A stretch of DNA of 64,000 nucleotides. Source: Bacteroidota bacterium (GTDB lineage: Bacteria > Bacteroidota > JABWAT01). Position 1 is the first letter of the stretch, and each line of letters opens with the position of its first letter. The position numbers and the translations under genes were made by a program. A model generated the notes under the pieces. The model saw only the letters and a program-made list of their open reading frames with translations, was not told where the DNA came from and made no database searches. The stretch spans positions 1 to 64,000 of the forward strand of contig JAFLBE010000010.1 in assembly GCA_017303995.1 (NCBI GenBank), given 5' to 3'. Below are positions 1 through 64,000 of this stretch, one piece after another.

Positions 1-72
1 GTTGCTGTGTATTTTTCCGTCGACAAACTTGATAAAGAACATTTTCTTTCACCCTTCTCATCGAAGGGACTG

Positions 73-103
73 CAAAGTTACGCCATGGTTTTCTATTTGT
101 CAA
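73..103 (-). promoter_or_regulatory. Leftward Bacteroidota-type promoter (proximal of a tandem pair)
   Basis: Read on the minus strand, TTG at 103-101 is followed by exactly 20 bp and then TAACTTTG at 80-73. This matches the TTG / TAnnTTTG (-33/-7) promoter form of Bacteroidota. It points out of the left edge, so the gene it drives is not in the window. Positions 1-72 downstream of it contain no gene start that I can recognise and may be a leader. Confidence 0.55.
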
Positions 104-179
104 GACCTAATTTAAAAATTTGATCCCAACCTCCCATAACCCAACCTTTCAAAGAACTCCGCCCTTTTCGAGCGGGTTG

Positions 180-210
180 CAAAGATGGCGCAGGCCAGGG
201 AAAAAGTCAA
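180..210 (-). promoter_or_regulatory. Leftward Bacteroidota-type promoter (distal of a tandem pair)
   Basis: On the minus strand TTG at 210-208 is followed by 20 bp and CATCTTTG at 187-180, one mismatch from TAnnTTTG. The spacing is the same as in the promoter at 73-103 and the two lie 107 bp apart in the same direction. Tandem strong promoters are typical of rRNA or other highly expressed operons, which is an inference because the downstream gene lies outside the window. Confidence 0.45.
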
Positions 211-246
211 TACTTTTTTAAATAAAAATGTAATAAATCTGCCAAA

Positions 247-278
247 TTGCTAATTTATTACATTTTTGAATAGATTTG
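247..278 (+). promoter_or_regulatory. Promoter of tadA
   Basis: TTG at 247-249, 21 bp, then TAGATTTG at 271-278, a full match to TTG / TAnnTTTG. The expected transcription start near 285 lies downstream of a possible TTG codon at 266 and upstream of ATG 338, which helps decide the tadA start. Confidence 0.5.
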
Positions 279-337
279 ATTCCGATTTTGGGATAATTAT
301 TAGATTGTCAACCAGAAAATATCTTTTTTTAACACCT

Positions 338-817
338 ATGGAAAAACTTTTTAACCACAACTATTTTATGGAATTGGCCTTACGGGAAGCAATTAAAGCA
401 TTCGAAATGGGAGAAGTGCCTGTTGGAGTTGTAATTGTTTATGAAAATAAGGTGATCGCCAGAGGATATAATCAGGTTGAAACATTGAAAGATCCGACCG
501 CACATGCTGAAATGATTGCAATTACTGCGGCGGCGGCTTCCTTAAATAGTAAAAGGCTCTCGAATTGCATCTTGTATTCAACATTGGAGCCTTGTCCGAT
601 GTGTGCCGGTGCAATTCTTCACTCCCGTTTTGACCTTGTTGTCTTTGGGGCAATGGATGTAAAATGGGGAGCTTGCTCTACTCTATATAGTATGCTTCAG
701 GATGATAAGTTCAATGTTAAAATTCCAATGGTGAGCGGAGTGAAAGAAGCTGAAAGTGAATCACTTTTAAAAAGTTTTTTCAAACAACTCAGAGAAAAGG
801 ATTCAGGTTTAAATTAA
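338..817 (+). CDS. tadA: tRNA-specific adenosine deaminase
   Basis: Deaminates adenosine 34 to inosine in the anticodon wobble position of tRNA-Arg (ACG), a cytoplasmic zinc enzyme needed for decoding. The 159-residue protein has the cytidine/deoxycytidylate deaminase zinc signature: HAE at 56-58 (zinc ligand His and catalytic Glu) and PCPMC at 85-89 (two Cys ligands). Length and the early EVPVGVVIV strand fit TadA. The reading frame is open upstream to a TTG at 266, but the promoter at 247-278 places the transcript start after that codon, so ATG 338 is preferred; ATG 368 is a less likely alternative. It appears monocistronic or loosely coupled to the following Dabb gene (59 bp gap). Confidence 0.93.
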   Translation: MEKLFNHNYFMELALREAIKAFEMGEVPVGVVIVYENKVIARGYNQVETLKDPTAHAEMIAITAAAASLNSKRLSNCILYSTLEPCPMCAGAILHSRFDLVVFGAMDVKWGACSTLYSMLQDDKFNVKIPMVSGVKEAESESLLKSFFKQLREKDSGLN

Positions 818-876
818 CAAGTGATTTCAGCCATCCACATGCTATAAAAATAATATCAAAATTAACAGGAGAAATA

Positions 877-1173
877 ATGATTTACCATACCGTTCTATTC
901 AAATGGAAAGAGGGCACGAAAAGAGAACAAATAAATGAAGTTCTCAGAGAGTTGAACGCGCTTAAGCCTCGGGTTCCATCGATTTTGGAAATACAGGCCG
1001 GAGAAAACTTTTCAGATCGGTCAGGTGGTTTTTCACATGTATTGACTTCTAAGTTTCTAACCATTGAAGCACTTGATCAATATCAGATTCATCCGGAACA
1101 CCAGAAAATTGTGGTTGGGTTGATTAGGCCAATTCTGGAGCAATTAGTTGTTGGGGATTTTGAGGTTAAATGA
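877..1173 (+). CDS. Dabb (stress-responsive A/B barrel) family protein
   Basis: A 98-residue protein of the Dabb dimeric alpha/beta-barrel family. It opens with a strand IYHTVLFKWK, has a central helix, and ends with VVGDFEVK; the HTVLFKWK and HVLTSKF segments are typical of the family. Members are small cytoplasmic homodimers, some of them stress-induced or acting in polyketide cyclisation; the substrate here cannot be told. A good Shine-Dalgarno (AGGAG, about 868-872) precedes ATG 877. It lies between tadA and the prohibitin-like gene, with gaps of 59 and 95 bp, so operon membership is uncertain. Confidence 0.8.
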   Translation: MIYHTVLFKWKEGTKREQINEVLRELNALKPRVPSILEIQAGENFSDRSGGFSHVLTSKFLTIEALDQYQIHPEHQKIVVGLIRPILEQLVVGDFEVK

Positions 1174-1268
1174 TTTTTGGTGGAATTCGCTTAGTTTGAG
1201 GAATTCTTTCATTGTTTTTTTGATTATTGGTTTGTTGTTACAGTAAAATTTTAAAACAGGAGTAAGTT

Positions 1269-2129
1269 ATGGGTTTGATTCTATTGGGTATTGTTTTTGC
1301 AGCTGCAGCCTGGCTGATGAGTGATCAGGTATTTAAATACAGATCTCAACTTCGTATCGTAGCCGGAGTAATTCTTTTTGCAACTATAATAGCCGCATCA
1401 ACAGTTATGATTCCAGCTGGTCACGTTGGTGTAAAGGTGATGTTTGGTGCCGTTGATACCAGTAATACGATTGGTGAAGGGTTACACTTTGTAAATCCAC
1501 TTTTAGATGTAAAGTCGTATTCAATCAGAACTCAGGAAATTTATGAAGGGGCAGAAGTTCCTTCAAAGGAAGGATTAAGTATTAACCTTGAAGTTTCATT
1601 GCTTTTCAGATTGGATATTTCGCGTGCAGCCCATGTTTACCAAACTGTGGGTGAGGCCTATAAAGACGTGGTTGTTGTAACAACATTAAGATCTGCGATC
1701 AGAAGTGCAACAGTTAATTATGAGGCTAAAGATCTTTATACTTCTGGTAGGGAGTTGATTGCCGGCGCGATCCTTAAAGAACTTGATCTGAATCTCAGGG
1801 ACAGAGGTATTATAATTGAAAGTGTACTTCTAAGAAAAATTACACTTCCTAAGCAGGTTGAAGAGGCCATCAATAATAAGCTTGCTGCCGAGCAGGAATC
1901 TGAGCGTATGAAATTTATACTTCAGAAAGAAGAACAAGAAGCGCAACGAAAGGGAATTGAGGCAAAAGGTATTGCGACCTATCAGGAAACAGTTAGAAGA
2001 GGACTTGACATGAATCTTTTGAAATGGAAAGCTCTTGAAGCTGTCAACGAACTCGCCAAATCACCAAACTCGAAATTTGTTATTCTTGGGGATAAATCAG
2101 GTCTTCCAATTATCTTAAACGATAAGTAG
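1269..2129 (+). CDS. Prohibitin-family (SPFH/band 7) membrane protein
   Basis: A 286-residue SPFH-domain protein. The N-terminus has two hydrophobic stretches (about 1-16 and 30-50), then the band 7 domain from about residue 53 (PAGHVGVKVMFG) to about 200, and a charged coiled-coil helix (EEAINNKLAAEQESERMKF and onward). The sequence resembles prohibitins, which form large ring assemblies at the inner membrane and chaperone or limit proteolysis by FtsH-type proteases; that role is from the family, not seen here. An AGGAG Shine-Dalgarno about 8 bp before ATG supports the start. A strong bidirectional terminator follows 9 bp after the stop. Confidence 0.85.
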   Translation: MGLILLGIVFAAAAWLMSDQVFKYRSQLRIVAGVILFATIIAASTVMIPAGHVGVKVMFGAVDTSNTIGEGLHFVNPLLDVKSYSIRTQEIYEGAEVPSKEGLSINLEVSLLFRLDISRAAHVYQTVGEAYKDVVVVTTLRSAIRSATVNYEAKDLYTSGRELIAGAILKELDLNLRDRGIIIESVLLRKITLPKQVEEAINNKLAAEQESERMKFILQKEEQEAQRKGIEAKGIATYQETVRRGLDMNLLKWKALEAVNELAKSPNSKFVILGDKSGLPIILNDK

Positions 2130-2137
2130 TAGGGAGT

Positions 2138-2178
2138 TACCGGCCGGATTTGATTAAATCCGGCCGGTATTTGTTTTT
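2138..2178. terminator. Bidirectional intrinsic terminator
   Basis: Perfect 14-bp inverted repeat at 2138-2151 and 2156-2169 (GC-rich core CCGGCCGG) with a 4-nt loop, followed on the plus strand by TTTGTTTTT. It ends the prohibitin gene. The stop codon of the converging inositol monophosphatase gene lies at 2156-2154, in the loop and first stem base, so its last codons are encoded by the stem itself. Confidence 0.85.
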
Positions 2179-3014
2179 AAGAATGATTCGTAGTGCCGTG
2201 AAATGATTTCAAACAATTTCCGGTGGACAGCAGGTGCCCCTGAAATTAAATGTCCGGTTTCAAGCATTTGGTTGCCGCCAAAATAATCTGTCACTATCCC
2301 ACCAGCTTCCTGGACAAGCAGAATTCCGGCCGCCATATCCCAGGGTTTCAATCCCAATTCGAAGAACCCATTAAATCTTCCGGATGCAGTATAAGCCAGA
2401 TCAGTTGCCGCGGAACCGGCTCTTCTAGCCCCGTGGTTCTGTTGAATAATCTCACCCAAAACCTGCTGAAACTCCTTCAGATGACTAAAATCAGCAATTG
2501 GAAATCCAGTTCCGATAAGCGTTTGAGAAAAGGGGACATCGGCAACTTTAACAGGCTTACCGTTTAAAAATGAACCTTTACCTGATACAGCATAAAACCA
2601 TTCATCTCTTATAATTTCTACCACCAGTCCAATTACCGGCTTACCGTTTTCTACTAATGCCAGAGAAACTGAGAAAAGTGGAAATCCGTGTGAAAAATTT
2701 GTTGTACCATCAATCGGATCAAGAATCCAATAGGGTTCTTTCGATAAGATTTCACCCGGCCGGATGCCAAATTCTTCACCCAAAAAAGGAATTTCAGGGA
2801 AAATCTTTTTCAAACCCTCAGAAATTATACTTTCACTGCCTTTGTCAACCTCAGTAACCAGGTCGTTCCTTCCTTTTACTTGTATGCCAAGTGGTCTGAC
2901 CTTTCTCTGTGTGTGTCTTTCAAGGATGAATCTGGCCGCTTCTCTTACAATTTCTGCAGCCGCATTAAGTCTTGGATCAAGTTTGGCTAAATGCTGTTCA
3001 GTTTCAATGGTCAT
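2154..3014 (-). CDS. Inositol monophosphatase family protein
   Basis: Mg-dependent, Li-sensitive phosphatase fold acting on inositol-1-phosphate or a related sugar phosphate. The 286-residue protein shows all metal-site motifs: GEEFG after a PEIPFLGEE strand, the signature WILDPIDGTTNF, and KPWDMAAG near the C-terminus. The frame is open to 3050, but the first dozen residues there are just a frame-shifted reading of the His-rich tail of the upstream gene; ATG 3014 (MTIETEQHLAKL) is the likely start and overlaps that gene by 11 bp, implying translational coupling. SuhB-type and histidinol-phosphatase-type activity cannot be separated by eye. Confidence 0.88.
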   Translation of the reverse strand: MTIETEQHLAKLDPRLNAAAEIVREAARFILERHTQRKVRPLGIQVKGRNDLVTEVDKGSESIISEGLKKIFPEIPFLGEEFGIRPGEILSKEPYWILDPIDGTTNFSHGFPLFSVSLALVENGKPVIGLVVEIIRDEWFYAVSGKGSFLNGKPVKVADVPFSQTLIGTGFPIADFSHLKEFQQVLGEIIQQNHGARRAGSAATDLAYTASGRFNGFFELGLKPWDMAAGILLVQEAGGIVTDYFGGNQMLETGHLISGAPAVHRKLFEIISRHYESFLKTNTGRI

Positions 3015-3393
3015 GGTGGTGTGGATGGTCATGATCATGGTCATGTCCATGATCGGTTAGTTTTTGTTTTGCCCGAGCTTCAAGTGCCAGAGCAAGTTTA
3101 CCAAGTCTATAGAGTAAATCCCAGCTAAAAATGCCGGTATTGTGACCATCGCCCCAGAATAAGGTAATAGCATAATTCCCAACAGGCTGGATATCTTTCA
3201 GATCGTAACGACCCGGGGTTTCAAGAAAAATCTTTTGAGGTTTGTAGGAATGAAGAATAACTGATTCGCCCGAACAGTTTGCACATGGACAACTGTCCCT
3301 GAGCTGCTTATAGGGCAATTCAGTTTGTGATTCATCAGCCCAGGTGAAAAGAAGGGAATTGTGTTCTGTTTTTTTTATTTGCTTGGGTGTCAT
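3004..3393 (-). CDS. DUF971 protein with His-rich metal-binding tail
   Basis: A 129-residue protein whose body matches DUF971 (the domain also found at the N-terminus of gamma-butyrobetaine hydroxylase): ELPYKQLRDSCPCANC, a GRYDLKDIQPVGNYAI strand pair and an FWGDGHNTGIFSWDLLYRL segment. Cys 35, 37 and 40 form a CxCxxC cluster. Bacterial DUF971 proteins are often linked with Fe-S cluster carriers, so a metal or Fe-S role is likely but unproven. The last 15 residues contain 9 His alternating with Asp, an evident metal-binding tail. ATG 3393 is chosen over the upstream frame extension because the domain starts right after it. Confidence 0.78.
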   Translation of the reverse strand: MTPKQIKKTEHNSLLFTWADESQTELPYKQLRDSCPCANCSGESVILHSYKPQKIFLETPGRYDLKDIQPVGNYAITLFWGDGHNTGIFSWDLLYRLGKLALALEARAKQKLTDHGHDHDHDHPHHHDH

Positions 3394-3485
3394 TATTGAA
3401 TATTTAATTTGATACTTAAATTTAGGGAATTCCGACTCATTTAACCAGTTTTCTGTCTTTTTTAAGAACAATAAATCCCTGCAAA

Positions 3486-3516
3486 TTGATTTCTTTTTTA
3501 CTTTTCTCTAACTTCG
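3486..3516 (+). promoter_or_regulatory. Promoter of sppA operon
   Basis: TTG at 3486-3488, 20 bp, then TAACTTCG at 3509-3516 (one mismatch from TAnnTTTG). It sits 30 bp before ATG 3546 in the divergent region between the DUF971 gene and sppA. Confidence 0.45.
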
Positions 3517-3545
3517 CTCTCTTTTCTAATAAATACGAATGCAAA

Positions 3546-4472
3546 ATGTCATCAGGAAATACCAGTAAAATTATTCTTACCATAGTGGGTATTTTTGCCG
3601 GAGGTATCATACTTCTGGTTGCAATTGCTGTTTTTTCTGTTTCTGGCTTGTTTTCTGATTCTTCTGAAGATGACAGTGATTATTCTTCAAGTCTCAGTTC
3701 CGGATCGAAAATAGGGTTGGTAGACATTACTGGTGAGATCTTTTCTTCAGATGACTATGTAAAACAGATTGAAGCTTTCCGTGAAAGCGGAAACGTAAGA
3801 GCTTTGCTCGTCCGGGTAAACTCACCAGGTGGTTCAGTTGCACCCAGCCAGGAAATTTACGAATCGATAAGGGCATTCCGTGAATCCGGAAAGCCAGTGG
3901 TTATATCAATGAACAGTGTTGCTGCATCAGGCGGTTATTATCTTGCTTTGGGCGGAACCACAATCATGGCAAATTCAGGAACGATAACCGGTTCGATCGG
4001 AGTCATTATTCAATATCCGCAAGTGAAACCCCTGATGGATAAAATTGGGGTTGAAGTTGTTACTGTTAAGTCAGGCAAGTTTAAAGATGTTGGGTCTCCA
4101 TTCCGTCAACAGACAACAGAAGACCTAGCTTATCTTCAGAATGTGATAAATGATACCTATGATCAGTTTGTTGAAGCTGTTGCAATTGAACGCAATCTTT
4201 CATTGGATTCTGCAAAAGCACTTGCTGAAGGGAAAATTTACACTGGCAGACAAGCTATGAAAAATGGACTTGTTGATACAATCGGGACATTTGAAGATGC
4301 AGTCAAGCTTGCTGGGAAGCTGGCCGGAATTTCCGGAAAACCTGAACTGATCAAAAAACGGAAACAGGAAAGATTTTTTGACCGACTATTGGGTACCGAT
4401 ACGGAATCGATGAGTGCAATCAGAGATATTTTTATTTCGAAACCAATTGTTCAGTACCGGATGTACCCATGA
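3546..4472 (+). CDS. sppA: Signal peptide peptidase SppA (S49 serine protease)
   Basis: Degrades cleaved signal peptides in the inner membrane. The 308-residue protein has one N-terminal membrane anchor (about 9-35), then a single S49 domain; it is the short form rather than the duplicated 67K form. The catalytic Ser is Ser128 in SVAASGGYY and the Lys base is Lys180 in SGKFKDVGSP, the same 52-residue spacing as in Bacillus SppA. RVNSPGGSV forms the oxyanion strand. ATG 3546 is chosen because it follows the promoter at 3486-3516 and starts a normal anchor; the open frame upstream begins with a non-ATG codon inside the -33 box. The end overlaps the HU gene by 4 bp (ATGA). Confidence 0.92.
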   Translation: MSSGNTSKIILTIVGIFAGGIILLVAIAVFSVSGLFSDSSEDDSDYSSSLSSGSKIGLVDITGEIFSSDDYVKQIEAFRESGNVRALLVRVNSPGGSVAPSQEIYESIRAFRESGKPVVISMNSVAASGGYYLALGGTTIMANSGTITGSIGVIIQYPQVKPLMDKIGVEVVTVKSGKFKDVGSPFRQQTTEDLAYLQNVINDTYDQFVEAVAIERNLSLDSAKALAEGKIYTGRQAMKNGLVDTIGTFEDAVKLAGKLAGISGKPELIKKRKQERFFDRLLGTDTESMSAIRDIFISKPIVQYRMYP

Positions 4473-4765
4473 AGGTAACTAAAGCTGATCTGGTCAGAAC
4501 CATTTCCCGGGAAAGCGGAGTTGAAGCCATCGAGGCTGAAGTTGTTGTTGAAAGTTTGCTTGCTCTTATATTGAAACATATGGAGCAGGATAATACTATA
4601 GAAATCAGAGGATTTGGAACCTTTAAGCTGGATCCAAGAAGTGCAAAAAAGGCAAGGAATCCATTTACAAATGAACTGATGGTTCTTCCTGCACAAAAAG
4701 TTCCATCGTTAAAGTTTACCCGTGAGTTTAAGAAGAAAATTGCAGAGGGTTATTCAATTGACTGA
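4469..4765 (+). CDS. HU/IHF-family DNA-binding protein
   Basis: A 98-residue histone-like protein that binds and bends DNA as a dimer. The N-terminal helices (KADLVRTISRESGV) are followed by the family signature IEIRGFGTFKL and the beta arm ending in NP (KARNPFTNELMVLP), where the intercalating proline normally lies, and the basic C-terminal helix (LKFTREFKKKI). It overlaps sppA by 4 bp and its stop overlaps the start of the next gene, so all three are translationally coupled. Whether it acts as HU or as a sequence-preferring IHF-like protein cannot be told. Confidence 0.92.
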   Translation: MKVTKADLVRTISRESGVEAIEAEVVVESLLALILKHMEQDNTIEIRGFGTFKLDPRSAKKARNPFTNELMVLPAQKVPSLKFTREFKKKIAEGYSID

Positions 4766-5612
4766 AAAAATAATTTGCCCCGAATGCGGAGCTGCAAATT
4801 TAACTTCAGATCTGCAATGCGGACTTTGTGGTGCTGACCTAACCAAGGACGTTGAAAAAAGTAATTCTGTTCCGCAAAAGGATGGAGAAAATCAGGCAAA
4901 TCCAGTTTCTTCACTTCATGTTTCAGTTTGGCTTACAATTTTAGGTTTTGTTTTCGCAGGTATACTTTTAACATATCTGGCAGTTACCCCAGATGATTTT
5001 GGTGGTGGTTCAAGTTCAGGAATTGTTAGTTCGGGTTCCGAGCATTCTGACGCCGGGGCAATTATCCTGCCAGAATCCCTTGAAGCCTGGATTCGTGAGC
5101 AAGATAAAAATATTCAGAACGGAACGGATGATATGATCCGCTCAGTTTCTTTGTCAGTTGCAGATTCGTTGATGAAATATGAATCTCTCGAACGGGCTGG
5201 GAACTGGATTGAAAAGGTTTTTAACCTCGATACTACCCAGTTTTCAATTGCACTTAAGCTGGCAAATTTATATTATGATGCCAATCGAAAAGATTTGGCT
5301 ATCCCATTTTATCAGATTTTTCTCAGGACTAATCCAGAAAATGCTGATGCACGTGTAGATATGGCAACCGCAATGATTGAGGTTTCGACCTCACCCATGG
5401 AAGCAGTTGCAGAATTAAAGAAAGTACTTAAACTGAATCCAGAACATCAGATTGCAAATCTCAATCTTGGAGTTCTGTACTTTCGAGTTAATAAGTTTGA
5501 TCAGGCTGAGCAATACCTGACTCAGGCAAAGACAATCAACCCGGAAAATAAGGCCGGGATTTCTGCTGCAGACATGCTGGAGCAGATCAAGATCATGAAA
5601 AGTAAAAACTAA
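4758..5612 (+). CDS. Zinc-ribbon TPR membrane protein
   Basis: A 284-residue protein. An N-terminal zinc ribbon (CPECGA then CGLCGA) is followed by a polar linker, one transmembrane helix (VWLTILGFVFAGILLTYLAV) and a C-terminal domain of about four TPR helical pairs (for example NPENADARVDMATAMIE and NPEHQIANLNLGVLYFR). The zinc ribbon is expected in the cytoplasm and the TPRs outside. I place the start at TTG 4758, just inside the end of the HU gene, with GAGGG eight bases before it; the frame is open 12 codons further up but those lie within HU. The function is unknown, most likely a scaffold. Confidence 0.75.
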   Translation: MTEKIICPECGAANLTSDLQCGLCGADLTKDVEKSNSVPQKDGENQANPVSSLHVSVWLTILGFVFAGILLTYLAVTPDDFGGGSSSGIVSSGSEHSDAGAIILPESLEAWIREQDKNIQNGTDDMIRSVSLSVADSLMKYESLERAGNWIEKVFNLDTTQFSIALKLANLYYDANRKDLAIPFYQIFLRTNPENADARVDMATAMIEVSTSPMEAVAELKKVLKLNPEHQIANLNLGVLYFRVNKFDQAEQYLTQAKTINPENKAGISAADMLEQIKIMKSKN

Positions 5613-5630
5613 CTAAAAGGAGACACCACT

Positions 5631-5720
5631 GTGCCGTGCGGACGTAAACGAAAAAGACATAAAATTGCGACACACAAGAGAAAGAAAAGATTGCGGAAGA
5701 ATCGCCATAAAAAGAAATAA
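5631..5720 (+). CDS. 29-residue basic protein, AURKAIP1/COX24 (mS38) type
   Basis: A very short gene with a GTG start at 5631, a strong Shine-Dalgarno (AAAGGAG, ending at 5622) and a TAA stop at 5718-5720. The product begins MPCGRKRKRHKIATHKRKK and ends LRKNRHKKK; about 60 percent of residues are Lys or Arg. This is the small AURKAIP1/COX24-domain protein of the Bacteroidota/Chlorobiota group; the mitochondrial relative mS38 is a small-subunit ribosomal protein, so a ribosomal location is likely by family. It begins 18 bp after the TPR gene and probably ends that operon, as a hairpin follows. Confidence 0.85.
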   Translation: MPCGRKRKRHKIATHKRKKRLRKNRHKKK

Positions 5721-5731
5721 TTTGTAAATTT

Positions 5732-5758
5732 GGGGGTTCCCTGTAACAAGGATCCCCC
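5732..5758 (+). terminator. Hairpin after the 29-residue gene
   Basis: A 9-bp stem (GGGGG at 5732-5736 pairing with CCCCC at 5754-5758, plus TCC/GGA, one mismatch) with a 9-nt loop, followed by GATGATTTTTC. It may attenuate transcription, but the next gene starts at 5760, so it would also cover that gene's ribosome binding site. Confidence 0.4.
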
Positions 5759-5759
5759 G

Positions 5760-6542
5760 ATGATTTTTCAAATATTTTGTATTTCTCTCTGTATTCTGGC
5801 ACCTCTCCGGACTGTTTCGGGTGGAAATTATTATAAATCCTTTGCCCACTCAGTTCTGGAGTCCTTGCCGGACTCAATAAAACCTCATTTCAACTCTGTT
5901 TTTTCACAGATTGTGCAGACCTGTGCGCAACTTGAAACAGATCGTTTTGAAAATCCCGATTTGGCTGGGCTGCATTTTTATTATGGTAAGCTCCCTTTTG
6001 CCGGCAATCCTCATTCTGCTCCAAATTTAGTATCTTCGATTCAAACCAGTTTTGATTCACTCAATTTTTATTATCAGGTCAAAAATCAGAAGAAAATTAT
6101 CTGGTTTTCAGGGGCAATTCTTCATTTTTGTTCAGAAATTGCAATTCCTCACCGGATTCATAACGGTTTTCTCGACACTGAACTGTATGACGATCTGGTT
6201 TTATCAGAAGATGAAAAGCTTGACTCAAGAAATTCAGTTTTCAAATTTCAGATTTTAAATACTTCTGAAAGAATCGAAGCTACTCACTCAGTTGATCTAA
6301 TCAATATTGCTTTTGAATCGAACCGATTGTTGGCGAAGGAAATTCTGGAATTAAATTTATATGAGAAGGCTAATAAAAGCCATTCATCCGACCGTCGTCA
6401 CAAAAACGGAATTAAGGTAATGGTATCTTTGTATGAAGGGCAACCAGAACAGATTAGGAAAATGGTAGAGAAGGCACAACGCCTTGCTCTGGACTTACTG
6501 GTTTCTGCTGTGTCCGGCAATCAAAAAACAACAAATAAGTGA
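5760..6542 (+). CDS. Exported protein, possibly S1/P1 nuclease or phospholipase C-like fold
   Basis: A 260-residue protein with an N-terminal signal peptide (IFQIFCISLCILAP). No family is recognised with certainty. The segment GAILHFCSEIAIPHRIH resembles the H-x3-D/E-x4-P-x-H helix that ligates zinc in S1/P1 nucleases and zinc-dependent phospholipase C, and ATHSVDLIN and SHSSDRRH add further His. Those enzymes need more ligands, including the N-terminal Trp, than I can point to here. ATG 5760 is preferred because it starts the signal peptide. Its ribosome binding site is occluded by the hairpin at 5732-5758, so expression may be low. Confidence 0.5.
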   Translation: MIFQIFCISLCILAPLRTVSGGNYYKSFAHSVLESLPDSIKPHFNSVFSQIVQTCAQLETDRFENPDLAGLHFYYGKLPFAGNPHSAPNLVSSIQTSFDSLNFYYQVKNQKKIIWFSGAILHFCSEIAIPHRIHNGFLDTELYDDLVLSEDEKLDSRNSVFKFQILNTSERIEATHSVDLINIAFESNRLLAKEILELNLYEKANKSHSSDRRHKNGIKVMVSLYEGQPEQIRKMVEKAQRLALDLLVSAVSGNQKTTNK

Positions 6543-6573
6543 GAAATATTAATTGGGTTAACTTTTAACCTAA

Positions 6574-6603
6574 TTGAAATAAAAATAAATAGTTGTATTT
6601 TTA
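6574..6603 (+). promoter_or_regulatory. Promoter of the YtxH gene
   Basis: TTG at 6574-6576, 19 bp, then TATTTTTA at 6596-6603 (one mismatch from TAnnTTTG). It sits 28 bp before ATG 6631 and is followed by the Shine-Dalgarno AAAGGAG. Confidence 0.4.
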
Positions 6604-6630
6604 TATAACCTATTTTAAAGGAGTAAATAT

Positions 6631-6957
6631 ATGGAACGGGGATTCGGCAAAGGCCTCTTTTGGGGTTTTGTCGTTGGAGGAACGGCAGGAATACTTGCAG
6701 GAATGCTTCTTGCACCCAAAAGCGGAAAAGATGTACGTACAGAAATCGCAAACAAATTAAATGAATGGTTTGATTCTGAAACTGAATTTACCGGGGGAGA
6801 TGACTCTAACTGGTTGATTAATGAAGGCAAGCAAAAAGGCGAAGCTCTTGTTGCTGATGCAAAAGAAAAAGCAGAGTTACTTCTTGCAGATGCAGAAAAA
6901 CTACTTTACGAAATTCGCAATCAATCAGAAAATTCAATGACCACAGGTCAGGCATGA
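6631..6957 (+). CDS. YtxH domain protein
   Basis: A 108-residue protein with the YtxH layout: a glycine-rich membrane segment (GFVVGGTAGILAGMLLAPKSGK) followed by a charged helical tail (KQKGEALVADAKEKAELLLADAEK). Members are general-stress or gas-vesicle-like membrane proteins of unknown mechanism. AAAGGAG lies at the right distance before ATG. Its last four bases overlap the next start (ATGA), so the two are coupled. Confidence 0.85.
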   Translation: MERGFGKGLFWGFVVGGTAGILAGMLLAPKSGKDVRTEIANKLNEWFDSETEFTGGDDSNWLINEGKQKGEALVADAKEKAELLLADAEKLLYEIRNQSENSMTTGQA

Positions 6958-7550
6958 GTCAATCTGCCAAGCTGGTTTACCTTTTTGATGGTGTTCCTTT
7001 GGGTTTTTCGGTTGAACTTGCGCATAAGCTTGGAGAAGCTGGCCACAAAATATTAGTGGCTGTTAAAACCCAAGATGGTAAAATTGAGAGCGAATTTGTT
7101 CGTCAGATCAGGAAAACAGGATGTGACGGGTTTGCAATCAGCCCGTCTGAACGTTCTGAAAAGGGCATTCTCGATATGCTTGATGCCGGTTTTGGACGTT
7201 ATGGCAGAATTTCACATGTTCTATTGTTTCGGCAAATAAAAGCCGAAAATGAAGAGCAGCTCATAGGTGATTTTACAGAAAAAACAATCCCGGCAGTTTC
7301 GAATCTTGTTAAAACCTACAAATCCTATCCCGATGGCAGATTTAATGAAATCCCTTTTGATTTAATTCTCCATGTTCCCGCTCAGTTTACATCTTCCGAA
7401 CTTTTTAAAAAATCAGTGGGAAAATCTACTGGATTGTCAAATCTGTTTGTTTCTGAAAGCGTTTCCAAGAAAAACCCATTTCTTTCTTCAGATCAGGACA
7501 CCGATGTAGTTGAAATTTCACGTTTATTCAACCTGATAACTGTGCTTTAA
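6954..7550 (+). CDS. Degenerate short-chain dehydrogenase-like protein
   Basis: A 198-residue protein. The pattern of a Rossmann first strand and helix (KLVYLFDGVPLGFSVELAHKLGEAGHKILVAVK), then an Asp-rich turn and LDAGFGRYGRISHVLL resembles short-chain dehydrogenases, but TGxxxGxG is replaced by DGVPLGFS and no YxxxK catalytic pair is evident in the short second half. It is probably a non-catalytic relative. It overlaps the YtxH gene by 4 bp, which suggests a joint role at the membrane. Confidence that it is a real gene is high; confidence in the family is low. Confidence 0.6.
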   Translation: MSQSAKLVYLFDGVPLGFSVELAHKLGEAGHKILVAVKTQDGKIESEFVRQIRKTGCDGFAISPSERSEKGILDMLDAGFGRYGRISHVLLFRQIKAENEEQLIGDFTEKTIPAVSNLVKTYKSYPDGRFNEIPFDLILHVPAQFTSSELFKKSVGKSTGLSNLFVSESVSKKNPFLSSDQDTDVVEISRLFNLITVL

Positions 7551-7589
7551 ATTAAATCCAGGAATCGTAAACTTATTAATTTCAATAGT

Positions 7590-8225
7590 ATGAAAGGAAT
7601 TAAGACTTCCAAAATTCAGACTATGTTTAAGTTTTGTTTTCTCGTGTTTTTGTTCCCACTATTTTCAATAAACACCCTACTCGCTGGTTTGCCGGACATT
7701 TCTATTGAAAATGATCCGCCATTTGGGCCAATCAGAAAGGGCAGTACGACCTCTGCCCGTGATTCTGTTTTATCTGAACGCCTGCTTTATATTCTCACCC
7801 TTCAGGGAACCTCTGGTAAAAATGGAAAAGCTGAGCAATATCAGATGCAAGACTTTTCCTTCAAAATTGACCTTCCTGATTTTCTCAAAACCCAACATCT
7901 GGCAACCCGCCAATACCAATATAAATTCAACCCGGTTCTTGGAAATATGAACCTGAAATTTTTTATATTTTCAGGACTTGTTTCGTCACTAACAGTTGGA
8001 ATGGATTCCCGTTTATACCGTACTAACCGTGTTTTCTCTAACACTTTACTCACCCGTTTATTACAATCTCAAACAAAAGACCTGAATGAGATTTACTTTC
8101 GGTATCAATTTCGCAAATTTGCCTTGATTTCGAGTTGGGAATTTTCTTCATTACAAAATAAAATTGACGAAAAATCACGCTTGGATGGCGATAAAATTAA
8201 ACTGGTTATAAGTTATTTGTTTTAA
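7590..8225 (+). CDS. Exported protein, possible small outer-membrane barrel
   Basis: A 211-residue protein with a signal peptide (FKFCFLVFLFPLFSINTLLAG). No family is recognised. The second half has alternating amphipathic strands (FKIDLPDF, NLKFFIFSGLVSSLTVGMDSRLYR, IYFRYQFRKFALISSWEFSSLQ) and ends in IKLVISYLF, with the terminal Phe typical of outer-membrane beta-barrels. ATG 7623, eleven codons later, would give a more compact signal peptide and is an alternative start. It lies just before ddl with an 11-bp gap. Confidence 0.55.
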   Translation: MKGIKTSKIQTMFKFCFLVFLFPLFSINTLLAGLPDISIENDPPFGPIRKGSTTSARDSVLSERLLYILTLQGTSGKNGKAEQYQMQDFSFKIDLPDFLKTQHLATRQYQYKFNPVLGNMNLKFFIFSGLVSSLTVGMDSRLYRTNRVFSNTLLTRLLQSQTKDLNEIYFRYQFRKFALISSWEFSSLQNKIDEKSRLDGDKIKLVISYLF

Positions 8226-8236
8226 GGAGTTTACCA

Positions 8237-9310
8237 TTGAAAAAACTGGGTCTTGTATTTGGTGGCAGATCAGCTGAACATGCCGTTTCTATTACTTCAG
8301 CGAATTCTTTGCTTAAGGGCTTTAATTCTACAAAGTATGAAATTGTTCCGTTGAAAATTTCTCTGGATGGGGTTTGGATGAACCCGGAAAGTTCATTACA
8401 GGAAATACTTCCTGAAAACCGGACTAAACTTTCGGTTCCATCGGTAAGTCAAAAGGAGTTATTTCATTTTCTGCAAAATGAAATTGACGTTTTTTTTCCG
8501 TTGCTACATGGTACTTATGGTGAGGATGGAACCATCCAGGGGATGTTTGATATGATGTCAAAGCCGTATGTTGGGTGCGGTGTTCTGGGAAGTTCTATGG
8601 CAATGGACAAGGATATCACCAAAATTATTCTGAAAAATGGTGGCATTCCGGTTGTTCCCGGTTTGGTTTTTTATGATTTCGAATGGGAAACTGACAAGCA
8701 CTCTGCAGTAAAAAAAGTTGCGGCAGAATTTGGTTTTCCGGTTTTTGTGAAGCCTGCCAATGCGGGTTCAAGTATAGGTATTTCAAAAGTAAAAAATATT
8801 GAAGCTTTGTTGCCAGCAATTGATGAAGCTTTCCGGTTTGACGGTAAGGTTTTAGTTGAAAAGGGTCTTTCAGTGAGAGAAATCGAAATTTCAGCACTTG
8901 GAAACATCATAGCCCGGGTATCTCTGCCCGGAGAAGTATTTCCCGGGGCAGAATTTTATGATTATGATGATAAATATCATTCTGGCAAAAGTAAATTTAA
9001 AATTCCGGCAGATATTTCTGAGGAATTGATTAGAATTATACAAAGTTATGCTATTAAAGCATTTAAGTTGTTAAATTTGGAAGGGATGGCCAGAATTGAT
9101 TTCTTTATCGATAAGACCAGTAACGAGGTTTATCTAAATGAAATTAATACCATCCCGGGCTTTACGCCAATCAGTATGTATCCGAAAATGTGGGAAGCCA
9201 GCGGTTTATCCTACACAGAACTTCTGGAAACCCTGATCAGTCTTGCCCTCAGCAGATTTCAAAAACGCAATCAAATCAGCAGTCATTTCACAATTAAAAT
9301 CAGCGGGTGA
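8237..9310 (+). CDS. ddl: D-alanine--D-alanine ligase
   Basis: ATP-grasp ligase that makes the D-Ala-D-Ala dipeptide for peptidoglycan precursors in the cytoplasm. The 357-residue protein has the N-terminal LGLVFGGRSAEHAVS motif, the serine-loop PLLHGTYGEDGTIQG, the ATP-grasp FPVFVKPANAGSSIGISKV and the Mg-binding end EVYLNEINTIPGFT. The start is a TTG at 8237 with a textbook Shine-Dalgarno AAGGAG at 8224-8229; no ATG lies nearby in frame and the conserved sequence begins immediately. It is closely followed by an EF-G paralogue (3-bp gap). Confidence 0.93.
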   Translation: MKKLGLVFGGRSAEHAVSITSANSLLKGFNSTKYEIVPLKISLDGVWMNPESSLQEILPENRTKLSVPSVSQKELFHFLQNEIDVFFPLLHGTYGEDGTIQGMFDMMSKPYVGCGVLGSSMAMDKDITKIILKNGGIPVVPGLVFYDFEWETDKHSAVKKVAAEFGFPVFVKPANAGSSIGISKVKNIEALLPAIDEAFRFDGKVLVEKGLSVREIEISALGNIIARVSLPGEVFPGAEFYDYDDKYHSGKSKFKIPADISEELIRIIQSYAIKAFKLLNLEGMARIDFFIDKTSNEVYLNEINTIPGFTPISMYPKMWEASGLSYTELLETLISLALSRFQKRNQISSHFTIKISG

Positions 9311-9313
9311 TTT

Positions 9314-11401
9314 ATGAGTGTGCTTCATCCTTCCAAAATCCGGAATATTGCCTTTGCGGGCCATAGTGATTCCGGTAAAACGACCCTGACCGAATCCATT
9401 GCCTATTCATTAGGTTTGATTCAAAAAATGGGAAGTGTTAATTCAGGGAATACGTTAACCGACTATCATGATGATGAAATTGAAAAGAAAGTTTCAATTA
9501 ATCTTGGCCTAATCAACGGAAACTGGAAGGATGTAAAACTTAATATCCTCGATACACCTGGTTATCTTGATTTTGTAGGAGACGTTAAATCTGCGATGCG
9601 TGTTGCAGACACTGTGGTTATTACAGTAAATGCAGTCTCCGGAATTGAAGTTGGAACAGAAAATGTGTGGGATTATGCTATGCAGAAGTATAAGCCAACG
9701 ATGTTTCTGATTACCAAACTCGACCGGGACAATGCTGATTTTAACCGGGTTTTAGGTAAACTCAAAGAATATTACGGGCATTATGTTGTTCCGGTTCAAT
9801 TTCCGGTTGAAGAAGGACTCAGCCACAAAACAATCATCGATTGCATTATGATGAAGGCTCTTACCTTTGAGCCAGGCAAAAGAAATAATATGACGGTGAC
9901 CGATATACCTGAGCGGTACATCGCCCAAGCTGAAGCACTTCATAACGAACTTGTTGAAACCGTTGCAGAAACTGACGAAGTTTTGATGAACAAGTTTTTT
10001 GAAAATGGAAATCTGAACGAAGAAGAACTAAAAGAAGGTATCATGCACGGCATGGTTTCCAGAACCTTTTTCCCAGTGTTTTGCTGTTCTCCTGAAGCAT
10101 CGATCGGAACTGAGCGTATGCTGGATGTTTTTGCCAATTTATGTCCGTCACCCATTGAGCGTGGACCAGAACATGGTTGGATCAATAACAGTGAAGAGGA
10201 TATTCTTATTCAGCCCGATACCAATGGGAAGCCTATTGCCTTTGTTTTTAAGACATCCTCAGAGCCACATTTGGGTGAAATGTCTATTTTTAGGGTATAC
10301 TCGGGATCTATTACCCCCGGCATGGATCTGATCAATGCAGAAACTCATCAGGAAGAAAGAATAAATCAGCTTTTCACACTAATTGGCAACAAACGAACAG
10401 ATTTCGCTGGTGTTGGAGTTGGTGATATTGCTGCAGTTGTAAAACTTAAGAACACACATACAAACAACACTCTTTCAGCAACAGGGTCGGCATTTCATGT
10501 GCGCCCGGTAGAATTTCCGGTTCCGGTTATCAGAACGGCAATTAAACCGCATTCAAAGAATGATGAAACCAAAATTTCGGCAGGTTTAGCCCACCTACAT
10601 GAAGAAGATCCGAGTTTTCAGGTTACTTATGATCCTGAGCTTGCTCAAACTATAATTTCCGGACAGGGAGAATTGCATCTGGATGTCATTCTGAAGCGGA
10701 TGAAAGAAAAATACGGTGTTGAGATTGATCAGGAAGATCCAAAAATCCCATATAAGGAAACAATCAAAGGAAAGTCACGTGTTCAGGGGAAATTTAAAAA
10801 ACAATCTGGTGGAAAAGGACAATATGGTGATGTTTGGTTAAGGCTTGAGCCATTGCCAAGAGGTGCCGGATTTGAATTTGTTGATGAAGTTGTTGGCGGT
10901 GCTGTTCCAGGAAAATATATTCCTTCTGTTGAAAAGGGTGTTTTTGACAGAATGACACGAGGCGTTCTTGCCGGATTTAAAGGTGTTGATATTAAAGTGA
11001 CCATAGATGATGGATCCTATCACCCGGTTGATTCGAGTGATATGGCATTTAAAATGGCTGGTTCGATGGCCTATAAGAAAGCTTTTCTTGAATCAAAACC
11101 AATTCTTCTTGAACCTATTTACAAAGTAACTGTTAAAGCCCCTGAAGAATATATGGGTGATGTGATGGGTGACATTTCATCACGTCGTGGAAAAATACAG
11201 GGTATGGATGCAGATGGACACTTTCAAATCATCAACGCATCAATTCCACTTGCAGAAATGTCAAAATATCAAAGTGCGCTCAGAAGTATGACTCAGGGCA
11301 GGGGAACTCACTTCCGTGAATTTGACCATTATGAGGAAGTTCCTTTCGAAGTTGCACAAAAAGTTATTGCTGCCTACAAAGAGGCAGAAGAAGAAGAGTA
11401 A
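9314..11401 (+). CDS. Elongation factor G paralogue
   Basis: A 695-residue translational GTPase with all EF-G domains: G domain with P-loop GHSDSGKTT (16-24), G3 DTPGYLDF, G4 TKLD, then domains II-V, including the domain IV segment GGKGQYGDVWLRLEP and the domain V GRGTHFREFDHYEEVP. The switch I region has DEIEKKVSI where canonical EF-G has RGITI, as in the divergent FusA2-type paralogues. It may therefore act in ribosome recycling, stress translation or a non-translocation step instead of being the main translocase. It lies 3 bp after ddl and is probably cotranscribed with it. Confidence 0.85.
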   Translation: MSVLHPSKIRNIAFAGHSDSGKTTLTESIAYSLGLIQKMGSVNSGNTLTDYHDDEIEKKVSINLGLINGNWKDVKLNILDTPGYLDFVGDVKSAMRVADTVVITVNAVSGIEVGTENVWDYAMQKYKPTMFLITKLDRDNADFNRVLGKLKEYYGHYVVPVQFPVEEGLSHKTIIDCIMMKALTFEPGKRNNMTVTDIPERYIAQAEALHNELVETVAETDEVLMNKFFENGNLNEEELKEGIMHGMVSRTFFPVFCCSPEASIGTERMLDVFANLCPSPIERGPEHGWINNSEEDILIQPDTNGKPIAFVFKTSSEPHLGEMSIFRVYSGSITPGMDLINAETHQEERINQLFTLIGNKRTDFAGVGVGDIAAVVKLKNTHTNNTLSATGSAFHVRPVEFPVPVIRTAIKPHSKNDETKISAGLAHLHEEDPSFQVTYDPELAQTIISGQGELHLDVILKRMKEKYGVEIDQEDPKIPYKETIKGKSRVQGKFKKQSGGKGQYGDVWLRLEPLPRGAGFEFVDEVVGGAVPGKYIPSVEKGVFDRMTRGVLAGFKGVDIKVTIDDGSYHPVDSSDMAFKMAGSMAYKKAFLESKPILLEPIYKVTVKAPEEYMGDVMGDISSRRGKIQGMDADGHFQIINASIPLAEMSKYQSALRSMTQGRGTHFREFDHYEEVPFEVAQKVIAAYKEAEEEE

Positions 11402-11490
11402 CCGTTCATTGGTGCACTGCCTGACCGTGAAATTGAGAATAGAGTCTAAAACAGTTATCTTGCCTTTTTGTATAAAACCAATGGGATAAT

Positions 11491-11979
11491 GTGAAAAGAC
11501 TCTGGTCTCCCTGGCGATCTGCTTATATAGATACCTTTTCAGAAGATGCATCCGGCAAGGCCGGATGCATTTTTTGTGACTACCCTTTATTGGATCAGGA
11601 CGAAGGCAAACTTATCATTTTCCGTGGAGTACATGCTTTTGTTATTATGAACTTGTTTCCGTACAATTCTGGTCACCTCATGGTTGTACCTTACCTGCAT
11701 ACCAGAGATCTGGATGAATTGACTCCTGAATGTTCTGTCGAAATCATTCAATTACTTGCCAGGTCAAAAAATGCGCTAACTAAGGCACTTTCGGCTCAGG
11801 GATTTAACCTTGGTGTCAATCTTGGGAAAGCCGCCGGTGCGGGAATTGATGACCATATCCATTTTCACATTGTCCCGAGATGGAATGGTGATACTAATTT
11901 CATGCCGGTTTTTGCTGATATTAAAGTAGTACCGGAAGAAATCAGGAAAACGTATCAAAAGCTTAAACAAATTTTTTAA
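11491..11979 (+). CDS. HIT family hydrolase/AP4A phosphorylase-like
   Basis: A 162-residue histidine-triad protein that hydrolyses or phosphorolyses nucleotidyl compounds such as diadenosine polyphosphates. The triad HIHFHIVPRW spans residues 122-131. The N-terminal MKRLWSPWRSAYI and CIFC (zinc-binding pair Cys26, Cys29) are typical of this subgroup. The start is a GTG at 11491; the conserved N-terminus follows directly. A terminator-like hairpin lies inside the gene at codons 19-29. It is followed after 4 bp by the SLBB gene, so they probably share a transcript. Confidence 0.88.
   Translation: MKRLWSPWRSAYIDTFSEDASGKAGCIFCDYPLLDQDEGKLIIFRGVHAFVIMNLFPYNSGHLMVVPYLHTRDLDELTPECSVEIIQLLARSKNALTKALSAQGFNLGVNLGKAAGAGIDDHIHFHIVPRWNGDTNFMPVFADIKVVPEEIRKTYQKLKQIF
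11546..11576 (+). terminator. Terminator-like hairpin inside the HIT gene
   Basis: Perfect 10-bp inverted repeat at 11546-11555 and 11561-11570 (core CCGG), 5-nt loop, directly followed by a run of T (11570-11575). It has every feature of an intrinsic terminator but lies about 60 bases inside the HIT open frame, so it may be a premature terminator or attenuator that is suppressed when ribosomes cover it. Confidence 0.45.
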
Positions 11980-11983
11980 AAAT

Positions 11984-14227
11984 ATGACCTCAACTCTATT
12001 AAAATTCTTTTTATTTATTGTATTCCCTGTTGTTTCATTTTCGCAAACCCCAGATATCGAAACACTTAAGAAACAGGCAAAGATTGCCGGGTATTCTGAA
12101 TCTCAGATAGAAGCAGCTATCCAGCAGGTTCAAAGCCAAAATAATACAGGAAGTAACACTACCGCACTGCCTGGCTCACCCATCATGGAAGTGCCGGGAA
12201 ATACGCAGGATCCGGTTTTTATAAACGAACCTAGTAAAGATGTTACTTCACAAAAATTCGGGTATTCCCTATTACGTTCGGGGAGCAAGTCATTTGACCC
12301 AAATGAATATGGTCCTGTACCTGATGATTATGTGATTGGCAGTGGTGATGAGTTGCAACTTTCGGTCTGGGGACAGTCAGAGTTTTATCTCAAGGCAGAG
12401 GTTGACCGTCGTGGAATGATTCAAATTCCATCGGTGGGATTGGTTGCCGTAAGCGGATTTACTCTTAAACAGGCTGAAGGTGTTTTAAAAGAACGGGTTT
12501 CACGCAGTTATGCTGGAATAAAAACAGGTGAAAGCAAATTTGCCCTTACCCTAAGTAAAATAAGATCAATTCGGGTTTACGTTGGCGGGATGGTAAACAA
12601 GCCAGGTGCTTATAAACTGACTGCAGTTTCCTCTGTTATAACAGCTCTCTATGCTGCTGGCGGGTTAAATGAAAATGCTGATTTCAGGCATGTTTCGGTT
12701 ATTAAACCAGATGGTACCATTGATTCAGTGGATTTATACTCGAATTTATTGGGTGTATTGTCCTCTAAACCAGATAAAATTGATCACAACTATATGATCA
12801 TGGTTAAAGGCGAAACTTTTTCGGTTCAAATTACTGGTGCAGTTAACCAACCCGGAACCTATGACCTTAAATCCGGTGAAAATTTCAAAACCCTTTTAGG
12901 TTTTGCTGGCGGTCCTGTTTCATCAGCATGGCTGGGAACCGTGGAAGTACAAAGAATTGTGCCAGGTTCCGGAATTCAGTCATTGAGTTTTGACGGAACA
13001 ACAGGGGATGATTTTGCATTGTTCCCGGGTGATAGAATCCGGATTCAAAATTCAGTCACAACTTCTTTTGGATTGATAACTGTTGAAGGAGCGGTAAAAC
13101 AACCTGGGGTTTTTCAGTATTCAACAGGAATGAGAATTAAAGATATTGTTGAAAAGGCTGGCGGGCTTTTTGACTGGGCATATCTTGAAAGAGGTCAATT
13201 GCTTATTACAGAGCCAGATTCAAGTTTAAGCATTAAAGCCTTCCACCTTGGCAAAGCTATGAAAGGTGATCCGGCTGAAAACCTGACCATTCCTGACAGA
13301 AGTACAATTCTTATTAAATCAATTTGGGAAATTGATAGCCGATATAATATTAATATTATTGGATATGTAAACTTTGCAAGATCAGCTACCTATCGAAAAG
13401 GTATGACAGTAGGGGATGCAATTTTTCTCGCCAACGGATTTTCAAAAGATGCGTACACTGCAATTGTTGAAGTGGCACGGGTTGACCCTTACGACAGTAC
13501 AAACAATGACAGAACCATCGCTTTTATAAAAACCATTAAAAATAAAGGCATTTTATCCAAAGATAATCATGAACTTGATTTTCCTCTGGAACCTATGGAT
13601 CAAATATTTGTCCGTAAAAATCCCTATTTTGAAGAGCAACGCACAGTTACACTGCGTGGTGAAGTGAAATTTCCGGGTAGTTATTCCCTGACAAGCAAGG
13701 ATGAAAAATTATCTTCTGTTATTGCCCGTGCTGGTGGGTTAAAATCTACGGCCTACCTTGACGGTTCAACAATTTTCAGGAATAAAGACAATGTGGGAAT
13801 GATTGCCCTTGATTTTAAAGAGGCCATGGATGATCCCGAAAGCAGTGAAAATTTAATTCTTATGCCTGCGGATGAAATAATTATTCCTGAGCGGGATTAT
13901 ACTGTGAAAGTTAAGGGACAGGTTGCAGTTGAAACCAGTATTTTATACAAGGAAGGTGCTTCAGTCAATTTTTATATTGAGGAGGCCGGCGGCCTTAATG
14001 AGATGGCTGACAATGACAAGATTTATGTGATTCTGCCAAATGGCCGGGTTTTTAGACCGGGATATTTTTGGTCGTTTCATCAAGAAATACTTTCAGGATC
14101 AGTCATCATTGTACCAACCCGGGAAAAGGAAGAGCCTGTAGACTGGAGAGGGTGGGTTACGATTACAACATCAACCATTACTTCCCTTGTGACTTTAATT
14201 ATTCTCCTTCAGAGGACCAACCAGTAA
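11984..14227 (+). CDS. SLBB-domain polysaccharide export protein (Wza-like)
   Basis: A 747-residue exported protein. Signal peptide (LLKFFLFIVFPVVSFSQ), a short helical segment, then a polysaccharide export domain beginning at DDYVIGSGDELQLSVWGQSEFYL, followed by about six SLBB repeats, several with the GxVxxPGxY form (VGGMVNKPGAYKL, ITGAVNQPGTYDL, VEGAVKQPGVFQY, LRGEVKFPGSYSL). A C-terminal helix (WVTITTSTITSLVTLIILL) would cross the outer membrane, as in Wza. Such proteins form the export channel for capsule or exopolysaccharide. No Wzc-type kinase, Wzx or glycosyltransferase is adjacent, so the rest of the pathway must be elsewhere. Confidence 0.87.
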   Translation: MTSTLLKFFLFIVFPVVSFSQTPDIETLKKQAKIAGYSESQIEAAIQQVQSQNNTGSNTTALPGSPIMEVPGNTQDPVFINEPSKDVTSQKFGYSLLRSGSKSFDPNEYGPVPDDYVIGSGDELQLSVWGQSEFYLKAEVDRRGMIQIPSVGLVAVSGFTLKQAEGVLKERVSRSYAGIKTGESKFALTLSKIRSIRVYVGGMVNKPGAYKLTAVSSVITALYAAGGLNENADFRHVSVIKPDGTIDSVDLYSNLLGVLSSKPDKIDHNYMIMVKGETFSVQITGAVNQPGTYDLKSGENFKTLLGFAGGPVSSAWLGTVEVQRIVPGSGIQSLSFDGTTGDDFALFPGDRIRIQNSVTTSFGLITVEGAVKQPGVFQYSTGMRIKDIVEKAGGLFDWAYLERGQLLITEPDSSLSIKAFHLGKAMKGDPAENLTIPDRSTILIKSIWEIDSRYNINIIGYVNFARSATYRKGMTVGDAIFLANGFSKDAYTAIVEVARVDPYDSTNNDRTIAFIKTIKNKGILSKDNHELDFPLEPMDQIFVRKNPYFEEQRTVTLRGEVKFPGSYSLTSKDEKLSSVIARAGGLKSTAYLDGSTIFRNKDNVGMIALDFKEAMDDPESSENLILMPADEIIIPERDYTVKVKGQVAVETSILYKEGASVNFYIEEAGGLNEMADNDKIYVILPNGRVFRPGYFWSFHQEILSGSVIIVPTREKEEPVDWRGWVTITTSTITSLVTLIILLQRTNQ

Positions 14228-14238
14228 CTATAAAGTTA

Positions 14239-14267
14239 ACTCTTGGGCAACTCTGTAAGCCCAGAGT
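14239..14267 (+). terminator. Hairpin after the SLBB gene
   Basis: Arms at 14239-14248 and 14259-14267 pair over 9 bp with one bulged T, 10-nt loop, 12 bp after the SLBB stop. There is no following T run, so it is a weak candidate terminator or an RNA-stabilising hairpin. Confidence 0.35.
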
Positions 14268-14336
14268 CGAAATTCATTCAGGATAGTTCTCTTTGGTATC
14301 CCGAAAGAGCTAGTATAATCGGAAGGGTATTTTTCT

Positions 14337-15347
14337 GTGCATTCTGGCACACCAATAACTGAACGGGTTCTTGAACGAACCTGTTTATGTAAAGAATGCA
14401 ATCAGCATTCAGACTCAATGAAGGTTGCTTCTGATACAGAAAGCGGTTTCCTTCCGGCGTTATTGTCACAATTGTTTGGTTTTCCCTCTTTAAGATCACA
14501 ACAAATTCCCGTCCCTTCAATAGTTGTTTCGGGAAATTCTTTGCTATTTAATCCGCTACTGCCCTTCGAACGCGCTCTTTCAATAAAGTCGCCAATAAAT
14601 GAGATTTTATTGACTGCAAAAAATGCGTTAGCTGATCTTTTTGCTTACAATCAACTCCATTTTTCTGAGACATCAAGTGTATTGCATTCCAGATTATTTG
14701 AAAGAGGCGGACAATTAAATGATCGGTTTTCACTGGTTATTTGTCCTGCCGGGTATCACTTTTCGGGAGATTTTAAATTGACTGATCCTGAAAGGATCAG
14801 AATTGATGAATCATCTATACTTTATAACTTTAAAGCTAATAGCGGGTGGCGGTTTTATCAATTTCACGAGGAAATAAAAGTAGTCGAAACCTGTGAGGTT
14901 TGTAAAACTTCCTCTGATTATCAGGTTGATCAGCATGGATGGATGCCACTCTCGTTCAATCGTGTCTTCTATATAACTTCCGATGATCGAATACCTTTCC
15001 CCGTTTTGAGGTATACTGGAGCACAATTCCAGTTTTTCGGCAGGCTAATGTCGGGTAATTTGGACTATCTGGAATTTGCATCAGGATCTGGCCATTCTGA
15101 CCAAACAGGTGGTGAATGTTGTCTTTTTAACATTCATTTAACCGAAGAAGAAATCAGAATGGAATGGTTGGTTGAAATTCTTCGCAATCATGCATCCTGG
15201 AAGAAATTAAAAACAATACGGTTAATGGCCCTGAATTCAGCCGATAAGGAAATTAATTTTTCTGCTTCTGAGGAGAGAATTGCAGGGTTTCTTGCCAGTT
15301 TACTGGAAACTCAGGACAAAAATTATCATAAATTGTTTTTTAGATAA
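14337..15347 (+). CDS. Hypothetical protein
   Basis: A 336-residue protein I do not recognise. It has no signal peptide or membrane segment and two Cys-rich spots (CLCKEC near residue 16 and CEVC near residue 187) that could hold a metal. It is a soluble alpha/beta-looking protein rich in aromatic residues. The start is a GTG at 14337 preceded by GGAAGGG. Its TAA stop is directly abutted by the stop of the converging HTH gene, with no base between them, so neither gene has room for a terminator of its own before the other's coding region. Confidence 0.6.
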   Translation: MHSGTPITERVLERTCLCKECNQHSDSMKVASDTESGFLPALLSQLFGFPSLRSQQIPVPSIVVSGNSLLFNPLLPFERALSIKSPINEILLTAKNALADLFAYNQLHFSETSSVLHSRLFERGGQLNDRFSLVICPAGYHFSGDFKLTDPERIRIDESSILYNFKANSGWRFYQFHEEIKVVETCEVCKTSSDYQVDQHGWMPLSFNRVFYITSDDRIPFPVLRYTGAQFQFFGRLMSGNLDYLEFASGSGHSDQTGGECCLFNIHLTEEEIRMEWLVEILRNHASWKKLKTIRLMALNSADKEINFSASEERIAGFLASLLETQDKNYHKLFFR

Positions 15348-16301
15348 TCAGACGATATTCCAGCTTTTTCTTTTGTTGTATAGTGTTTTTCGGTCAATCC
15401 CAAGTGTTTTGCACGCATGATCCAATGATTTTGAATTATTCAGTACAAATAAAATATATTTTTTTTCAAGCTCGTGAAGTGGCACTTTTCCAACAGTATT
15501 AAAAAGTGACAGAGTTGGGTCATCAAGCTGAAGAAAGGTTTCAGTTTCCTGAAATACTGATGGTCCAAAATCACCCTCAAGTACGACTTCCTCATAATCA
15601 GCGAAAAAGGTATCAACCTCCCGTTTGTGCATTTCAGCAGAAACTTCATCACCAAATATCTTACAGATATCCGCAAGGTAAACAGAGGCAAGAACCTTTA
15701 AGAAATCTTCACCAGATTCGCTCAGGTTTTGCCATGATGTTCTAAATGCCTGAATTGATTTCCCTAATTTTTTTAGGATATCCCAATGCACAAGCCCATC
15801 AATCAATGCCATTCTGCCAAGAAGGTCTTTTTTTGAGGTTTTAATGATTGTGATATAGTGCAGTGCCTGCAGGGAACCCAGGTTATAAAGAGCAAAGGCT
15901 ATTCGTAAAAAGATCTCATTTCTCTGGTCAGTATTTGCTTCATAGAGAAGGCTTTGTTCGTAAAACCGAATCCCTTCACGATATTGTTTATTCCTGATGG
16001 CATGCAATCCCATCAGGTTATAATACTGACTCTGGCACTTGTTTTCCTGAGAAAGTTGCTGGAGTTTGGGGGCATTTAGAGTAAATGCTGAGTTATTCCT
16101 GAGGATTGAATAGTAATTTAAAATGATTAAAAGTTTACTGACGGTGGGTTTTTCCTGGAGAAGCAGGGGAAGGGACGATTCAACATCAACAAGAGTTCGA
16201 ACAGATTTCATTGACGGATTGTCTGATCGGAGCAGACTTACTACCTGAAGAAAATCATAGATATCCTTTTTGGCAAGAACTTCAACTGCCTTTGGTATCA
16301 T
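15348..16301 (-). CDS. TPR-like protein with C-terminal Fis-type HTH
   Basis: A 317-residue, all-helical cytoplasmic protein. Residues about 60-260 look like degenerate TPR or bacterial transcription-activator-type helical repeats (YYNLMGLHAIRNKQYREGIRFYEQSLLY). The last 40 residues form a Fis-family helix-turn-helix (YILFVLNNSKSLDHACKTLGIDRKTLYNKRKSW), as at the C-terminus of sigma-54 activators, but there is no AAA+ domain. It may be a stand-alone DNA-binding sensor. It lies 9 bp downstream of the AMP nucleosidase gene and is probably cotranscribed with it. Confidence 0.7.
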   Translation of the reverse strand: MIPKAVEVLAKKDIYDFLQVVSLLRSDNPSMKSVRTLVDVESSLPLLLQEKPTVSKLLIILNYYSILRNNSAFTLNAPKLQQLSQENKCQSQYYNLMGLHAIRNKQYREGIRFYEQSLLYEANTDQRNEIFLRIAFALYNLGSLQALHYITIIKTSKKDLLGRMALIDGLVHWDILKKLGKSIQAFRTSWQNLSESGEDFLKVLASVYLADICKIFGDEVSAEMHKREVDTFFADYEEVVLEGDFGPSVFQETETFLQLDDPTLSLFNTVGKVPLHELEKKYILFVLNNSKSLDHACKTLGIDRKTLYNKRKSWNIV

Positions 16302-16310
16302 CTCTTACTC

Positions 16311-17207
16311 CTACCATCCGTAATGCCTTAAGTCGACATTATTTTGTTCTTTCTGAATCCGTTGCAAAGTCTCAATTCCTGATTTCAGGTGAAGATTCGT
16401 AAATTCTCTGAAAACCTGATTTGCTGAAGATTTTGTCTTGATGCCTTCACGGGTAAGAGGGAGGTCTGAAACAAGCATCAGAGCTCCAATAGGGAGTTTT
16501 CTTGCAAAGCCTACAACAAAAAGTGTTGCGCATTCCATGTCAATTGCAATTGCCCGTTCCTCTTTTAATTTGCTTACAAAGACCTCATCAAATTCCCAAA
16601 ACCGGTAATCAGTAGTGTGAATTACACCTGTTTTAAAATCCAGATTATAGTCATCAAGAACCTGACTTGTAATTTTTTGAATATTAAAGGTAGGTAGGGC
16701 AGGTACTCTTTGGGGCATATAATGGTTGCTGGCGCCGTCATCACGGATTGCGGCCATTGGTAAAACAAAATCACCAATTTTAAGTTTTTTATTCAAGCCA
16801 CCACACAAACCAAGCATCAAAACAGCTTTGGGTTTACGGTATGATAAAAGATCCATTGCCAGTGCAGCAGTTGGTGAGCCTATTTTGTAGTCAATGATGG
16901 ATAAACCACCCTCAACCCAATTCACAGAGGTAAAAGCAGACCCATTTCGTCTGATAGATGTCGGGAACATGGCTTCAAATTCGGCGATATAGCGGGTAAA
17001 ATTTGTAAGCAGAATATAATCCTGAATTTCTCCTGCATCTGCTCCCGTATACCTCTCGAGCATATCAATACCGATAACAGACCTGGTAATGCCCTCAATA
17101 TTGGTTTCACCGGCACCAGGTTGTGGAAGACTGTTATCCAAAATTAACTCCTCAGGAGAAAAAATATAACTTGCGATTAATGAATTAAGATAGGAAATTG
17201 AATTCAT
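16311..17207 (-). CDS. amn: AMP nucleosidase
   Basis: Splits AMP into adenine and ribose 5-phosphate, a purine-salvage and energy-charge function. The 298-residue protein belongs to the nucleoside phosphorylase superfamily: the AVLMLGLCGGL strand-turn, IGDFVLPMAAIRDDGASNHYMP, and the AIDMECATLFVVG motif (Met-Glu of the ribose site), with LLVSDLPL holding the base-contacting Asp. The short form without the E. coli N-terminal domain, ending in RHYGW, is typical of Bacteroidota. ATG 17207 is 31 bp from the divergent MBL gene, so the two share a very short control region. Confidence 0.9.
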   Translation of the reverse strand: MNSISYLNSLIASYIFSPEELILDNSLPQPGAGETNIEGITRSVIGIDMLERYTGADAGEIQDYILLTNFTRYIAEFEAMFPTSIRRNGSAFTSVNWVEGGLSIIDYKIGSPTAALAMDLLSYRKPKAVLMLGLCGGLNKKLKIGDFVLPMAAIRDDGASNHYMPQRVPALPTFNIQKITSQVLDDYNLDFKTGVIHTTDYRFWEFDEVFVSKLKEERAIAIDMECATLFVVGFARKLPIGALMLVSDLPLTREGIKTKSSANQVFREFTNLHLKSGIETLQRIQKEQNNVDLRHYGW

Positions 17208-17238
17208 AAACGCAATCTGCTTAAGGACTTACACCTTT

Positions 17239-18651
17239 ATGACTACAAAACTCCAGTTTTGGGGTGCCGCTGAAAATGTCACCGGATCCCTGCATCATAT
17301 TATTACGCAGAATGGGAAACATATTTTTCTGGATTGCGGACTTTTTCAGGGCCGCCGACAGGAATCCATTGAAAAGAATAAGAATTTTCCGATCCCGGCT
17401 GAAGCAGTGGATGCCATTATTTTATCCCATGCCCATCTTGATCACAGTGGTAATTTGCCTGGTCTCGTTAAACAAGGCTTTTCAGGAAAGATTTATGCGA
17501 CACCGGCAACCGCCGACCTGATAAAAATCCTTCTTTCTGACTCTGCACATCTCATGAAACGGGATTTGGAATATCTGAATAAACGCCGGGTTAGCCGTGG
17601 TCAGGAGCCAATTGAACCTTTATACAGTCAGGATGATGTTGAACAGACACTTGAATTACTGGTTCCTGTCAATTACCTGACACCTACAATTTTATTTAAT
17701 GAAATCACTTTTACCTTTTTTGATGCCGGACATATTCTTGGAAGTGCAATAACCGAACTGAAATGGAAGGATGCCATCAGTGATACTGAAACCGTTTTAG
17801 TTTTCACCGGTGACCTTGGCCGGGACCATCTTCCAATCTTAAAAGACCCTACCTATCTGCATGATGCTGATTATATTATTACGGAAAGTACTTATGGCGG
17901 AAGGTTACATGATTCAATTGAGAAAGTTGGTGACGACCTTGCAAAAATCATAAAGGAAACCGTGAAGCATCGGGGAAAGATTATCATTCCGGCTTTTAGT
18001 GTTGGCCGTACTCAGGAGATTTTGTATGAGATTGCCCAGCTGAAAGGTAAAAATTTAATTCCGGATATTCCTATTTATCTGGATTCACCCATGGCAATTG
18101 AAGCAACCCAGATTTTCAACCGTCATCTGGAATGTTTTGATGATGAAACGATGGCACAGCTCAAGGCTGGTAAAAATCCGTTGTTTCCTCCGGGTGTGTT
18201 TTTCCTGAAAACTACCGATGAAAGTAAAGAATTGAATGAAATTGATTTTCCGTGTATGATTATTTCTGCCTCGGGAATGTGTGAAGGAGGGCGGGTAGTT
18301 CATCATATCGCCAATAATTGCGGTCGCCGTGAAAATGTAATTTTATTTGTTGGATATCAGGGACAACACACACTTGGGCGTAAAATTATGGATGGTGCAG
18401 ATGAAATTACTATGTTTGGCGAAACTCACCGGGTTAATTGCAGGATAGAAAAAATTCTTGCCTTTTCGGCACACGCCGATGAACAGGAACTGATTTCCTG
18501 GCTCCAACATTTTAACAAAAAACGATTGAAAAAGTTGTTTCTTGTCCACGGTGAATCAGAGGCACAGAATCTGCTGATTCAAAGTCTGAATACATCAGGA
18601 TTTAACCAGATTCATATCGGAAAACAGGGAGAAATCATTAAACTAATATGA
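17239..18651 (+). CDS. Metallo-beta-lactamase/beta-CASP RNase-like protein
   Basis: A 470-residue RNA-processing metallohydrolase of the CPSF73-like bacterial group. Zinc motif SHAHLDH (His64, His66, Asp68, His69), later DAGHILGSA and VFTGDLGRD, then the beta-CASP insert with STYGGRLHD, PAFSVGRTQEILY and ISASGMCEGGR, and the C-terminal SAHADEQEL and LVHGE motifs. These indicate an endo- or exoribonuclease in the cytoplasm. The stop overlaps the next gene by 4 bp (ATGA). Confidence 0.9.
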   Translation: MTTKLQFWGAAENVTGSLHHIITQNGKHIFLDCGLFQGRRQESIEKNKNFPIPAEAVDAIILSHAHLDHSGNLPGLVKQGFSGKIYATPATADLIKILLSDSAHLMKRDLEYLNKRRVSRGQEPIEPLYSQDDVEQTLELLVPVNYLTPTILFNEITFTFFDAGHILGSAITELKWKDAISDTETVLVFTGDLGRDHLPILKDPTYLHDADYIITESTYGGRLHDSIEKVGDDLAKIIKETVKHRGKIIIPAFSVGRTQEILYEIAQLKGKNLIPDIPIYLDSPMAIEATQIFNRHLECFDDETMAQLKAGKNPLFPPGVFFLKTTDESKELNEIDFPCMIISASGMCEGGRVVHHIANNCGRRENVILFVGYQGQHTLGRKIMDGADEITMFGETHRVNCRIEKILAFSAHADEQELISWLQHFNKKRLKKLFLVHGESEAQNLLIQSLNTSGFNQIHIGKQGEIIKLI

Positions 18652-18950
18652 CAAAAGCAAGCAGAGACTTATTGACAACCGACGAGATTAACTCAGAAAT
18701 TCAAGCCCGGAATGGCTGGAAACTTGTTGGAAATAAAATTGAAAAACACTTGAAATTTAAAGACTTTGGGGCTGGAATGGACTTTATTTCAATGCTTGTT
18801 AAACCCGCTGATGAGCTGGATCACCATCCGGATATCAGAATTGTTTATAATCAGGTGACGCTTACCCTTTTTACCCACGACCGGGGTGGTTTAACAGCCC
18901 TTGATTTCGAGCTTGCAGATTTAATTGATAGAGAGATTCAAAGTAAATAA
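18648..18950 (+). CDS. 4a-hydroxytetrahydrobiopterin dehydratase (pterin-4a-carbinolamine dehydratase)
   Basis: A 100-residue PCD/DCoH-fold protein that dehydrates 4a-hydroxytetrahydropterin, recycling the cofactor of aromatic amino acid hydroxylases; homologues also act in molybdopterin or other pterin contexts. The active-site motif ELDHHPDI and the TLTLFTHDRGGLTALDFELA end are diagnostic. It overlaps the beta-CASP gene by 4 bp. No phenylalanine hydroxylase is nearby, so its pterin substrate here is not shown. Confidence 0.9.
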   Translation: MTKASRDLLTTDEINSEIQARNGWKLVGNKIEKHLKFKDFGAGMDFISMLVKPADELDHHPDIRIVYNQVTLTLFTHDRGGLTALDFELADLIDREIQSK

Positions 18951-18964
18951 TCGGATTCTACCCC

Positions 18965-19687
18965 TTGAAACCCAGAAAACAAACTCAATGTCCGTCTTGC
19001 AAAACCCCGCTTTACGAGCGAATTCCGCGTTGTCCGAATTGTGGACATTCATTCTATGAACTGAAACTTGCCTTCGGTTGGGAGGTCATGTTTGATCTGT
19101 TATATTCTCCATTTCCAACAATGGATCGATATGCACGGGGTGCCTATCTGAATTACCTTGGTGTGATTCCCATTCTTTTAATCGTTTTGATTTTAGTCTG
19201 GAACCTTATTGGACCAGTTCTTCTTGCCCCGGTTTCAAGTTTAATTCCCTTCGGACAATTATTGAAGGATGGACTCATTATCCTTACCGGTACTGTGTTG
19301 GCATTTGGTGGATTCTTTTTAAGTCTTTCGGTAGGTTCAAATCTGGTAAAACACCCACTAACTGGGTTGCAAATTTCCCAGATTCTAAATGTGGCGCTTA
19401 TTGTTGCTTTTTATGGGGTAATAGTTGGTCTGTTATTCAGGATCATCAATCTGCAATCAGTAACATTTGAAGGTTCAGGATCGGATATTATCACAAGTTT
19501 CCTCTCGTGGTTTTTTACCATTTCCGGATTTATTTTCAGTCTGATTTTAATTTACAGAGGAATTTCAACCCTCACGGGACTTTCAGGATTTCAGGCTTTT
19601 AAAATTTCAATTCTTCTGCCTGTAATCGTTACTACATTTTTTATTTTTATGATTGGGCTATTTGTGGCTGGTGTTTTTTGGGGATAA
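18965..19687 (+). CDS. Zinc-ribbon multipass membrane protein
   Basis: A 240-residue protein beginning with a zinc ribbon (CPSCKTPLYERIPRCPNCGH) followed by about five membrane helices (VIPILLIVLILVWNLIG, LIILTGTVLAFGGFFLSL, LNVALIVAFYGVIVGLLF, FFTISGFIFSLILIY, ILLPVIVTTFFIFMIGLF). The helix pattern with the FQAFKISILLPVI end recalls Yip1-type proteins, but I would not assign it. The start is a TTG at 18965, 14 bp after the pterin dehydratase gene. It converges on the oxidoreductase gene with only a 2-bp gap between stops. Confidence 0.65.
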   Translation: MKPRKQTQCPSCKTPLYERIPRCPNCGHSFYELKLAFGWEVMFDLLYSPFPTMDRYARGAYLNYLGVIPILLIVLILVWNLIGPVLLAPVSSLIPFGQLLKDGLIILTGTVLAFGGFFLSLSVGSNLVKHPLTGLQISQILNVALIVAFYGVIVGLLFRIINLQSVTFEGSGSDIITSFLSWFFTISGFIFSLILIYRGISTLTGLSGFQAFKISILLPVIVTTFFIFMIGLFVAGVFWG

Positions 19688-19689
19688 TT

Positions 19690-21180
19690 TTAGGTTGAAA
19701 GGAATGTTTCCGGAATCAACGTTCCTCTGCCTAACAATCCTGCTGGATCGAAACAGGCTTTAACTTTCGCCATTTGCTTAATTCCTTCCTTGCCATACAT
19801 CTGTTCAAGATATTGAACTTTCAGTTTCCCGACTCCATGTTCCGCTGAGATCGTGCCTCCCATTTTTAACGCTTCTGAAATAAACTGATTGTAAATCACT
19901 TTGCCTGCGGTATGTTCAGCTTCATTGTGAGGAAGAATATTCATGTGCAAATGATGATCACCAATATGACCGAAAATCACCCATTTGAACGGACTTCCAT
20001 CTAAATGGGCATGATAAACTTTCATCATATCCCTGAAGTGCAATTCAGGAACCGCAATGTCTGAACTAATCTTTTTCACCCCATTACGAGAAAGAAATTC
20101 ATTAATCAGAGCAGGAAGGGCATGCCGGTATTCTTTGAAAAACTCATCATCTTTTGGGTTTTGTGCAAACCAGCTTGAATCAATGAGAGCTTCATGCTCT
20201 AACGCAAGGTTATACCAGGCTTCTAGTAAACTATCCTCAGTTTGAGCTGTACATTCCTGTTCAAAATAAATTGCACCTTTTGCTTCGTCAGGAGTTTTTG
20301 GGTATTTCCCTTTTAAAAACAGAAGGGATTGTTCATCAAAAAATTCAAGGCTGGTTGCATTCAGAAGTTCAGTTGAGTTAACGTTTTCATTTGACAGTTT
20401 CTCAGCTATTTCAACGAAATTTAGCAGGTTGGTTTCAGAAGGAAAGAATAAAATCCCCGAAAAAACTTTTTCTGGTTTTGGTAGCAGTTTGAGTTGTACT
20501 TCAATAATAACTCCAAGGGTACCCTCTGATCCAATAAATAAATCAATCAGATCCATATCGGGTTTACTGTAGTAACCGGCAGCGTGTTTGATGTCGGGCA
20601 TCAGATATTCTGGTGCTGAAAAACTATAAGTCTTCGATCCGGATGAAAAGTTAAACTGAAAATCATTCGCCACGATTTCACCTCTTTTCAGAGAAAGAAT
20701 AAAGCCATCGGGTAATGCCACTTTGATGGATTCAACCCAGTTTCGGGTAGCACCAAACCTGAATGAACGGGCGCCACTTGCATTGGTCGCAACCGTTCCG
20801 CCAATAAACGCACTATTTTCTGTAGGATCAGGTGGGTAAATCATTCCATATCTTTTCGCTTCAACATGAACGGTACTGAGCAAAACGCCAGCCTGAACGG
20901 TAATCAAGCCAGTTCCATCAAGATTCTTGGTTACTGAATGAATTTGATTCAATTTATCGGTTGCAAGAATGAGTCCGCCTGGAGCAACTCTTCCACCGGT
21001 TGTACCCGTTCCGTTTCCAGAAACGGTTACCAATTTTTGTTCTTTTGCAGCAAGTTGTAAAACCTGGCTAACTTCTTCATAAGTTTCAGGAATGTAAACT
21101 GCTTCAACGTCACCGGCTTTTAATCCGCTGGTGTCATTCAGATAATTCAAGAATTCATCACGATTGCTTTTAACGATCAT
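19690..21180 (-). CDS. FAD-binding oxidoreductase (glycolate/D-lactate dehydrogenase family)
   Basis: A 496-residue flavoenzyme of the VAO/PCMH family with the GlcD/D-lactate dehydrogenase layout. N-terminal FAD domain (VTVSGNGTGTTGGRVAPGGLIL, YPPDPTENSAFIGGTVATNASG and LFIGSEGTLGVI) and C-terminal cap domain ending with the HIGDHHLHMNILPH and SAEHGVGKLK motifs that hold the catalytic His. It probably oxidises a 2-hydroxy acid such as D-lactate or glycolate. It is single-gene: no Fe-S (GlcF-type) subunit is adjacent. Substrate cannot be told by eye. Confidence 0.85.
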   Translation of the reverse strand: MIVKSNRDEFLNYLNDTSGLKAGDVEAVYIPETYEEVSQVLQLAAKEQKLVTVSGNGTGTTGGRVAPGGLILATDKLNQIHSVTKNLDGTGLITVQAGVLLSTVHVEAKRYGMIYPPDPTENSAFIGGTVATNASGARSFRFGATRNWVESIKVALPDGFILSLKRGEIVANDFQFNFSSGSKTYSFSAPEYLMPDIKHAAGYYSKPDMDLIDLFIGSEGTLGVIIEVQLKLLPKPEKVFSGILFFPSETNLLNFVEIAEKLSNENVNSTELLNATSLEFFDEQSLLFLKGKYPKTPDEAKGAIYFEQECTAQTEDSLLEAWYNLALEHEALIDSSWFAQNPKDDEFFKEYRHALPALINEFLSRNGVKKISSDIAVPELHFRDMMKVYHAHLDGSPFKWVIFGHIGDHHLHMNILPHNEAEHTAGKVIYNQFISEALKMGGTISAEHGVGKLKVQYLEQMYGKEGIKQMAKVKACFDPAGLLGRGTLIPETFLST

Positions 21181-21253
21181 ATTTTTTCCAGTTACTCAAA
21201 ACAAAGATAGAAAGTGCGGGGTCTGCTTCGCGAATTGGTTGTATTTATAAAAC

Positions 21254-21280
21254 AAAAAAGGGCACCGTTGGGTGCCCTTT
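21254..21280 (-). terminator. Intrinsic terminator of gpmA
   Basis: Perfect 10-bp inverted repeat at 21257-21266 and 21271-21280 (GGGCACC core), 4-nt loop, with a T run on the minus strand (complement of 21254-21259). It lies 23 bp after the gpmA stop. Confidence 0.85.
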
Positions 21281-21303
21281 ACTAATTCAAACGGGAGAAA
21301 GAA

Positions 21304-21909
21304 TCAGAGAATTTCTTTTTTCAGGATATTTCCGGCAGAATCAAAGTCATAAACAATAGGAACGCCGTTTGGAATATTCAGTTCAAGAACTTGCTCTCTG
21401 GTCAGTTTATCAAGATCCATCACAATGGCTCTCAGACTATTTCCGTGTGCTGACACAACCACATTTTTACCCGCCAGAATCTGGGGCAAAATCACACTTT
21501 TAAAATAGGGAATTGCACGGGCGGCAGTATCTTTCAAACTTTCACCATTTGGGGGTGCAATATCATAAGAACGGCGCCAGATGTGAACTTGTTCTTCGCC
21601 AAATTCCTTGGCAGTTTCAGCCTTATTTTTTCCCTGAAGATCACCATAATGACGTTCATTGATTGCCTGATCGTAGGTGATGGGAAGATTGGTCTGTCCT
21701 GCTGCTTCAAGAGTCAGGGTAAGCGTGTCGATTGCTCTTTTCAGAACGGATGTATAGGCCAGATCAAATTTAATATTTTTGATTTTTTCGCCGGCAGAAG
21801 AAGCTTCCTTCTTGCCTTTTTCGGTTAAATCAACGTCAATCCAACCGGTAAAACGGTTTTCCAGGTTCCAAACGGATTCCCCGTGACGAATGAGTACAAG
21901 TTTTGCCAT
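21304..21909 (-). CDS. gpmA: 2,3-bisphosphoglycerate-dependent phosphoglycerate mutase
   Basis: Interconverts 3- and 2-phosphoglycerate in glycolysis. The 201-residue protein has the catalytic RHGESVWN (phospho-His at residue 9), ERHYGDLQG, RRSYDIAPPNGESL and the second His in VVVSAHGNSLRAI. It is shorter than E. coli GpmA (250) but the short form is common. It is monocistronic: own terminator downstream and a promoter-like -7 element upstream at 21942-21949. Confidence 0.93.
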   Translation of the reverse strand: MAKLVLIRHGESVWNLENRFTGWIDVDLTEKGKKEASSAGEKIKNIKFDLAYTSVLKRAIDTLTLTLEAAGQTNLPITYDQAINERHYGDLQGKNKAETAKEFGEEQVHIWRRSYDIAPPNGESLKDTAARAIPYFKSVILPQILAGKNVVVSAHGNSLRAIVMDLDKLTREQVLELNIPNGVPIVYDFDSAGNILKKEIL

Positions 21910-21941
21910 ATTGTGGTTACCTTTTTGGTTATTCAGAATTG

Positions 21942-21973
21942 CAAAAATAAGAAAATCTGGTAATAAAGGACAG
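21942..21973 (-). promoter_or_regulatory. Probable gpmA promoter
   Basis: On the minus strand TATTTTTG (21949-21942) fully matches TAnnTTTG; CTG at 21973-21971, 21 bp upstream, is one base from the TTG element. The expected start lies about 25 nt before the gpmA ATG. Confidence 0.4.
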
Positions 21974-22010
21974 AAAAGGGCAATTCTCTAATGGAGAATT
22001 AAACCAAAAA

Positions 22011-23204
22011 TCAGGGCTTGGCCTCAGATTTTAACGGAAACGGAAAAAAGGCCTTTGATTTTTCATACTTGATCTTGTAATCGATGTCTTTTAATACCCG
22101 AAGAAGCGTATCAATTTCTTCTGTTGTATTATAAAAATGGGGAGAAACACGAAGGTACTTTTCTCTTGCGGAAACCACAATGTTTTGTTCCTTCAGTTTG
22201 GCTGCAATAAGTTCAGGTTCTGAAATCTGAAAGCTGACAATACCAGATATAAAATCATGTTCATAGGGCATTGCAGGTCTTACCCCGTAAGTTGACATTC
22301 CCTGCAGCAAATAATGATTCAGATCAGTGACCTGTTTTTCAATATTTTTAATTCCGATTTCCATCAAAAGACCAATAGATTCAGCGAGACCAACAATGCC
22401 AATGGCGTTTAATGTTCCGATTTCATAACGGCGGGCATCTTTTGCCAGTCGTTGTCCCAGATCAAAAAAGGTCCAGGGATTTTCAACTGAAAGCCAGCCC
22501 ACATAAGCCTGATTCAGCATGGTTCTGAGTTCTTCAGACACATAGACAAAGGCAGTTCCCATCGGTCCCATCAACCATTTTTGTCCTCCAGACGAAAGAA
22601 AATCGATTTTCATCTTTTTGACATCAACCGGGATCACACCCAAAGACTGAATTGCATCAACAGCAAAGATGATTCCTCTTTCATTGCAAAGTCTGCCCAC
22701 TTCTTCAAGATTCAGTCTGAAACCATTCAAAAACTGTACATGGCTTAGGCAAACCAATTGTGTTGTGGGTTTCATTGCCCTGAGAATATCATCAACCTCA
22801 ATCCGGCCATCACGGTCTCTGATCAGATCGAGATGAACGCCTTCTTTAATCAGTTTCCCGAAGGTTTGTGTTACAGCAGGGAAATCCTTTGAGAAAAGAA
22901 TAATCCGGTCGCCCCGTTTCCATTTTATTCCATTTGCGAGAAGGTTAAGTCCCTCGCTGGTGTTGGTTTGGAAGGCGATATCTTTACTGGAGGCATGAAT
23001 CAGCTGGCCAATCAGATTTTTTGTTTTTAAAACCGTTTCAGAAAAACCAGGGTAAACATCAACTTCAGTAACTGATCTGCGATGAAGAAATTCAGTCATT
23101 GCCCGGGTTACCCGGGTTGATAAAGGCGACACAGAAGCATGGTTCATGTAAACCATGTTCTGTGTATGAGGGAAGAGAGCTCTGTATTGCTGAAAATCAG
23201 CCAT
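22011..23204 (-). CDS. Aminotransferase class V-fold PLP enzyme
   Basis: A 397-residue fold-type I PLP enzyme of the cysteine desulfurase/isopenicillin N epimerase group. NTSEGLNLLANG binds the cofactor phosphate, FAVDAIQSLGVIPVDV holds the pyridine-contacting Asp, and SSGGQKWLMGPMGTAFVY carries the Schiff-base Lys. The start MADFQQYRALFPHTQNMVYMNHASVSPLS is typical. No conserved Cys loop of a cysteine desulfurase is apparent, so it may be an epimerase or lyase. A TATTTTTG element upstream (23230-23223) could be its -7 box. Its substrate is unknown. Confidence 0.82.
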   Translation of the reverse strand: MADFQQYRALFPHTQNMVYMNHASVSPLSTRVTRAMTEFLHRRSVTEVDVYPGFSETVLKTKNLIGQLIHASSKDIAFQTNTSEGLNLLANGIKWKRGDRIILFSKDFPAVTQTFGKLIKEGVHLDLIRDRDGRIEVDDILRAMKPTTQLVCLSHVQFLNGFRLNLEEVGRLCNERGIIFAVDAIQSLGVIPVDVKKMKIDFLSSGGQKWLMGPMGTAFVYVSEELRTMLNQAYVGWLSVENPWTFFDLGQRLAKDARRYEIGTLNAIGIVGLAESIGLLMEIGIKNIEKQVTDLNHYLLQGMSTYGVRPAMPYEHDFISGIVSFQISEPELIAAKLKEQNIVVSAREKYLRVSPHFYNTTEEIDTLLRVLKDIDYKIKYEKSKAFFPFPLKSEAKP

Positions 23205-23261
23205 TGGGTTCCTTGTTTTCTACAAAAATAACAATGCTAACCCTTTTAATCATTTGTTTTT

Positions 23262-25502
23262 TCAGTTTCCTGCCTGTGCGACTGCAATTGCCGCAACATT
23301 CACGATGTCATTTACATCACGGTAGGAAGGAAGAATATGAACAGGGTGACTTAACCCAAGGAATAATGGACCAACGATTTCGGCCTGGCCAACTTTACTC
23401 ATCAGTTTGGTTGCAATATTTGATGCATCGAGGTTCGGGAAAATCAGAACATTGGCATTTCCTTTGAGCTCACTGAACGGGAAAATGCTTTTTGCAAGTT
23501 CGAAATCAAGTGCATATTCTGCCTGAAGTTCACCCTCAACGTTTATATCCGGACGCAATTTTTTAACAATTGCAGCAGCTTTTTGAACTTTTCTGGATTC
23601 CGGTGAACTCACTGCTCCAAAGTTGGTGAAGCTAAGCATGCCAACAATAGGTTCAATATTCAGACTTTTTACAAAATCAGCAGACTGAATGGCAATTTCT
23701 GCCAGGGTTTCAGCATCCGGATTAATATTTAGTGTTGTATCTGCAAAAAACAAAGCTTCCTGTTTGGTTAGAATAAAATGAAGACCAAAAACCCGGTTGC
23801 TTTTACCAAGAAGCTGGATGGTAGGCTTCAGATAACGGGAGTAAGAAGTGGTTACACCTGTGACCATCGCATCTGCTTCACCAAGTTTAACCATCAACGG
23901 ACCAAAATAAGACCTGTGTTTAACCAGATCGAAAGTATCAACCTTGTTCACACCGTGACGTTGACGAGATTTCAATAGTTCATCAGCATACCGTTCAATA
24001 TCCGGATGGTTTCTAGGGTCGATAATTTTGATTTCGCCCAGATCCATATCAAGTTCTGCTGCAAGTTTCTGGATTTTGGGAATATTACCAAGAAGAATCG
24101 GGTACGCAATTTTCTCATCGATGAGAATCTGCGCCGCTTTCAATGCCATTGGATGATCACCCTCAGCAATCACGACCCGTTTTGGGTTGAGTTTTGCCTT
24201 ATGAATGACGCGTCTGATGATATCCTTCGTCCAGCCCATCCGGTTGATCAGTTCCTGCTCATAAACATCGAAATTTTCAATGGGGATACGGGCAACGCCG
24301 GTGTCCATTGCTGCTTTTGCTACGGCCGGAGCAACTCGTGTTAAAACCCGTGGATCGAATGGTTTCGGAATAATATAGGTTTTGCCGAATTTAAGTGAAT
24401 TCAATCCATAAATTTTCTTGACACTTTCAGGTACTTCTTCTTTTGCAAGCCCGGCGATTGCATAGACTGCGGCCAGCTTCATTTCTTCATTGATAGTACG
24501 GGCTCTAACATCTAGGGCACCACGGAAAATGAACGGGAAGCCAAGTACATTATTAACCTGATTCGGATAGTCAGAACGCCCGGTTGCCATGATTAGATCG
24601 GGGCGGGCTTCGATAGCTTCGTGATATCCAATTTCGGGGTCAGGGTTAGCAAGCGCAAAAATGATCGGGTTCGGATTCATCCCCATAATCATTGCAGGTT
24701 TCAATAGTCCACCAGCAGATAATCCAAGGAAAACATCAGCTCCTGTTAAACATTCCGCCAAAGTCATCATAGGCAGGTGCTGAGCAAATTCCATTTTTTC
24801 TTTATTGATCGGATCGGGACGGGTCGTGGTAACAAACCCTTTCGAATCAAACATAAACACATTTTCGGGAACAGTTCCCAGACGGCAGAATAGTTTAATA
24901 ACAGCATTGGCGGCAGCTCCGGCACCGGAAACCACGATTTTAACTTTGTCTGCCTTTTTGCCGGTCAGTTCAAGTGCATTTAAAAATGCTGCACCAGTGA
25001 TAATTGCAGTTCCGTGCTGATCATCATGGAAAACCGGAATATCCATGATTTCACGAAGTTTTGATTCAATATAAAAACAATCGGGAGCCTTAATATCTTC
25101 AAGGTTAATTCCCCCGAAAGTCGGCTGAAGCGATTTTACAATGGTGATAATTTCATCGGGGTCATGGGAATCAATTTCGATATCAAATACATCGATATCG
25201 GCAAATTTTTTAAAAAGAATTCCCTTACCTTCCATGACAGGTTTACCGGCCTCGGGTCCGATATCGCCAAGACCTAAAACAGCAGTTCCGTTAGAAATAA
25301 CTGCTACAAGATTTCCTTTTGAGGTGTATTTGTAAACAGCATCTTTGTCGAGGGCAATTTCACGGCAGGGTTCAGCAACACCAGGGGTGTAGGCAAGTCC
25401 GAGATCGCGTTGAGATAGGGTTGGCTTGGTTGAAACCACTTCTATTTTGCCAGGGCGGCCTTCAGAGTGGTAGTCGAGAGCGTCTTTTTTGCGGATAATC
25501 AT
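23262..25502 (-). CDS. maeB: NADP-dependent malic enzyme fused to phosphotransacetylase domain
   Basis: A 746-residue two-domain enzyme. Residues about 1-425 are malic enzyme ([15 protein letters not shown]-like [16 protein letters not shown], the metal site [11 protein letters not shown] and the Rossmann [13 protein letters not shown]), oxidatively decarboxylating malate to pyruvate with NADPH. Residues about 430-746 are a phosphate acetyltransferase domain ([38 protein letters not shown]), which in MaeB-type proteins is usually regulatory (acetyl-CoA sensing) and inactive. Length and domain order are as usual. It stands alone, 57 bp from the PLP gene and 59 bp from moeA. Confidence 0.92.
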
Positions 25503-25561
25503 GTGTTGAACCTTTACTGAAAAATTTCAATAAAGGTACAACATTTTGAAAACAGAAAAGG

Positions 25562-26803
25562 TTAGGTTTGAATGAGATTCATGAGGTGAATCTTGACTTT
25601 ACTTCCCTTGTGACAATTACCAGTTTCTTCATCGAGATGAATGATACAATTGGCATTTGCAATTGAGGTCATCAGGCCACTGCCTTGTTTCCCGGTAGTT
25701 TTAACCGTGTAGCTGCCGTCATGATGAAGAGTTGCAATTCCTCTGATAAAGTGGGTTTTTCCTGGATGTTTGTGAATGTCCTCCTGAAGAGTTGCCGGGA
25801 AATAATGGTAATCCGTTTTTTCGTAATCAAGCATTTTCTTGATAACCGGGACGACATATTCCAGAAAGCTGACGAAAGTTGAAACCGGGTTTCCAGGAAG
25901 TCCGAAAACGGGTTTTCCATCCATCGTTCCATAAATGAGGGGTTTGCCTGGTTTTTGTCTGACCGAGGTGAATTTGATCTGGACATTAAGTTCAGCAAAT
26001 GCTTTTTTCAGGAAATCACGATCACCAACAGAGGCTCCCCCTGTACACACAATAATGTCGGCTTCGTCGCCTTTTTTAATCCGGTTGGTAATATCAGAAA
26101 TGGAATCTTTTGCCACACCCAGATTTACAACGTCGGCATTGCAGGCCTGAGCAAGTGCCATTAACATGTAAGTGTTTGAGTTTCTGATTTTACCGGGAGT
26201 AAGGGGTTTGTCTATCGGAATCAGCTCGTCTCCACTTGCAAGAATACCAATTCTTGGCCGGCGGTAAACAGGAATTTCAATAAAACCGAGAGCAGCAAGA
26301 AGTCCGATATTTCCGAAGGTGACTTCTGTACCAGCTGAAAGGATAACCTCACCTTTGGTTACATCTTCACCTACAAACCTGATGTTGGCAAGTTCATCAA
26401 CTGAACCGATCACTTTAATACGGTTTCCATAGGTAGACTCAGTCAGTTCAATAGGAACAACTGCATCAGTTCCTTCAGGAACAGGTGCGCCGGTCATGAC
26501 TTTTACCGTTGTTCCGGAGCGGAGCCGTGTTGTTGGCAACTTACCAGCAGGAACATCATCAAGTGTGTCGATTAAAATGGGTTTTTCAGGAGTCGCAGCC
26601 TGAACATTTTTAATTTTGACGGCATAACCATCAACCGCTGAATTGTTAAAAGGGGGCAGGTTTTCCCCGGCAATAATATCCTGAGAAATGATATTGCCCT
26701 GAGCTTTTTTGATGGGCACATAAACAGTTTCGATAGGTCGTACACTATTTACGATAATTGATTTGGCTTCTTCGAAGGAAGGAATATCTTTGGTATAATC
26801 CAT
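25562..26803 (-). CDS. moeA: Molybdopterin molybdenumtransferase
   Basis: Inserts molybdate into adenylated molybdopterin, the last step of molybdenum cofactor synthesis. The 413-residue protein has the MoeA order: domain I/II with PPFNNSAVDGYAV, KVMTGAPVPEGTDAVVPIE, then the MoaB-like domain III (GILASGDELIPIDKPLTPGKIRNSNTYML in pieces, CTGGASVGDRDF, FGLPGNPVSTFVSFLEYV) and the C-terminal beta domain. No other moa/moe/mob gene lies in the window. It is divergent from the Nudix gene with a 23-bp gap. Confidence 0.93.
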   Translation of the reverse strand: MDYTKDIPSFEEAKSIIVNSVRPIETVYVPIKKAQGNIISQDIIAGENLPPFNNSAVDGYAVKIKNVQAATPEKPILIDTLDDVPAGKLPTTRLRSGTTVKVMTGAPVPEGTDAVVPIELTESTYGNRIKVIGSVDELANIRFVGEDVTKGEVILSAGTEVTFGNIGLLAALGFIEIPVYRRPRIGILASGDELIPIDKPLTPGKIRNSNTYMLMALAQACNADVVNLGVAKDSISDITNRIKKGDEADIIVCTGGASVGDRDFLKKAFAELNVQIKFTSVRQKPGKPLIYGTMDGKPVFGLPGNPVSTFVSFLEYVVPVIKKMLDYEKTDYHYFPATLQEDIHKHPGKTHFIRGIATLHHDGSYTVKTTGKQGSGLMTSIANANCIIHLDEETGNCHKGSKVKIHLMNLIQT

Positions 26804-26826
26804 ATGGGTGAAAACAACCTTAATAC

Positions 26827-27345
26827 ATGAAAAAACACGAGTTACTTGAAAAATATGAAGGCTTCACCCGGGTTAGGGTAGGAGCCATTCTGATTGAAAA
26901 AAAATCGATTTTGCTGGTTCGTCAGCAAAGTATGTTTGACAGTTCAGTCGCTCATCTGTTACCGCCTGGCGGAGGCGTTGATTTTCAGGAAACGCTCCAG
27001 GATGCTGTAATCAGAGAATGTTTTGAGGAAACCGGATTGTCTGTTATTCCTGAAAGACTTGTTTATATCAATGAGTTTATCTTTGACCGGGTGCATGCAG
27101 TTGAATTTTATTTTCTCGTTTCCCGAAAAAACGAAAAAATGCCGGAAATTGGTTTTGATCCCGAACTTCCGGCAGAACACCAAATACTCAGGGAAGTTTT
27201 ATGGGTTCCCCTGAGTGAAATATCAAACCAAAATTTTATTCCGGTGTCACTTGGCAAAGTATTGAAGGCTCATGAGGAAACCGGATTCAGAAACCATCCA
27301 GTTCATCTGAGTTTTGATCCTGACTGTCTTAATTCTTCAAGATGA
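26827..27345 (+). CDS. Nudix hydrolase
   Basis: A 172-residue protein with a complete Nudix box, GGGVDFQETLQDAVIREC followed by FEETGL (G-x5-E-x7-REUxEExGU), inside an alpha/beta sandwich (RVGAILIEKKSILLVRQ). Members cleave nucleoside diphosphates linked to another group, and the substrate is not predictable from this. Its last 17 bases overlap the end of the converging gene at 27329. Confidence 0.9.
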   Translation: MKKHELLEKYEGFTRVRVGAILIEKKSILLVRQQSMFDSSVAHLLPPGGGVDFQETLQDAVIRECFEETGLSVIPERLVYINEFIFDRVHAVEFYFLVSRKNEKMPEIGFDPELPAEHQILREVLWVPLSEISNQNFIPVSLGKVLKAHEETGFRNHPVHLSFDPDCLNSSR

Positions 27346-27838
27346 AAACAGCAGCCGGACCTTTTGAATCATTTTTAATATTGGCTACTTCAGATTTTTC
27401 CATCGTGAAAAAACCAACAATAGCACCGCCGGCACCTAAAACAACACCTGTAATTATCGCAGCAGGAACATCATTTAACGCACCAACGGTAACCAACGGA
27501 ACCGCAATAATGCCACCCCACATGGCTGGCCACCAATACCGGTTGTACCGTTGAAATACCCAGGTCGAGCCTTTTTCAACAAGCAGAACTGCTTTGATGT
27601 GCTGATCAGATTCAAAGGTTTTTTTCAGTTCACGAAAAGTATCGCTATCAACGGTATCAGTTGCAAAACCAACTGAATTCCCTGGCATAGACCCAGTTTC
27701 AATATCATATTTTGCTGCAGCAGCTTTTGCAACTTCCCATTGAGAAGAAAGATCAGCCTTTTGAGCAAAAGTTACAGAACCTGTTCCAATAACCAACATC
27801 ACAGCAACACCTAAGACAACAGACCAGACTTTTTTCAT
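27329..27838 (-). CDS. Small exported membrane protein of unknown function
   Basis: A 169-residue protein with a signal peptide ending in TFAQ and a glycine-rich hydrophobic pair of helices (MWGGIIAVPLVTVGAL and AAIITGVVLGAGGAIVGFFTM) near the C-terminus, with an aromatic RYNRYWWPAM motif before them. No family is recognised. Its stop lies inside the converging Nudix gene (17-bp overlap). The region before its ATG (27839-28040) holds a palindromic TAAATTTG/CAAATTTA but no convincing -33 element. Confidence 0.65.
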   Translation of the reverse strand: MKKVWSVVLGVAVMLVIGTGSVTFAQKADLSSQWEVAKAAAAKYDIETGSMPGNSVGFATDTVDSDTFRELKKTFESDQHIKAVLLVEKGSTWVFQRYNRYWWPAMWGGIIAVPLVTVGALNDVPAAIITGVVLGAGGAIVGFFTMEKSEVANIKNDSKGPAAVFILKN

Positions 27839-28040
27839 ATCTTTCTCCCCGGTTTTTTGAATAAAATATCTGTAAAGATAACAAATTTAAATTTGACAAT
27901 AAAGAACGTTTTATTTAAATAATGCCATATCCTACTTTTTTATGTGGATACCGCCCAATTTCTGCGCCTTATTTCTTGACAAGAGTCGGGAATTTGAAAG
28001 CTTGTGGGTGTGTTGTGCCAAGAAAACAGAGGGTTTTTCA

Positions 28041-30083
28041 ATGTCCCATCCAAAGCTACCCCACAAATTTACCAACCGCCTCATCAACGAAACAAGTCCC
28101 TACCTAATACAGCATGCCCATAATCCAGTTGACTGGTATCCCTGGGGCGAAGAAGCATTTGAGCATGCACGCCAAACTAACAAACCGGTTTTCCTCTCTA
28201 TTGGGTATTCTGCCTGTCATTGGTGTCACGTTATGGAACGTGAAAGTTTTGAGGATGAAGCAACTGCTGAAATTATGAACTCTCATTTTATCAGCATCAA
28301 AGTTGACCGGGAGGAACGACCCGATCTGGATGGAATCTATATGACGGCGGTACAAATGATTACCGGGCATGGCGGATGGCCGATGAGTGTCTGGCTTGAT
28401 CACGAAGGGCGTCCGTTTTATGGGGGAACGTATTTTCCTCCGGTTGAACGGCATCAGCTACCCTCCTTCAGAAAAGTATTACTGGCTTTGGCTGATATGT
28501 GGAAAAATAAAAATGCTGAACTGATGACCTCTGCGGCCGGACTTACACTCGAACTGGAAAAATCAGCTTCGACTCTTTCCGGGAAATTCAAAATAACGCC
28601 AGAACTTCTTGATGGTGCGGCAAAAACTCTCGCTGGCAGGCTTGATCCGGTTCATGGCGGATTTGGAAACGCGCCGAAATTTCCATCCTCAATGTCACTC
28701 CAATTTTTGTTGCGTCATTTTCATTTCACAGGTCATGCCGGTTCAGCGAAAGCGGTTGAACTTTCTTTGAATAGAATGGCCGCCGGTGGAATTTATGATC
28801 ATCTTGGTGGCGGATTTGCCCGATATTCAGTAGATGCAGAATGGCATGTTCCGCATTTTGAAAAAATGCTTTACGACAATGCTCTTCTGATCAGGATTTA
28901 CACAGAAGCATGGCTGAAACTAGGTAAAGATCTTTATCGTGACCGGGTGATTGAATCGGCTGAATTTATTCTGAGGGAAATGAAAAGTCAGGATGGTGGG
29001 TTTTATTCGACACTGGATGCAGACAGTGAAGGTGTTGAAGGGAAGTTCTATGCCTGGACCTGGGAAGAATTCACTTCGGTCGTTTCACCTGAAGATCTTG
29101 AAGTCATGACCGCCTGGTATGATGTTAAGAAACAGGGAAACTGGGAACACACAAACGTGCTTCGCCGGGTAAAAACAGCTGAACAAATTGCAAATGAAAA
29201 TCAGTTGCCCGTTTCAGAAGTTCATAACATTGTTAAACGGAACAGTGAGAAATTATTTAAGGCGAGGTCGGTAAGAATCCGACCGGCACGCGATGAAAAA
29301 ATTCTGACATCCTGGAACGGACTTATGATTTCGGCATTAGTCTATGCCGGATTCTCGCTGGATAGAAAAGATTTTCTTGCAGAGGCAGAAAAAGCTGCTG
29401 AATGGATCTGGAATAATCAATTCCGTGATCAGGTTCTCTATCGGGTTTACAAAGACGGACAGTCCAGAATTCCTGGTTTTTCAGATGATTATGGAAATTT
29501 CCTGCTGGCGATTACTGAGCTCGCCATGTATTCGGGACACCTTATCTGGTTGAACCGGGCTCAAACTCTGGCTGAACTTCTTATTTCCAGATTCAGAGAT
29601 GAAACAGATGGTGGATTTTTTGTAACTGCTTCCGACAGCGAGAAATTGATTATCCGGAATAAAGATTTTTTTGACAATGCTGAACCTTCAGGACACTCAT
29701 CTGCAACCTGGGCATTACAGATTTTGGGAAGACTTACAGGCGAAAATAAATACTCAGATGCGGCAGCTTTAGCACAAGAGTTACTTTCCGGACAGGTAAA
29801 AAGTCAGCCGGGCGGATTTGGATGGATGGCTTGTTCAATGATTGAATCGATTTATCCCGGTCAGGAATTGGTTCTGATCAAAGGAGAAGATTCTGCAGAT
29901 CCATGGATTCAAAAAATACATTCAGTATACAGACCAGGATCGATTTTTCTGACGGGAAAGGACGGCGACTTGCCCAATATGTATGCAGATAAGTTGGCAA
30001 TAAACGGAAAAACAACACTTTTCAGTTGTATGAATTATTCCTGTCAGGCACCTGAAACTGATCCGGACAAGTGGAACGGCTAA
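28041..30083 (+). CDS. DUF255 thioredoxin-domain protein (YyaL/SSP411 family)
   Basis: A 680-residue protein. An N-terminal thioredoxin-like domain (about 10-175) carries [13 protein letters not shown] and the [10 protein letters not shown] motif (Cys59, Cys62), then an alpha/alpha barrel as in N-acyl-glucosamine epimerases ([33 protein letters not shown] in pieces, and [12 protein letters not shown]). The biochemical role of this family is not established. ATG 28041 is chosen because family members begin near [11 protein letters not shown]; the frame is open to 27942 but those residues look like noise. Its end overlaps the converging arsC-like gene by 4 bp. Confidence 0.85.
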
Positions 30084-30448
30084 ATTTTCCTTTCATTGAT
30101 TCTGCCAATGAATTCATCAGCAGGCCGGGCAACAAATACAGATGATTCTGTTTCAATTACAGGTCTTTCCATCAGGACCGGATATTTTTGAATAAGAGTT
30201 ATTAATTCTTCGCCTAAAAGTGAATTGCCGTCCAGACCAAGTTCTTTGTAAAGAGATTCTTTTTTTCGCAGCAGGGTTTTTACTGAAACTCCACCTGAAG
30301 CTAGCCAATGCCTGATTTTTTCTGGTGACGGTGGGGTTTTCAGGTAGTCAATCACTTTAATCTCATAGCCAGAGGCTTTCAGTGCTTCTAGAATTTTACG
30401 GCTTGTGCTGCATTTGTTGTTGTGCCAGATGGTTACTTTCCCGTTCAT
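30080..30448 (-). CDS. arsC: ArsC-family arsenate reductase (glutaredoxin-dependent type)
   Basis: A 122-residue thioredoxin-fold protein. [11 protein letters not shown] holds the catalytic Cys13 and the CxxxR anion site; [17 protein letters not shown] and [17 protein letters not shown] match the ArsC arginine positions. It probably reduces arsenate to arsenite with glutathione or an equivalent thiol, though some proteins of this family (YffB/Spx-like) have other roles. No efflux pump or ArsR is adjacent. It converges on and overlaps the DUF255 gene by 4 bp. Confidence 0.85.
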
Positions 30449-30560
30449 CGAATATCCTTTTTGGCGAAAAACACTTAAATTAACGGTTTAAATAAACGTA
30501 AAGAAATTGATAATCCATATAACCTGCAATTCAGCCGGTTAAAAAAGATACGGATGGTAT

Positions 30561-30896
30561 ATGAAAATTCTATATGAAATTAATATTCAGGTCAGAAAAG
30601 AAAAGGAAATTGATTGGGTAACCTGGATTTCTGATGATCATATTCCGGCAATTTGCGAAGTTGCCCGGGTTTCTGATGCCTTTCTGATCAAAATTGATGG
30701 TCCTGATTCAGACACCTTTTCTGCCTATCGTGTCATGTTTTATTTTGATGATAAAAGTGACCTCACCCATTACCTCGATAATTTTGCTGCACCGCTGAGA
30801 GATGACCACATTAAAAAATTCGGAAATGATGTTTCCATTCAGCGTCAATATGGAATTGTTATGAAATGGTTTGAGATAACCGCACCAAAGGGCTGA
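30561..30896 (+). CDS. DUF4286 family protein
   Basis: A 111-residue protein with the DUF4286 pattern: ILYEINIQVRKEKEIDWVTWISDDHIPAI at the start (in overlapping strands), then YRVMFYFDDKSDLTHYLD. The fold is a ferredoxin-like dimeric barrel, typical of Bacteroidota, function unknown. It heads a tight operon leading into the FNR-like and envelope lipoprotein genes (13-bp gap to the next). Confidence 0.85.
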   Translation: MKILYEINIQVRKEKEIDWVTWISDDHIPAICEVARVSDAFLIKIDGPDSDTFSAYRVMFYFDDKSDLTHYLDNFAAPLRDDHIKKFGNDVSIQRQYGIVMKWFEITAPKG

Positions 30897-30909
30897 AAGT
30901 CAGTTCTTA

Positions 30910-31647
30910 ATGTGGTTTAAATCGTGGTACGCTCATCCTGTAGAAATAACTGAAATTAATCCTGCCGGAACTCATTTCCAGTGGATAAAATTCAGATCAT
31001 TATGGGTTGAAGAGATCGCGATTTTACCTGGACAGTATCTGAATACCGACCTTTTTGATGGTCAGGATTATCACAGACGTTCTTATACACCGATCAGATG
31101 CCAGAATGGGGATTTTGGATTTCTGATCGAGAACCTTGGTGGGAAACTGTCGTCTGAACTTTTAAGAAAACCGGCGAAGTCGGTCATCCGAATTTCAGGT
31201 GCATCAGGTAAAGAAAAATTATTTCCGCCTGAAACAAACCAACATGTAATTTTTGTTTGTTTTGGAAGCGGAATTTCTTTTGCCCTCAGTCTGGTTTCGT
31301 TGGTTTCAAATCTGCAGAAATCCCCTGTTCTTTTCATGGGTTTAAAATCTGATGCAGACAGTATATTAGGCGTGATGGAAAAAGAGGGACTTTCGTTAAA
31401 TCTGGAAGTCGTGACTGACTGGAATCACTTATTTAACCGGATCAGGCAACATTCAACTGACCCCAATGACCTCGGTTTCTATCTAAGTGGTGACGGACAA
31501 AAAATAAAGTTTACAGAACGGTTTTTACTTTCAGATGGAATAAAACCCGTGCAAATTTTCAAAGAAATTTATTATAACCACAAAGCAGAACCGGATCCTG
31601 AATGGTCTTTTGATCAGGGATCGCTGCCCGGAAAGGAAAGCTGGTAA
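30910..31647 (+). CDS. Ferredoxin-NADP reductase-like flavoprotein
   Basis: A 245-residue protein with the FNR fold: FAD domain (PGQYLNTDLFDG, YHRRSYTPIR as the RxYS/T flavin motif, GGKLSSEL as the phosphate-binding GxxS) and a pyridine-nucleotide domain (VIFVCFGSGISFALSL). It lacks any 2Fe-2S domain, so it would need a separate electron partner. It is the only redox enzyme in an operon of otherwise envelope proteins, 5 bp upstream of the TPR lipoprotein. Confidence 0.78.
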   Translation: MWFKSWYAHPVEITEINPAGTHFQWIKFRSLWVEEIAILPGQYLNTDLFDGQDYHRRSYTPIRCQNGDFGFLIENLGGKLSSELLRKPAKSVIRISGASGKEKLFPPETNQHVIFVCFGSGISFALSLVSLVSNLQKSPVLFMGLKSDADSILGVMEKEGLSLNLEVVTDWNHLFNRIRQHSTDPNDLGFYLSGDGQKIKFTERFLLSDGIKPVQIFKEIYYNHKAEPDPEWSFDQGSLPGKESW

Positions 31648-31652
31648 TTCAA

Positions 31653-33365
31653 ATGATAAGGCATTTTCGTTTGATTTTTGGTTTTGTCTTAATTGCTTTT
31701 AGCCTTTCAGGTTGTGGTTGGGGTAAGGAATCTCAGGTTACCGGACCCAAGCAAACTGTTGATGAGAATAAAGCACTCGAATTTTTTATTGACGGTGTGA
31801 CCCAGGAAAGTATGGGACAATCGGCTGCTGCCATCGAACTTTATCAGAAATCGTTGATCTATGATTCAACGACAACCCGGGCCGCAACAACTTACTACAA
31901 TCTCGCTAAAAATTTAATTGCTGTAAAGCAACCCGCACTTGCCCTTCAGTCTGGTATTAAATCAGTTCAGCTTGATACGACAAATGCAGATTATTATGCA
32001 CTTCTGGCAACTCTGTATTTTGAAAATACCCGATATAAAGAAGCAGCTCAGGTTTATGAAAAGCTGGTAAAATCCTATCCGGATAACAACGACTATCTTT
32101 ATAAACTTGCAGTTATGTATCAGCTTACCCGGAATATGAACAAAGCCCTCGACATTTTTGATCAGTACATACAAAAATTCGGCGAAGATTTTAATGTAAG
32201 AATGCAGCAACTCATGATTTATGATGCCCGAAATGAACGGGGCCGGGTCATATCCATTTTGAACATGATGATTGCCGGTGATCCTGAAAATGATAATTTA
32301 AGAAAGACACTTTCAAAAGAATATCTTCAGGCCGGTAAACTTGATTCGGCTGAGACTGCCCTAATCCCAATTCTTTCAACAAAACCCAATGACGTTCAAA
32401 CCCTCTTAACCCTTGCCGAAATCAGTTTCAGAGCCAAAGATTCCATTAAAACTTCTGACTACGTAAAGAAACTTATTCTTTCTGATGAAATTGATGAAGA
32501 AGATTTGATCGGAGTGGGACAGACTTATTTCCAGATGGCTAAAGATGATTCGGCGGCACTGGGATTTGCCCTGCATTTATTTTCTGAAATGGAATCTGTT
32601 AAAAAAGATGACTGGCGGCCAAAATGGTTTATGGGAATGAATTATTTGTCAGGTGGAAAGAATAAAGAAGCAATTGAAAGGTTTGAATTTGTTGTTTCCA
32701 AAAAACCGGATATGGTTCAGGGTTGGCAGAATCTGACCATTGCCTATCTTCAGCTGAATGATTACAAAAGTGCAGATGCAAGTGCAACTAAGGGACTTTC
32801 TTTGCACGGCATGGATTTTCAGCTCAATTATTTTAAAGGTTTTGCATCAATCCAGATGAATAATGATTCTGTGGCCATTCGATTTTTGGAGAAAGCCACT
32901 TCCATAAATCCTTACACGGCTGAGCCTCTTATTCTGCTTGCTTCGAGTTATGAAAAAGTAAAACAATATTCTCATTCTGATTCACTTTTTGAAAAAGTCT
33001 TAAAGATGGATCCGGAAAATGCGTTGGTTTTGAATAATTTTGCCTACTCTTTGTCGGAACGTGATCTCAGATTGGAAGAATCCAGGAAAATGTCGGCAGC
33101 TTCTTTACTGAAAGATCCTAAAAATGCTGCCTATCTCGATACTTACGGCTGGATTTTATACAAACTGAAGGATTATGAAGGTGCTGAAGAGTATATAAAA
33201 AAGGCAATTGACACAGGTGAAGCGAGTGCAGTTGTTCTGGAACATCTTGGCGATGTGTATCAGGCTATGGGAAAGCCAGCTGAAGCAAGAATCTGGTGGG
33301 AAAAGGCCCGTGCAAAAGACCCAACCCGGGCGTCAATCATTAACAAGCTCGAAACGGCGAACTGA
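31653..33365 (+). CDS. TPR lipoprotein
   Basis: A 570-residue lipoprotein. Signal peptide with lipobox LSGC (lipidated Cys21), then about a dozen TPR units (for example EFFIDGVTQESMGQSAAAIELYQKSLIYD in part, ALVLNNFAYSLSERDLRLEES, VVLEHLGDVYQAMGKPAEARIWWEKA). Gly at +2 suggests outer membrane placement. It probably scaffolds an envelope complex. Its stop shares one base with the start of the DUF4292 gene (TGATG), so the pair is translationally coupled. Confidence 0.82.
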   Translation: MIRHFRLIFGFVLIAFSLSGCGWGKESQVTGPKQTVDENKALEFFIDGVTQESMGQSAAAIELYQKSLIYDSTTTRAATTYYNLAKNLIAVKQPALALQSGIKSVQLDTTNADYYALLATLYFENTRYKEAAQVYEKLVKSYPDNNDYLYKLAVMYQLTRNMNKALDIFDQYIQKFGEDFNVRMQQLMIYDARNERGRVISILNMMIAGDPENDNLRKTLSKEYLQAGKLDSAETALIPILSTKPNDVQTLLTLAEISFRAKDSIKTSDYVKKLILSDEIDEEDLIGVGQTYFQMAKDDSAALGFALHLFSEMESVKKDDWRPKWFMGMNYLSGGKNKEAIERFEFVVSKKPDMVQGWQNLTIAYLQLNDYKSADASATKGLSLHGMDFQLNYFKGFASIQMNNDSVAIRFLEKATSINPYTAEPLILLASSYEKVKQYSHSDSLFEKVLKMDPENALVLNNFAYSLSERDLRLEESRKMSAASLLKDPKNAAYLDTYGWILYKLKDYEGAEEYIKKAIDTGEASAVVLEHLGDVYQAMGKPAEARIWWEKARAKDPTRASIINKLETAN

Positions 33366-34126
33366 TGAGAACTCTCTTTTTTCTGGTTCTGGCTTTGGTT
33401 TTATCGGGTTGTGGTATTTCGGGGAATCAGGTTGCTGATGAGCCGATAACCCAATCGGCCAGGGCAGTCATCGATGAGGTTTTACAGTCGAACCGTGATT
33501 TAAAAGCTTTTCAGGGAACCGGAACGTTAACTATTGAAACTCCAGATCAGGGGCAACGCCTAAATTGCCGGATTTATTATAATTCGCACGATACTGTTAA
33601 AATGGAAGTTAACACCGGATTTGGTTATGGGATCATTAATCTCTGGTTGACTCCCGATAGTATTTTTATTAGCAACAGACTCTCAAATCAATTTATTTCA
33701 AGTACTTACCGATCTGATGAATTGGTTCGCCTGCTCCATTTTCCGTTTAAATACACTGATATTCAGACCTTGTTTCTCGGGAAAGTGATTTTAAATAGCG
33801 CCATGCAGCTAACCCGGGTCATGAATGAACCTGAAAATTTTGTTTATTCATATCGTGGTCCTGAAGGTTCAGAAAAAATCTGGATATCCAAATTATTAAA
33901 AAAGCCAACCCGGATTGTGCGGAATAATCGCCGGGGAGAAGTTTTGCTTGATATCAGCTTTTTAAGATATAAGCCAGTAAATGAAGACCAACTTGCCCAT
34001 CAAATCCAGATTTACCGTCCGGCTCAAAAGGAAAAATTATCCCTGTTTTTCTCGCAAATTGGCAGTTTTGAAAAGGAGGAACTGAAAATTTTGGTTCCTG
34101 AAAAAATGGAAAGAGTCAGGTTGTGA
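33365..34126 (+). CDS. DUF4292 lipoprotein
   Basis: A 253-residue lipoprotein (lipobox LSGC, Cys16) with the DUF4292 body: an LolB/LolA-like half-barrel, AFQGTGTLTIETPDQGQRLNCRIYY, VNTGFGYGIINLWLTPDSIFISNR in strands, then TSFRYTDIQ-like FPFKYTDIQTLFLG. The family is specific to Bacteroidota relatives and its genes are typically placed between a TPR gene and an EnvC-like gene, as here. A role in lipoprotein or lipid handling at the outer membrane is an inference from the fold. It overlaps the next gene by 4 bp. Confidence 0.82.
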   Translation: MRTLFFLVLALVLSGCGISGNQVADEPITQSARAVIDEVLQSNRDLKAFQGTGTLTIETPDQGQRLNCRIYYNSHDTVKMEVNTGFGYGIINLWLTPDSIFISNRLSNQFISSTYRSDELVRLLHFPFKYTDIQTLFLGKVILNSAMQLTRVMNEPENFVYSYRGPEGSEKIWISKLLKKPTRIVRNNRRGEVLLDISFLRYKPVNEDQLAHQIQIYRPAQKEKLSLFFSQIGSFEKEELKILVPEKMERVRL

Positions 34127-35343
34127 TCCGGCTTTTTTTAATTTTTGTGATTGCATTGTGTTTTTATTCATCCGGTTTTACTCAGGAACTGAATAAAACA
34201 ACTGACCGCCTGAATTCCATCCGCCAACAAATCAAAGAACTCGAAAATAAAATTACTTCTGCTCAATCAGAAGAAAAATCATCTCTTGCTCAAATCAACC
34301 AGTACGAACGTCAGATTGCATTAACCGATGCATTAATTGAGACACTTTCGGGTCAGCTTAGTCACCTTAATCAGGAAATTGAAAAAAGCAGGCAAGATTT
34401 GATTCAAACTGAGTCGAACCTGAAATTACTCAGGGAACAATATTCAAACTATGTATCAAAAGTTTATAAAAAAGGCAGTCTATACGATTTTGAACTGATT
34501 TTTGCTGCAGAGAATATCAATCAGAGTTTAATCAGACTAAGGTATATGCGGTTTTTTGCAGATCAGCGAAAACGCGATCTCTCAAATATTCTGATTAAAC
34601 AGCAACAGATTACCCTTCGCCGGGTTAAACTTAGCGGACAGCTTGAAGAACAGAAAAAAGTAGTTCAGTCAAAATTGCAGGAAGAAGCAACTTTAACTGA
34701 TCAGCGTGAACGGATGGAAAGTGCCGTAAAAAAGGCCCGCAAAAACCTGAAGCAATTTAACAATGCACTTACCGCACAACGTAAGGAAGAAGAAAAGCTG
34801 CAGTCGATAATTGCCAGCCTGATCGAAGCAGAAGAAACCCGCAGGGCAAAGGCGGGTGTAAAGGGTAGTGATTCATTTAAAAAATCAGTAGAATATGAAA
34901 AAAAGGCTGCGGCCTGGGAAAATCTGAATCCGAATTTTGCGGCCAACAAGGGTAAATTTGACTGGCCGGTTGCCAACGGAGTGATTATAACTCCGTATGG
35001 AAAAATCAGGGATTTTACACTGAAAACAACCAAAATCAGTAACGGAATTGATATTGCAGTTAAGAACGGATCTCAGGTTCACGCTATCGCAGATGGAATT
35101 GTGGCGAAGGTGGATTTTATTCCAGGCTTTGAAAACATCGTCATTATCCGGCACAATGCCTCTTATCTTACCGTTTACGGTCAGATTGGTGACGTTACGG
35201 TCAAAGAAGGTGACCGGGTCAATCCGGGTTCGATTATCGGGACATCAGGTGGTGAGTCTTCTTCAAAAGGACCGAGTATTCACTTTGAAGTCTGGAATGG
35301 CCGTGATCACCAGAATCCGGAAGTGTGGCTTGGGAAGCAGTAG
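34123..35343 (+). CDS. EnvC-like murein hydrolase activator (degenerate LytM/M23)
   Basis: A 406-residue exported protein: signal peptide, a long coiled coil (about 20-260) and a C-terminal M23/LytM domain (about 280-406). Two zinc-site residues are missing: the HxGIDI motif reads NGIDIAV and the terminal HxH reads SIHF. This fits EnvC/NlpD-type proteins, which have lost peptidase activity and instead activate N-acetylmuramoyl-L-alanine amidases during daughter-cell separation. The start is a GTG at 34123, within the DUF4292 stop overlap. No FtsX or amidase gene is adjacent. Confidence 0.85.
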   Translation: MIRLFLIFVIALCFYSSGFTQELNKTTDRLNSIRQQIKELENKITSAQSEEKSSLAQINQYERQIALTDALIETLSGQLSHLNQEIEKSRQDLIQTESNLKLLREQYSNYVSKVYKKGSLYDFELIFAAENINQSLIRLRYMRFFADQRKRDLSNILIKQQQITLRRVKLSGQLEEQKKVVQSKLQEEATLTDQRERMESAVKKARKNLKQFNNALTAQRKEEEKLQSIIASLIEAEETRRAKAGVKGSDSFKKSVEYEKKAAAWENLNPNFAANKGKFDWPVANGVIITPYGKIRDFTLKTTKISNGIDIAVKNGSQVHAIADGIVAKVDFIPGFENIVIIRHNASYLTVYGQIGDVTVKEGDRVNPGSIIGTSGGESSSKGPSIHFEVWNGRDHQNPEVWLGKQ

Positions 35344-35407
35344 GTAGTAGGTAGGTTAAATAATTCAGCAAGTTCGTTGTATTTAAATTCATTCAAAATT
35401 TAAAATT

Positions 35408-35493
35408 GGCACCTCTAAACACCTTAACAAATGTCATCCCCAACTTGATTGGGGATCCATTATAATGGTAAAAACGAGGTTTTTTTGAGGTGC
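35408..35493. repeat. Nested palindromic intergenic element
   Basis: An outer inverted repeat GCACCTC (35409-35415) / GAGGTGC (35487-35493) encloses an 8-bp-arm hairpin ATCCCCAA-5-TTGGGGAT (35436-35456) and a perfect 12-bp palindrome at 35457-35468. GTCATCCCC...GGGGATCCA hairpins of this kind occur as dispersed REP-like elements in many bacteria. It lies in the 174-bp gap after the EnvC-like gene. Confidence 0.5.
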
Positions 35494-35517
35494 TCTGTAC
35501 CTAAAACAAATTAGTGG

Positions 35518-36147
35518 TTATTTTCTTTTCTTCTTTTTTATTGGTAACAACCCCTTCAAGACTGCTTTTCCGGCTGGTACGGAAACCGGCCCCATCGATT
35601 GTTTATATTCCCACTCATTGCAATCTGCATTAATGGAAAATTGAACAGAATTTCCGTTGATATAGGGAAATTCAAATTCGTACTTCAAAGCCAACTCATC
35701 TACAAGAACCGGTGATCCGGTTTTGATTTCTGTTCCCGGTTCAGAATCCGTAATAGTTACAGTTAAACTGGCAAGTGTAACCGGATGAAGAAGTTGAAAT
35801 CGAACCAGATTGGCAGTTTCGACTTTGTTGTGAACGATGTTCAGATTCAGGACAACCGGTCTCTGCCGGAAGTGGGAAAGTGCCAGTTGATAGGCTTTTT
35901 GTTTCCGGAGTTTGGATTGCTCTTTAAAGAAAGAGGAAGTCTGATTCAGTTTTGCAAACTTGGCTGCTTCCTGAAATTGCACCTGAGACAAATATTGATT
36001 GGCTGAATAGGCAGGTGTTTTCCGGGTTTGTCTGATCCTGAGCCTGGTGGTTCCGTTTTGATGAGTTGAAATGGCAAAGGTTTTATCGAGATTCTGGTTC
36101 AATCCGGAAATGACCGGATTTGGGTTTTGATATACGGGTGACTTCAT
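35518..36147 (-). CDS. Hypothetical basic protein
   Basis: A 209-residue protein I do not recognise, without signal peptide or membrane helix. The N-terminal 100 residues are rich in Gln, Asn and basic residues and look largely helical; the second half is predicted beta (VVLNLNIVHNKVETANLVRFQLL, LKYEFEFPYI); it ends in IKKKKRK. The strongly basic ends hint at nucleic-acid or phospholipid contact, but this is a guess. Three 11-bp direct repeats lie 38-73 bp before its ATG. Confidence 0.55.
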   Translation of the reverse strand: MKSPVYQNPNPVISGLNQNLDKTFAISTHQNGTTRLRIRQTRKTPAYSANQYLSQVQFQEAAKFAKLNQTSSFFKEQSKLRKQKAYQLALSHFRQRPVVLNLNIVHNKVETANLVRFQLLHPVTLASLTVTITDSEPGTEIKTGSPVLVDELALKYEFEFPYINGNSVQFSINADCNEWEYKQSMGPVSVPAGKAVLKGLLPIKKKKRK

Positions 36148-36184
36148 GATTCAGCCTTTCTTTGCTTAGTTTCCCGGGCAAAAT

Positions 36185-36246
36185 AACTATTGGATGACTA
36201 TTGGTTGACTATTCAGTGACGATCCGGAATGTTGAAACAATAGTGA
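36185..36246. repeat. 11-bp direct repeats plus one inverted copy
   Basis: Three consecutive 11-bp units sharing GACTATTGG (36185-36195, 36196-36206, 36207-36217; the third is less exact) and an inverted CACTATTG at about 36237-36244. One unit per helical turn suggests a protein-binding array controlling the gene at 36147. The rest of the 36148-36577 gap holds a hairpin and no gene that I can see. Confidence 0.4.
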
Positions 36247-36439
36247 TCCAATCGTTACTTCCCTGTAAAAATAACAGAGATAGATCATGCAATCGATTTA
36301 TTTGCTGCAGGGGACATCTTTTGGGATGAAGTTTAAACTGGTGAGGAAACTGAAATTGAAAATGTTACTTGTGAAGTAGTGAGGGCATGATAAAAAATGC
36401 TATACATTTCAGAGAAATACCTTTTTGTTTTGTAAACAC

Positions 36440-36474
36440 AAGTGATAAGTACCAATTTCCGGTACTTATCGCTT
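36440..36474. terminator. Long hairpin downstream of the FG-GAP gene
   Basis: Arms 36440-36453 and 36461-36474 pair over 14 bp with one mismatch (GATAAGTACC / GGTACTTATC core), loop AATTTCC. It lies about 100 bp past the stop of the minus-strand FG-GAP gene. There is no strong T run on either side, so it is a candidate 3'-end hairpin and not a certain terminator. Confidence 0.4.
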
Positions 36475-36577
36475 AAAAGGTGTTCGGTGTAAATTATTTC
36501 GAAATAAAATGCCAAAAACGGTTGGCGGTTGTGAAAAGTCAATGGGTACTTCACTTTAAACTTACACCAATTATGGG

Positions 36578-38500
36578 TCATTTTAGCAAGGTCACTTTAC
36601 TGATTCTGACTTGGTCGCCTGCTTGCAACCGGATGAAGTATTTACCTGATGCAAGGTTTTCGCCTTCGAATTCAACTTCATGTACTCCTGCCGGAAGCAC
36701 AGAATTGACAAGTTCTGCAACGTCTTGTCCCATCAAATTGAAAATTTTCAGCGATATATAGTCAGTTTCAGTTAAACTAAACCGAATGGTGGTAATTGGG
36801 TTAAAAGGGTTAGGGTAAACGGAAAGAAGATTAAATCCTGAAATAACTTGATTGACGCTGATTGTACCTGAGTACTGATAACCCCCATTGAGGTCAATTT
36901 GTTTTAATCTGTAGCACAATTCCTTACCGTTAGTAACCCCTGGAGAAATATCTTCGTAGGAATAAAAATGCGAGACAGTGCTTGTTCCATGTCCCTGCAC
37001 AAACCCAATGGCCTTCCAGTCATTTGTGTTTTTATCCGAAGAAGTCACTAAACGCTGCACTTCAAACCCATAATTCCCATTTTCCGAACTGGTTTCCCAA
37101 TCTAAAGCTACACCATTCGAAACACGATAACCATTGAGTTTTGAAAGCTCCACAGGAAGTACATTAGAATTCTGAAAGAGGTAAGCCGCACCTGCGTCAC
37201 TGATGCCATTTTGGCCTGTTTCATCATAATTTTGGTGAAATGCTCCAATAAGGCTGTAATCATTTAAAATGGCAACGGATATCCCGAAATTATCATAAGA
37301 ATTTCTGTCTAAGGCGGTTAATTTCTGTATTTCCGTCCAGTTCCCATTTTCCTTTTTGAAAAGGTAAGCAGCACCGGCATTACTAAGTGAATTAAGTTGA
37401 TTCTGATCAGTATCTTCCTGAAAAGCACCAACTAATGTAAAATCCCCAGAGACAGCCACAGAATAGCCAAATTGCGCTTCATAAGCCCTGTCTGAGGCGA
37501 CGACTTTTTTTGTTTGTCCCCAGTTTCCGTTAAGGTACTCAAATATGTAGGCAGCTCCGGTTGCTGAGATTCCATTTAGACCATTCTCATCATGATCTTC
37601 ATATCTTGCGCCAATTACTGCAATTGAATCAAAAATTGCCACTGAATATCCAAAATTGTCTGAACCCTCCCGATCTGTGGCAACTAATTTTTGTTCCTGT
37701 ACCCATGTGTTTGCCACCTTTTTAAAAATATAAGCCGAACCTGCATCTATTAAAGTAGATGTCCCAGCAGAATTTTCATTTTCCCAGGCTGACCCTACAA
37801 TGAAATGCTCACCTGACAATGAAACAGCACTACCAAAATAGTCTTTATAACCTCTGTCGTTACTAACAATTTTTTGAATTTGATTCCAATTATCAGAATT
37901 ATTTTTGAAAACATAGACAGCCCCTGCGGATTCAATTACATTTTGCCCGTTTGAATCGTAATCCTGATAACGTGCTCCAACAATTGCAAAATCCTGATCT
38001 ATTGCTACAGAATATCCAAAGTTATCAGCATCCATCCTGTCTTGTGCTGTTAGCTTTTTTATTTGTGACCAATGACCGGCTATGTTTTTAAAAATATAGG
38101 CTGACCCGGCATCATTCAGGTTATTATTACCCAGGCTATCCTCATTTTCCCAGGCGGCTCCTACGATTGCATAATCACCTGAAATACAAACCGAGTACCC
38201 GAAATTATCACCTACCGCTCTGTCTGAAGCCACAATTTTTTGTACAAACTCCCAATTACCCTCAATTTTTTTGAAAATATAGGCACCACCTGCTTCCCCC
38301 ATGTCGACCTGACGATTGATATCATTGTCCTCATGTTGTGCCCCTATTATAGCATAATTACCAGATATTGAGACTGACCCACCGAAATAGTCCCCCAAGT
38401 CTCGATCGGACGAAACCAGTTTTGTGACTTGATTCCAGTCCTGACCATTGGCCTGGAGGAAAGTAAAGTAAATTGAAATGAGAATTATAAATGCTTTCAT
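36578..38500 (-). CDS. Secreted FG-GAP repeat protein with type IX sorting domain
   Basis: A 640-residue surface or secreted protein. Signal peptide (KAFIILISIYFTFLQANGQ), then seven to eight repeats of about 50 residues of the FG-GAP_2 type, each like DNFGYSVAISGDYAIVGA with DAGAAYIFKK. These should fold as a beta-propeller. The C-terminus has a short FN3-like linker and a sorting domain opening with YPNPFNPITTIRFSL and ending ISKVTLLK, used for export by the type IX system. The start is taken at the ATG after a clear GGAGG; an in-frame TTG 12 bp earlier lies in that ribosome binding site. The ligand is unknown. Confidence 0.85.
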   Translation of the reverse strand: MKAFIILISIYFTFLQANGQDWNQVTKLVSSDRDLGDYFGGSVSISGNYAIIGAQHEDNDINRQVDMGEAGGAYIFKKIEGNWEFVQKIVASDRAVGDNFGYSVCISGDYAIVGAAWENEDSLGNNNLNDAGSAYIFKNIAGHWSQIKKLTAQDRMDADNFGYSVAIDQDFAIVGARYQDYDSNGQNVIESAGAVYVFKNNSDNWNQIQKIVSNDRGYKDYFGSAVSLSGEHFIVGSAWENENSAGTSTLIDAGSAYIFKKVANTWVQEQKLVATDREGSDNFGYSVAIFDSIAVIGARYEDHDENGLNGISATGAAYIFEYLNGNWGQTKKVVASDRAYEAQFGYSVAVSGDFTLVGAFQEDTDQNQLNSLSNAGAAYLFKKENGNWTEIQKLTALDRNSYDNFGISVAILNDYSLIGAFHQNYDETGQNGISDAGAAYLFQNSNVLPVELSKLNGYRVSNGVALDWETSSENGNYGFEVQRLVTSSDKNTNDWKAIGFVQGHGTSTVSHFYSYEDISPGVTNGKELCYRLKQIDLNGGYQYSGTISVNQVISGFNLLSVYPNPFNPITTIRFSLTETDYISLKIFNLMGQDVAELVNSVLPAGVHEVEFEGENLASGKYFIRLQAGDQVRISKVTLLK

Positions 38501-38537
38501 AGTTGCCTCCAAAGATCAAATTGCAGGTTTTTTTAGT

Positions 38538-38568
38538 AAACCGGGGCTCAATGACAATGCCCCGGTTT
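38538..38568 (-). terminator. Hairpin after the lipoprotein gene at 38583
   Basis: Perfect 10-bp arms AAACCGGGGC / GCCCCGGTTT at 38538-38547 and 38559-38568 with an 11-nt loop, 15 bp after the minus-strand stop at 38583. A run of T follows only weakly on the minus strand. Confidence 0.5.
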
Positions 38569-38582
38569 ATCCTATTACATGT

Positions 38583-39338
38583 TCAGGGGGCCGGCCAGGT
38601 GTAGGTTCCGGTGGAATTTCCAGCCGTATCGTAATAAGTGATCTCTCCCGATCCGTTTATAAACCACCGGGCATAGAACTTTTTAACCCCATTTGGCTTG
38701 TAGATAACGATCCCCGTTTTATCCTGGTTAAGTTCATACTCAACGATATCAGGTGTTGAGTCTGTTGAATTGTCCCAGTATTTGGCAGTACCGGTTTTTG
38801 TTCCGCCAGAATTGGTAGTCCAGTCTTCAGATCCCCAGATATAGCTTGATGTTGGTGATGTGTAAGAATATCCTTTGAAAGAACCTGACTTTGCATCTTT
38901 TGTATAAATCCCTTCAAAGGTCAGGGCATCGGTCAGAAGAACACTATTTTCGTTTTCTCCTGTCTGTGTCATTTTCATGCTTTGACTCTGCCCCACATCA
39001 GTGATGAGGATTTTCATTGAAAGATTTCCTTCAAATTCCGGATTTAAATCACTGGGCTTAAATTCAGCAACAAAACTGGATCCATTCTGTTTCCAGGTCA
39101 GTTTGTCATAAAATTGTAGATATCCTGCATAACTGCTTCCGATATCATCGGTAAATCCAACGACAAGAGCTACTTCATTTGCGTAATGATTGGACGGAAA
39201 GTCACCTAAAGTTGTTTGGTGTTTTCCAATGTTGACTTTATCAGGACCTGGTTTTGAACTATCATCCTCGTCTTTATCGCAAGAGGTCCCAATGATAATT
39301 GCAAAACAAATCGAAGCGATTGTTAGAACTGTACGCAT
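38583..39338 (-). CDS. Lipoprotein with acidic export-type N-terminus
   Basis: A 251-residue lipoprotein of unknown family: lipobox IGTSC (Cys20), mature end CDKDEDDSSKPGPDK. The acidic run with Lys right after the Cys resembles the lipoprotein export signal described for surface lipoproteins of Flavobacteria. The rest is a beta-rich domain with repeated Trp/Tyr/Ser segments (YSYTSPTSSYIWGSEDW). It is the last of three closely spaced minus-strand genes (39845, 39356, 38583; gaps 21 and 17 bp) and is followed by a hairpin. Confidence 0.65.
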   Translation of the reverse strand: MRTVLTIASICFAIIIGTSCDKDEDDSSKPGPDKVNIGKHQTTLGDFPSNHYANEVALVVGFTDDIGSSYAGYLQFYDKLTWKQNGSSFVAEFKPSDLNPEFEGNLSMKILITDVGQSQSMKMTQTGENENSVLLTDALTFEGIYTKDAKSGSFKGYSYTSPTSSYIWGSEDWTTNSGGTKTGTAKYWDNSTDSTPDIVEYELNQDKTGIVIYKPNGVKKFYARWFINGSGEITYYDTAGNSTGTYTWPAP

Positions 39339-39355
39339 AGCTGTGTCCTTTCAGG

Positions 39356-39823
39356 TTACAAGTCTTTGTTTTTAATGTATTGCATCAATAGAAATCCGAT
39401 CCATCCAATTCCTGCAAAAAGGAAAAGGGTAACAAGCCAAAAGCCCATTTCTGGTTTTATTTGAAACAAACCGTTACCTTCAGCAAGAATTTTCTGTTCC
39501 AAATCTGTCTTGAACCACCAATGAAGGGCAAGTGTTGTGAAATCGAGAATCCCGACAAATACAAGTGCAGTTTTGGTTCTTAAAAATCCAAGAAAAAAGC
39601 AGATAACAACGAGCCCCGCAGTTGCTATTGTGTAAAAAGAGGCCGGAATGTAACGGGTTTCTGTTTGGTCGAATGCATCCTTTGATTCGATTTTTTTTCC
39701 AGTCAGAAAATCAATTCCTGTTAATGAGGCAACAGTCTTGTTTTCGCAGGATATCGTCATCCAGGGTAAAAGAAAAGAAAGCAGAATAAATAAATGAATG
39801 CCGGAAGTAATTTTTGTTTTCAT
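39356..39823 (-). CDS. Four-helix membrane protein of unknown function
   Basis: A 155-residue integral membrane protein with helices at about 7-25, 64-82, 86-102 and 128-150 and a polar first loop (SCENKTVASLTGIDFLTGKK) that resembles a periplasmic loop of DUF-type four-helix proteins. I do not assign a family. It sits between two lipoprotein genes and is probably cotranscribed with them. Confidence 0.65.
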   Translation of the reverse strand: MKTKITSGIHLFILLSFLLPWMTISCENKTVASLTGIDFLTGKKIESKDAFDQTETRYIPASFYTIATAGLVVICFFLGFLRTKTALVFVGILDFTTLALHWWFKTDLEQKILAEGNGLFQIKPEMGFWLVTLFLFAGIGWIGFLLMQYIKNKDL

Positions 39824-39844
39824 ATGCTTCTCAACTGTTCATTA

Positions 39845-40669
39845 TTACTTTCCGCCACCGGCTTTGTAAACTGACTCTTCAATTTCTACCCAGTCCGCAT
39901 CTTTTCCCTGTTCCATTTTAAAATATTTCAGGAGAGGTTGAACGATGTAATCAAACCGGACTTTTTCGGTAACATTACCGGCTGCATCCGTTTTAGCTGC
40001 CATATCAATAAATGAAATTTTACCTTCGCCAGCTTTTTCCAAACTGATCGGAAATACAATCACCCCTGTTTGTTTCATCCCGGGCATGATTTCTTTGTTA
40101 AAGCCATTAATAAACTTGATCTTTTTAATTATATTTTTTAATGCTTTTTCAACCTGATCATTAACGTCCTCTGTATAAGGATAACTGCCCTTGATGTAGT
40201 CAGCTGAGTATTTAAAGGAGGGTAATTCGGTAAGATATTCTGTCATGTTTTCTTTGTCATAGGCCATAACAGGTTCATCAGAGTCGGGGTCAATAAAGGC
40301 TACCCGGCTATCCCGCATTCTCAGAATATGGTCGGTATTATTAATGATGGTTACTTCAATGGCAGTCATATCCCTGAAGATCGGGTAATTGAATTCCAGC
40401 GTTTCTTTCGAAAAATTGTCTGACCCCAACCCTTTCCTTATCACATTTACGGGTTGTTTGAAATCGGGGTGGGAATATTCCCTTGATTCAAGGGGCTTCA
40501 GGGAAATGGTGATGCCCTGATTCACTTGTTTTGCCTTTGTTTGATCCGCCAAGGCAGGTTCTGTTCTCTTCATGTATTGGACAGAAGGGGTTACAGCACA
40601 TCCCTGAATTAAGGGAAGAAGACCTGTTGACAGGGCAAGAACTCCGGCGGTGAAAATATTTTTTATCAT
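39845..40669 (-). CDS. Lipoprotein of unknown function
   Basis: A 274-residue lipoprotein: lipobox LIQGC (Cys24), then a mostly beta domain (GITISLKPLESREYSHPDF, AIEVTIINNTDHILRMRDSRVAFIDPDSDEP) of the kind seen in immunoglobulin-like envelope proteins, a helical stretch (DQVEKALKNIIKKIKFIN) and VIVFPISLE. No family is recognised. It is the first gene of the three-gene lipoprotein cluster and is divergent from the CHAT pair; the 239-bp gap between them has a TATCTTTG at 40700-40707 without a matching -33 element. Confidence 0.65.
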   Translation of the reverse strand: MIKNIFTAGVLALSTGLLPLIQGCAVTPSVQYMKRTEPALADQTKAKQVNQGITISLKPLESREYSHPDFKQPVNVIRKGLGSDNFSKETLEFNYPIFRDMTAIEVTIINNTDHILRMRDSRVAFIDPDSDEPVMAYDKENMTEYLTELPSFKYSADYIKGSYPYTEDVNDQVEKALKNIIKKIKFINGFNKEIMPGMKQTGVIVFPISLEKAGEGKISFIDMAAKTDAAGNVTEKVRFDYIVQPLLKYFKMEQGKDADWVEIEESVYKAGGGK

Positions 40670-40908
40670 AAAATTATCCTTAATTTAGTAAACATGTCAT
40701 ATCTTTGGTTTTGTCTCGTATAGCAACAAACCTTCAATACTCAGTGTTTTTGGTGAAAAATTGAGATAGCAGGTAGTTGAAAGGACTTATACAAAGTTCA
40801 GGATGGTTCTGAGTGCAGCAGTTTCAAAGCACTGATAAAAAAAGTGAGTTAATGAAACCGGGCAGGTTAACTCCGATCGTATTTTAGCTGGTTTTCAGGC
40901 AGTACGAA

Positions 40909-42264
40909 ATGATTATTCTTTATTACCAGTATATAGATAGCAAGGTTGAACTGGGTTCAGCGGAAACACTCGTTGGCACATTCGGCTCAAATAAAACAAA
41001 AACACGTAACACACTCAATACAAACCTTATTGTACTTAGGGAGTGCATTTTACGACAGGATTTTCAAGATAATCTTAAACCAAATGCTTCCGGAAGATAC
41101 CCTCAAAGCCCATTTTTTGAGGAAGACCATAGAAAGGTTAAACAAAATCTGAGGCGGAACTCCCTGCTAAATCACTTCATTTTATATGAGCCGGGTGGTG
41201 AAAGCCCTGCCATATGTATGCATTTAAAGATCCCCCCCTACTTCTGGATACCGGTTCCAAGTTATTTATGTTTGCCCATTGGGTACCAGTCAGAACCTGT
41301 TTCAGTTATGACCGATCTGACAGCTTCAATAACAGGAATTGTACTGAACGGAACCGTCATTCCTGGTGCCCTTCTTTCAGCGCTTGAGAGTCATGAACAA
41401 ATCCTGCTTCGCCGTAACATCGACTCTCTTACTGGGTTTTATAATTCTTTGTATCAGGATTTCTTAAGTAGGATGCCGGAAAATAAAAAACAACTTTTGG
41501 TCACCCTTCTAACGGAAATTTCCGAAGCAGCAAAATTTAAAATTGAAATTGACCGAAGAATCAAAGAATATTTTTTTCAGTCAAAGACAAAGGAAACCAC
41601 AAATGACATACAAGGCTCTGATTCTGGAGAAAAGAAAAATGAAGAAAGAGTGTTAAGACTTTACTTTTGTTGGCTCTACACTCAGTTTCATCGTTTTCTT
41701 CGGTTCGATAACTCACCAAGAGAAATCAATTCTCACATCGGTTCTATTTTAACTCAGGAACTCCATGTTCACGAAAGAGAGAGAATGCTTCGGATTGAAA
41801 CCAGAATAAATTCACCGGCAAGGCAGGTAGTATTGGTCAATTTAGGTAAAAACCCCAATATAAACATGATCAGGGCATTATTGATTTTACTCATCCCGGT
41901 TTTTTGGTTTTCAGCTTCATTTTTTCACAATCAAACATATTTCATTCAACCCGATGCCATTCTTGAAGAAGCAAAGTCTCTGAAAGCTGAGACTACATAT
42001 AGAGAAAAAACAGGTAAATATGTTCCACCTCCCGTTTATATCCGGTTGGGGTCGTCAGAATCAATAAAATATTACCAAATGGCGTTGGAAAAAATCGGGA
42101 ACTCGATAAGGAAAAATGGATTCGGTTTTTTTGCAATTGAGAACAGAGTTACATTCGTCGAAGGTAAAAAAATACTTGAAATGATAATCCGCCAATCGGA
42201 AGACATGAAAGTAAAAGAAAAGGCATCGGATTTATTAAGAGTATTGAACAAAAAGGGAGAATAG
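40909..42264 (+). CDS. Single-pass membrane protein, partner of the CHAT lipoprotein
   Basis: A 451-residue protein I do not recognise. Residues 1-319 lack a signal peptide and look cytoplasmic, with a mixed N-terminal domain (SLLNHFILYEPGG, YFWIPVPSYLCLPIG) and helices from about 150 on (IPGALLSALESHEQILLRRNIDSLTGFYNSLY). One membrane helix lies at about 322-340 (RALLILLIPVFWFSASFF), followed by a C-terminal domain of about 105 residues that would be outside, with a PPPVYIRLGSSESIKYYQMALEKIG helix resembling a single TPR-like hairpin. The ATG has no clear Shine-Dalgarno. It ends 4 bp before the CHAT lipoprotein gene, so the two very probably act together. Confidence 0.65.
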   Translation: MIILYYQYIDSKVELGSAETLVGTFGSNKTKTRNTLNTNLIVLRECILRQDFQDNLKPNASGRYPQSPFFEEDHRKVKQNLRRNSLLNHFILYEPGGESPAICMHLKIPPYFWIPVPSYLCLPIGYQSEPVSVMTDLTASITGIVLNGTVIPGALLSALESHEQILLRRNIDSLTGFYNSLYQDFLSRMPENKKQLLVTLLTEISEAAKFKIEIDRRIKEYFFQSKTKETTNDIQGSDSGEKKNEERVLRLYFCWLYTQFHRFLRFDNSPREINSHIGSILTQELHVHERERMLRIETRINSPARQVVLVNLGKNPNINMIRALLILLIPVFWFSASFFHNQTYFIQPDAILEEAKSLKAETTYREKTGKYVPPPVYIRLGSSESIKYYQMALEKIGNSIRKNGFGFFAIENRVTFVEGKKILEMIIRQSEDMKVKEKASDLLRVLNKKGE

Positions 42265-42268
42265 TCCT

Positions 42269-45200
42269 ATGAGATTTCTTATAATAATTTTACCCAAAAT
42301 CAGCTTTTTACTTTTACTAGTTGTTGGTTCTTTTTTTCAAACCGGTTGTTTCGAAACAACTCATCAATTAATTCCGGAAGATCCTGAACTTACCGAGATG
42401 AATGCCTTTCTCGCCAAAGCGGCGGCAATGAACTCAAAGCGGCAGTTCGACAGTTCAATTGTTGCTGCAGAAAAGGCACTCAAAATCATCAGAAAAAAGC
42501 AAAACCTGATTGATAAAGAACTTGATTGTCTCACCCTTCTTATGGGCAATCATTTAAATCTAGGTCATAATAAGTTGGCGATTGGCATTGGTGATAGTGC
42601 TCTGGCAATACAAAAAAGGTCGGGTCGTGATTCTGTCTCGGTGACTTCTCAAAAAATTATCAACAACCTTTCCATTGCATATAAAAGAATTGGGGAATAT
42701 GGGAAAGCTTTAAAGTATGGTGATTTGGCTTTTAACTACCGGGTTAAACTCTATGGGCTAGAGAGTACAGAAGTGGCAGCCAGTTTAAATAACATTGGTT
42801 TAATCTACTATGATCAACGACTTTTTCAGGATGCAATTGGCTACTTCAGAAAATCCATTAATATAAAAACTAAAATCATGCAACCCGACAATCCTGAATT
42901 TATTCCAAGTTACATAAATCTTGCAAACTGCTATTATTATAAGAGTAGTTTAGATACCTCAAAAGCATATGCAACTAATGCGCTTCAGCTTATTCAGAAA
43001 ACAATCGGGGAAGAATCACCCGAAGGTGGAAGAATTAATAATCTTATGGGGATTGTATACAGTGAAGAATACGACTATCCAAGAGCTTTGAAATTTTATT
43101 TAAAGGGACTGGAAATCCGGAAAAAATTGCTCGGTAGTTCTCACTTTGAGACGATTCAATCGATGAGCAACATTGGGACCTTGTTTGCCGATTTTGGTGA
43201 ATATGAAAAAGCGATTTCTGTTTTTTCGGACGTTATCAAAGAAACAATTGAATTCAGGGGAAATGAATACCCAGACCTGATTGGGTTTTATAAAAATATT
43301 GCGGCATCTTACTATGAATTGAGAAATCTTGAAAAAGCGGCATTCTATACAACAGAATCTACCAAACTCTGTACAAAACTATTTGGAAAATATCATAGTT
43401 ACATTTTTAGCGATCTGACTAACTATGGAAATATCCATGATGTGAAAAAAGAATATTTACAGGCATTGAATTACTACCAGCTTGCTCTTGCTCAATTGGA
43501 TAGTATCGGTGATAACTCTGATCGGTTGTATGAGGCCGAAACTTATAATAGTATTGCCAACACCTATCGTAAAATGGGAAAACAGGACTCTGCTTTTGTT
43601 TTCCTGAATAAATCGCTTTCAATTATATATCAAAATGAGGAGTTTAAAAAACCTGAATCTTGGCCTGTTTATCCTGAAAACCCACGCCGCTATTTTGCTT
43701 TGAAAACGCTTTCTTTGAAAAATGAGACCTACTTAAGTCTTTACTTTAAAACAAAAAGGAAAAAGTTTTTGCTTGAGTCATTAATACTCAATGAAAAATT
43801 GATGGATTTTATTGACGACAGTCAAATGATTTACAGTGATGACAATTCAAAACACAATTTTACTGAATACAGTGAAGATGCCGCTTCTCTTTATATTTAT
43901 GCCCAATATGAGCTTTATAAAAGGGATAAAAACCCTGAAAGGGCGAAAAAGGCCTTGGCATTTTCCGAAAGGAGCAGACAGCGTTTGGTAAACGAACATT
44001 ATTTTTTACTGAAGGAAAAGGTGAAAGGTGACCATAATAGCCTTCTGTTTGATCAGGATTCTGTTCTTTCATCAGAATTATTAAAAATCGAAAGTGGTAT
44101 GGAGGTGTATTCTGTAAACTCTAAGGAGCCTGAGTTTTTGGAAATGCAGTCAAATTTTGCCAGTACCGTTCTGAAAAGGGGAGAAATCAGAAAAAAATTA
44201 CTTGAAAAGTATAATCCAAAATTTCAAACACAGAATTTAATCACACAACAACTTTCAGAATCCGGAAAATTGCCTGGTAATCCAGCATTTATTGAGTATC
44301 ATCAAAATGACACAATATTATTTATTTTCCTGATCCAAAAAGGAAAGGTTGATTTTTTCAGAAGCAGTATTCCTGCCAATTTTAAGACAATAGTCCAGGA
44401 ATATCAGGAATCAATTAAATACTCAGATCAGGATTTGTTTTTAAAAACAGCAGCTCAACTGTATAACCTCCTTTTTAAACCGATACAGTCTCACTTAAAA
44501 AGCAAATCATTAATTATTATTCCACACAACCAAATCGCACTAATTCCGTTTGAGTCTTTAATAATCCCCTCAAAAACACGAAAGACATACTTTTTGGTTG
44601 AGGATTACCACATTCAATACATGAATACTTTTTTGAATCAGGGAAAAATTGAGAATAGTTCAATAACGCCAAAAAAGTATAAGTGGTTTGGTGTTGCACC
44701 TGTCAGGTTCAGGTACTCCGGTTCTGATTCCCTTATTTCACTGCCAGCATCACTAAATGAGATGAATAAAATTAAAATGTTGTTCGACCAAAAGAAATTT
44801 CCCGCTTTTACTCTAACTCAAAATTATGCAACAAAGACAGGTTTGCTTCAATCGGACTTTCAAAACAGCTCAATTTTACACTTTTCAACGCATTACACAA
44901 TCAACACAACAAACCCATCCCTTTCTTATTTAAATCTTTCTTCAGAAAATTCTTCAGATGATTATAAACTTACACCAGGGGAAATCGAAAAAATAAAATT
45001 TAAAGGGGATTTGGTTGTACTCAATGGTTGTGAAACAGCAAATGGAAAACAGTATCCTGGCGATGGACTTTATAATTTAACCCGTTCATTCTTTCTTGGT
45101 GGATCACAAAGAATACTTGTCTCGGTTTACCCTGTCCAGGACAATTTAGCAACGGAATTTATGGTAGATTTTTATCAGGAGCTTCTAGAAAATAACCAAA

Positions 45201-45313
45201 CCTACGGTATGGCGTTAAGACAAGTAAAATTAAAAAGAATAGAGGCAAACAAACCCGTTTCTGAATGGGCTTCATATTTATTGTACTCGAAAGAGCGTCC
45301 AATTGACTTTTAG
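42269..45313 (+). CDS. TPR-CHAT lipoprotein (caspase-like protease)
   Basis: A 1014-residue lipoprotein: lipobox FQTGC (Cys27, with Phe at +2, so probably outer membrane). Residues about 45-480 are TPR_12-type repeats (NNLSIAYKRIGEYGKALKYGDLAF, SLNNIGLIYYDQRLFQDAIGYF); about 480-700 is a helical linker. The C-terminal 300 residues are a CHAT domain of the caspase/separase clan with the catalytic pair intact: His875 in LHFSTHY and Cys921 in VVLNGCETANG. The usual Gly after the His is Tyr. CHAT proteins are proteases; TPR-CHAT is known as the Craspase protease, but here no CRISPR genes are present and the protein is exported. Upstream partner is 4 bp away. Confidence 0.85.
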   Translation: MRFLIIILPKISFLLLLVVGSFFQTGCFETTHQLIPEDPELTEMNAFLAKAAAMNSKRQFDSSIVAAEKALKIIRKKQNLIDKELDCLTLLMGNHLNLGHNKLAIGIGDSALAIQKRSGRDSVSVTSQKIINNLSIAYKRIGEYGKALKYGDLAFNYRVKLYGLESTEVAASLNNIGLIYYDQRLFQDAIGYFRKSINIKTKIMQPDNPEFIPSYINLANCYYYKSSLDTSKAYATNALQLIQKTIGEESPEGGRINNLMGIVYSEEYDYPRALKFYLKGLEIRKKLLGSSHFETIQSMSNIGTLFADFGEYEKAISVFSDVIKETIEFRGNEYPDLIGFYKNIAASYYELRNLEKAAFYTTESTKLCTKLFGKYHSYIFSDLTNYGNIHDVKKEYLQALNYYQLALAQLDSIGDNSDRLYEAETYNSIANTYRKMGKQDSAFVFLNKSLSIIYQNEEFKKPESWPVYPENPRRYFALKTLSLKNETYLSLYFKTKRKKFLLESLILNEKLMDFIDDSQMIYSDDNSKHNFTEYSEDAASLYIYAQYELYKRDKNPERAKKALAFSERSRQRLVNEHYFLLKEKVKGDHNSLLFDQDSVLSSELLKIESGMEVYSVNSKEPEFLEMQSNFASTVLKRGEIRKKLLEKYNPKFQTQNLITQQLSESGKLPGNPAFIEYHQNDTILFIFLIQKGKVDFFRSSIPANFKTIVQEYQESIKYSDQDLFLKTAAQLYNLLFKPIQSHLKSKSLIIIPHNQIALIPFESLIIPSKTRKTYFLVEDYHIQYMNTFLNQGKIENSSITPKKYKWFGVAPVRFRYSGSDSLISLPASLNEMNKIKMLFDQKKFPAFTLTQNYATKTGLLQSDFQNSSILHFSTHYTINTTNPSLSYLNLSSENSSDDYKLTPGEIEKIKFKGDLVVLNGCETANGKQYPGDGLYNLTRSFFLGGSQRILVSVYPVQDNLATEFMVDFYQELLENNQTYGMALRQVKLKRIEANKPVSEWASYLLYSKERPIDF

Positions 45314-45412
45314 TAAAATGATCGATTTGGTTTTAAGAAAAAAGAGACTGGTTGGTGAAAATAAATTCGGTAAACACGAATTTTCAATTTAAAATTTAAA
45401 ATTTAAGCTTCA

Positions 45413-46717
45413 TTATTCCGAAGGCAGTATTTCTCCCCGAAGTTCATTGTCAGAAAACCAACCGGTTATTTTTATTTTTTGAATGGTGTTGACCAGGTTT
45501 TTACCGGTTGGCACACCGATTCTGGCGTAGGTTCCCGTGTAGCCAAAACTCAACCCGTCCTGAATTTCACCTTCTATCAGCACATCAACTTCCTTCCCGA
45601 TATAGCTTTCAAGAAATTCGTGTTCCTTCTTTCTGGAAAGAATTCTCAAATGAGCATTTCTCTTTTTCCGGATGTGTTGCGGAACCTGCCCGTCCATATC
45701 GAATGCTGGCGTATTTTCCCGTTCTGAAAAGGTGAAGGCGTGAAGGTAGGTTAACGGAAGGGATGTAATAAACGAAGCCGTCTCATCAAAAAGTTCATCA
45801 GTTTCACCCGGGAACCCCACAATCACATCAGCACCAATTCCGGCATCCGGTAAAATTGAATGGATTTTTTCAACCCGGTCACGATAAATATCGGTGAGAT
45901 AACGGCGTTTCATTCTTTTTAAAACCGTGTCACTTCCGCTTTGTAACGGAAGGTGGAAATGGTGGCAGAACTGTTTGCTTTCCGCTACAAAATGGATGAC
46001 CTCATCGGTGATCAGATTGGGTTCGATTGAAGAAATCCGGATTCTCTCAATTCCATCAACCGAATCCAACTGACGGCAAAGATCTAAAAACGTGAGTCCA
46101 TCCTTCCGGCCAAAATCTCCGATGTTCACTCCGGCGAGAACAATTTCCTTAATCCCTTTTTCTGCAAGTTCCCTGGCCTGATTGACCACAAACTCAATTG
46201 ATGGACTTCTGCTTTCACCACGGGCTTTGGGAATGGTGCAATAGGTGCAGACGTAATCACAGCCATCCTGAATTTTAAGAAATACCCGGGTTCTGTTGCC
46301 GACTTCAAGCGAAAATGCACCACCGAATTCATGGGCATCCTCAACAGGTGAAGTAAAAACCTTTGCTGCACCCGAACGGTCGAAAGATTGAATGTAATCG
46401 AATAATTTGAATTTTTCTGATGAACCCAGAACCAGGTCAACACCCGGAATGGCAGCAATTTCTTCAGGATCGAGCTGGGCATAGCAACCGGTCACAATGG
46501 TAAAGGCATCGGGAGAAAATTTCTGCAAATGGCGGATAATCTGGCGGGCTTTCTGATCGGCACGTTCGGTCACCGAGCAGGTATTAATGACGATAACATC
46601 AGCGCCAGATTCATTTTCAACTTCTCTGAAACCCCGGTCAAGAAATTGCCGGCCCAGTGTGCTGGTTTCTGCAAAGTTGAGTTTACAACCGAGGGTGTGA
46701 AAAGTTACTTTTTGCAT
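45413..46717 (-). CDS. mtaB: tRNA N6-threonylcarbamoyladenosine methylthiotransferase
   Basis: Radical SAM enzyme that adds a methylthio group to t6A37 of tRNAs reading ANN codons. The 434-residue protein has the UPF0004 domain (FHTLGCKLNFAET, VINTCSVTERAD, VTGCYAQLDPE: three Cys of the auxiliary cluster) and the radical SAM domain (QDGCDYVCTYCTIPKARG, CxxxCxxC), plus the TRAM-like end with VGFPGETDELF and LPLQSGSD. GCKLN and the IPKARG variant separate MtaB from MiaB. It lies just after the rpsA terminator and is probably transcribed from its own promoter. Confidence 0.9.
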   Translation of the reverse strand: MQKVTFHTLGCKLNFAETSTLGRQFLDRGFREVENESGADVIVINTCSVTERADQKARQIIRHLQKFSPDAFTIVTGCYAQLDPEEIAAIPGVDLVLGSSEKFKLFDYIQSFDRSGAAKVFTSPVEDAHEFGGAFSLEVGNRTRVFLKIQDGCDYVCTYCTIPKARGESRSPSIEFVVNQARELAEKGIKEIVLAGVNIGDFGRKDGLTFLDLCRQLDSVDGIERIRISSIEPNLITDEVIHFVAESKQFCHHFHLPLQSGSDTVLKRMKRRYLTDIYRDRVEKIHSILPDAGIGADVIVGFPGETDELFDETASFITSLPLTYLHAFTFSERENTPAFDMDGQVPQHIRKKRNAHLRILSRKKEHEFLESYIGKEVDVLIEGEIQDGLSFGYTGTYARIGVPTGKNLVNTIQKIKITGWFSDNELRGEILPSE

Positions 46718-46759
46718 AAGTTCTCAAAACATCGTCAGATAAAAAAAATCCCGGTCAAA

Positions 46760-46789
46760 CAAAAAAGTCCGTCGGGTGACGGACTTTTT
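46760..46789 (-). terminator. Bidirectional intrinsic terminator of rpsA
   Basis: Stem GTCCGTC/GACGGAC (46766-46772 and 46777-46783), 4-nt loop, flanked by A6 and T6, so it reads as a terminator on both strands. It ends rpsA and separates it from mtaB. Confidence 0.85.
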
Positions 46790-46817
46790 TGACAATACAG
46801 AACAGAACCAATCAGAA

Positions 46818-48614
46818 TCAGCCTTCAGCTTCTTCTTCTTTTTTCTTGCTGGCTTTTTTCTTCGCACCGGCAAGACCGGCTTCCTTCAGAGCAGCAGCCA
46901 TAGCTGAATCATTTCCACCGGCACCGGCGACTGATTTCATGGCTTCTTTGTTGCTGATGTTGGCAGCTTCGGTTTCAGAAAGGACGATCTTACGATCTTC
47001 CTTGTTCAGTTCGATAACCACAACGGTAAGTTCCTGATCAAGCTTGTAAGATTGAGCAAGATCTTTTCCTCTTTCATTCAGCTGGTTAGCAGGAATGAAA
47101 CCGTCGAGGGCATAAGGAAGATCAACCTGGATTGCTTTTTCAGTAACCTTGGTGATCTTGGCAGTAACTGGAGTTCCAACCGGGAATACACTTTCAAAAG
47201 TTTCCCATGGATTTTCTTCAAGTTGTTTCAGACCGAGGGAGATCCGGCGGTTTTCACTGTCGACACCAATTACGGTGACTTCAATTTCTTCGCCTTTTTT
47301 CACGATTTCACCTGGATGGCGGATTTTCTTGGTCCAGCTCAGGTCAGAAATGTGAATGAGACCATCAACACCTGGTTCGAGTTCAACGAATACACCAAAG
47401 TTGGTAATATTGCGGATGACACCCTTAACCTTGGCACCGATCGGATATTTCTTCAACAGATTATCCCATGGATCTTCTTCGAGTTGTTTCATGCCGAGAG
47501 AGATTTTCTTGGTTTCCTTGTCGATTGACAGGATAACACAGGAAACAGCCTGGCCCATCTGAACTTTTTCGCTCGGATGTTTGATGTGCTGAGTCCAGCT
47601 CATTTCGGAAATGTGGATCAAACCTTCGATACCCTTTTCGATTTCAACGAAAGCACCGTAATCAGCGATCGAAACGATCTTGCCGGCAACTTTGGAACCG
47701 ATCGGGAAGCGTTCTTCGATATTTTCCCATGGGTGAGGCTGAAGTTGTTTCAGACCCAGAGAAATACGTTTTTTCTCTTTATCGAAATCGAGAATTACCA
47801 CGTTCAGAGTTTGGTCAAGATTGACAACTTCTGAAGGATGGTTTACACGGCCCCATGAAAGGTCGGTAATGTGGAGCAGACCATCTACGCCGCCGAGATC
47901 AATGAACACACCGAAGTCGGTGATATTCTTGACAGTTCCTTCGAGAACTTGTCCCGGTTCGAGGTTTTGGAGGATGGCGCCACGTTGGTTTTCAAGATCT
48001 TTTTCGATAAGAACTTTGTGAGAAACGACAACGTTTTCAGTTGGCTGGTTGATTTTAACAACCTTGAAATCCATTTCCTGACCAACGAGAGCATCGAAGT
48101 CACGGATCGGACGGACGTCGATCTGGGAACCTGGAAGGAATGCATCCACGCCAAGAAGATCAACGACCATTCCGCCCTTGATACGACGGGCAATACGGCC
48201 ACGGATAATTTCATCATGATCGTGAGCGTGGGTGATTTTTTCCCAGATTCTCACGAAGTCAGCACGTTTTTTGGAGAGGATGAGTAATCCTTCCTTGTTT
48301 TCCATGCTTTCTAAGAATACTTCAACTTCAGCGCCAAGGGCGAGAGGTTGTTTTTCACCGAATTCATGCAGAGCGACAACGCCGTCTGATTTGAATCCGA
48401 TATCGATGCGTACATCTTTATCAGAGATGGATACAACACGTCCTTTGACGATCTGACCTTCTTTAAGGTTGTTGATGGTCTGATCGTAAAGGCCGGTCAT
48501 TTCAGCTAATTCGTCAGCCGTATACTCCAGATCATCATACAGATCTTTCATATTGACGACAGCACCCGATTTCAGATCGGATAGGCTGATGCTTGGTTTG
48601 GTTTGGTTAGACAT
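46818..48614 (-). CDS. rpsA: 30S ribosomal protein S1
   Basis: A 598-residue protein of six S1/OB-fold repeats that brings mRNA to the 30S subunit. Repeats 3-6 are the classic ones (VLEGTVKNITDFGVFIDLGGVDGLLHITDLSW, in part; VAGKIVSIADYGAFVEI; VKGVIRNITNFGVFVEL), each ending KRISLGLKQL-type. The C-terminus has an Ala/Lys/Glu-rich tail (AAALKEAGLAGAKKKASKKK). ATG 48614 with AAAAGG upstream fits the start. Gene order cmk-rpsA (142 bp apart) is conserved in many bacteria. Confidence 0.95.
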   Translation of the reverse strand: MSNQTKPSISLSDLKSGAVVNMKDLYDDLEYTADELAEMTGLYDQTINNLKEGQIVKGRVVSISDKDVRIDIGFKSDGVVALHEFGEKQPLALGAEVEVFLESMENKEGLLILSKKRADFVRIWEKITHAHDHDEIIRGRIARRIKGGMVVDLLGVDAFLPGSQIDVRPIRDFDALVGQEMDFKVVKINQPTENVVVSHKVLIEKDLENQRGAILQNLEPGQVLEGTVKNITDFGVFIDLGGVDGLLHITDLSWGRVNHPSEVVNLDQTLNVVILDFDKEKKRISLGLKQLQPHPWENIEERFPIGSKVAGKIVSIADYGAFVEIEKGIEGLIHISEMSWTQHIKHPSEKVQMGQAVSCVILSIDKETKKISLGMKQLEEDPWDNLLKKYPIGAKVKGVIRNITNFGVFVELEPGVDGLIHISDLSWTKKIRHPGEIVKKGEEIEVTVIGVDSENRRISLGLKQLEENPWETFESVFPVGTPVTAKITKVTEKAIQVDLPYALDGFIPANQLNERGKDLAQSYKLDQELTVVVIELNKEDRKIVLSETEAANISNKEAMKSVAGAGGNDSAMAAALKEAGLAGAKKKASKKKEEEAEG

Positions 48615-48690
48615 TCGTTATTTTTTCCTTTTAGTTGATTTTCCGCCGTTGGCCCCAGGAGCTTCCGGCAAAAAATGTCTTTTTGGTTGA

Positions 48691-48740
48691 TTCTTCGATA
48701 CAACGAATCTGCTTTGCAGCTTCGTCACTCAGAATGACAT
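48691..48740. repeat. REP-like hairpin element (copy A)
   Basis: TTCTTCGATACAA (48691-48703) followed by an imperfect palindrome ACGAATCTGC-TTT-GCAGCTTCGT (48703-48725) and CACTCAGAATGACA. The 13-base start is repeated at 50365-50377. Sequences of this form (TTCTTCG...CAGAATGAC) are common dispersed intergenic repeats. The copy sits in the cmk-rpsA gap. Confidence 0.55.
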
Positions 48741-48756
48741 CCTAATTTTCTTTGTT

Positions 48757-49455
48757 TTAAACCTGTGACCCGTTACCCGTAACCAGTAACCCTTCCGCCC
48801 GTGAAACGATCCAGTCAACCTGCTGATCGATGGTAAGGTTGCTGGTGTCTAGAGTTATGGCATCTTCTGCCTGTTTCAGCGGTGAATCCTCCCGGTTTGA
48901 ATCGAGAAAGTCACGATGTTCAATTTCTTTAAGCAGGCTGTCGAAATCGACCTGCTGACCTTTGCCTTCCATTTCAAGCTGACGGCGTTTTGCTCTGGCA
49001 GCCGGATCGGCAATCATAAATACTTTTAGTTCTGCGGATGGAAATACGATGGTACCGATATCACGGCCATCCATCACCAACCCTTTTTCAAGGCCCATCG
49101 CCTGTTGCAGTTTCACCATTTCTTTTCTGACAGAGGGAATGGCTGCAACGGCACTAACATTTCTGGTCACTTCAGGTAATCTGATTTCTTCAGAAACATC
49201 TCTGTCAGCAATGAAAACATGCTGAACAGAATCCATAATTTTCAAACTTACCGGAAATTTTGAAAGTAAATCGGCAACTTCGGCTGGAGTCACTTTTTCT
49301 GGGTCTATTCCGTTTTCAAGAAAGATAAAGGTGACAGCCCGGTACATTGCACCGGTATCAACATAGATATAGTTTAGTTTTCTGGAAACCAGACGGGCAG
49401 TTGTGCTTTTACCGGATGCAGCAGGACCGTCGATTGCGATGATAATTTTTTTCAC
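48757..49455 (-). CDS. cmk: Cytidylate kinase
   Basis: Phosphorylates CMP and dCMP. The 232-residue protein has the P-loop AIDGPAASGKST, the CMP-binding VDTGAMYRAVT, GLVMDGRDIGTIVFP and the LID segment ARAKRRQLEM. Its last residues (LLVTGNGSQV) are encoded by a degenerate tandem repeat of GGTTACNGG units running past the stop, so the tail may be a repeat addition. The upstream LEA-type gene ends 18 bp before cmk, and rpsA follows 142 bp downstream. Confidence 0.93.
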   Translation of the reverse strand: MKKIIIAIDGPAASGKSTTARLVSRKLNYIYVDTGAMYRAVTFIFLENGIDPEKVTPAEVADLLSKFPVSLKIMDSVQHVFIADRDVSEEIRLPEVTRNVSAVAAIPSVRKEMVKLQQAMGLEKGLVMDGRDIGTIVFPSAELKVFMIADPAARAKRRQLEMEGKGQQVDFDSLLKEIEHRDFLDSNREDSPLKQAEDAITLDTSNLTIDQQVDWIVSRAEGLLVTGNGSQV

Positions 49456-49473
49456 TGATGTTGCAGATGCCTG

Positions 49474-50103
49474 TTACTTAATAACCGCGTCACGAATTCC
49501 CTTGCCTTCGGCTGCGGTGAATTCGGTCTGAACATCAATATAACCCGGATATTTCAGGTTGTAACTTCCAACATTAATTGAAGGTTTTGCTTTCAACATA
49601 AAACGGGTTGGTTTATTACCTTCTCCGGCCAGGTTAAAAGCAAAATTCAGCATGGAATCAAATGATTTTCCGGAAAGGGCCTGTTTCAGGTCAACTTCAA
49701 TTTTAATCGGAAGGGTTGACTGTCCGTTTGCTGCCACATCAACACGGTCATTAACTGCTCCGGCAACCATCTGAATATCATCAATAAAGAGAATCCACTC
49801 CAGCGTATTCATTGCTGCTGCGGTTGTGTTGGGGTTTTTTACATCCAGATTTAAGGTCAGAGTCAGCGGGATACTGTTTGATCCGAATGCTTTCATGACT
49901 TTTGGGAGGGCAGTTAGAGCAAGATCAGATTTGGAATCAACCTTTTGGAAATTAATTCCGGCAACTTTAATGTCGTTGACAGCTGCAAGTTTAAATTCAC
50001 ATTTTGCAAAATTTTGGGCTTCCTTGATTTGCTGCATAACGCTGCAACCAGAAAGTAAAAAGAAAAGGGTAAAGACCGGGAGAAGAAGAAGTTTGAATTT
50101 CAT
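49474..50103 (-). CDS. LEA14/WHy-type lipoprotein
   Basis: A 209-residue lipoprotein (lipobox LLSGC, Cys20) whose body has the LEA_2/WHy beta sandwich: CEFKLAAVNDIKVAGINF, then IPLTLTLNLDVKNPNTTAAAMNTLEWILFIDD (in pieces; the NPN turn is typical), and a second strand set near KPSINVGSYNL. Bacterial members are linked to desiccation or stress tolerance, but the molecular role is unclear. It precedes cmk by 18 bp and is probably cotranscribed. Confidence 0.75.
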   Translation of the reverse strand: MKFKLLLLPVFTLFFLLSGCSVMQQIKEAQNFAKCEFKLAAVNDIKVAGINFQKVDSKSDLALTALPKVMKAFGSNSIPLTLTLNLDVKNPNTTAAAMNTLEWILFIDDIQMVAGAVNDRVDVAANGQSTLPIKIEVDLKQALSGKSFDSMLNFAFNLAGEGNKPTRFMLKAKPSINVGSYNLKYPGYIDVQTEFTAAEGKGIRDAVIK

Positions 50104-50351
50104 GAGGATTGCAGCAAGTTAACTGCTTCATGGTTTCAATTTCCGGAAAATCTGACTGGCAGACCCATGGTTGTCCCGGAAAAGGACGGTGAACGATTTT
50201 TGTTTCAACCTTTAATTGGAATTAAACCAGTTTCAGGGATTGCAAATATCGGGAGTGGATTTTGGAAAAGCAAGAAAAGGGAATAGTTATAAGTGGCAAG
50301 TTAAAAGTGGTAAGTGCAGGGAAAGAGGAAATTGAAAATGGAAGGACACTG

Positions 50352-50398
50352 AGCGACACTTCGTTCTTCGATACAATCCCGAAAGCTTTCGGGATTGC
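50352..50398. repeat. REP-like element (copy B) with perfect 24-bp palindrome
   Basis: GAGCGACACTTCGTTCTTCG leads into a perfect 24-bp palindrome at 50375-50398 (CCCGAAAGCTTTCGGG core). The bases TTCTTCGATACAA at 50365-50377 are identical to copy A at 48691. It lies in the 506-bp gap 50104-50609, which otherwise holds the element at 50414-50517 and no convincing gene. Confidence 0.6.
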
Positions 50399-50413
50399 AG
50401 GTAGTAGAAATTC

Positions 50414-50517
50414 AATTCCCCTCCTTTTTCAAAGGAGGGGTGGCAAAGCCGGGGTGGTTTTTCAAAACTCAAAACAAACAAACCTCCCCTAACCCCTCCT
50501 TGAGAAGGAGGGGAATT
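50414..50517. repeat. 104-bp MITE-like element with 13-bp terminal inverted repeats
   Basis: Perfect terminal inverted repeats AATTCCCCTCCTT (50414-50426) and AAGGAGGGGAATT (50505-50517), with inner complementary stretches (GGGGTGGTTT near 50451 and AAACCTCCCC near 50480, one mismatch). The CCCCTCC...GGAGGGG element is a known style of non-coding dispersed repeat; no transposase is encoded. Confidence 0.65.
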
Positions 50518-50594
50518 TAAATCCAAAAACCTTGAATTCCGGTTTTCTTTGCTATTTTGGGCCTTTGGGGTTTCGTGAATTCTGAATTTTTCCC

Positions 50595-50602
50595 GATCTT
50601 TG
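50595..50602 (+). promoter_or_regulatory. -7 element of the SpoU methyltransferase gene
   Basis: GATCTTTG at 50595-50602 is one base from TAnnTTTG and lies 7 bp before ATG 50610, the near-leaderless layout frequent in Bacteroidota. The -33 element (TCG at 50573-50575) is poor. Confidence 0.3.
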
Positions 50603-50609
50603 CCGTTCT

Positions 50610-51218
50610 ATGATAAAAAAATTACCTCACGACCAGATTCCCCGTTTTACCCTTGAAGGGGTAAAACAATTAAAACGCCATCCAGTTACCGTTCTGGTGC
50701 ACAATGTGCGTTCTCTTTATAATGTTGGCTCAATTTTCAGAACCTCGGATGCAGCCGGTATTGAAAAACTCATTTTGTGCGGATACACCGGCTATCCGCC
50801 AAGAAAAGAAATTGAAAAAACGGCATTGGGAAGCACAGCTTCGGTTGCATGGGAATACGAAGCAGATATTAAAGTTGCACTTCAGAAATTGAAAGATGCA
50901 GGCTATAAAATCGCTGCACTTGAAATTGCAACGCCATCACGGCATTACACAGACTTGGCGACAAGTGATTTCCCTCTGGCAATGATTATCGGGAATGAAA
51001 TTACCGGTGTCGATGATGATCTGATGGATTTCTGTGATTTCGCAATTGAAATTCCGCAATTCGGAATCAAACAATCGCTGAATGTTGCGGTTGCTTATGG
51101 TGTTGGTGTTTTCGGAATTGTGGAACGGTACAGATTAGTTGCTCCTTCGGAAGAACTTGCACCGATTCCGATGGAAGTTCCTCCGCTGGCAGAAGCTGGT
51201 GAATCAGAAATAGATTGA
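50610..51218 (+). CDS. TrmH/SpoU family RNA 2'-O-methyltransferase
   Basis: A 202-residue SPOUT methyltransferase that methylates a ribose 2'-OH in tRNA or rRNA with SAM. Motif 1 VHNVRSLYNVGSIFRTSDAAG holds the catalytic Arg, motif 2 LAMIIGNEITGVDDDLMDFCD and motif 3 IEIPQFGIKQSLNVAVAYGVGVF form the SAM-binding knot. It lacks the N-terminal L30-like domain of 23S-type RlmB. The C-terminal tail (VAPSEELAPIPMEVPPL) is an extra. Its stop lies 2 bp from the converging EF-hand gene. Confidence 0.87.
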   Translation: MIKKLPHDQIPRFTLEGVKQLKRHPVTVLVHNVRSLYNVGSIFRTSDAAGIEKLILCGYTGYPPRKEIEKTALGSTASVAWEYEADIKVALQKLKDAGYKIAALEIATPSRHYTDLATSDFPLAMIIGNEITGVDDDLMDFCDFAIEIPQFGIKQSLNVAVAYGVGVFGIVERYRLVAPSEELAPIPMEVPPLAEAGESEID

Positions 51219-51220
51219 GG

Positions 51221-53446
51221 TTATTTTGTTGCAGCCGGAATGGCGGGTGGTGCCGGTGCTTCCATGCCAATCCAGCTTTGAATGTAACCCTGATCCCAAA
51301 GATATAATGCAATAAACAAGAGAATTGCGAGTGCCCAGTACAGTTTCCACGGGCGTTTTTTCTCTGCATAAGGATCCTGAAGTGATCTTTCTGATCCTTC
51401 GGGAAGTTTGGCAATTTCAGTAAGTGACCGACCAAACGGAATGTTGATTTTTGCCTGCGTATTCACAGCCCATCCGTTGGAATCCAATATCGGAGACAAG
51501 TTTCTCATTCTCAGTTTCAGCCAGGCCATAACCATAGACGGACCTGAAATTGCCAGAATTAAACCCGCAAAAGCCAACGGCATCTGCCACCAGTGTAAAC
51601 CAAGAATTCCGCCCAGAATAGCAGCTAAAACTCCGCCAATTGCACCAATTGCGAGTCCGATAGCAGCAAATATCCCCGCAAATTTACCCACATCAAACGG
51701 TTGTTGAACTGCTGGTGGTGCCGCTGGTGATGGTGCAGTTTGTTGCCCGAGAGTTTCTGTTTTAACCGCAGTGGTTGAAACGTGGGCAGACTGTTTCTGT
51801 TCAATGGCTTTATCTTTGGCTGCAGCCATTTTTTCAAGCTGTTGAGAAATCATTCTTGCCAACCGCTGATAGGGAGCGAAAAAAGCTTGTCTGATTGAAA
51901 TCGGGTGATCCAATATTTTAATAATGGTTGCATCCCAGTCTGAACCACTTCGGTCATAAAAAACGCCATTTCTGCCGACCATCAGGTTTTCGGTTCCACC
52001 GTTGGTAAAGGCTGCTGCAATGACCATTTTCTCACCGGTTCCCAGGCGGATGAGCTGGCAATAAGCGAGATAAGTTCCGCTCAGATTGGCAAGCGGACTG
52101 TGTTTTCCTGCATCTTCGACTTCAATACAGAGTTCACAGCAACGTCCATCGAGATACAATTCACCAGCCTGAAAAATGGCTTTGTCCTTTTTGGTGTAAA
52201 AATCACGGAAGGAAACGAAATTATTCAGCAGTCTGAATAAGTCACGATGAAACCTGACGAGTTTATCAACAGAGTCGATTCCGGCAGCTTCTTCAACAAG
52301 AGCATTATCCTGAGTAATCAGAGAAAGCAATTGTTCTTTCATTCCGCCAGAAAGCAATTTCTTCATTTCTTCAGGGCTGACACTTTCAACTTTGGTTTCA
52401 GGTTTTTCTGACTGCCAGGCTTCAAACGGAGCAAAAATTTGGTTGATCTCAAGCCAATCTGCCCTGCTGATCGTGGCCTTTTTACCAAGTAGAGGAACGA
52501 CAACCTGTTGATGGAAGGATTCAATTCTGGCTGACCATGCAGGGTTGATTCCTGACATCAGATTGAGATTTTTTCCTGCTTCAATTTTCGAAAGCGGTAA
52601 TGTGGCAATTCCAGCACTTGATTCATTCAAATTTAGGGGTGAAAGTGATGCGAATTCAGATTCAGACGCATTCAGAACCGGTGATGCTTTTTCATCAAAA
52701 CTGGACAGAAGGCAACGGGTAAAATAATCATCAATTTTTACTTTAACGTCGTTCAGGATTTTTAAAGCGATGGTTGTTTCATCACCAAGAGGGAAAAGGA
52801 TTTTTCTTTTTTCCTGTGATTGATTAAACCAGGCCAGATAACTTTCTAGCTGGTTAAAAAAGGAAATAATTTGTGATTCACTTATTCCGGGATCTCCACT
52901 TCTGTCAATTGTACTTCCGGTCAGGTCAATAATCGTTTGAATTAAACTTTTCTCTTCATCTGTACTTCCAGAAAGAACAGTGATAATTCCATCACCATTA
53001 AAACGGGTTCCCTTCAGAATTTTTGCTAAATCGCCAGAATCATCAGACGTGATATGGGTTGAATCAGTTTTTCCAAGATTTAACAGAATTTGTCTGGCAG
53101 ATGCCAGAATCTGTTTCCCTTCAGGTGTTTGGTCGTTGATTGCATTTAGAGAAAGTGAATCTGATTGTTTGGTGATATCAGCGGGGTTTTTCAGGCGGGT
53201 GCCGGTCCATTTGACTGCGGCTATAATTTCAGGAACCCGAATCCGCCCATCTTTATCAGTATCAATGAGTTCCAGCGTTTTTTTGTCGAAACGGAGTCCG
53301 TTCACCGGACAGCTTAAAACGGCCCATAATTTTTTATCAAGCTGATCAAGATTCATCAAATCATCTGCGGTTTCGAGACGAACCTGATCAAAACCGCCAG
53401 AGCGGAAAAATTTCCATTTGTGAGTTACGGATGAAGAGAACTGCAT
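51221..53446 (-). CDS. EF-hand membrane protein of unknown function
   Basis: A 741-residue protein of a family I recognise only as a recurrent uncharacterised type. The N-terminus (FFRSGGFDQVRLETADDLMNLDQLDKKLW in part) leads to a canonical calcium EF-hand loop at residues 62-73 (DTDKDGRIRVPE, ligands Asp62, 64, 66 and Glu73); two weaker Asp/Gly loops follow (FNGDGIITVL, DRSGDPGISESQI). A long helical middle (200-560) is followed by a Pro/Ala linker and three C-terminal membrane helices (about 600-690 and 705-725). There is no signal peptide, so the EF-hands are cytoplasmic. It lies 173 bp downstream of DUF4956. Confidence 0.75.
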   Translation of the reverse strand: MQFSSSVTHKWKFFRSGGFDQVRLETADDLMNLDQLDKKLWAVLSCPVNGLRFDKKTLELIDTDKDGRIRVPEIIAAVKWTGTRLKNPADITKQSDSLSLNAINDQTPEGKQILASARQILLNLGKTDSTHITSDDSGDLAKILKGTRFNGDGIITVLSGSTDEEKSLIQTIIDLTGSTIDRSGDPGISESQIISFFNQLESYLAWFNQSQEKRKILFPLGDETTIALKILNDVKVKIDDYFTRCLLSSFDEKASPVLNASESEFASLSPLNLNESSAGIATLPLSKIEAGKNLNLMSGINPAWSARIESFHQQVVVPLLGKKATISRADWLEINQIFAPFEAWQSEKPETKVESVSPEEMKKLLSGGMKEQLLSLITQDNALVEEAAGIDSVDKLVRFHRDLFRLLNNFVSFRDFYTKKDKAIFQAGELYLDGRCCELCIEVEDAGKHSPLANLSGTYLAYCQLIRLGTGEKMVIAAAFTNGGTENLMVGRNGVFYDRSGSDWDATIIKILDHPISIRQAFFAPYQRLARMISQQLEKMAAAKDKAIEQKQSAHVSTTAVKTETLGQQTAPSPAAPPAVQQPFDVGKFAGIFAAIGLAIGAIGGVLAAILGGILGLHWWQMPLAFAGLILAISGPSMVMAWLKLRMRNLSPILDSNGWAVNTQAKINIPFGRSLTEIAKLPEGSERSLQDPYAEKKRPWKLYWALAILLFIALYLWDQGYIQSWIGMEAPAPPAIPAATK

Positions 53447-53619
53447 AGAATTATGCCTTTCTGATAGGATGTTTTGCGGAAGAAAAATGTATTGCTTTTA
53501 ACCTGATTACCCGATAGCCGGAGTTACCCAAGTCAGGTTACGAATTTCCAAAAAGATAGGCAGATTCAATTACTTTTCAAATATAAAATGAACCTGAAAA
53601 AAGTGAAAATGTGAATAAA

Positions 53620-54303
53620 TCATTCCAGAGAAACAGGTTCATCTCTGAACAGATTGACGGTTTCCAATTCTTTTTTTGATTTCAGTTCTTTAAGAAAGTC
53701 AAGAACTTTTTTCTCATTGTGAAGGGTGATTGTAAAAGTGAGTTCGAAGGTAGACTCTTTATCGGCAGAATGAGAATTGAGCAGTCTCCAGGCACGCAGG
53801 TGATTCTGGAAAACACTGGTGTAAACTGCTTCGGGGTCTTTTTCATGAGTAGAGATTTTTATTTGAAGCAGAAATTCTTTGGTACCCGACTGGAACAAAT
53901 TGACTTTGGCAAGGAAAAATAAAATGACGCTGATGATGATAGTTCCGGTAATGGCGACACCATAATACATGGCTCCGGCTGCAAGGCCGACAGCAAGAGC
54001 GAAAAAGATAAAAATAATATCGTAAGTTTCTTTGACTGCCGTTCTGAACCGGATAATGGACATGGCACCGACCAGCCCAAAAGCCCGGGCAAGGTTATTT
54101 CCGATGACCAAAATAATTAAGGCTGTAATTAGAGCAAGTGCAATCAGGGAATGTGCAAAGGTAACAGAAAAGCCGGGTCCGCGACTGGTGAGTTTATAGA
54201 GAGTTGCAATGATCAGTCCGCACGTCATGGCGGCAATAAGAGCAAGTGTAATATCAGTAACCGAAAGTGAGTAATTAATCAGGGTATCAAAGTCCCGGAA
54301 CAT
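53620..54303 (-). CDS. DUF4956 membrane protein
   Basis: A 227-residue membrane protein with four helices (about 12-36, 46-68, 94-112, 114-134) and the DUF4956 signature NLARAFGLVGAMSIIRFRTAVKET between helices two and three, then a soluble C-terminal ferredoxin-like domain (EFLLQIKISTHEKDP). Genes of this family are regularly next to VTC-domain genes, as here, and the two are thought to work together. ATG 54303 is chosen over the longer frame to 54336 since it starts the conserved part; it overlaps the VTC gene by 17 bp. Confidence 0.85.
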   Translation of the reverse strand: MFRDFDTLINYSLSVTDITLALIAAMTCGLIIATLYKLTSRGPGFSVTFAHSLIALALITALIILVIGNNLARAFGLVGAMSIIRFRTAVKETYDIIFIFFALAVGLAAGAMYYGVAITGTIIISVILFFLAKVNLFQSGTKEFLLQIKISTHEKDPEAVYTSVFQNHLRAWRLLNSHSADKESTFELTFTITLHNEKKVLDFLKELKSKKELETVNLFRDEPVSLE

Positions 54304-55072
54304 AAACAAGTCCTCTCTTTTGGCCTTCACCGGCAACGTACATGCCGGGTTTATCAGGGAATTGACCCAGATGCCGGTAGACCGTCCGGCAATATTTTGA
54401 ATAAGTGGTTCTCATCAGATTGAATGAATGAATAATTTCAATCATCCAGAAGGGTAATGTTTTCGGGAATTTTACTTCCAGAATAAAATACCCGGGGTCG
54501 GTAATGACCAGATTGTCATCATATAACTCATTTAATGTAGGGAAAATTTTGCCCCTGACTTTTTTGTCGAGTGTAACTCTGAGTGACGGATCAAAATGAC
54601 AAAAGTAGGCTTCACGATCATAGGTGACCAAAACAACCGGTTTCATATTGAAGCGATAAACCTGAAAGAAAAACGCCTCTGCATCAAGAATTGGTTTTTC
54701 CTGTCCGGGTTTTCTGATGATGTATTCTCTGAAATCTGCAGATCGCATCAACTGATTCAGATGTTCAAAATGAGCGGGTGCACGCCGTTTTTTGATGGTG
54801 TTTTTAACTTTACTTTTAATTTCAAGAAAAACGATATCAGTATCAGTAGGTTCATTGTACCCGCGGATTCTGATCTTTTTTCTCTCAAGCAACCCTTCAA
54901 TTTTTTCGTAATAAGCTTTGAAGTGATTGTCATCAAAGTAAATGCTTCTTACGGTATATTCCTCAACTTCACGGTGAACCGAAAATTTATCAGAAGTAAG
55001 AAAGGGTTTTAGACTGGCGCGTAGAGAATCCAGTTTATGTTCAGGAACAATATATTTATATTCAATTGGCAT
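54287..55072 (-). CDS. VTC domain (polyphosphate polymerase-type) protein
   Basis: A 261-residue protein of the CYTH-like triphosphate tunnel fold, related to the yeast polyphosphate polymerase VTC4. The basic and acidic tunnel residues are present: EYK (4-6), RSIYFDD (42-48), KIRIRGY (Arg68, Arg70), FLEIKSKVK (Glu84, Lys86, Lys88), RVTLDKKVRGK and ILEVKFP. This suggests it binds and polymerises ATP gamma-phosphate, though the family substrate in bacteria is not fully settled. It is flanked on the transcription path by the adaptor gene (4 bp upstream) and DUF4956 (17-bp overlap downstream). Confidence 0.87.
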   Translation of the reverse strand: MPIEYKYIVPEHKLDSLRASLKPFLTSDKFSVHREVEEYTVRSIYFDDNHFKAYYEKIEGLLERKKIRIRGYNEPTDTDIVFLEIKSKVKNTIKKRRAPAHFEHLNQLMRSADFREYIIRKPGQEKPILDAEAFFFQVYRFNMKPVVLVTYDREAYFCHFDPSLRVTLDKKVRGKIFPTLNELYDDNLVITDPGYFILEVKFPKTLPFWMIEIIHSFNLMRTTYSKYCRTVYRHLGQFPDKPGMYVAGEGQKRGLVYVPGL

Positions 55073-55075
55073 AGA

Positions 55076-56152
55076 TTAATGCCTGGGCCGGTTCAAAGAA
55101 AAAATAAGCTGATCCCACCAGGTTGCAGAGCCGGTTTTAATCCCTATTTCAAGATACAGACCCGGTGTCAGATTGATTTCACCTTCAATTTTAACAATGG
55201 CTTCAATGACCTGTTGCCCCGCAAGCAGAACGGCCTGTTGTCCTACAGAAGTGATCCGTCCATGCCCCAATTCATCACCTGCAACGGTTTTGATTTGCAC
55301 TTCCTGACCGGGTAAAACCATAGGTTTATATCGGTAATCAATCGGGACTTTAATAATCCAATCAGGATCAGAGCCCACCCAAACCAACGTGTCAACGCTT
55401 GCAGAAGTCGGGAAAAGTCTGCCATCAATAGGGGTGATAATGGTAAATGCCTGTTCACGCGAAGGAAGCAAAGTGAGCTGGCGATTTACGCCTTCAATCT
55501 GGGTTTTAATCTGATTGATCAGTTCGGGTTTTTCACCTGTCCGGTAAACCTCAAGAGCAGCCTTTTCAACTTCCTTTCTTGCTTTTGCAAGTCGCCAGGC
55601 TGATTCTGTCAGTTCAAATTCCTGACTGGAGATCATATTTTTTGAAAATAATTCCTTTTGACGGGAGAGTTGCCGGGATTGAAAATTCTCTTCTTCTTCT
55701 GCCAGAGCAAGTTCATTTTCTGCTTGTCTTACCAGCTCAGGTTTGTCTCCTGCCATGGCAAGTCTCAGTTGAGCTGAGAGATCCTGCTGCTGATTCAGAA
55801 GGTCTTGTTTCCAGATCTGAAAATCAGGTGAAGAGAGGTGGGCAAGCGTATCTCCTGAATGAACCATACCGGTTGAAGAGGAAAGATCTGCCAAATTAAA
55901 ATGGAGATTGTCACCTCTTACAACGGGAAAGGTTGCCTGGGAAACAATAACGCCGCGTTTATGATCGGTTAACCGACTTACAATCTGGTCACCGTTATCT
56001 CTGAAAACTACCCATTCTTTTGCCGGGAGAACTTTCCCTGGCGCAGGAAGGATGAGTTGGGAGGATATTGAAAAAAGGGAGGCAACCAGAATCACGGTTA
56101 AAACAAACAGAGCAGCAATAATTTTCAGGATTGGTTTGGTAAGTTGGGGCAT
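55076..56152 (-). CDS. HlyD-family periplasmic adaptor protein
   Basis: A 358-residue membrane-fusion protein: N-terminal anchor (KIIAALFVLTVILVASLFSI), a split lipoyl-like domain (about 40-115 and 235-265), a coiled-coil hairpin (about 115-230, QELFSKNMISSQEFELTESAWRLAKARKE in part) and a beta-barrel end (QEVQIKTVAGDELGHGRITSVGQQ). Adaptors link inner-membrane transporters to outer-membrane channels, but no ABC, RND or TolC gene is adjacent. It starts a three-gene operon with VTC (4-bp gap) and DUF4956, an unusual combination. Confidence 0.8.
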   Translation of the reverse strand: MPQLTKPILKIIAALFVLTVILVASLFSISSQLILPAPGKVLPAKEWVVFRDNGDQIVSRLTDHKRGVIVSQATFPVVRGDNLHFNLADLSSSTGMVHSGDTLAHLSSPDFQIWKQDLLNQQQDLSAQLRLAMAGDKPELVRQAENELALAEEEENFQSRQLSRQKELFSKNMISSQEFELTESAWRLAKARKEVEKAALEVYRTGEKPELINQIKTQIEGVNRQLTLLPSREQAFTIITPIDGRLFPTSASVDTLVWVGSDPDWIIKVPIDYRYKPMVLPGQEVQIKTVAGDELGHGRITSVGQQAVLLAGQQVIEAIVKIEGEINLTPGLYLEIGIKTGSATWWDQLIFSLNRPRH

Positions 56153-56374
56153 TGGAACAAGCTCATAAAGGAAGTAGTTTCTCTTACTTCAAAGAAAAGG
56201 GAAAAGAAAAACTGAGATTATTGCGATTAAATGATGCGGAAATTGTTAACATTCCCGTAACATAGACAATAAAAGTAACGGAAAATAAAATAAAATAAAA
56301 GAGTTTTTTAGGTAAAATAGGGTCAGTATTGTAACGGTATGCAACGAGATGTCTGCATCTGATTTGCATAAACG

Positions 56375-56406
56375 AAAAAAGGTCCGGTAACAACCGGACC
56401 TTTTTT
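56375..56406 (-). terminator. Bidirectional intrinsic terminator of the amylase gene
   Basis: Perfect 14-bp arms (A6 then GGTCCGGT / ACCGGACC then T6) at 56375-56388 and 56393-56406, 4-nt loop AACA. It lies 41 bp after the stop of the amylase gene at 56447. Confidence 0.85.
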
Positions 56407-56446
56407 CTGACGTTCATCGCCCTTTGGGTGGGCTTTGGGGAGGGAC

Positions 56447-57830
56447 TTATTTCATCAGAGTCATCTTTTTAAGAAGCACACCCTGACTGGTGACCAGGCG
56501 GTACATGTACACTCCAGATGGAAGTGACGCTGCATCGAATTGAAGCGAATGGTAACCCTTAGAAATGGTTTCATCAACCAGAACTGCAATTTCACGTCCG
56601 AGTAAATCGAAAACGGTGAGTTTTACATGTCCTGCATCAGACAGATTAAATCCGATTGACGTTGACGGGTTAAACGGATTCGGATAGTTCTGGAACAGCA
56701 TGAACTGATCAGAAACAACCTCTCCGTTTTCTGCCACATTTTCTTTTCCTGCGGGTTTGGTTGAATACCAGGTTCCGTTCATGAACCAGCCTTCACCGGT
56801 TCGGGTCAGATTTGCAGTCTGACTTGCGCCATTATTGCTGAAAATAATGGATGCTGAAGTTGTTCCCACGATCGGATAACAATACCAGCCGGTGCTTTCA
56901 AGTTCCATTGCTTTTCCTGGCCAGGTTGAGGTTTGTCCGGTTCCTGTATTCCAGAAATAAATGGTTGGAGCCGTCCAGTTACTCAGATTACGATAATGGA
57001 TTTTCAAAACGGAAGGTTTGGCAGAATACCAGGTGCCGTTAATGTACCAGCCTTCACCGGTTCTGCTCAGGTCTGCCGTTTTCACGGTTGTGGATCCGTT
57101 ATCAGAGAAAATAACTGAAGCAGAAGTTGCACCTGAAATCGTGTACTTGTACCAGCCGTCACCTTCTGCTGTAGCATTAACACCAGGCCAGGTTGAAGCA
57201 GGAACTGTTGTTGGTACCACATTCCAGTAATGAATTTTAACTGTGGTTGACCAGTTTGCCGGTCTCCAGAAGTGAACCGTAAGTCCTGCAGGTGCAGTAC
57301 CAATGGTGTAATCACGCTGGGCAACAGCAGAAGCACCACCTTTTGCATCAATGGCAATTGCCTTGATGGTTTTGGTTGAGGTCACTGAAAAAGCTGCCGT
57401 GTATTTGGTACTGGCTGCGGTTGGCGTTGTTCCATTCTGAGTGTAATAGATTGAAACAGCATCACCATCTGCATCAGTAGCAGACATGGTTACTGAAATC
57501 GCTGTTGCACTGGTCTTACTTGCAGGATTTACTGTCAGAACAGGAACATTGTTATCAGGATTTGCAGTATACCAAACACCGTCTTTGTACCAGCCGTTTG
57601 CAGAACGGGTAAGATCAACGGTTTTGTTGTTCTGATTTCCGGCATCAACAAAAAGAAGGTTGGTTGATGTGGTAGCACTGAATGTGTAAGCATACCATGA
57701 GTTGGCTTCAGCAGTCATGGTTACACCAGGCCAGGCAGAGGCGGTTCCACCTGGAATCCGGTTCCAGAAGTGAACATTAACTGTACTTCCCCAGGTTGTG
57801 GGTTTTTTAAACCGAACCGTAAAGTTGGTG
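56447..57830 (-). repeat. Duplicated starch-binding and sorting module (copy 1)
   Basis: The 3' part of the amylase gene at 56447-60247, encoding three binding modules and the sorting domain, is closely similar at DNA level to 60339-61725 in the neighbouring amylase gene (offset about 3.89 kb). Long stretches match with few changes, for example around 57020-57060 versus 60910-60950. Confidence 0.8.
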
Positions 57831-60247
57831 GTTGTCAGGTTAATGGTATAGGTTCTTGATGCAATTGTTGAAGCTAAACCGGCGCCATCAAATGCAATTG
57901 CCTTAACTGTTGTGGTTGCACTTAAAGTTAAAGGTGATGTGTACAACAGACTTTCAGCGGTAGGGTTTGTACCATCAGTTGTAAATCTGATTTCCGGACT
58001 TGCCGTTTTATCATCAGTTGCAGAAAGTGTGACTTGAACCGGAGCTGTAAACGTTCCGCCTGCAGGTGAAATAGCAACCGTTGGCGGGTTATTGGTGGAT
58101 GCAGGGGTAGCAGTTGCATGCCAGTCATTACCGCCATTGTTATCCCAGGTACCGGTTCCATTATTGAACACGCAGTCAAAAGTTGCTGCAGCAGATGCAG
58201 GAACTGTAATGGTTGCCGACCAGGAGCCGTTTGCCTGTTTGGTCATTGGGGTTGTGGTTACACCCTTCCAGGTATCATATCCCCAATACAAATTCACGAC
58301 TGAGCTTGAATTCAGGGTTCCATTGTAGTTTACTGCAAGGGTTTGTCCGGCAGTTGGTGTTGTCGGGGTAAACGCAACCGTTGTTGTTCCGCCGCCGCCA
58401 CCGCCACCTGAACCCGGATTTGCAGAGTTCTGGAAGAAACCGACACCAAGTCCGCCAACAAGGCCCGGACCGTTATAAACGTAAATACCTGCAGATGAAG
58501 GACTTACAGTGAAAGAAAGATTGCCACCGGAGACAGTTACAGAAGCACCGGTAACGGCATCTTTGTAGGTTCCGTTGTATTTCAGTCCGCTGAAATTGAA
58601 GGTCACATTGCCGTCTTTTGCAAGACCTACAACAGCATAACTGGATCCGAATTCACGAACGTAGCCAACGCCATTTCCGCCACCATTTCCACCCCAGTTC
58701 CAGGTTCCTTTTTGAAGTGCTGGAACGGCTTTACGGATGGCATTCAGTTTTTTGATTTGCTGGTAGATTTTGTGATTGGGCGCCTGAGCCATAGCATCGC
58801 CAAAATAGGCACGGCCGGTCAGATTGAGTGATTTTTCGATATCGGCAGATTCATGAATGTCAGTATAAGCACCCTTCATGAATTCCATTTCTGTTCCGTA
58901 ATAAACGGAAGGAATACCCCGCCAGGTGAACATGAAGTTCATGCAGGCTGCAAGGTTTTCAGTTGATCCGCCAAAACGACGGTTCCAGTCATTGTTCGGA
59001 CCAAAATCATGGTTATCCAACCAGGTAACGAGTTGGGAAGCATCAGAATACAGGTGATCATAACGGGCAGCATCCTGAACGCCGCTCATGTTTCCGCCGG
59101 CTTCAAAAACGTTATGGAAGGTTGCCTGGCCGTAAAAGTCGATAACTGACATCCCGGATGGAGCAGAATTACCAACACCGCCACGCCAGGTGTACCAATG
59201 CGGATTAATTTCGGTAACGGTATGGAGCTCGTGACGTTTCTGGGCAACTTCACCAAAAATGAAAATATTTGGTTTTGCTGCTTTAAACTGATCGATGAAC
59301 CAGTTGGTTGTGTTTTTGTTCATGTGCTTGATGGTATCCCAGCGAAGCGCATCAACACCCATTTGAATGTAGGTTTTATAGGCATTGGCAAGGTAAGTAC
59401 GAACCTGAACACTTTCGGTGTTTAAATCCGGGCAGTCACCGGCGAGCGCACGTTGGTACAGGTTGGTAGTATCGTCCCAGCCTTGTGCAAAACCATTACC
59501 CGATTTGTGAAACCAGTTGGCATCGGTTGTGTTTACAAAACTTTCAGTTGAAGGCCAGTTATAGGCAGCAAGATTAGCGTTGTAAGGTGCAGGCATCTTT
59601 GCAAGGTTTGCCCGGCTCCAGATTTTTCCGTCAGCAGGGTTTTTGGTCATTCCGTCATATTGCCAGTTCGGATTGTCCTGAAGGGCGGTTCCAGCCAGGT
59701 TTTTCCCCCAGGGTTGGGTTGGGTCGGTGTTGTACTTGATTTCTGCAACGCCTTTGATACCGAAACGGCCTGAATGGTTGGTGACGATATCAAGAACGAT
59801 TTTCATTCCTTTTGCATGAACTGCATTGATCAGATCCTGAAAAGTTGCACCGGCAGATTCATATCTCGGATCCACTTTTGTGAAATCCCAGGCATGATAG
59901 CCGTGATAATCGAGCGGACCCCGGTTTTGCACAACTGGAGTGATCCATATGGCCGTAAACCCAAGATCTTTAATGTAATCGAGTTTTTGAATCAATCCTT
60001 TAAAATCACCACGCCAGGTGACATCATTCGGGTCAGAAATGAGGCGGCTTGGATTGGTTGGGTCGTATGAGCACCATTCGTTGGGTCGGTTGTTGGTGGG
60101 ATCACCATCATAAAAACGGGTTGTGAGTACAAAATAGATCGTTTCTTCACGAAAATCGGTAGTTTGAGCTGTTAGTCCTGATACCAGATATGACATCCAG
60201 CATCCAATCAGAATAAACATTCTGAGTAACGGTAACCTTTTAAACAT
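56447..60247 (-). CDS. Secreted GH13 alpha-amylase with starch-binding modules and type IX sorting domain
   Basis: A 1266-residue multi-domain exoenzyme. Signal peptide (about 1-27), GH13 catalytic domain to about 520 with all four conserved regions: DIVTNH (153-158), GVDALRWD (nucleophile Asp304), FGEV (acid/base Glu333) and LDNHD (Asp414). Then a Gly-rich linker, a CBM25-like module (VNLYWGYDTWKGVTTTPM), chitobiase-C-terminal-like repeats (PAGGTFTAPVQVTLSATDD, ATDADGDAVSIYYTQNGTTPT), three CBM26-type starch-binding modules (VNVHFWNRIPGG, VKIHYWNVVPT, PTIYFWNTGTG) and the sorting domain from LFQNYPNPFNPSTSIGFNL to the end. It degrades starch outside the cell. Confidence 0.92.
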   Translation of the reverse strand: MFKRLPLLRMFILIGCWMSYLVSGLTAQTTDFREETIYFVLTTRFYDGDPTNNRPNEWCSYDPTNPSRLISDPNDVTWRGDFKGLIQKLDYIKDLGFTAIWITPVVQNRGPLDYHGYHAWDFTKVDPRYESAGATFQDLINAVHAKGMKIVLDIVTNHSGRFGIKGVAEIKYNTDPTQPWGKNLAGTALQDNPNWQYDGMTKNPADGKIWSRANLAKMPAPYNANLAAYNWPSTESFVNTTDANWFHKSGNGFAQGWDDTTNLYQRALAGDCPDLNTESVQVRTYLANAYKTYIQMGVDALRWDTIKHMNKNTTNWFIDQFKAAKPNIFIFGEVAQKRHELHTVTEINPHWYTWRGGVGNSAPSGMSVIDFYGQATFHNVFEAGGNMSGVQDAARYDHLYSDASQLVTWLDNHDFGPNNDWNRRFGGSTENLAACMNFMFTWRGIPSVYYGTEMEFMKGAYTDIHESADIEKSLNLTGRAYFGDAMAQAPNHKIYQQIKKLNAIRKAVPALQKGTWNWGGNGGGNGVGYVREFGSSYAVVGLAKDGNVTFNFSGLKYNGTYKDAVTGASVTVSGGNLSFTVSPSSAGIYVYNGPGLVGGLGVGFFQNSANPGSGGGGGGGTTTVAFTPTTPTAGQTLAVNYNGTLNSSSVVNLYWGYDTWKGVTTTPMTKQANGSWSATITVPASAAATFDCVFNNGTGTWDNNGGNDWHATATPASTNNPPTVAISPAGGTFTAPVQVTLSATDDKTASPEIRFTTDGTNPTAESLLYTSPLTLSATTTVKAIAFDGAGLASTIASRTYTINLTTTNFTVRFKKPTTWGSTVNVHFWNRIPGGTASAWPGVTMTAEANSWYAYTFSATTSTNLLFVDAGNQNNKTVDLTRSANGWYKDGVWYTANPDNNVPVLTVNPASKTSATAISVTMSATDADGDAVSIYYTQNGTTPTAASTKYTAAFSVTSTKTIKAIAIDAKGGASAVAQRDYTIGTAPAGLTVHFWRPANWSTTVKIHYWNVVPTTVPASTWPGVNATAEGDGWYKYTISGATSASVIFSDNGSTTVKTADLSRTGEGWYINGTWYSAKPSVLKIHYRNLSNWTAPTIYFWNTGTGQTSTWPGKAMELESTGWYCYPIVGTTSASIIFSNNGASQTANLTRTGEGWFMNGTWYSTKPAGKENVAENGEVVSDQFMLFQNYPNPFNPSTSIGFNLSDAGHVKLTVFDLLGREIAVLVDETISKGYHSLQFDAASLPSGVYMYRLVTSQGVLLKKMTLMK

Positions 60248-60291
60248 GGTTGTTCCTTCGGTTGATTATGTGAGTTGACTGCGATTCAAGG

Positions 60292-60325
60292 CAAAAAACC
60301 ATCCTTCGCCGTTTGGCGAAGGATG
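60292..60325 (-). terminator. Intrinsic terminator of the second amylase gene
   Basis: Perfect 11-bp arms CATCCTTCGCC / GGCGAAGGATG at 60300-60310 and 60315-60325, 4-nt loop, followed on the minus strand by GGTTTTTTG. It lies between the two amylase genes, 13 bp after the stop at 60339. Confidence 0.82.
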
Positions 60326-60338
60326 TAGAGAAAAACAC

Positions 60339-61725
60339 TTACTTCATTAACGTCATTTTTCTGATTTCTGTACGTCCTTCTGAGGTCAGACGATAGAAAT
60401 AAACACCACTTGGGAATTGAGCAGCATCAAAGGAAACCACGTGATTTCCAGAAGAAATGCTTTCATTTATCAGGGTGGCAATTTCTTTACCCAGAACATC
60501 ATATACTTTCAGTGTAACTAAACCGTCTGAAGGCAGGTTGAACCCAATCGTTGTTGATGGGTTGAACGGATTCGGGTAGTTCTGGAACAAGGTAAATTCA
60601 TTCGAAACAATACCGTCATTTTCAGATGCTTCATCTTTTCCTGCAGGTTTTGTTGAATACCAAACGCCACTCTTGTACCAGCCTTCACCGGTTCTGCTGA
60701 GGTTAGCGGTCTGACTTGCACCGTTATTGCTGAAAATAATGGAAGCAGAAGTTGTTCCTACGATCGGATAGCAGAACCAACCGGCACCTTCATTTTCCAT
60801 TGCTTTTCCAGGCCAGGTTGAGGTTTGTCCGCTGCCGGTGTTCCAGAAATAGATGGTAGGAGCAGCCCAATTGGTCATGTTACGATAATGGATTTTCAGA
60901 ACGGATGGTTTGGCAGAATACCAGGTTCCGTTGATATACCAGCCTTCACCAGTTCTGCTCAAATCAGCAGTTTTAACAGTTGTTGAACCGTTATCAGAGA
61001 AAATAACCGAGGATGAAGTTGCGCCGGCGATCGTGTATTTGAACCATCCGTCACCTTCAGCAACGGCATTAACACCAGGCCAGGTTGAACTTCCGGCGGT
61101 AGTTGGAACTGTATTCCAGTAATGAACTTTTACAGTAGAAGACCAGCTTGCAGGTTTCCAGAAGTGAACAGTTAATCCCGGTACAGTGCCAATCGTATAG
61201 TCACGCTGGGCAACTGCAGAGGCAGCACCACGGGCGTCAATAGCAATGGCCTTGATGGTTTTTGTGGAAGTAACTGAAAAAGCTGCTGTGTATTTTGTAC
61301 TTGCAGCAGTAGGGGTTGTACCGTTTTGGGTGTAGTAAATAGAAACAGCATCACCATCAGCATCAGTTGCAGACATGGTTACCGTAATTGCAGTTGCACT
61401 GCTTTGACTTGCAGGATTTACAGTTAGAACAGGTGCTGTGTTATCTGGGTTTGATGTGTACCAAACGCCATCTTTGTACCAGCCGTTTGCAGATCTTGTA
61501 AGATCAACCGATTTGTTGGTTTGAGTAACAGGGTCTACAAAAAGAAGATTGGTTGATGTGGTTCCGGTAAAAGTGTAAGCATACCAGGAATTCGCTTCAG
61601 CGGTCATGCCAACACCAGGCCAGGTTGAAGCTGTTCCGCCAGGTAACCGATTCCAGTAATGAACATTTACAGTTGTTCCCCAGCCGGCTGGTTTCTTGAA
61701 CCGAACGGTGAAATTGGTTGTAACC
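60339..61725 (-). repeat. Duplicated starch-binding and sorting module (copy 2)
   Basis: Second copy of the module described at 56447-57830. Protein identity between the copies is very high (for example SDNGSTTVKTADLSRTGEGW in both) while the catalytic domains of the two genes are clearly different, so this part was duplicated or homogenised after the genes arose. Confidence 0.8.
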
Positions 61726-63533
61726 AAAGTATAAGTTTGGCTGGCTTCCGGTGACCATTGTGAGTCAGAACCGACTGCAATTGCCTTAACTGTTTTGGTT
61801 GTACTTACAGAAAATGGAGCAGAATAAACAACCCGTGTTCCTGAAGTTTTTGGATCGGAACCATCAAGTGTATAATAGGTCGTTACAGGGGCAACGCCAC
61901 CGGTTGTTGCAATGGTGATGGTTGTCGGACCTGAAATGGATCCGCCAACAGGAGAAATTGCGACAGCAGGAGCAGATGGAGTCAAAGAATAATCAGTCGG
62001 AACCCAGATGGCGTAGCTGTTTGCATTACAATTGATTCCTGCACGGCCATCAGACTGAACAGTAATGATATTGGCATGACGTCCGGTGATATCTTTCAGT
62101 TGTTTGCTGGCCCACTGTGTGGTTACCCAGGTAGTGATATTGCGGTTTGAATGTTTGTTGACAGCAACGATAAGTCCGGTTTGTCCGCCATTACCAGAAC
62201 GCTGGGCAATGTACATTTGCTTGGGATCATCATTTGAATCGGTCCAGACAGGACTTCCGTCAAGTGTCAGGATAGAATAAGCACCTTTTGCAAATTTGTG
62301 CTTAATTGAAACAAGTTTGAAAAGTTCATCTTTCATTCCATAGGTGTACACATCATGATACCAGATCTGAGCATTGGTCGGAAGGGTAAGCATGTGAGCG
62401 TAAAGCAGGTTTTTCTTGTTTACGATAGGGTTGTGTCCGTCAATGGTAACCAGTCCCTGATAGTTTTTACGGTCAAAGTCGTGGTTTTCGATGAATGACC
62501 AGATTTTTTCGTAGGGAACGCCAAAAGTTCTGTGAAGTCCGGCATTTTGGAAGGCATTTCTTCCGTCATATGCATCACCACCGTTTGAAAGATCCTGGTA
62601 GCGGTAACGAAGTTCAAAGTCAAAAGCACCGGGAGCAGCATCAACAGGTCCGCCGGCTCCGAAGAAAGAAACACCGCTTGAAGTTTGGCGGAGCCATTCT
62701 TTAGCGGCAGGAGCTGAATCCCAATGTTCGCCTACTGAAGGTTTGCCTCTCATGGCACCATAGTTTAACCATCTTTTCATATATTCTGGGTGGATACCCT
62801 TAACAAAGTCAAAACGATACCCATCAAGACCGATTTCCTTGGTAACCCAATCTCCCCAAACCATCAGAGAATCACCATAAGGAAGGTTATTGCCTGAACC
62901 ATTATGAAGCGCATTGTCATAAGCAAACCAGTTGGTGTACATTTTCATGCGGGCGCCCAATTGATCTTCAGAATAATAATCGCCGGTATTACCAGGATTA
63001 ACTGAAGCATTCGGATAAAAGAAATTGTAACCGTTTGCAGACCAGGCTACTCTTTTTGAGCCTTTGGTAATAGGGAAGGATGTCCATGTATTACTGTTTG
63101 TGTAAGGATTTGCTTCCAGATTTCCGCCTGAACGGTGATTTAAAACCATATCGCCCCAAACCTGCATGGTAGAAGCGTGATAGGCATTAATCATATTTTT
63201 AAGTTCGGTTTTATTTCCATAACGGGTGTCAGTCACATTGCCGTCATTGAAATTATCACCGCCCTTGCTGTTATAATTTCCAAGATCATAATAATCGTAA
63301 GGTGTATAGCCAACATCACCTGTTCCGCTGGCACCTTTGTAGAAAGGAGGAATCCAAAGAATATCAAATCCGGCAGCACCCAATTCAGGGGCTTTGGCAC
63401 CTAAATTATCCCACCACACACCACCGGGAGTTACATCCCAGTAAAATCCCTGAAGCATAGTTTTGTCCTGGGCAAATGACCCGGAAGCTGCTACCAGCAA
63501 TAAGGCAGTTATTGCAAATCTCAACGTTTTCAT
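60339..63533 (-). CDS. Secreted GH13 alpha-amylase, second type, with starch-binding modules and type IX sorting domain
   Basis: A 1064-residue exoenzyme. Signal peptide to about residue 21, then a GH13 domain of a different subfamily from its neighbour (starts MLQGFYWDVTPGGVWWDNL, as in bacterial liquefying or plant-like amylases): DMVLNH (128-133), GLDGYRFD (nucleophile Asp242), VGEHWD (acid/base Glu269), IENHD (Asp352). A beta domain follows to about 515, one chitobiase-C-terminal-like repeat, three CBM26-type modules and the sorting domain LFQNYPNPFNPSTTIGFNL. A very strong AGGAGG precedes ATG 63533. The leader carries LacI-type operators. Confidence 0.92.
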   Translation of the reverse strand: MKTLRFAITALLLVAASGSFAQDKTMLQGFYWDVTPGGVWWDNLGAKAPELGAAGFDILWIPPFYKGASGTGDVGYTPYDYYDLGNYNSKGGDNFNDGNVTDTRYGNKTELKNMINAYHASTMQVWGDMVLNHRSGGNLEANPYTNSNTWTSFPITKGSKRVAWSANGYNFFYPNASVNPGNTGDYYSEDQLGARMKMYTNWFAYDNALHNGSGNNLPYGDSLMVWGDWVTKEIGLDGYRFDFVKGIHPEYMKRWLNYGAMRGKPSVGEHWDSAPAAKEWLRQTSSGVSFFGAGGPVDAAPGAFDFELRYRYQDLSNGGDAYDGRNAFQNAGLHRTFGVPYEKIWSFIENHDFDRKNYQGLVTIDGHNPIVNKKNLLYAHMLTLPTNAQIWYHDVYTYGMKDELFKLVSIKHKFAKGAYSILTLDGSPVWTDSNDDPKQMYIAQRSGNGGQTGLIVAVNKHSNRNITTWVTTQWASKQLKDITGRHANIITVQSDGRAGINCNANSYAIWVPTDYSLTPSAPAVAISPVGGSISGPTTITIATTGGVAPVTTYYTLDGSDPKTSGTRVVYSAPFSVSTTKTVKAIAVGSDSQWSPEASQTYTLVTTNFTVRFKKPAGWGTTVNVHYWNRLPGGTASTWPGVGMTAEANSWYAYTFTGTTSTNLLFVDPVTQTNKSVDLTRSANGWYKDGVWYTSNPDNTAPVLTVNPASQSSATAITVTMSATDADGDAVSIYYTQNGTTPTAASTKYTAAFSVTSTKTIKAIAIDARGAASAVAQRDYTIGTVPGLTVHFWKPASWSSTVKVHYWNTVPTTAGSSTWPGVNAVAEGDGWFKYTIAGATSSSVIFSDNGSTTVKTADLSRTGEGWYINGTWYSAKPSVLKIHYRNMTNWAAPTIYFWNTGSGQTSTWPGKAMENEGAGWFCYPIVGTTSASIIFSNNGASQTANLSRTGEGWYKSGVWYSTKPAGKDEASENDGIVSNEFTLFQNYPNPFNPSTTIGFNLPSDGLVTLKVYDVLGKEIATLINESISSGNHVVSFDAAQFPSGVYFYRLTSEGRTEIRKMTLMK

Positions 63534-63556
63534 CGATCCTCCTGTTTTTTGATTAT

Positions 63557-63570
63557 AAAAGCGGTTCCAT
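63557..63570. promoter_or_regulatory. Imperfect LacI-type operator in amylase leader
   Basis: AAAAGCGGTTCCAT differs by one base in the centre from the two better sites at 63669-63684 and 63902-63915. It lies about 25 bp before the amylase start codon. It could be a weak auxiliary site. Confidence 0.3.
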
Positions 63571-63668
63571 TTTTTCTACTGAGTTACCGGAAGGGGTATG
63601 AAAGAACTTTTTCCGGAAAGCGATTGCGATGTCGTCAGTGAAAAATCCGGCTGAGCCGGGGGAAGAAG

Positions 63669-63684
63669 TGCAAAAGCGCTTCCA
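63669..63684. promoter_or_regulatory. LacI-type operator of the amylase promoter
   Basis: TGCAAAAGCGCTTCCA contains the palindromic centre AAGCGCTT seen in LacI/GalR/CcpA-family operators. It lies just past the expected start of the minus-strand promoter at 63698-63728, so binding would block transcription of the amylase gene. Confidence 0.6.
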
Positions 63685-63697
63685 CCTTGTCTTGTTG

Positions 63698-63728
63698 AAA
63701 AGGTAAGTATCTGATTTTTGCTTGTCAA
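63698..63728 (-). promoter_or_regulatory. Promoter of the amylase gene at 60339-63533
   Basis: On the minus strand TTG (63728-63726, extended to TTGACA) is followed by 20 bp and TACCTTTT (63705-63698), one mismatch from TAnnTTTG. The leader would be about 155 nt and contains the operators at 63669 and 63557. Confidence 0.5.
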
Positions 63729-63859
63729 TAGATGTCACGAAAAATCACAATTATAAATTTCTTTCATGATGCATAACATCATTATAAATAACGGTTTATA
63801 CGTTTTATAAAAAAAAGTTAAAATGACAGTTTATTAAATAGATTTTGTATAAATGTGAT

Positions 63860-63890
63860 CTGGGATACAAAAAAGAGATATTTATCTTTG
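63860..63890 (+). promoter_or_regulatory. Rightward promoter at the window edge
   Basis: TATCTTTG at 63883-63890 fully matches TAnnTTTG; CTG at 63860-63862, 20 bp upstream, is one base from TTG. It drives a gene that lies beyond the right edge and is therefore divergent from the amylase promoter. Confidence 0.5.
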
Positions 63891-63901
63891 TAACGATTCC
63901 A

Positions 63902-63915
63902 TGAAGCGCTTCCAT
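63902..63915. promoter_or_regulatory. LacI-type operator of the rightward promoter
   Basis: TGAAGCGCTTCCAT holds the palindrome GAAGCGCTTC and lies about 17 bp after the -7 box, close to the spacing (about 20 bp) of the operator on the amylase side. Both divergent units are thus likely under one LacI-family regulator. The remaining bases to 64000 hold a second inverted repeat CTTCCAT/ATGGAAG (63909-63931) and an open frame from ATG 63962 that runs off the window. Confidence 0.6.
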
Positions 63916-64000
63916 TATTTTAAAATGGAAGGGCTTCGATATTTATATGTTTAAACACGAAATGGAAATATTCAGGATGGAAGAAATGCAGAATGGAAGG

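Follow-up and report, generated by a model that had tools for sequence, protein, structure and literature searches.

Does an exported caspase-like protease act together with the membrane protein of no recognised family that is encoded beside it and, if so, in which direction would a signal pass? CHAT proteases are familiar above all as death or CRISPR effectors in the cytoplasm. The two genes that raise this question lie in a window of 64,000 nt, the whole stretch of DNA analysed here, from Bacteroidota bacterium GCA_017303995.1 (contig JAFLBE010000010.1, positions 1–64,000, forward strand). As a preliminary description of this DNA had reported, a 451-residue ORF, hereafter the partner, stands 4 bases upstream of a 1014-residue CHAT ORF; both are on the + strand and begin with ATG. 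The features of the region, by ORF coordinates, are the following.

35344..45412, no strand assigned: lineage-specific insertion of about 10 kb with seven genes, the pair and five minus-strand envelope genes (from the synteny of relatives)
40909..42264, + strand: partner gene, 451-aa single-pass membrane protein of an undescribed family, ATG start
40909..41868, + strand: predicted cytoplasmic domain of the partner, residues 1–320, common to all four family members (alignment A1)
41869..41925, + strand: transmembrane helix of the partner, residues 321–339 (Kyte-Doolittle maximum 2.06; paralogue helix at the equivalent place)
41926..42261, + strand: outer domain of the partner, about 110 residues, mostly helical, also in the transmembrane paralogue (L005:8808-10124)
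42269..45313, + strand: TPR-CHAT protein, 1014 aa, predicted to be exported, ATG start (Pfam)
42269..42349, + strand: putative N-terminal export signal of the CHAT protein, residues 1–27, ending FQTGC (Cys27), KD 2.49
42653..43624, + strand: TPR region of the CHAT protein, residues about 129–452, kinesin-light-chain-like (Pfam TPR_12/TPR_10; phmmer)
44444..45286, + strand: CHAT domain, residues 726–1006 (PF12770, 1.2e-43)
44891..44893, + strand: catalytic His875, aligned with the His of the paralogous CHAT
45029..45031, + strand: catalytic Cys921, aligned with the Cys of the paralogous CHAT

A TPR-CHAT protein that is very probably exported

The downstream protein was matched by the Pfam family PF12770 with 150 bits, against a cut-off of 24 (E 1.2e-43). 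N-terminal to the CHAT domain, Pfam detected TPRs (TPR_12, 1.4e-36), which resemble those of kinesin light chains (4e-16, phmmer against PDB sequences). The catalytic pair proposed earlier, His875 and Cys921, is present and aligned with the dyad of a paralogue. The protein has the TPR-CHAT architecture and the His-Cys dyad of CHAT (PF12770) proteases, from which its activity is predicted. Its only PADLOC match was a generic TPR model.

The N-terminus is strongly hydrophobic and resembles a signal peptide (KD 2.49). It had been taken to carry a lipobox at Cys27, a claim that we do not retain: FQTGC has Gln at −3, fits neither PROSITE PS51257 nor the pattern [LVI][ASTVI][GAS]C, and is at best a non-canonical signal of a bacterial lipoprotein. 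A simple scan found an N-terminal hydrophobic segment in 64 of 67 CHATs, that is, the four of this genome and 63 from a survey of Bacteroidota described below. The window protein, like nearly all of these relatives, is very probably exported, in agreement with its proposed place outside the cytoplasm. Lipidation is not established, and the property that these CHATs appear to have in common is export.

The partner belongs to a small undescribed family

Only one strong hydrophobic segment was found in the partner (residues 321–339), and the charges that flank it are consistent with an N-in/C-out orientation. A weaker peak at residues 141–159 (KD 1.69) corresponds to sequences that are not hydrophobic in the paralogues. 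The predicted topology agrees with the layout first suggested, about 320 residues inside, one helix and about 105 residues outside, the outer part measuring about 110.

The partner had also been said to lie outside known families, and this held for every library searched: there was no match in Pfam, NCBIfam, PADLOC, PHROGs or PDB sequences. The best PDB profile match, a V-ATPase at E 0.21, was taken as chance. The genome itself (G000, 4.3 Mb, 98% complete) encodes two further members in tandem on contig C73, at 22–25% identity to the window partner. One is a soluble protein of 308 residues, and the other, of 438 residues, has the same helix and outer domain. A fourth member, again soluble (312 residues), is encoded in the sister species Bacteroidetes bacterium isolate BAC1.

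Alignment of the family (A1) places the two soluble members along the cytoplasmic domain, with neither membrane helix nor outer domain. The conserved residues of this domain are mostly aromatic or hydrophobic (PPxFWI, YFxWL, ExER), which suggests binding rather than catalysis; no obvious catalytic set was recognised among them. The short outer domain shows little conservation from one paralogue to another.

A profile search found no member outside the genus in 395 Bacteroidota genomes, none in 341 genomes of the class of G255 and none in viral, plasmid and phage records, with a profile that is weak because it rests on four sequences, so that distant relatives may exist. Two matches at E about 0.007 in the 395 genomes came from frames that were short or stop-ridden and were discarded.

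Structure prediction was of low confidence. An AlphaFold model of the whole partner, with one homologue in the alignment and the paralogues left out, had a pLDDT of 35. The outer domain alone, modelled by AF2 from its single sequence, reached 63 and was not a plain TPR; a Foldseek search with this model returned nothing significant (best E 0.44).

The pairing recurs at a second locus

A search of the genome with PF12770 revealed exactly four CHAT genes at two loci, one in the window and three clustered on C73. The partner family occurs in this genome only at these CHAT loci, and at both a member lies directly upstream of a CHAT gene. On C73 the order is soluble member, transmembrane member (438 residues) and exported CHAT (892 residues), the stop of the second gene and the start of the third overlapping by 4 bp. 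This order parallels the sigma, anti-sigma, CHAT order described below. Because partner-family genes directly precede CHAT genes at both loci, the pairing is not a matter of chance.

In a tree of 67 CHAT sequences, the two partnered CHATs were located in different parts. A tree in which they were forced into one clade was rejected (lnL 16 lower, p-AU 0.01), a result to be read with caution as both are long branches. They are not sister sequences, and the pairing therefore arose or was swapped more than once.

No CHAT gene was found in the other three genomes of the organism's family. The expectation that the pair would be conserved was borne out at the second locus of the same genome and not in relatives, since it is absent from all three that were compared. 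The pair is real, recurrent inside the genome and lineage-restricted.

The pair lies on a lineage-specific insertion

The genes on either side of the region, an M23-type peptidase gene and mtaB (names from reading of the sequences), are adjacent in all three relatives compared. Therefore, the window holds an insertion of roughly 10 kb. GC content is lower in the pair (0.38 for the partner, 0.35 for the CHAT gene) than in mtaB (0.45) and rpsA (0.46).

A 16-bp AT-rich motif, TTCAAAATTTAAAATT, expected 0.06 times in the window, is present near both edges of the insertion (35392–35407 and 45388–45403, spacing 9,996 bp). Since the empty site in G002 has copies as well, a simple target duplication does not account for the motif. 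A two-gene block at 38583–39823, encoding a lipoprotein of about 250 aa and a membrane protein of 155 aa, is paralogous to L137:10774-12081, where the two genes are adjacent in the same order and 52–59% identical. The latter block precedes the CHAT cluster of C73 by about 10 kb. Further lipoprotein copies exist in the genus, at places other than partner/CHAT loci. At 36578–38512 lies a gene for a protein with FG-GAP repeats and the C-terminal tail of type IX secretion (PF14312, PF18962), an indication that the host possesses both a type IX system and an outer membrane.

Many related exported CHATs adjoin ECF sigma and anti-sigma factors

The survey covered 63 CHAT genes at 60 Bacteroidota loci, 20 picked for their resemblance to the window CHAT and 40 spread across families. 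About a third of these CHATs adjoin an ECF sigma factor and a single-pass anti-sigma factor. An ECF-like sigma gene was found at 20 of 123 positions two genes away from a CHAT gene, versus 3 of 302 positions four to seven genes out (Fisher p 4e-9, the positions not all being independent, as L082 and L103 are near-copies). The intervening gene usually encodes a single-pass protein with about 75–150 residues inside and 110–180 outside. Pfam recognised Sigma70 domains in the sigma genes, and zf-HC2 and outer TPRs in some of the intervening ones; intervening proteins with no Pfam match were called anti-sigma from their position and layout. The loci with this neighbourhood are given on the next line.

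ECF sigma, single-pass anti-sigma and exported TPR-CHAT as neighbours: L047, L051, L052, L055, L057, L064, L065, L067-L072, L074-L078, L082, L096, L102, L103, L105

At these loci, the outer domains of several anti-sigma factors are TPR-like, and others resemble Ig domains by eye. In a profile comparison with them, the outer domain of the partner aligned over 32 columns, a marginal likeness that one of 60 shuffles equalled. At eight loci of one Bacteroidota family (L049, L050, L057-L060, L062, L063) the CHAT gene was seen, by eye, to follow an ftsY-like gene.

The window CHAT is one of the 11 members of a clade (support 97/89) that includes five sigma-linked CHATs. Its nearest relative, L047, has sigma, anti-sigma and CHAT genes in this order on one strand; support for the sister relation itself is weak (96/59), and the branch of the window CHAT is long. 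A search of one literature library for CHAT proteins with ECF or anti-sigma factors yielded no paper describing the Bacteroidota triplets; it returned mainly Craspase papers and an account of EACC2/ECF caspase systems (PMC8195603).

For an exported TPR-CHAT, a single-pass membrane protein is no exceptional neighbour: about a third of the CHATs surveyed in Bacteroidota adjoin such a protein, usually an ECF anti-sigma factor. The view that both the partner and its pairing are undescribed is correct for the partner family, which is new to the libraries searched; the kind of arrangement is, by this survey, widespread in Bacteroidota. What is new here is the cytoplasmic domain of the partner, within a variant of that arrangement.

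A soluble family member heads an operon that lacks CHAT

In the sister species (L006:8233-17201), the soluble family member is the first gene of a vWA/FtsZl1 operon with no CHAT. It is followed by genes for a vWA-like lipoprotein, a multi-pass membrane protein, a Tubulin_2/FtsZl protein and a large protein that is conserved in other FtsZl operons. Operons of this type have been described previously (Makarova and Koonin 2010, PMC2875224). In contrast to this one, those found elsewhere in Bacteroidota begin with the vWA gene, and no divergent partner-family member was detected in them. The partner domain is therefore not dedicated to CHAT proteins.

An outside-to-inside relay as the best reading

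The pair had been proposed to form a transmembrane relay. Layout, predicted topology and recurrence make this the best reading still, and we would refine it as a lineage-specific replacement of an anti-sigma factor; that the relay runs from outside to inside, with the partner as substrate and its cytoplasmic domain as regulator, is what we infer. We put at slightly under even the chance that the pair is a cell-envelope signalling module in which the CHAT protein acts on its inner-membrane partner as acceptor. The TPR-CHAT protein would be exported and work in the periplasm or on the outer membrane, where its TPRs may sense or bind an envelope ligand and in this way gate its caspase-like domain. 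The CHAT protein would have its docking site or its substrate in the partner's outer domain. Binding or cleavage there would alter the state of the large cytoplasmic domain, which would pass the signal onward to a putative cytoplasmic output. The partner would thereby fill the place that an ECF anti-sigma factor has in the commonest Bacteroidota arrangement. For that arrangement and the pair alike, the simplest shared model would have the CHAT protein act on the outer part of its single-pass neighbour, the effect travelling inward.

This reading draws on the operon-type gene order, the export-type N-terminus, the dyad and the topology prediction. It draws further on the position of the partner directly upstream of CHAT genes of different lineages at two loci, and on the ECF sigma/anti-sigma linkage of related exported CHATs, including the clade of the window CHAT. 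By analogy, it may also lean on a precedent, the cleavage of Csx30 by Csx29 (PMC10028731). Several observations speak against it. For the cytoplasmic domain no relative with a known function could be detected, no sigma factor gene lies near the pair, and a soluble family member heads a CHAT-free vWA/FtsZ-like operon. Furthermore, the likeness to anti-sigma outer domains is marginal, the outer-domain model is not a plain TPR, and localisation is a prediction from sequence.

Compared with the sigma/anti-sigma/CHAT triplets, the pair likewise has an exported TPR-CHAT adjoining a single-pass protein with an outer domain, and its CHAT sits in a clade rich in sigma-linked CHATs. It differs in the inner domain, 320 undescribed residues versus the roughly 75–150 of an anti-sigma domain. 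The partner has neither the zf-HC2-type domain nor the cognate ECF sigma gene that define an ECF anti-sigma factor; its likeness to one lies in position and layout, not in sequence. DegS/RseA/RpoE combines a periplasmic protease, the PDZ serine protease DegS, with a single-pass inner-membrane regulator. The pair may share this logic with no homology, cleavage being only putative in its case. The same regulated proteolysis was compared with Craspase in PMC10028731. There, the His-Cys TPR-CHAT protease Csx29, of type III-E CRISPR, cuts its genetic partner Csx30, an inhibitor of an ECF sigma factor (CASP-sigma), which is thereby freed (PMC10028731). Csx29 is cytoplasmic and gated by Cas7-11 and target RNA (PMC10028731), whereas the window protease is predicted to be exported, and its partner is membrane-bound with no detected sequence relation to Csx30. 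No Cas genes, such as those of Craspase (Cas7-11/gRAMP, Csx30), were recognised among the neighbours of the window or C73 loci.

Alternative explanations

The partner might be a mere inner-membrane anchor, a folding or export helper, or an inhibitor of its CHAT, with no part in signalling. The tight operon and the one-to-one pairing with a diverged CHAT speak for such a role, and the long branches of the two CHATs that directly follow a transmembrane partner fit the co-evolution of a bound pair. A cytoplasmic domain of 320 residues, however, exceeds what an anchor needs, and the soluble members have neither helix nor outer domain; we consider this explanation unlikely. The signal could also run the other way, the cytoplasmic domain sensing an internal state and, through the helix, releasing or activating the exported protease to cut envelope or surface targets. 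Such gating would suit the pattern of conservation in the family, which is concentrated in the cytoplasmic domain, the outer domain being short and variable, and also the first position of the partner-family gene in each operon. Related exported CHATs, however, most often neighbour ECF sigma/anti-sigma pairs, and as these signal inward, we regard this direction as rather improbable.

A role in phage defence or abortive infection, with the caspase-like protein as effector, comes to mind because TPR-CHAT proteins act in type III-E CRISPR and the pair is on a lineage-specific insertion. Yet the partner matched no PADLOC family, the protease is predicted to be exported, no defence genes were recognised around the window or C73 loci, and phage and plasmid records contained no homologue of the partner; there is little to recommend this idea. 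Least credible is an accidental juxtaposition of two unrelated genes in a variable region. Absence from three relatives does indicate that the pair has not been long conserved, but the same families are combined in the same order and orientation at a second, independent locus, by which this explanation is already disfavoured.

Significance

A broader scheme, which we offer as a doubtful extension, is that a caspase-like family would serve in the periplasm of Bacteroidota as the site-1 protease of transmembrane signalling and cut the outer domains of single-pass regulators. ECF anti-sigma factors would be its usual clients and the partner family a sigma-free one, whose cytoplasmic domain may also be wired to an FtsZ-like membrane-remodelling operon. 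In the window, the position usual for an ECF anti-sigma factor is filled by an unrelated membrane protein. If the outside-to-inside relay is true, a caspase-like enzyme would have a role in ordinary envelope signalling, with a candidate substrate encoded alongside.
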